Assembly (NCBI GenBank): GCA_016209865.1
Contig: JACQVL010000158.1
Location: forward strand, 1-16,765
Length of the DNA: 16,765 nucleotides
Origin: Candidatus Latescibacterota bacterium
GTDB lineage: Bacteria; JAAXHH01; JACQVL01
Direction: 5' to 3'
Part shown: positions 1 through 16,765 of the stretch, one piece after another
Layout of the letters: each line of letters begins with the position of its first letter
How positions within the stretch are numbered: position 1 is the stretch's first letter
Program-made: the position numbers and the translations under genes
The notes under the pieces: generated by a model
Databases searched by the model: none
What the model was told of the DNA's origin: nothing
Seen by the model: only the letters and a program-made list of their open reading frames with translations

Positions 1-282
1 CCCAACGTCCCGTCCCATCTGCTCCGAGGGATGGCGAAGTGGGCGGGGGTTCACATCTTCAGCGAGTCCGACGATGTGTTGAGCGCCTCGCATGACTGGG
101 TGAGCCTGCACACCGTCAAGCCCGGCCCGAAGCGCCTCGTCCTCCCGCGTCGCGCTGCGCAGGTATGGGACGCGTTCTCCAACCGGCTGGTCGGGACCGA
201 CCTGGCGGAGATTCAGGAGACGTTCGACGCGCCTGAGACACGGCTGTACTACTACGGGACGGCCCCGTGGCCGTGGGGGTGA
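1..282 (+). CDS. C-terminal fragment of a probable glycoside-hydrolase-like protein (cut by window start)
   Basis: The frame is open from the first base to the TGA at 280-282, so only about the last 93 residues are visible. An ATG at 31 is internal and not a convincing start: the residues before it (NVPSHLLRG) read as protein and there is no ribosome-binding site. The fragment reads GVHIFSESDDVL, then a stretch with WVSLHTVKPGPKRLVLPRR, then a short beta-rich tail ending ETRLYYYG. This resembles the C-terminal beta domain after a sugar-hydrolase catalytic domain, where a GVHIYSESDDV-like segment and a final ETRLF-like strand recur. That is a recollection of family style, not a search result. 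A role in carbohydrate breakdown would fit the sugar-acid-type enzymes downstream, but the catalytic part lies outside the window. Confidence 0.5.
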   Translation, partial: PNVPSHLLRGMAKWAGVHIFSESDDVLSASHDWVSLHTVKPGPKRLVLPRRAAQVWDAFSNRLVGTDLAEIQETFDAPETRLYYYGTAPWPWG

Positions 283-299
283 GAGTAGACACACCCATT

Positions 300-381
300 T
301 TCACCACAAAGGCACGAAGAGCACAAAGTGCTTCACAAATCAAAATGCTGTTCTTTGTGTCCTTTGTGCCTTTGTGGTGAA
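300..381. repeat. Inverted-arm intergenic repeat (CACCACAAAG family), copy 1
   Basis: Two arms of about 29 bases (300-328 and 353-381) are near-perfect reverse complements. Each begins TTCACCACAAAGGCAC read inward, and a 24-base spacer separates them. Transcribed, this would fold into a long hairpin. A second copy lies at 8462-8587. Its right end runs directly into the dinB start region, and GGTGA at 376-380 sits where a Shine-Dalgarno sequence would be. It encodes no protein and looks like a non-autonomous dispersed element. Confidence 0.85.
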
Positions 382-383
382 TC

Positions 384-1457
384 ATGCTGTCTATGCGCAA
401 AATCATCCACATCGACATGGACGCGTTCTATACGTCCGTCGAGGCCCTGGATAACCCTGACCTCCGGGGCAAGCCGGTCATCGTTGGGGGCGACCCGGAC
501 AAGCGAGGCGTCGTCTCGTCCGCGTCCTACGAGGCCCGTGCGTTCGGAGTTCGGTCCGCGATGCCGATGTGGCGGGCAGTCCGGCTCTGCCCGGCCGGTG
601 TGGTCATCCGGCCGCGGATGCACCGGTATCAGGAGGTCGCAGAGCAGTTGTGGGCGATCCACCAGACGTACACCGACCTGGTCGAACCCATCGCCCTGGA
701 TGAGTGTTATCTGGACGTCACGGTGAACAAAAAGGGACTGCCGTCCGCGACGACGGTCGCCCAGGCGATCAAGGCGGAGATCCGGGAGAAGACCGGGCTG
801 ACGGCCTCCGCCGGAGTGGCGCCGAACAAATTCTTAGCGAAGATCGCTTCCGACTTGAAGAAACCGGACGGCCTGGTGGTCATCAAACCCCACGAGGTCG
901 CCGAGTTCCTGAAGACGTTGCCGGTCGGCAAGCTCTGGGGCGTCGGGCCGGTCACGGAACGGAAGTTGGACGCACTGGGGGTGAGAACGATCGAAGCGCT
1001 GGGGGGTGTGCCTCCTGAACGTCTCGTCGAGTTATTCGGCAAGTTTGGACTCACGATGCACCGGCTCGCTCAGGGCGAGGACGACCGCCCGGTCGTCCCC
1101 GATCGGGAGCCGAAGCAACTGAGCGCGGAAGTGACGTTCGAGCGGGACACCGCGGACCTGGACGTGCTCCGGGACGAACTCGCCCGGCAGGCGGGGATCG
1201 TCATCCGGCGGCTCACGGCACAGGGGAAACAGGGACGGACGGTGACGCTCAAACTCCGGTACGACGACTTCATAGGGATTACCCGGAGCCATACTCGGCC
1301 GGCCCCTGTCACGACCGTGGATGAGATCGTTCATGAGGCGGTCGCCCTCCTGGAGAAGACAGAGATCGGCCGCCGGCGTGTCCGTCTGATCGGGGTGGGA
1401 GTGTCCAACTTTGATCACGCCCCGGCGGCGCAACAGGCCTCTCTCTTCCCGGAGTAG
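384..1457 (+). CDS. dinB: DNA polymerase IV (Y-family translesion polymerase)
   Basis: 357 residues, full length for the family. This is an error-prone polymerase that extends past damaged template bases. The catalytic acids are visible: D11 in HIDMDAF, and D106-E107 in LDECYLDV. Y16 occupies the steric-gate position that excludes ribonucleotides. The palm and fingers segment GVVSSASYEARAFGV (42-56) is typical, as are the helix-hairpin-helix (GKLWGVGPVTERKLDALGV) and little-finger regions. The protein ends QQASLFPE, a good QxxLF sliding-clamp-binding tail. Starts at 384 (MLSM) and 393 (MRKIIHIDMD) are both possible; 393 matches the usual N-terminus, while 384 lies closer to GGTGA. No LexA-type operator was recognised; the upstream DNA is a dispersed repeat. 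Catalytic residues are intact, so it should be active. Confidence 0.95.
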   Translation: MLSMRKIIHIDMDAFYTSVEALDNPDLRGKPVIVGGDPDKRGVVSSASYEARAFGVRSAMPMWRAVRLCPAGVVIRPRMHRYQEVAEQLWAIHQTYTDLVEPIALDECYLDVTVNKKGLPSATTVAQAIKAEIREKTGLTASAGVAPNKFLAKIASDLKKPDGLVVIKPHEVAEFLKTLPVGKLWGVGPVTERKLDALGVRTIEALGGVPPERLVELFGKFGLTMHRLAQGEDDRPVVPDREPKQLSAEVTFERDTADLDVLRDELARQAGIVIRRLTAQGKQGRTVTLKLRYDDFIGITRSHTRPAPVTTVDEIVHEAVALLEKTEIGRRRVRLIGVGVSNFDHAPAAQQASLFPE

Positions 1458-1458
1458 A

Positions 1459-1476
1459 GGCGCGATTTCTCGCGCC
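1459..1476. repeat. Short perfect hairpin just after dinB
   Basis: GGCGCGA and TCGCGCC form a perfect 7-bp stem around a TTTC loop, starting two bases after the dinB stop. No T-run follows, so it is not a standard intrinsic terminator. It could protect mRNA ends or be a small dispersed palindrome. It lies 11 bases upstream of the next start codon. Confidence 0.6.
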
Positions 1477-1487
1477 CTGGGGAAAGG

Positions 1488-2810
1488 ATGATGGAGACCT
1501 GGCTCGCCGCTCATCCAGCGGCAGCATCCCTCCAGGCGTTCGCGCCGCAGGCGTCCCTGGACCAGCGTCTGGCGGTCTGTCTGCTCGACACCATCGACGT
1601 GACCGTCCGGCAGTCGCCGGCATGGTCTGCCCATCGCCGATGGCTGGCCTCCGTCCCCGGCCTCACAGAGGCGCTTGCGGCCCGCGCCTCGTGGCGGAAT
1701 CATCCGGCACGGAACCGCGTCGAAGCCGTGGCGCGAACTCTTGAAGCGGTCGGCGTTAAGGAGACGAATCGGATCGACCACCAGACATTCGTGATCGCCG
1801 TCGAATGGCTCTGGCGACGGTGGCGGGCGCGTGGCCAACGGTTTCCGTTTCGGTCGAAGCCGTTCTTCCCGGAACGCGGCGCGGAACGGTTTGCCGTCCC
1901 GGCCTACCGTGACGACTCGCTCACCCCTCAGGAGATGCGAACGGCCATCGGGTTCGGGCTTGGCCGGGACGGCGCGGCGTTCCTCCTCCACGCGCTCGAG
2001 CGGGCGCTCCGGCGGCGCGTCGACATAGACGACCTCTCCGATGTCATGCTCCTTCCCAAAGCCGAGGGGAAATTTACCGGCGTCTTCAGACTGACAGTCG
2101 AATTCAGAGACGGTCGTCTCGCCGCAGACCTGGCCGTCCATGCGGCCAAGAACGAACCTGCATCCGACGTCCTGGCGGATGAGTACCGGGCACTCGCGCA
2201 GTGTCACATGGACGCTCCCGGCTGCGCCCCGGAGCCGTACCTGTTTGGCTACACGAGCGTGCAGCGCGGGGAGCAGACGAGGCGGATCGGTTTCCTCCTC
2301 GAAGAATGGCTCGACGGGTACGACGAACTGCACATCCGGCCGGATGAGAACGGCGACCGGTTCATCATTTGGCACGCCACGGACGCGCACGAGAAGCTGA
2401 CCGATGAGGAGTCCGACCGCGTTCGGGAGGAAATCGCCCGGCTGCTGACGCGGGGGTCGGACCTGGAACACGGACGGACGATTGTAACCGAGTTGACGTG
2501 GGTGAACGGGGGGGATTTCGCCTGTCGCCGGATGGACGGCCGCCTTGAGGTTCGGATGACCGCCCTCCGCCGGATCGATGAAGGGATCGATGTGCCGACC
2601 TTCCTCCACCGGTTGCTCAATCTGCACGCGGTCGACGCGGAATCCTCCCCCGGTCAGCCGGTCCGCGTCCCGGTCCTGTCCCCTGCGTGCGCCTTCCGTG
2701 GGCTGCGGCGCGGCCTGGTCGAACGGTATGGCCGGACGCGCGGCAGGCGGCTCGCGCGGGAATGGCTGACCGCGTTGGCGGGGACAGGTTTCGTGGGAAT
2801 GACACCATAA
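1488..2810 (+). CDS. Hypothetical protein with weak protein-kinase-like features
   Basis: 440 residues, not recognised with confidence. The start ATG is preceded by GGGGAAAGG, a usable ribosome-binding site, 31 bases after the dinB stop, so the two genes may be cotranscribed. The N-terminal 180 residues are helical and rich in Arg and Trp. From about 190 to 360 the order resembles an aminoglycoside-phosphotransferase or kinase fold: a glycine-containing strand pair (EGKFTGVFRLTVEF), an AAK lysine at K221, a helix glutamate at E232 (LADEYRAL), and a hinge-like segment GFLLEEWLDGYDEL (268-281). The later NGGDFACRR (340-348), where a catalytic loop would be, lacks a clear HxDxxxxN or DFG motif, so any such protein could be inactive. 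There is no signal peptide or membrane segment. The kinase idea is inference from motif order only. Confidence 0.6.
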   Translation: MMETWLAAHPAAASLQAFAPQASLDQRLAVCLLDTIDVTVRQSPAWSAHRRWLASVPGLTEALAARASWRNHPARNRVEAVARTLEAVGVKETNRIDHQTFVIAVEWLWRRWRARGQRFPFRSKPFFPERGAERFAVPAYRDDSLTPQEMRTAIGFGLGRDGAAFLLHALERALRRRVDIDDLSDVMLLPKAEGKFTGVFRLTVEFRDGRLAADLAVHAAKNEPASDVLADEYRALAQCHMDAPGCAPEPYLFGYTSVQRGEQTRRIGFLLEEWLDGYDELHIRPDENGDRFIIWHATDAHEKLTDEESDRVREEIARLLTRGSDLEHGRTIVTELTWVNGGDFACRRMDGRLEVRMTALRRIDEGIDVPTFLHRLLNLHAVDAESSPGQPVRVPVLSPACAFRGLRRGLVERYGRTRGRRLAREWLTALAGTGFVGMTP

Positions 2811-2821
2811 TTGTCTTTTTC

Positions 2822-2835
2822 TCGTCACTTGTCAC
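2822..2835 (-). repeat. Heptamer repeat, two units (TCGTCAC TTGTCAC)
   Basis: Two adjacent 7-base units, the reverse complement of the GTGACGA/GTGACAA heptamers found at 3661, 12993, 16269 and 16380. They lie in the 76-base gap between the hypothetical gene and the SDR gene. Confidence 0.7.
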
Positions 2836-2850
2836 TCATCCCTGATTTAT

Positions 2851-2868
2851 ACCGACCACCGACCACCG
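2851..2868 (+). repeat. Second heptamer type (ACCGACC), about 2.5 units
   Basis: ACCGACC ACCGACC ACCG, period 7, lies 16 bases after the TCGTCAC/TTGTCAC pair. It shares the unit length of the other arrays but not their sequence. Confidence 0.7.
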
Positions 2869-2886
2869 TCTTTCAGGAGGCCCAAC

Positions 2887-3654
2887 ATGCCCGATTTATC
2901 GCTCTTTTCACTCGAAGGCAAGGTGATGATCGTGACCGGCGCGGGACGCGGGATCGGCAAATCGATCGCCCTCGTCAGCGCGCGAGCCGGGGCGGACCTC
3001 GTCATCGGCAGCCGGACGATGTCCGAGTTAGAGGAGGTCGCCCGCACCGTGCGGGACATCGGACGGCGGTGCGAGTGCTTCACTGTGGACGTGTCGAACG
3101 TCGTCTCCATCCGGGACTTCGTCGCGCAGACCCTGACGGTCGTCGACGGGATCGATATCCTCGTCAACAACGCCGGGTACAACAAGATCAAGCCGGCGCT
3201 GGAGGTGACCGAAGAGGAGTACGACTACATCGTCGACGTGAACCTGAAGAACGTGTTCTTCTTCAGCCAGGCGGTCGCCCAGCACATGATCGAGCGCGGC
3301 AAGGGCGGGCGGATCATCAACATCTCCTCCCAGGTCGGGGTCGTCGGCGGGCCGCTCCGGGCGGTGTATAGCGGGGCGAAGGCGGGGGTGTGCAACCTGA
3401 CCCGGTCGCTCGCGGCGGAGTGGGCGCCCCACAACATCACCGTCAACGCCGTCGCGCCGACGATGACGCGCACCCCGTTAGCCGAGCAGGCGATGCAGAA
3501 TGAAGGCTTCCGGGTGCAGGTGAAGAAAATCTTGATGGGCCGGCTGGCCGAACCGGACGAGATCGCCGGGGCGGTCATCTACCTGGCCGCGCCCGCGGGC
3601 GCGATGGTCACCGGCCATACGCTGGTGGTGGATGGCGGGTATACGATTGTGTGA
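2887..3654 (+). CDS. SDR-family NAD(P)-dependent oxidoreductase (FabG-like)
   Basis: 255 residues, typical classical SDR length. It should interconvert an alcohol and a ketone on a small or sugar-like substrate in the cytosol. A cofactor loop TGAGRGIG (17-24), an NNAG motif (94-97), N119, catalytic S148, and Y161 and K165 in YSGAK are all present. R43 after the second beta strand favours NADP(H), though that is inference. The C-terminal VVDGGYT ending is typical of FabG-like members. The start is well supported by CAGGAGG at 2875-2881, followed by ATG. It precedes the enolase-superfamily gene, so the pair may act on the same sugar or sugar acid. Its sequence cannot distinguish 3-oxoacyl-ACP reductase from a sugar-alcohol dehydrogenase; context favours the latter. 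Confidence 0.92.
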   Translation: MPDLSLFSLEGKVMIVTGAGRGIGKSIALVSARAGADLVIGSRTMSELEEVARTVRDIGRRCECFTVDVSNVVSIRDFVAQTLTVVDGIDILVNNAGYNKIKPALEVTEEEYDYIVDVNLKNVFFFSQAVAQHMIERGKGGRIINISSQVGVVGGPLRAVYSGAKAGVCNLTRSLAAEWAPHNITVNAVAPTMTRTPLAEQAMQNEGFRVQVKKILMGRLAEPDEIAGAVIYLAAPAGAMVTGHTLVVDGGYTIV

Positions 3655-3660
3655 AGAGCA

Positions 3661-3688
3661 GTGACGAGTGACCAGTGACGCGTGACGA
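3661..3688 (+). repeat. GTGACRA-type heptamer array, four units
   Basis: GTGACGA GTGACCA GTGACGC GTGACGA in perfect 7-base register, between the SDR stop and the enolase-superfamily start. The middle units are degenerate. A GTG inside the array (3675) begins an in-frame extension of the next gene, but the true start is downstream. Confidence 0.85.
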
Positions 3689-3716
3689 GCAAACCTGTTT
3701 CCCAAAGGATCCTCCC

Positions 3717-4967
3717 ATGAAAATCACCCATGTCGAAGTCACTACCCTCAACAACCTTTTCGTCAACGACCGCATCCGGCGGGCGATGCAGCGGGCCAAC
3801 ACACATGGAGAGCGACTGCATGTCTACCGGGTCGAGACAGACAACGGCCTCGCCGGGTACGGGGACTCGCAGGATCGGCGGACGGATTTCTCCTGGATGA
3901 TCGGGAAGAGTCCGGTCGGACTCCTGACCGACCCTCGCCTGAACGTCGGCCTCCAGATCGCGCTGTACGACGTGGTCGGGAAGGCCGAAGGGGTTCCCGT
4001 CTACCAGTTACTCGGCCCGAAGGTGCGGGATTGGTGCCCGATCGCCTGGTGGGCGATCGACATGTCCCCGGAGGAGTGGGCGGAAGAGGCGAAGCACGCG
4101 GTCGGCCTCGGCTACGCGTCGTTCAAGCTGAAGGCGCGGCCGTGGTGGGACATCGTCGAGCAGGTCGAGGCGATCACGCAGGTCGTCCCGTCCCATTTCA
4201 AGCTGGACGTGGATTTCAACTCGTTCCTGTTGAACGCGGGGAACGCCGTCCCGAAGCTGCGACAGCTCGATCAGTATGAGACGGTGGCGATCTACGAATC
4301 CCCCATCCCGCAGGAGGACATCGAAGGTTACAAGCATCTCCGCGACCGGATCGCCCATCCGATCAGTCTTCATTTTGGCTCACCGCCCATCATGACAACC
4401 CTGCGCGAAGAGGTGTGCGACGGGTTCGTCATCGGCGGGACGGCGGGGATGATCGCCCAGCAGGCCGGGATCGCGGCGGCGGCGAATAAATCGTTCTGGC
4501 TGCAGATGGTCGGGGGCGGACTGATGACCGCGTTCACCGTCCACCTGGGCGCGGTGCATACCCATGCCCGGTGGCCGGCCATCACCTGTCACGAGCTGTG
4601 GGACGACTTGCTCGTCGAGCGGCTCGACGTGAAGGACGGGTACATCCGCGTCCCCGAAGCGCCAGGCCTCGGCGTGCAGGTCGATGACGCGGCGATCGAG
4701 CGGTACCGTATCGACCCTGAGGCTCCAAGTCCCAAAGAGGAATATCTCAGGCAGCGTCACGTGCTGCGGATCAGGTGGAAAGGAACGAACGGCCGGCCGG
4801 GACGAAGTTGGGCGTTCCTGACGGAAACGGACTACCAGCGGTCGTTCTACGCCGGGAACATGCCGCTGTTCGTGCCGGGCGTCCGGCTTGAGGTGATCGA
4901 GGACGACAAGAGCGCCGCGTTCAACCACCTGTACGAGCGGGTGCAGCAGGGGATCGTGAGGGAGTGA
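3717..4967 (+). CDS. Mandelate racemase / muconate lactonizing enzyme family protein (enolase superfamily)
   Basis: 416 residues from ATG 3717, the start chosen because MKITHVEVTTL is the usual first strand and AAAGGA lies 8 bases upstream. The frame opens further at GTG 3675, but that stretch is heptamer repeat. Enolase-superfamily enzymes abstract a proton next to a carboxylate, often to dehydrate or epimerise a sugar acid. The KxK catalytic pair (K137 and K139 in FKLKARP), a first metal ligand D166 in DVDFN, and E194 in IYESP are visible. Where an Asp or Glu of the ADES/GEN type normally supplies the third metal ligand, this protein reads PISLHFGSPP, placing H219 there. A conserved-looking tail region (HARWPAITCHELWDDLL) follows. 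Substrate is unknown; acid-sugar dehydratase-like is a reasonable class-level guess. Confidence 0.88.
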   Translation: MKITHVEVTTLNNLFVNDRIRRAMQRANTHGERLHVYRVETDNGLAGYGDSQDRRTDFSWMIGKSPVGLLTDPRLNVGLQIALYDVVGKAEGVPVYQLLGPKVRDWCPIAWWAIDMSPEEWAEEAKHAVGLGYASFKLKARPWWDIVEQVEAITQVVPSHFKLDVDFNSFLLNAGNAVPKLRQLDQYETVAIYESPIPQEDIEGYKHLRDRIAHPISLHFGSPPIMTTLREEVCDGFVIGGTAGMIAQQAGIAAAANKSFWLQMVGGGLMTAFTVHLGAVHTHARWPAITCHELWDDLLVERLDVKDGYIRVPEAPGLGVQVDDAAIERYRIDPEAPSPKEEYLRQRHVLRIRWKGTNGRPGRSWAFLTETDYQRSFYAGNMPLFVPGVRLEVIEDDKSAAFNHLYERVQQGIVRE

Positions 4968-4987
4968 GGAATCGCAGGAGGGAGACG

Positions 4988-5029
4988 ATGCACAACGAAT
5001 TTCCCGCCATTCAGAAATGGATCCCATAG
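4988..5029 (+). CDS. 13-codon ORF with strong ribosome-binding site (possible leader peptide or gene remnant)
   Basis: ATG at 4988 follows a perfect AGGAGG (4976-4981) with a 6-base spacer. The peptide is MHNEFPAIQKWIP, ending TAG at 5027-5029. One base later comes the ATG of the PhyH gene, in a different frame, and that gene has no convincing ribosome-binding site of its own. Two readings fit: a leader peptide whose termination feeds reinitiation at PhyH, or the first codons of an earlier gene cut off where lower-GC DNA arrived. The sequence does not decide between them. Confidence 0.45.
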   Translation: MHNEFPAIQKWIP

Positions 5030-5030
5030 C

Positions 5031-5825
5031 ATGATTACACCAATGGAAGAGTATTGTTTTGACTTGCGCGGTTACACGGTCATCCCCCAGGCGCTGGATA
5101 ATGACCATGTCGCGTCGATCAATGCCTGGATCGATGCCTTGCCGCCGTTGAAAATCGACCAATGGTTCGGCAATGTCTATGTCCAATCATACGGCGGTAT
5201 CGACGGCATCAACCTGCAAGATGTGATTGAGGCGGGTGAAATCTTTGAGCGTTTGATCGATCATCCCGCCTGGATCGATCGAGTGCGCCATTATCTTGGG
5301 CCGAGCACAAAACCGTACATCTATGAAATTTTTATCAATGTGCGCGAGTCAGGCGGCTACATTGGGGTGCATTCTGGCGGGCACAATGTGGATCATTACC
5401 AACGCAGCGGACGGCGAAATGGCCAGTGGGTCTGTCCGATGCTCTCGCTGCTGGCGTCCTTGACCGATGTGGGACCAGGAGATGGCGCCACAGTCGTCAT
5501 TCCTGGCAGCCACAAGTCAGACTTTCCGCATCCCATGCAAGATAGAAGGGGGGGGATTAGCATCGGTTCGGGCGAACAACTCGAAGGCGCGGTCGAAATC
5601 TACCTGAAGGCGGGCGATGCCGTGCTCTTTAACGATGCGCTGTGTCACGGCTCTGCCCAACGCCTTAACCCTGGTCAGCGGCGGATGATCACCATCCGCT
5701 ATGTGCCGGCTCTGCACGCCCACCGTTTTGGCTATGAACCGTCAGCAGAATTGGTTGCGCAGTTGACCCCGGAACGATTGGCCATTGTGCAGCCCATCAA
5801 GCCACGTCGGCGACCGAATGGGTGA
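5031..5825 (+). CDS. Phytanoyl-CoA dioxygenase (PhyH) family protein
   Basis: 264 residues. The family comprises cytosolic Fe(II)- and 2-oxoglutarate-dependent oxygenases that usually hydroxylate small molecules. The N-terminus ([18 protein letters not shown]) and the core [22 protein letters not shown] are typical. The distal metal His is H206 in [15 protein letters not shown], with R217 or R218 available for 2-oxoglutarate. The proximal motif, normally HxD, reads H114-S-G116 in GVHSGGHN, so the carboxylate ligand is absent. Iron halogenases also have Ala or Gly there, but many uncharacterised PhyH proteins carry HGG-like versions, so chemistry cannot be assigned. Base composition is visibly lower in GC than neighbours (for example near 5281-5340) and codon choice differs, suggesting later acquisition. 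It is followed after 40 bases by rsmI. Confidence 0.88.
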
Positions 5826-5865
5826 ACGCGGCTTAGTCGTATCAGCATTCTTCCCTGATTTCCCC

Positions 5866-6540
5866 ATGCTCTACCTGGTCGCCACACCCATCGGGAATTT
5901 GAATGACATCACGCTCCGCGCCCTTGAGGTGCTGAGGACGGTCGATGTCATCGCGAGCGAGGACACCCGGAAGACGGGGCTGCTGTTGAAGCACTTTGAG
6001 ATCAAGAAGCCCCTGATCTCCTTCCATGAGCACAACGAACAGCAGGCGGGCGAGCGGCTCATCGCCCTGCTCCAACAGGGACAATCAGTCGCCCTCGTCA
6101 CGAACGCGGGGACGCCGGGCATTGCCGACCCCGGCTTCACACTCGTCCGCCGCGCTCTGGCCACGCACGTCGAGGTGACGATGCTGCCCGGGCCCACCGC
6201 GCTTGTCATGGCGCTCGTCCTCTCCGGCCTGCCCGTGCACAGCTTTACGTTCCGGGGCTTTCCTCCTCGCAAGCCGGGCCCACGGCGACGCTTCCTGGAA
6301 ATCGATCAGCATTCTCCCCACACGCTGATCTTCTATGAGAGTCCCTACCGACTCGACGCGTTCCTCAGCGACGCCCTGGCCGTCTTCGGGGATCGGCAGG
6401 CCGCTCTGGCGAACGACCTGACGAAGCGGTTCGAGACGGTGCTGCGCGGGACGCTGTCAGACCTGAGAGAGGCTGTCGCCCGTTCGAAGCCGCTTGGAGA
6501 GTATGTCATCGTGATCGCGGGAGCGGGGGATGCCGCCTAA
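5866..6540 (+). CDS. rsmI: 16S rRNA (cytidine-1402 2'-O)-methyltransferase
   Basis: 224 residues from ATG 5866. This start gives the family-typical [16 protein letters not shown]; in-frame starts at 5785 (GTG) and 5818 (ATG) overlap PhyH and add unrelated residues. RsmI uses S-adenosylmethionine to methylate the ribose of C1402 in helix 44, next to the P-site codon. Visible motifs are [36 protein letters not shown] and the LTKRFE segment. Two features differ from the common form: the usual SDAGTP reads TNAGTP, and the protein stops near residue 224, whereas the E. coli enzyme has an additional C-terminal domain; short forms are known. It overlaps the next gene by 11 bases (ATGCCGCCTAA), indicating an operon. 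Confidence 0.93.
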
Positions 6541-7645
6541 ACGGTTGTCGCTCATCCACGGGGAGGTGCGTCTTCCGGCGTTCATGCCAGACGCGACATC
6601 CGGGATGGTTCATGCGGTGGATGCGTCCGACCTGGAGCACGCGGGGGTGGAGGCCCTGGTCATGAACGTGTTCCATCTGATGCAGAAGCCGGGGTCTTCC
6701 ACGATTCAGGCGCTGGGCGGGTTGCACGCAATGACGGCCTGGCCGCGCCCGATCATCACGGATTCCGGGGGGTTCCAGGTGTATTCGCTCATCCGGCAGA
6801 ACCCCAAACTGGGCGGCCTGAGCGACCAGGGGGTGCGTTTTCAGCCGGAACACGCGGGGCGACGATTCCTCCTGACCCCGGAAAAGAGCGTGCAGCTCCA
6901 GGTTGCGTACGGAGCGGATGTGGTGATGTGCCTGGATGATTGCACTCACGTGGACGATCCGTTCGCCGAACAACGCGTCTCGGTCGAACGCACGATCCGA
7001 TGGGCCAGACGCTGCAAAGCGGAGTTTGAACGGCAGGGAGCACAACGGGGATGGACGGAGGGACGCCGTCCTCTGGTGTTTGGGGTCGTGCAAGGCGGGG
7101 GAGACAAGGCGCTCCGGGGGGATTGTGCCGCCACGCTCCTGGAGATCGGGTTTGACGGGTTCGGGTATGGCGGATGGCCGCTCAATAACCGGGGAGAGTT
7201 GTTGGATGAGATGCTCGCCGTGACGCGCTCGTTCATCCCCCCGGCGTTCCCGATGCATGCCCTGGGCGTAGGCCATCCGGAGAACGTGCTGGCGTGCGCC
7301 CGGCTGGGCTACGACCTGTTCGACAGCGCCCTCCCCACCCGGGACGCGCGGCATGGCCGTCTCTATGTCTACACATCCGACCCGACGAAACCCGATTTTC
7401 GTTTACAGGGCGAATGGTCTGCCTGTCTGTATATCCACGACAAGAAGCATATCAAGACGAAGACTCCCCTCTCGCCCGGCTGTGACTGTCACACCTGTTC
7501 GACGTACACGATCGGGTATTTACACCATCTTGCGAAGAGTGACGAGTCTCTCTTCTGCCGCCTGGCCACGATCCACAACGTCCGGTTCATGATGCGTCTG
7601 ATAGGATTGATCGCGCAACACAGAACGATGAATGATGAACGATGA
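6530..7645 (+). CDS. tgt: Divergent tRNA-guanine transglycosylase family protein
   Basis: 371 residues, normal for TGT enzymes, which exchange a tRNA guanine (G34 in bacteria) for a 7-deazaguanine base. The start overlaps rsm[22 protein letters not shown] matches the family opening. Present are D78 in DSGGFQV, D136/D137 in LDDCT, GVVQGG (185-190), GVGHPEN, and nucleophile region [13 protein letters not shown] with D265. The zinc site is complete: C318, C320, C323 and H349 in TIHN, with the same Cys-to-His spacing as the E. coli enzyme. Unusually, the base-recognition loop, GGLAVGE in bacterial enzymes, reads FGYGGWPL (211-218), so the base inserted may differ from preQ1. No queuosine-biosynthesis genes are in the window. 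It overlaps the next methyltransferase gene at its 3' end. Confidence 0.88.
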
Positions 7646-8456
7646 ACGTAAAGACCTGGATCGCTTGGTGCAGGTTGTACTCGACAGTCCGAAGTATCGA
7701 GGCGTCAGCGAAGTAGTGGTCAGGCAGATCGGCCAGCGGGAACTGTCGGCGGGACGGAGTCTGAAACAGGCGATCAAGGCCACGAAGAACGTCCTGCACC
7801 AGATCACCGGCGCGTACCGGGACGTCGGCGGGCGGTACACGGAATGGAGCCACGCGCTCACGGCGGCGCAGACTGGGGGAATGGAGTGTTTCCGAGCCGC
7901 CTGTACCCGGATTCTCCGCAGCCATGCCTCGACCCGTGAACGCCTCAGCCTGCTGCCTGAGTTCTACACCAGGACGTTCGCCGCTCTCCCGCCGATCCGG
8001 TCGGTCCTCGACATCGCCTGCGGCCTCAACCCGTTGACCATCCCCTGGATGAACCTTGATCGAGAGGTGCGCTACGAGGCGTACGACATCGATACCGGCC
8101 TCGGCACGTTCCTCAGCCGATTCTTCCAGATCGCCGGAATCCGCGGGACCGCGCACGTGTGCGATGTCACCATCGCTCCACCCACCCAGCGAGCCGACCT
8201 CGCCCTTATCCTGAAAGCCCTGCCGACGCTCGAACACCTCCACAAGACCGCCGGCCTCTCCCTCCTCCGGTCGCTCAACGTCGACGCCATCCTGGTCTCC
8301 TTTCCCGTCCAGAGCCTCGGCGGAAGAGAGAAGGGGATGCGACACCATTACGCCACACGATGGCTCGCCAGTGTCCAGACCGAACCCTGGTCGGTCACGC
8401 GGTTCGATTTTGCGACGGAGCTGGTGTTCCTGGTCGAGAAGCGCGAGCCAGAATAG
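7635..8456 (+). CDS. 16S rRNA m7G1405 methyltransferase homologue (FmrO/Arm/Rmt family)
   Basis: 273 residues from ATG 7635 (7632 is equally possible), overlapping the TGT gene. The match to the aminoglycoside-resistance methyltransferases that add a methyl to N7 of 16S G1405 is good along the whole length: SPKYRGVSEVVV (18-29), an Arm/Rmt-like LHQITGAY segment (54-61), HASTRERL (97-104), SAM motif VLDIACGLNPL (124-134), DID (151-153), ADLALILKALPTLE (187-200) and the family signature SFPVQSLGGREKGM (222-235). Producers of gentamicin-type drugs carry FmrO-type enzymes, and plasmid forms include ArmA and RmtB. Here it is operonic with rRNA and tRNA modification genes, with no transposase or resistance genes nearby, so a housekeeping or intrinsic role is likely. 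Activity and resistance are inferred by homology, not shown. Confidence 0.88.
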   Translation: MNDERKDLDRLVQVVLDSPKYRGVSEVVVRQIGQRELSAGRSLKQAIKATKNVLHQITGAYRDVGGRYTEWSHALTAAQTGGMECFRAACTRILRSHASTRERLSLLPEFYTRTFAALPPIRSVLDIACGLNPLTIPWMNLDREVRYEAYDIDTGLGTFLSRFFQIAGIRGTAHVCDVTIAPPTQRADLALILKALPTLEHLHKTAGLSLLRSLNVDAILVSFPVQSLGGREKGMRHHYATRWLASVQTEPWSVTRFDFATELVFLVEKREPE

Positions 8457-8461
8457 TTATG

Positions 8462-8587
8462 CACCACAAAGACACAAAGGACACAAAGAGAATAACCCAA
8501 CTCTTGCTCTCCATTCTGTCATGCCCGCGAAAGCGGGAATCCAGTCATTGTGAGCCTTCTTTGTGTGCTTCGTGTCTTTGTGGTGAA
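8462..8587. repeat. CACCACAAAG inverted-arm repeat, copy 2, with a nested palindromic repeat
   Basis: Left arm 8462-8490 and right arm 8559-8587 are inverted copies of the element at 300-381. Here the spacer is 68 bases instead of 24. Most of the extra length is a different element around 8512-8550 (separate entry). The right arm reads through the last 14 codons of the minus-strand mobA-like gene. The whole block lies between the converging rRNA methyltransferase and mobA genes and could fold into a long hairpin, but no T-run marks a terminator. Confidence 0.85.
8512..8550. repeat. Nested palindromic repeat (ATGCCC-N8-GGGAAT)
   Basis: The core ATGCCCGCGAAAGCGGGAAT (8521-8540) has a CCCGC/GCGGG stem closed by a GAAA tetraloop, flanked by ATTCTGTC and CCAGTCATT, which extend the imperfect symmetry. 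The ATTCCC-N8-GGGAAT layout is like the dRS3-type elements of Neisseria, differing at one base; this is resemblance, not proof of common origin. The element sits inside the spacer of the surrounding repeat, so it probably entered later. Its right flank (TCA at 8545-8547) supplies the mobA stop codon. Confidence 0.7.
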
Positions 8588-9165
8588 GATTCCTCCTCCA
8601 GCATCTTCAACGCTTCCGCGTACTCGTCCGGGGTGTTCACGTTGAACAATGCCCGACGGTCGAACAACGGCGTGTCTTCCGGGCGGACGGGCCGGACGCG
8701 CACCCGGTCGAAAAACGACGCGATCTTCAACTGGCCGGCGTCCAGACTGGCGCTGATGGGGTCGAGACAGGATTTCGCATACACCGCGCACAGGGGTTCG
8801 TAGCCGTGCCCGGTCACCGGGACGACCACGTCATACCCGTCCGCGATGCCGACCAGGTACCGTAAGAATGCCGGGCGCACGAACGGCATATCGCAGGCGA
8901 CGAACACCCCTCGCTCTGAGGTCATCGACAGGATGCCCGTGTAGAGGCCTCCGAGGGCCCCACAGTCCGGTCGCACATCCCCGACCATCCGGAGACCGAG
9001 GAACGCATACTCGTCCGGGGTATTCGTGACGAGCAGGAGGTCATCGGCGACCTCTCGCATCGCCCGGACTAACCGCTCGATCAGCCGTTCTCCACGAAAT
9101 GCGCTCAGCGCTTTATTCGACCCGAATCGGCGGCTTCTGCCCCCGGCCAGGATCACGCCCGTCAT
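8545..9165 (-). CDS. mobA: MobA-like nucleotidyltransferase (molybdenum cofactor guanylyltransferase)
   Basis: 206 residues from ATG at 9165, chosen because MTGVILAGGRSRRFGSNKAL is the canonical first strand and nucleotide loop. The open frame continues upstream, but only through repeat DNA. MobA joins GMP to molybdopterin to make the dinucleotide cofactor; the same fold serves related NTP transferases. Visible are LAGGRSRRFG (6-15) with K18, GALGGLYTG (69-77), and the metal-binding Asp D92 in ACDMPFV, plus VNTPDEY near the end (176-182). The last residues, from about 193, are encoded by the dispersed repeat (SPQRHEAHKEGSQ) and the stop codon lies in the nested element, so the natural C-terminus has been replaced or extended. 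The ribosome-binding site GAGGGG also lies in a repeat. No other molybdopterin genes are visible, so the specific substrate is moderately sure. Confidence 0.85.
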   Translation of the reverse strand: MTGVILAGGRSRRFGSNKALSAFRGERLIERLVRAMREVADDLLLVTNTPDEYAFLGLRMVGDVRPDCGALGGLYTGILSMTSERGVFVACDMPFVRPAFLRYLVGIADGYDVVVPVTGHGYEPLCAVYAKSCLDPISASLDAGQLKIASFFDRVRVRPVRPEDTPLFDRRALFNVNTPDEYAEALKMLEEESSPQRHEAHKEGSQ

Positions 9166-9168
9166 CAG

Positions 9169-9285
9169 CCCCTCACTATCCCCTGGCCCCTTCCTCTCCC
9201 ACGATGGGGAGAGGAAGGGGAATGGATGATGAATCATACCTTGCTCCCCTCTCCCCGCAGTGGGAGAGGGGCCGGGGGTGAGGGG
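9169..9285. repeat. GC-rich double-hairpin intergenic repeat
   Basis: Two strong stems occur: a 14-bp stem 9187-9200 / 9207-9220 (CCCCTTCCTCTCCC and complement) around a 6-base loop, and a 10-bp stem 9246-9255 / 9262-9271 (CCCCTCTCCC and complement). The outer ends also pair: CCCCTCAC at 9169-9176 with GTGAGGGG at 9278-9285, so the block is one large inverted repeat. Elements of this CCCTCACCCC...CCCTCTCCC style are common in unrelated bacterial genomes. It lies between the divergent mobA and TPR genes and contributes the mobA ribosome-binding site. Confidence 0.85.
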
Positions 9286-9318
9286 TTCGACATGAACCAA
9301 TCTCACCCAGTTTCAATC

Positions 9319-9347
9319 TTGACAGGTCAGGATGGTTGATATATATT
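9319..9347 (+). promoter_or_regulatory. Near-consensus sigma-70 promoter for the TPR gene
   Basis: TTGACA (9319-9324, six of six), a 17-base spacer, then TATATT (9342-9347, five of six). Transcription would start near 9354, leaving about 68 bases of leader before the ATG at 9422. This is the clearest promoter in the window. It rules out translation from the in-frame ATG at 9332, which lies inside the promoter. Confidence 0.75.
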
Positions 9348-9421
9348 ATAGACGTGCTGTCGGTCATCCTCTACGGTATCCAGAATACGGATCATCCGGT
9401 CGTGGAGACAGACTACCTTCG

Positions 9422-10177
9422 ATGTGGTTCTGGACGCACAAACTCAAGACTCTCCTTGCGCGTCAAGAGTACGACACCATCATCCAACTCTGCTTCGAAC
9501 GGTTGCGGCACCAGCCGCCTGAATACTGGACCCTCCGGGCGCTGGGCCTGAGCCTGATGAGCGTCGGCAGGACGAGCGAAGCGTTCGAGTGGTTCACCCG
9601 GTGTCTCAAGCACTACCCGCGCAAGGTGGCAGTCCGCTATGACCTCGGCCTGATCTACATGCAACAAGAGTGCTACAGTCAGGCCCGCGATCATATGATG
9701 GCCGCGCTCGAAGGCGGGTACCGGAGCGAACCCCTCTTTCTCGACCTCGGCCGGGTGTACTATTACTTAGGAGAATTTGAGAAAGCGACGAACTGTTTCC
9801 GTGAGGTGATCCGGCGACGCCCGAAGCATGCGGACGCCTACCATTTCATCGGCCTGGTGTACAAGCGCCGGGCGATGTACGATGAAGCGATTCTCGCGTA
9901 CAAGCAGGCGATCCGATGGGGCGGAGAGACGGTCGACAAGCGGACAAGCCTGGCGGAAATCTACAAGCGCCAAGAGAAATGGACGGATGCCATCGCGGAA
10001 TACCGGCGGGTGCTTGAGCTCGACAGGACGAATTTTGCCGCCCACTACGCTCTGGGTTCGATTTACGAAATCCTCGGTGAAAACTCCCGCGCGATCGACG
10101 AATTCCTCAAAGCCTACCGGATCGATTCCGGGGATGAACGCACCCGGCAGAAGCTGGAACGGCTGTTAATCAGTTAA
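9422..10177 (+). CDS. Tetratricopeptide-repeat protein
   Basis: 251 residues from ATG 9422 (MWFWTHKLKTLL). The frame is open to 9332, but that would begin inside the promoter. GGAG at 9404-9407 is somewhat far for a ribosome-binding site, so the start is moderately sure. From about residue 36 to 239 there are roughly six 34-residue TPR units, with recurrent patterns such as AVRYDLGLIYMQQECYSQA, PLFLDLGRVYYYLGEFEKA and AAHYALGSIYEILGENSRA. TPR units make protein-binding solenoids. There is no signal peptide (the first residues carry few hydrophobics), so it is probably cytosolic. It stands alone with its own promoter and ends 16 bases from the converging M50 peptidase gene. Partner unknown. 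Confidence 0.9.
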   Translation: MWFWTHKLKTLLARQEYDTIIQLCFERLRHQPPEYWTLRALGLSLMSVGRTSEAFEWFTRCLKHYPRKVAVRYDLGLIYMQQECYSQARDHMMAALEGGYRSEPLFLDLGRVYYYLGEFEKATNCFREVIRRRPKHADAYHFIGLVYKRRAMYDEAILAYKQAIRWGGETVDKRTSLAEIYKRQEKWTDAIAEYRRVLELDRTNFAAHYALGSIYEILGENSRAIDEFLKAYRIDSGDERTRQKLERLLIS

Positions 10178-10193
10178 TCCCTTCCTTGCCTTC

Positions 10194-11159
10194 TCACGGC
10201 ATCATAATCTTGAACGGTACAGGAATAAAGCTCAGGATGAGGATGAGGAGTGCCGTCAGTCCGAGCATCTTTCGACTGAAGTCGAGCGGGGTCACATCAT
10301 CGAGCGGCGGGGGATGGCGCAGGGTCATCCCCAGGACGATGATGAGCGCGCCCCACACATACCATCCCGTGTACGACAGGCCGAGATACGCTAAGAGCGC
10401 CAGGCAGGCGACGGCAAACCCCAGTCGAACCCGCTGGCTGACCGGCGAGCCTCCTAAGAAGGCATACAGAATGTGGCCGCCGTCGAGCTGGCCGACGGGG
10501 ATCAGGTTCATCATCGTGACGAGAAACCCAAACCATCCCGCGAACGCGACGGGATGGATAAACACGTCGTACCCCTCCGGCAGCGGGCCTTTGATCAGGT
10601 ACGTCAACAGCTTCAGAATCAGCGGTTCTCCCAGTGACACGTACGCGCTGCGCATCGTCCCGACGGGCATCACGCGGGAGAGACTCACCCCGATCGCGGT
10701 GATGGGGACGGCGATGAGGAACCCGGCGATCGGCCCGGCCGCGCCGATGTCCATCAACGCCCGACGGCTCGGATACGGGGAACGAGTCACGATCACCGCT
10801 CCGAACGTCCCAGGGTTAAGGTCAAGGATAAACAACGGGGACGGGATAAAGTACGGAAGAGAGGTGGTCACCCCATGCCGCCTGGACATCACGTAATGGC
10901 CCATCTCGTGAGCGGTGAGGATGGCCAGGATGGAGAACGAGAACGGAATCCCGGTCACCAGGAGCACCGGGTTCTTGATGAGCCGCTCCACACCGACGGA
11001 CTGAATCGCCCCTGCCACGAGGGTCGTGAGCACGGTGGCGATGAAGAGCACGAGGTGCCGGCGACGCTTCTGCTTTGGTGGAGCGTAGATCGGTGTCGCA
11101 TCCATCCAGCGTCCCCGTCCGTTGCCGTGGGGCAGTGGCCGCCAAGAAGAATCGCTCAT
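10194..11159 (-). CDS. Site-2-protease family (M50) membrane zinc metallopeptidase
   Basis: 321 residues. GGAGGAA lies about 11 bases upstream of the ATG. A basic, soluble N-terminus (to about 34) precedes several membrane helices. The HExxH zinc motif is H84-E85-x-x-H88 (TAHEMGH) inside a membrane segment, and D226 in NLIPVGQLDGGH gives the third ligand, as in S2P-type intramembrane proteases. Between them lie a conserved-looking FGAVI (119-123) and GAAGPIAGF (139-147). Such enzymes cut membrane-bound substrates, often releasing regulators or clearing signal peptides. It has no PDZ domain, unlike RseP. It is the last gene of the minus-strand run, 21 bases after the second PorV-like gene, so it may be cotranscribed with the outer-membrane proteins. 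Substrate unknown. Confidence 0.92.
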   Translation of the reverse strand: MSDSSWRPLPHGNGRGRWMDATPIYAPPKQKRRRHLVLFIATVLTTLVAGAIQSVGVERLIKNPVLLVTGIPFSFSILAILTAHEMGHYVMSRRHGVTTSLPYFIPSPLFILDLNPGTFGAVIVTRSPYPSRRALMDIGAAGPIAGFLIAVPITAIGVSLSRVMPVGTMRSAYVSLGEPLILKLLTYLIKGPLPEGYDVFIHPVAFAGWFGFLVTMMNLIPVGQLDGGHILYAFLGGSPVSQRVRLGFAVACLALLAYLGLSYTGWYVWGALIIVLGMTLRHPPPLDDVTPLDFSRKMLGLTALLILILSFIPVPFKIMMP

Positions 11160-11180
11160 AAAGGTGGTGTTCCTCCGCGT

Positions 11181-12092
11181 TTACAACCTGACTCCCAACG
11201 CGAACCGATGGGTAGTCCCCAGTCCTGCGTTGAACGGGACGAACGCGTAGTCCAGTCGATACCGCCGGAGCCGGACTCCAAGCCCGGCTGCCAGGCCCGC
11301 CTCATCCTGCCGGAGCTGATAGCCGAGCAGGACGGAGACCCGTTCCTGGTAGGTGTACGCTCCTCCGATACTCAGCCGCACCGGCTCGTCCCGCCGTTTA
11401 CTCACGTCGGCGGTGACGAGCGCTCGCCGTTGGAGCAAGGGGGATGAAGGAACGTACCCGACGCCGATACGTACCTCGCGGGGCAGCGCAAACGATTCCT
11501 GGACGAATGTGATCCGCGGCCCGACGTTCCGGATGCTCCCGCCGACGATCATGCCTTCATACGGGGTCTTGTACTGGACCCCCAGGTCGAAGGCCACCCC
11601 GGATGCGGTCTCGAACAGGATCTTCTCGTACACCCCCTTCGCGGTGATGCCCATGCTGATTCGCTCACCGATCTGGCGTGCGTACGATCCCGTCAGGACC
11701 GCGTCGTACGTGCTGAACGTCGCTAACGGTTGTTCGGTGGGAATGTCCGTCCGGCGTTCCAGTCCGTCGACCGTCAGGAGGATGATCCCCAGGCCGGCGG
11801 CGGATGTTCCCGTACTGACGACCGCGCCGACGAATTCGTGCGTGATGCCCTGGAACCACTGGGTGTGGATGATGGTCAGGTCGGTCCCAGTCACCCCGGT
11901 CATCCCGGCCGGGTTCCAGTACAGCGCCGTGGCGTCGTTGGCCACCGCCGTGTAGGCCTCGCCCAGTCCCGCCGCTCGCGCCCCGACGCCCAGTTTTAAG
12001 AACGAGAGCCCCGTCCGGCCAGGACGAGCCTCGCTCTGGCCGGCCGTCGCGCACACCAGAGTACAGAGCAACAGGAACACGCTTCTCTTCAT
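11181..12092 (-). CDS. PorV/PorQ-family outer-membrane protein (second of a tandem pair)
   Basis: 303 residues from ATG 12092, which uses the last base of the preceding gene's TAA (TAATG), indicating translational coupling. A signal peptide is visible (MKRSVFLLLCTLVCATAGQSEA). The mature start SFLKLGVGARAAGLGEAYTAVANDATALYWNPAGM is the PorV/PorQ signature, a FadL-like beta barrel, and many alternating strands follow, ending with a barrel-type last strand (HRFALGVRL). PorV carries type IX secretion cargo to the attachment machinery in Bacteroidetes; members elsewhere are less well known. It shares the first-strand motif with the preceding gene but is otherwise diverged, so the two are old paralogues. 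Family assignment is firm; function is inference. Confidence 0.88.
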   Translation of the reverse strand: MKRSVFLLLCTLVCATAGQSEARPGRTGLSFLKLGVGARAAGLGEAYTAVANDATALYWNPAGMTGVTGTDLTIIHTQWFQGITHEFVGAVVSTGTSAAGLGIILLTVDGLERRTDIPTEQPLATFSTYDAVLTGSYARQIGERISMGITAKGVYEKILFETASGVAFDLGVQYKTPYEGMIVGGSIRNVGPRITFVQESFALPREVRIGVGYVPSSPLLQRRALVTADVSKRRDEPVRLSIGGAYTYQERVSVLLGYQLRQDEAGLAAGLGVRLRRYRLDYAFVPFNAGLGTTHRFALGVRL

Positions 12093-12991
12093 TAAAACCC
12101 AAACTCCCACTCGAACGCATGTGTCTCATGCAGTCCGATCCGGTCCATCAGAAAGACATAGTTGAACCGGATTCGCGTCGATTTCACGGCCGTGATGAAC
12201 CCGGCGCCGGCCGCCCATTGTCCGTCGTTCAGTCCGGTCCGGGCGATGACTCCGCCCGGCAGGCCGACCTCCGCGCCCGCTCGAAACGCCGTCTCGCGCC
12301 GCTGGGCTTTCTCGACATCCGTCGCAATCAGGACGCGGTTCTGGAACGCCCGGTACGACGCGCCAACCGTGAGGGATCGAGGGAACGTCTCCCGCCGGCG
12401 GACGTTCTGATCGAACAACCCGGCCGTATTCCAGGTGATCCGTGTCCCGATGTCCCGGAACTGCAGTCCGAGCGACAGCGGCTCGACGGGCCGGACGAGT
12501 ACGCCGATGTCTCCCCCGAACCCTTTGGCGGTCTGCCCGGCCAGCCGGTTGTACAGGAACTTCATGCTGAGACCCGCAGAGATTCGCCGGCTGAACTGCG
12601 GGCTGAACGAGAAGAACACCGCGTTCTCAGAATCCGTGAGCATCCCGGTCGGCTGGCCGTTCAGGTCGCGGCCGTCGATCCCGTCCACCCCCACGTTCAC
12701 CCAGGCAAACCCGACCCCACCGCCCGGCTCTAACCCCTGAGTGTAGGCCAGGACGAACTGGCGCCGGTCGAGTCCCATCCTCCGGTACATCATCTCCGCC
12801 CAGTGGCGCTGGATGCGTGCGACCCCGGCCGGGTTCCAGTAGACCGCCGCCCCGTCGTCCGCCACCGCCGTGTACGCTCCGCCCAGACCGAGCGCCCGTG
12901 TGCCCAGACCCAGCCGCAGGAACGCGCCGCTCCCACCCCCATCCTGCCCACTCGCACGCTGCGGGCTGAATAACATGAAAATCCAGAACAC
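12092..12991 (-). CDS. PorV/PorQ-family outer-membrane protein (first of a tandem pair)
   Basis: About 299 residues if translation begins at GTG 12991 (MFWIFMLFSPQRASG, a short hydrophobic signal). ATG at 12976 would leave almost no signal peptide. Neither start has a convincing ribosome-binding site, and the frame stays open upstream through a GTGACGA array and a GGGGTCA array to 13270, so the start is uncertain. The mature region opens GAFLRLGLGTRALGLGGAYTAVADDGAAVYWNPAG, the family signature, and barrel strands follow to a Phe-terminated last strand (FEWEFGF), good for outer-membrane assembly. It lies between a secreted protein with a type-IX-like C-terminal domain and a second PorV-like gene. 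The array abuts the proposed GTG, so unit gain or loss could affect expression. Confidence 0.82.
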   Translation of the reverse strand: MFWIFMLFSPQRASGQDGGGSGAFLRLGLGTRALGLGGAYTAVADDGAAVYWNPAGVARIQRHWAEMMYRRMGLDRRQFVLAYTQGLEPGGGVGFAWVNVGVDGIDGRDLNGQPTGMLTDSENAVFFSFSPQFSRRISAGLSMKFLYNRLAGQTAKGFGGDIGVLVRPVEPLSLGLQFRDIGTRITWNTAGLFDQNVRRRETFPRSLTVGASYRAFQNRVLIATDVEKAQRRETAFRAGAEVGLPGGVIARTGLNDGQWAAGAGFITAVKSTRIRFNYVFLMDRIGLHETHAFEWEFGF

Positions 12992-12992
12992 A

Positions 12993-13020
12993 GTGACGAG
13001 TGACGAGTGACGAGTGACGA
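12993..13020 (+). repeat. GTGACGA heptamer array, four perfect units
   Basis: Four identical GTGACGA units in unbroken register, directly upstream (on the minus strand) of the proposed start of the first PorV-like gene. A unit is 7 bases, so gain or loss of one changes the reading frame of anything translated through it. Confidence 0.9.
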
Positions 13021-13062
13021 ATAAAGATCGACAACCAGCCTCTCTGCCGGGTTCGCTTTTAC

Positions 13063-13083
13063 TGACCCCTGACCCCTGACCCC
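13063..13083 (+). repeat. TGACCCC heptamer array, three perfect units
   Basis: TGACCCC three times, then TGCC. Period 7, like the neighbouring GTGACGA array, but a different unit. It lies five bases beyond the stop of the Asp-box protein gene, in the 97-base gap before the PorV-like gene. Confidence 0.9.
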
Positions 13084-13088
13084 TGCCT

Positions 13089-14483
13089 TTAATCCAGCAC
13101 CACGATCTTCCCGTACGCATGCAGTCCAGTCCGTGTCTGAATACGGTACAGATACACCCCGTTGGCGACCCGTGCGCCGCGCCCGTTCTTCCCGTCCCAG
13201 GCCTCGACCTGTTCTCCCGGATCGCGCGGTTGCCCGTCGACGATCGTGGCGACGAGCTGATCCGCGACATCGTACACCGCGACCGTCACGTCCGTCGGAG
13301 CCGAGAGGCTGTACCGGATGCGGACGAAGTCGTGGCGGAGCGGGGAGAACGGGTTGGGGAAGGCGTACGTGGGGATCGTATCCGCTCGCGCGGGCGTTCC
13401 GAGCGTCGCCGTCGGGAACGACGTCCGGATGACGCGCCAGGTCGCCCCACCGTTCGTCGTCGTGCTCAGTCCGCTCTCCGCCGTCCCGGCCCAGACCGTA
13501 TCCCCGATGGCGTGAACCGCGATCGTCTCCGTCTCGGCCAGTCCATCCCCTTTCCCGAACCGTGTCCAGGTCGCGCCCGCGTCGGTGGATTTCCACAGTC
13601 CGGTGAGGGTCGCCACCCAGACGGTCGAATCGGCGAACGTGAAATCGACCGCCTGGACGTCCTTGAACTCCGGAACCGGCGTCCAGGTGACCCCGTCGTT
13701 AAACGACCGAACCACCCCATACCGTTCCCCCGCACCGGCAGGCCAGGCGGCCGCCCAGACGATCCTTCTCCCTCCGAGTCGTTGAATCCCGAGCGTGTAC
13801 ACCCAGTTCCCGGTCAGCCCGTTGGCGACCGTCGAGACCGCCCAGGTGGCCCCGTCATCCTCGCTCCGGCCGATGCCCCCGGCCGTGCCCGCCCAGACTC
13901 GCGCGCTGTCGACGACGACTGAGAAGGTGAATTCCCCGTTCGTGAACGGGTTGGGGACGAACGATTCCCAGGTCACCCCCCCGTCCCGGCTCCGGATCAG
14001 CCCGCTGTCGAACCGTCCAAACGCATTCCAGCAGGCCGCCCAGACCGCATCCGGGGTGACGGCGAGATGCCAGACGGTATTCCCCAGCCCGAACCCGCGT
14101 GCGGGGGTCACTGTCGTCCACGTCCGCCCGCCGTCGCGCGTGACGCTGATCCCGTCGCTCACCTCCGACGTCCGCGCCGCGCTGTCATGGGCGGCCGCCA
14201 CCCACACGTCACCCCGGCCGACCGCCAGCGCCGAGATACTGTTGCCCCCCAGGCCGTCCTTGACCGTGTAGGTCGTCCAATCCCCCGACTCGACGGCCCG
14301 ACGCGGGAGCTTGCTCACCCCCGCGTCCGTTCCGGCCCACAGGAACAGACTGTCACTCGCCAGACTCCCGATGCCGTTTCCTAAGAGCGCCCGGACAGAC
14401 GGGGCGAAACGCTCACGGGCATCGCTGACGCGAGGGAGGGTAAGGAGGAGACAGAGGATGATGCTCCGGATGACGCGGTCCAT
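13089..14483 (-). CDS. Secreted Asp-box (BNR) repeat protein with FlgD-like, type-IX-style C-terminal domain
   Basis: 464 residues from ATG 14483; the open frame extends to 14546, but the extra residues come from the AACGTT repeat. A signal peptide is visible (MDRVIRSIILCLLLTLPRVSDA). Six Asp-box motifs of the SxDxGxTW kind are present at about 113-122, 164-172, 206-214, 259-267, 298-306 and 341-349 (for example RSRDGGVTW, KSTDAGATW), spaced as in a beta propeller. Residues 374-464 (YAFPNPFSP, then IRYSLSAPTDVTVAVYDV, then WDGKNGRGARVANGVYLYRI) form a FlgD-type Ig-like domain, the form used as a type A sorting signal for type IX secretion. Sialidase or other enzymatic residues were not seen. 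It precedes two PorV-like genes on the same strand, fitting export across the outer membrane. Binding target unknown. Confidence 0.88.
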   Translation of the reverse strand: MDRVIRSIILCLLLTLPRVSDARERFAPSVRALLGNGIGSLASDSLFLWAGTDAGVSKLPRRAVESGDWTTYTVKDGLGGNSISALAVGRGDVWVAAAHDSAARTSEVSDGISVTRDGGRTWTTVTPARGFGLGNTVWHLAVTPDAVWAACWNAFGRFDSGLIRSRDGGVTWESFVPNPFTNGEFTFSVVVDSARVWAGTAGGIGRSEDDGATWAVSTVANGLTGNWVYTLGIQRLGGRRIVWAAAWPAGAGERYGVVRSFNDGVTWTPVPEFKDVQAVDFTFADSTVWVATLTGLWKSTDAGATWTRFGKGDGLAETETIAVHAIGDTVWAGTAESGLSTTTNGGATWRVIRTSFPTATLGTPARADTIPTYAFPNPFSPLRHDFVRIRYSLSAPTDVTVAVYDVADQLVATIVDGQPRDPGEQVEAWDGKNGRGARVANGVYLYRIQTRTGLHAYGKIVVLD

Positions 14484-14508
14484 CGAGAGGGGATGAATGC
14501 GTGGATGC

Positions 14509-16230
14509 CTACGAGCCTGGAACGTTCGAACGTTGTAACGTTTCAACGTGTGAACGTTCCTTCACAAGGTATCGTTTGATCTTCCGGGTGGAGGTCTTCG
14601 GGAATTCTTCCTTCCGGATGTCGAAATCCCGAACCCGTTTGTAGTCGGCGAGGTTCGCGCACCGGGTCCGAATCTCGTTCTTCACGACCTCAGAGACGAA
14701 TTCATCCGTCACCGCGCGTCCATGCTCGTGCGCGTCCTGCTCGAAATACTCGTAATCCGGGACGACGATCGCCCGTACCGTCTCCTCGCGGGTCTGCGGG
14801 TTGACATCCCCGACGACCACTGCTTCCGCGATGAACGGGCTCTGGACGAGCTCCGTCTCGATTTCTTCCGGGTAGATGTTCTTGCCCGCCTGGGTGACGA
14901 TGACGTTCTTGAGCCGGCCCGCGATGTGCAGATGGCCCTCCGCATCGATCCAGCCCGAATCCCCCGTATACAGCCAGCCGTCCTGCAAGACTTCTACCGT
15001 GGCCTCCGGGTTCTTGTAATAGCCCTGCATCACGTTGTCCCCGCGCACGACGACTTCCCCGATCCCGGACGCATCCGGGTTGACGATCCTGACCTCCACG
15101 CCGGGGACGGGAGGGCCGATCGACCCCAGCCGGGCGTTCTCCAGACGGTTGACCGATACGACAGGGGACGCCTCCGTTAAGCCATACCCCTGGAGCAGCC
15201 GGATGCCGAGGCGCTCAAACCCCTGTCCGATCTCCACCGGCAGGGCTGCCGCGCCCGACACGAAGAACCGGATCGTCCCGAACCCGCCCTTCTCCCGGAG
15301 GCCGCGGAAGACCGCATGGCCGATCCGTTGCCCGAACACCCGCTCAACCGCAGTGACGAGTCCCATGCTGAGCCTGAACAACGTCCGGACGTGAGGGGGT
15401 TTGGTGCTGATCGCTTTCATCATCCCGATATACATCTTCTCGTACAGCAACGGGACGCCGAGCATGATCGTCGCCTTCGTCTCCCGCATCGTGTCGATGA
15501 TGTCCCGCGACTTCAGACTCCCGACGTACGTGACCGTCGCCCCGCCGTACAACGGGGCCAGGAATCCGGCGGTACACTCGAACGTGTGATGGAGGGGCAG
15601 GACGGACAGGAAATTATCCCCGCGCGAGTACGAGATCGCCTGGCTGCACGAGATCACGTTCGACATGATATTGCGGTGGGAGAGCATGACTCCCTTCGGG
15701 TTGCCAGTCGTGCCGGACGTATAGATCAACGCTGCCAGGTCGTCGGGCGCGGGCGAAGCAGACGCGGATGGCCAGCGTCCATCCTCCGTCTGCGGTGTCG
15801 TCGCTATCTGGCCAGCCTCGTCGTCCAGCGAGAGCAGATGAGTGACGGCAGGCAGGGACGGAGCGATGCCCCGCACATCCTCCATGTAGGTGGTCGACAC
15901 GACCGCCGCCGCCGCGCCTGAATCGTCCAGGATGCGCTGAATCTCGGTCGGTTTCAACAGCCGGTCGAGCGGAACCGCCGTCAGGCCGTGGCAGACGATT
16001 CCCAGGTAGGCGATGCTCCATTCCGGCCGGTTCTCCGAGAGCAACCCGATCCGATCACCGGGTTTCAGGCCGAGTGCGAGCAGACGCGCCCCGACGGCAT
16101 CGACCCGTTCCGCGACCTCCCGGCCGGTGAATTCCCGGTACACCCCATCCTGTTTGATCCGAAAGGCAACCGCGTCCGCGTAGTCGGTGCGGAGCCGTTG
16201 GAGAATCGTGTTGATCGTGAGAGGGGACAT
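14509..16230 (-). CDS. AMP-dependent synthetase/ligase, long-chain acyl-CoA synthetase type
   Basis: 573 residues from ATG 16230, with GAGG about 12 bases upstream; an in-frame GTG at 16248 is a less likely start. It activates a carboxylic acid as acyl-AMP and passes it to CoA. The core motifs are YTSGTTGNPKGV (170-181), GYGLTEAS (348-355), YTGD with D424, R439 in the GRLKNVIVTQAGKNIYPEE hinge region, and the C-terminal KTSTRKIKRY with catalytic K550. The FadD-like motif order and length favour a long-chain fatty acid, but the chain length is not visible. The last codons after KERS lie in the AACGTT octamer array and look repeat-derived (HVETLQRSNVPGS). It ends 25 bases before the Asp-box gene start and probably heads the same transcript. 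Confidence 0.92.
   Translation of the reverse strand: MSPLTINTILQRLRTDYADAVAFRIKQDGVYREFTGREVAERVDAVGARLLALGLKPGDRIGLLSENRPEWSIAYLGIVCHGLTAVPLDRLLKPTEIQRILDDSGAAAAVVSTTYMEDVRGIAPSLPAVTHLLSLDDEAGQIATTPQTEDGRWPSASASPAPDDLAALIYTSGTTGNPKGVMLSHRNIMSNVISCSQAISYSRGDNFLSVLPLHHTFECTAGFLAPLYGGATVTYVGSLKSRDIIDTMRETKATIMLGVPLLYEKMYIGMMKAISTKPPHVRTLFRLSMGLVTAVERVFGQRIGHAVFRGLREKGGFGTIRFFVSGAAALPVEIGQGFERLGIRLLQGYGLTEASPVVSVNRLENARLGSIGPPVPGVEVRIVNPDASGIGEVVVRGDNVMQGYYKNPEATVEVLQDGWLYTGDSGWIDAEGHLHIAGRLKNVIVTQAGKNIYPEEIETELVQSPFIAEAVVVGDVNPQTREETVRAIVVPDYEYFEQDAHEHGRAVTDEFVSEVVKNEIRTRCANLADYKRVRDFDIRKEEFPKTSTRKIKRYLVKERSHVETLQRSNVPGS
14521..14560 (+). repeat. AACGTT-based octamer array, five units
   Basis: AACGTTCG AACGTTGT AACGTTTC AACGTGTG AACGTTCC, in exact 8-base register with the core AACGTT kept in four of five units. 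AACGTT is a self-complementary hexamer. The array overlaps the 3' end of the acyl-CoA synthetase gene and supplies its last residues. Confidence 0.9.
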
Positions 16231-16268
16231 ACGGACTGTTTGCCTCACATCAACGGTTGACGATTATA

Positions 16269-16303
16269 GTGACGAGTGACAAGTGACAAGTGACGAGTGA
16301 CGA
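16269..16303 (+). repeat. GTGACRA heptamer array, five units
   Basis: GTGACGA GTGACAA GTGACAA GTGACGA GTGACGA, then GTAAAAAAAC. It lies between the aminotransferase and acyl-CoA synthetase genes and faces an inverted array at 16380-16400. Confidence 0.9.
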
Positions 16304-16379
16304 GTAAAAAAACTGACGGGTTCTCGGTTGTGCAGGAATGCCTATTTTCTACTGGAATATCATGAAGAATCGGTATGAC

Positions 16380-16400
16380 TTGTCACTCGTCACTTGTCAC
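16380..16400 (-). repeat. Inverted GTGACRA heptamer array, three units
   Basis: TTGTCAC TCGTCAC TTGTCAC, the opposite orientation to the array at 16269-16303. Together the two could pair over about 19 bases, around a loop of roughly 80 bases. The intervening 76 bases (16304-16379) hold no ORF, and I saw only a weak promoter possibility. Confidence 0.85.
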
Positions 16401-16406
16401 TGCCTT

Positions 16407-16765
16407 TCACACCCGATTCCGCGTGATCTCAGCGACCGCTTCGAGCAGCCGGTCGAGTTCCTCATACGTGTTGTGGATCGCACACGAGACGCGTGTGCCG
16501 TGGTACCCTCCCTCATGCAGGCCACGGGTAGCGATGCTGTACCGCTGCATCAACGCGCCCCCGATATCCCCGGAGGTCATCCCACCGATCCCGAACGAGA
16601 CCATCGACGCGGAGAGCCGGCGGTTCATCGGGGTCAGGACGGCCACGCCGGGAATCCGGGCGAGCCGCGTTTTGAGGTACTCGGCCATCGTCGCCCCGCG
16701 CGCTTCGATCGCTTCCGTCCCGATCGCGTTGTGGAAATCGACGGCGACGCCGAACCCGATCCACG
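16407..16765 (-). CDS. Aminotransferase class V (PLP-dependent), C-terminal part, cut by window end
   Basis: The frame is open to the window edge; an ATG at 16688 is internal, since the residues before it (WIGFGVAVDFHNAIGTEAIE) continue the family sequence. The visible C-terminal domain ends GLHEGGYHGTRVSCAIHNTYEELDRLLEAVAEI, with the R-x-S and YNT-like motifs of fold-type I, class V enzymes (cysteine desulfurase and isopenicillin-N-epimerase-like). The catalytic lysine lies outside the window, so neither activity nor the exact subfamily can be judged. It is transcribed toward the acyl-CoA synthetase gene across a 176-base gap full of heptamer repeats. Confidence 0.85.
   Translation of the reverse strand, partial: WIGFGVAVDFHNAIGTEAIEARGATMAEYLKTRLARIPGVAVLTPMNRRLSASMVSFGIGGMTSGDIGGALMQRYSIATRGLHEGGYHGTRVSCAIHNTYEELDRLLEAVAEITRNRV

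Follow-up and report, generated by a model that had tools for sequence, protein, structure and literature searches.

A second TGT clade linked to FmrO-family and RsmI genes in several bacterial phyla: a possible module for modification of the 30S decoding centre

To our knowledge, every characterised RNA-acting transglycosylase of the TGT family acts on tRNA, and we know of no direct evidence for the action of a TGT on rRNA. DpdA, a DNA transglycosylase related to TGT, has been adapted to a substrate that is not tRNA G34. In the TGT of Z. mobilis, a flip of the Leu231/Ala232 peptide, with Glu235 pairing with either state, allows preQ1 or guanine to be accepted, and the substitution Ala232Ser lowers the turnover about a hundredfold (PMC3660597). 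In 16S rRNA, RsmF forms m5C1407 and RsmE forms m3U1498 (E. coli positions, PMC4119055), and RsmI is reported to have a role in P-site fidelity (PMC5053481). In the present study, we analyzed a stretch of 16,765 nucleotides (hereafter, the window) from contig JACQVL010000158.1 of a Candidatus Latescibacterota bacterium, in which three genes on the forward strand overlap one another: rsmI (5866-6540, 224 aa), a TGT-family gene that we call TGT2 (6530-7645, 371 aa), and an FmrO/Arm/Rmt-family gene (7632-8456, 274 aa; hereafter, FmrO). The rsmI and TGT2 genes share 11 bases, and TGT2 and FmrO share 14 bases if the latter begins at the ATG at 7632, or 11 bases if it begins at the ATG at 7635. A first-pass annotation had described this arrangement, the overlap lengths and the three families; all of the open reading frames were found at these coordinates, and the profile scores exceeded the cut-offs of TIGR00096 (rsmI), PF01702 (TGT2) and PF07091 (FmrO). 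A scan for sigma-70-like promoters and terminators gave nothing above chance. Two pairs of inverted repeats of the CACAAAGACACAAAG type are located at 305-376 and 8465-8582, the second directly after the FmrO gene; the four matches, against 0.01 expected by chance, resemble a short dispersed repeat element. The window also has an open reading frame of 440 aa (1488-2810), located after a DNA polymerase IV gene, without a match in Pfam or NCBIfam.

The two methyltransferase genes can be assigned to known families. The rsmI product scored 226.7 bits against the TIGR00096 equivalog cut-off of 167.9 and is predicted to be the 16S rRNA C1402 2'-O-methyltransferase. Its gene was the single match, and thus the sole copy found, in the genome of the window (G000), and RsmI was kept by 15 of the 16 genomes of the phylum; since the operon holds the housekeeping copy, its position there may be a matter of convenience. 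Four Anaerolineaceae loci (L115, L117, L119 and L122) have a divergent RsmI paralogue beside TGT2, and a canonical RsmI gene is also present there, some kilobases off on the opposite strand. The FmrO protein scored 180.2 bits (PF07091 cut-off, 27), remained below the curated equivalog cut-off for Rmt G1405 enzymes, NF000466 (214 vs 250 bits), and had Sgm (3lcu, 144 bits) as the nearest solved structure. On the forward strand, we located the HASTRER motif (residues 98-104, 7923..7943), in which H, S, T, E and R are conserved with RmtB, RmtF, RmtE, ArmA and RmtC; the SAM-binding motif DIACGLNP (residues 127-134, 8010..8033), conserved with the Arm/Rmt references; and the LGGREKGM...Y motif (residues 229-240, 8316..8351), in which G231, G235, M236 and Y240 are identical in these references. 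The residues common to the five named enzymes (HxSTxER, D127, C130, D152, K195, P225, G231, G235, M236, Y240 and E263) are retained, and the protein is predicted to be a 16S rRNA G1405-N7 methyltransferase. Many Anaerolineae have, in tandem with the first FmrO, a member of a second FmrO clade, FmrO-B (support 100; for example, L060 9889-10710). The GM...Y motif is often missing from FmrO-B. Among the FmrO proteins with low scores, most of which are FmrO-B, Pro198, Gly235 and Met236 are usually lost and Tyr240 is lost in about half of the proteins, with the SAM site retained; thus, FmrO-B may methylate a different target. Single-sequence scans of genome and viral contigs gave no FmrO relatives; overly specific peptide patterns are the probable reason.

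The TGT-family protein scored 326.1 bits against the PF01702 cut-off of 26.3. It passed the superfamily model TIGR00449, and its score was lower than the thresholds of the Q_tRNA_tgt equivalog TIGR00430 (298.6, below 306.75), the archaeosine TGT model TIGR00432 (86.7 vs 350) and the DpdA model NF041059 (20.4 vs 200). The HMM scores of the TGT proteins from the fetched loci were bimodal (233-297 vs 474-704, with an empty gap between them), and in the maximum-likelihood tree, one branch with SH-aLRT support of 100 sets apart all of the TGT2 proteins. The operon TGT is a paralogue of the canonical TGT. We did not see a phage origin of TGT2, the phage TGT matches being as distant as canonical TGT (32-36% among the matches listed). 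In the genome of the window, a canonical TGT is encoded elsewhere (G000:C144; 520 bits vs 325 for TGT2) together with QueA, and tRNA G34 is thus presumably already served. A clear canonical TGT was found in 32 of the 34 TGT2-bearing genomes examined (437-547 bits vs about 292-331 for TGT2); in the remaining two, the draft genomes G059 and G089, canonical TGT was found only as a weak fragment or not at all. QueA was present in 21 of 22 module genomes examined. The first-pass annotation had supposed that the operon TGT modifies tRNA G34. This part of it was not supported, because nearly all of the module genomes examined also have a canonical TGT and QueA; on the same ground we rejected TGT2 as a plain Q34 enzyme, and the altered base pocket and separate clade of TGT2 also speak against the premise. 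As a separate observation, Chloroflexus islandicus (G061) has a canonical TGT and TGT2 with no detectable QueA; thus, queuosine maturation may differ in this organism.

Comparison of 95 TGT2 proteins with 44 canonical TGTs indicated which parts of the enzyme are kept and which are changed. The catalytic Asp pair, the zinc ligands and the guanine-recognition motifs are retained. In the window (all on the forward strand), Asp78 (6761..6763) lies in DSGGFQ, a motif common to canonical TGT, and corresponds to Z. mobilis Asp102; Asp265 (7322..7324) corresponds to the nucleophile Asp280; and both are invariant. The zinc site of Cys318, Cys320, Cys323 and His349 (7481..7576) is conserved in the TGT2 alignments, and Cys158, which is tied to preQ1 affinity, and the PTRxAR arginines are also retained. 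The base pocket is different, with GGWPLD in place of the canonical GGLSVGE and loss of the Glu235 equivalent. The GGWPL motif of the window (residues 214-218, 7169..7183), which replaces GGLSV(GE), has Trp in 94 and Pro in all 95 of the TGT2 proteins, whereas the 44 canonical proteins have Leu, Met or Val followed by Ser or Ala, and an invariant Glu. Furthermore, PVGT is changed to PDAT and Met260 to Leu, four residues (IRQN) are inserted after the helix of DSGGFQ, and about 15 more (residues 283-297, 7376..7420, with a conserved Trp296) are inserted ahead of the zinc domain. The latter insertion is absent from all or nearly all of the 44 canonical TGTs, and position 296 is Trp or Phe in 91 of the 95 TGT2 proteins. 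Thus, the flexible Leu231-Ala232 peptide and the Glu235 switch were not found in TGT2; W216-P217 is at this site in nearly all of the proteins and the Glu is absent, and base selection must therefore differ. An AlphaFold model of TGT2 (pLDDT 92, pTM 0.90) had the RNA-trapped TGT 1q2r as its best PDB match (TM 0.86). From the kept catalytic residues and the match of the model to solved TGTs, it is most likely that TGT2 has retained the exchange of guanine in RNA.

The gene triple is not unique to this genome and recurs across phyla. It is present in two other genomes of the same order (G013 and G011; loci L041 and L042), in two genomes of another phylum (G049 and G212; L040 and L216), and in many loci of Chloroflexota and some of Armatimonadota, which makes four phylum-level groups overall. 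In all three module-bearing genomes of the order of the window, a gene for a MobA-like NTP transferase is convergent to FmrO (window 8548-9306, reverse strand; L041 2116-2721 and L042 202-888, both forward strand). A metagenome-assembled genome titled Candidatus Zixiibacteriota (L081/G078) seems to be identical to the G011 assembly, and its title is probably a misnomer. Scanning GTDB contigs with a TGT2 alignment yielded 80 loci, mainly from Chloroflexota with some from Armatimonadota and Poribacteria, and 7 of them have no partner gene nearby. We counted adjacency in those 68 loci that extend 1 kb or more to either side, loci of one class being non-independent: a same-strand FmrO gene is found within 1 kb in 63 and RsmI lies within 1 kb in 24, whereas neither gene is found within this distance in any of 30 canonical TGT loci. 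When the search was started from FmrO, TGT2 was located within 1 kb in 21 of 27 loci. The gene order is shuffled with the linkage kept in L167 (RsmI-FmrO-TGT2) and L156 (FmrO-TGT2), and this speaks against simple inheritance of an ancestral order. A fusion of TGT2 to FmrO or RsmI would be strong evidence that the proteins act together, but none was found in the loci.

Joint presence and absence was also observed. Of 121 evenly sampled Chloroflexota genomes, 23 had FmrO and 21 had TGT2, all of the latter being among the former, and 98 had neither (Fisher p about 1e-21, ignoring shared ancestry). As for the FmrO-only genomes, TGT2 is truncated at the contig end in L165, and FmrO is at a contig edge beside RsmI in L176; contamination of metagenome-assembled genomes and contig ends touch such single loci, not the totals. 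Among the 16 genomes of the phylum of the window, the 3 with FmrO are the 3 with TGT2, and the other 13 have neither. These counts indicate that TGT2 and FmrO are a near-obligate pair and that RsmI is a frequent associate. Cultured carriers of the module include Chloroflexus, Ornatilinea apprima, Leptolinea tardivitalis, Thermogemmatispora and Dictyobacter aurantiacus. A coordinated decoding-centre module, as had been proposed from the window, is strongly supported by the conservation across phyla and by the shared presence and absence of TGT2 and FmrO.

We clustered the neighbours of TGT2 and then annotated the recurrent clusters. RsmF-like genes were found near TGT2 in 20 loci, RsmE-like genes in 17, and a COG1738-type queuosine-precursor transporter gene in 12; FmrO-B was also among the recurrent neighbours. 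The genes of L099 form a single run on one strand (transporter-RsmI-TGT2-FmrO-FmrO-RsmF), L108 and L123 have TGT2-FmrO-FmrO-RsmE-RsmI, and the full set lies within about 9 kb in L059, L060, L115, L117, L119 and L122. Thus, the recurrent partners are mostly enzymes for one small region of 16S rRNA, together with a carrier for the TGT base. The gain of RsmF (C1407), RsmE (U1498) and the transporter by the cluster in other lineages further supports a decoding-centre module.

The genes themselves, their linkage and co-occurrence across phyla, the co-resident canonical TGT, the retention of the catalytic residues and the alteration of the base pocket were observed directly, whereas the RNA substrate of TGT2, the base that it exchanges and the consequences for the cell are inferred. 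The best explanation, which we regard with belief and doubt in about equal measure, is a modification module of the 30S decoding centre, in which TGT2 swaps a guanine, most likely of 16S rRNA, alongside m7G1405. RsmI would methylate the 2'-O of C1402, and the FmrO-family enzyme would methylate N7 of G1405. TGT2 would perform a double-displacement base exchange, as in Tgt, with Asp265 as the nucleophile and the zinc domain, and would put a 7-deazaguanine, for example preQ1 or preQ0, in the place of guanine. Since Q34 is served by the canonical TGT, the partner is an rRNA methyltransferase, and the neighbours include 16S rRNA enzymes and a transporter, the target would most likely be a guanosine in the decoding region of 16S rRNA rather than tRNA G34, and the effect could be the tuning of decoding or protection from antibiotics that act at the decoding site. 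A covarying target base was not found, the 16S decoding region being identical whether or not a genome has the module. UGU, the minimal TGT motif, is present at 1391-1393 of this segment; however, G1392 presumably pairs in h28, and thus we do not name it as the target.

An alternative possibility, close to the view of the first-pass annotation, is that the substrate of TGT2 is tRNA, either some tRNAs at G34 or a different tRNA position, so that decoding would be tuned both from the wobble base of tRNA and from the P-site of 16S rRNA. The fold and architecture of TGT2 match those of the tRNA-acting TGTs, with the RNA-trapped structure as the best match, and the PTRxAR arginines are kept. Furthermore, the wobble base in the P-site stacks on C1400, which adjoins C1402. 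However, the same genomes have a canonical TGT and QueA, TGT2 comes and goes with a member of an rRNA methyltransferase family, and the annotated recurrent neighbour clusters hold several families of 16S decoding-site methyltransferases and no tRNA-modifying enzyme; we therefore consider action on tRNA rather unlikely, though it is the strongest of the competing readings. TGT2 might instead recognise m7G1405, or a neighbouring guanine, and swap in guanine or a 7-deazaguanine, which would make the mark of FmrO reversible. Such erasing or recycling would be in line with the base-exchange chemistry of TGT, and would account for the near-obligate pairing with FmrO and for the altered pocket around position 7 of the base, but it has no precedent, and it leaves the queuosine-precursor transporter of the cluster unexplained unless the incoming base is a deazaguanine. 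We regard it as improbable.

We give a similarly small chance to the idea that the genes are an intrinsic cassette for aminoglycoside resistance with TGT2 as a bystander or helper. The FmrO family is indeed the G1405 resistance family of producers and of acquired resistance. Nevertheless, the module is chromosomal and conserved across phyla together with housekeeping 16S methyltransferases, no transfer or aminoglycoside biosynthesis genes were recognised among the recurrent neighbours of TGT2, the plasmid-borne Rmt/ArmA relatives are less than 40% identical, and a role in resistance only would give TGT2 no reason for its near-perfect co-occurrence with FmrO. That the adjacency reflects inherited synteny or chance, with the genes functionally uncoupled, is very improbable. 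Related Anaerolineae contribute many of the loci; however, the linkage spans several phyla and persists in shuffled orders, sister lineages lack both genes, none of the 30 canonical TGT loci has it, and the present counts, in which ancestry is ignored, point to joint gain and loss of TGT2 and FmrO above chance.

Returning to a module that acts on the decoding centre, we tentatively propose, with somewhat more doubt than confidence, that TGT2 is the first transglycosylase that puts a 7-deazaguanine into rRNA, by acting on a guanosine that neighbours m7G1405 and Cm1402 in the 16S decoding centre. A literature search limited to open-licence papers found no published description of the rsmI/TGT2/FmrO linkage. 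If rRNA is the substrate of TGT2, 7-deazaguanine would represent a new class of rRNA modification, located at the meeting point of codon and anticodon; the queuosine pathway would feed tRNA and the ribosome alike, and the decoding site of some bacterial phyla would itself contain deazaguanine. The module would also turn m7G1405, a known mark of drug resistance, into a permanent part of normal ribosomes throughout entire lineages, and would explain the role of G1405 methyltransferases outside antibiotic producers.

Each component of the locus has a described counterpart. RsmI agrees with the enzyme that forms m4Cm1402 with RsmH, as judged by the equivalog match above the cut-off, and here is in an operon with TGT2 and FmrO. 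FmrO shares PF07091, the family residues and Sgm as its nearest structure with the Arm/Rmt/Sgm/FmrO m7G1405 methyltransferases; however, it is only 24-37% identical to the plasmid-borne RmtB, RmtF, RmtE, ArmA and RmtC over full-length matches, and it is chromosomal and paired with TGT2, without a producer or plasmid context. DpdA inserts 7-deazaguanine in a DNA-modification context, whereas the context of TGT2 is that of rRNA modification. The bacterial Tgt of the queuosine pathway (Z. mobilis, T. maritima and E. coli) has the same fold as TGT2 (TM 0.86), the same catalytic Asp pair and zinc ligands, and the motifs DSGGFQ and VQGG. In contrast to this enzyme, TGT2 forms a separate clade with GGWPLD, PDAT, and the IRQN and 15-residue insertions, coexists with the canonical Tgt, and is linked to 16S rRNA methyltransferases.
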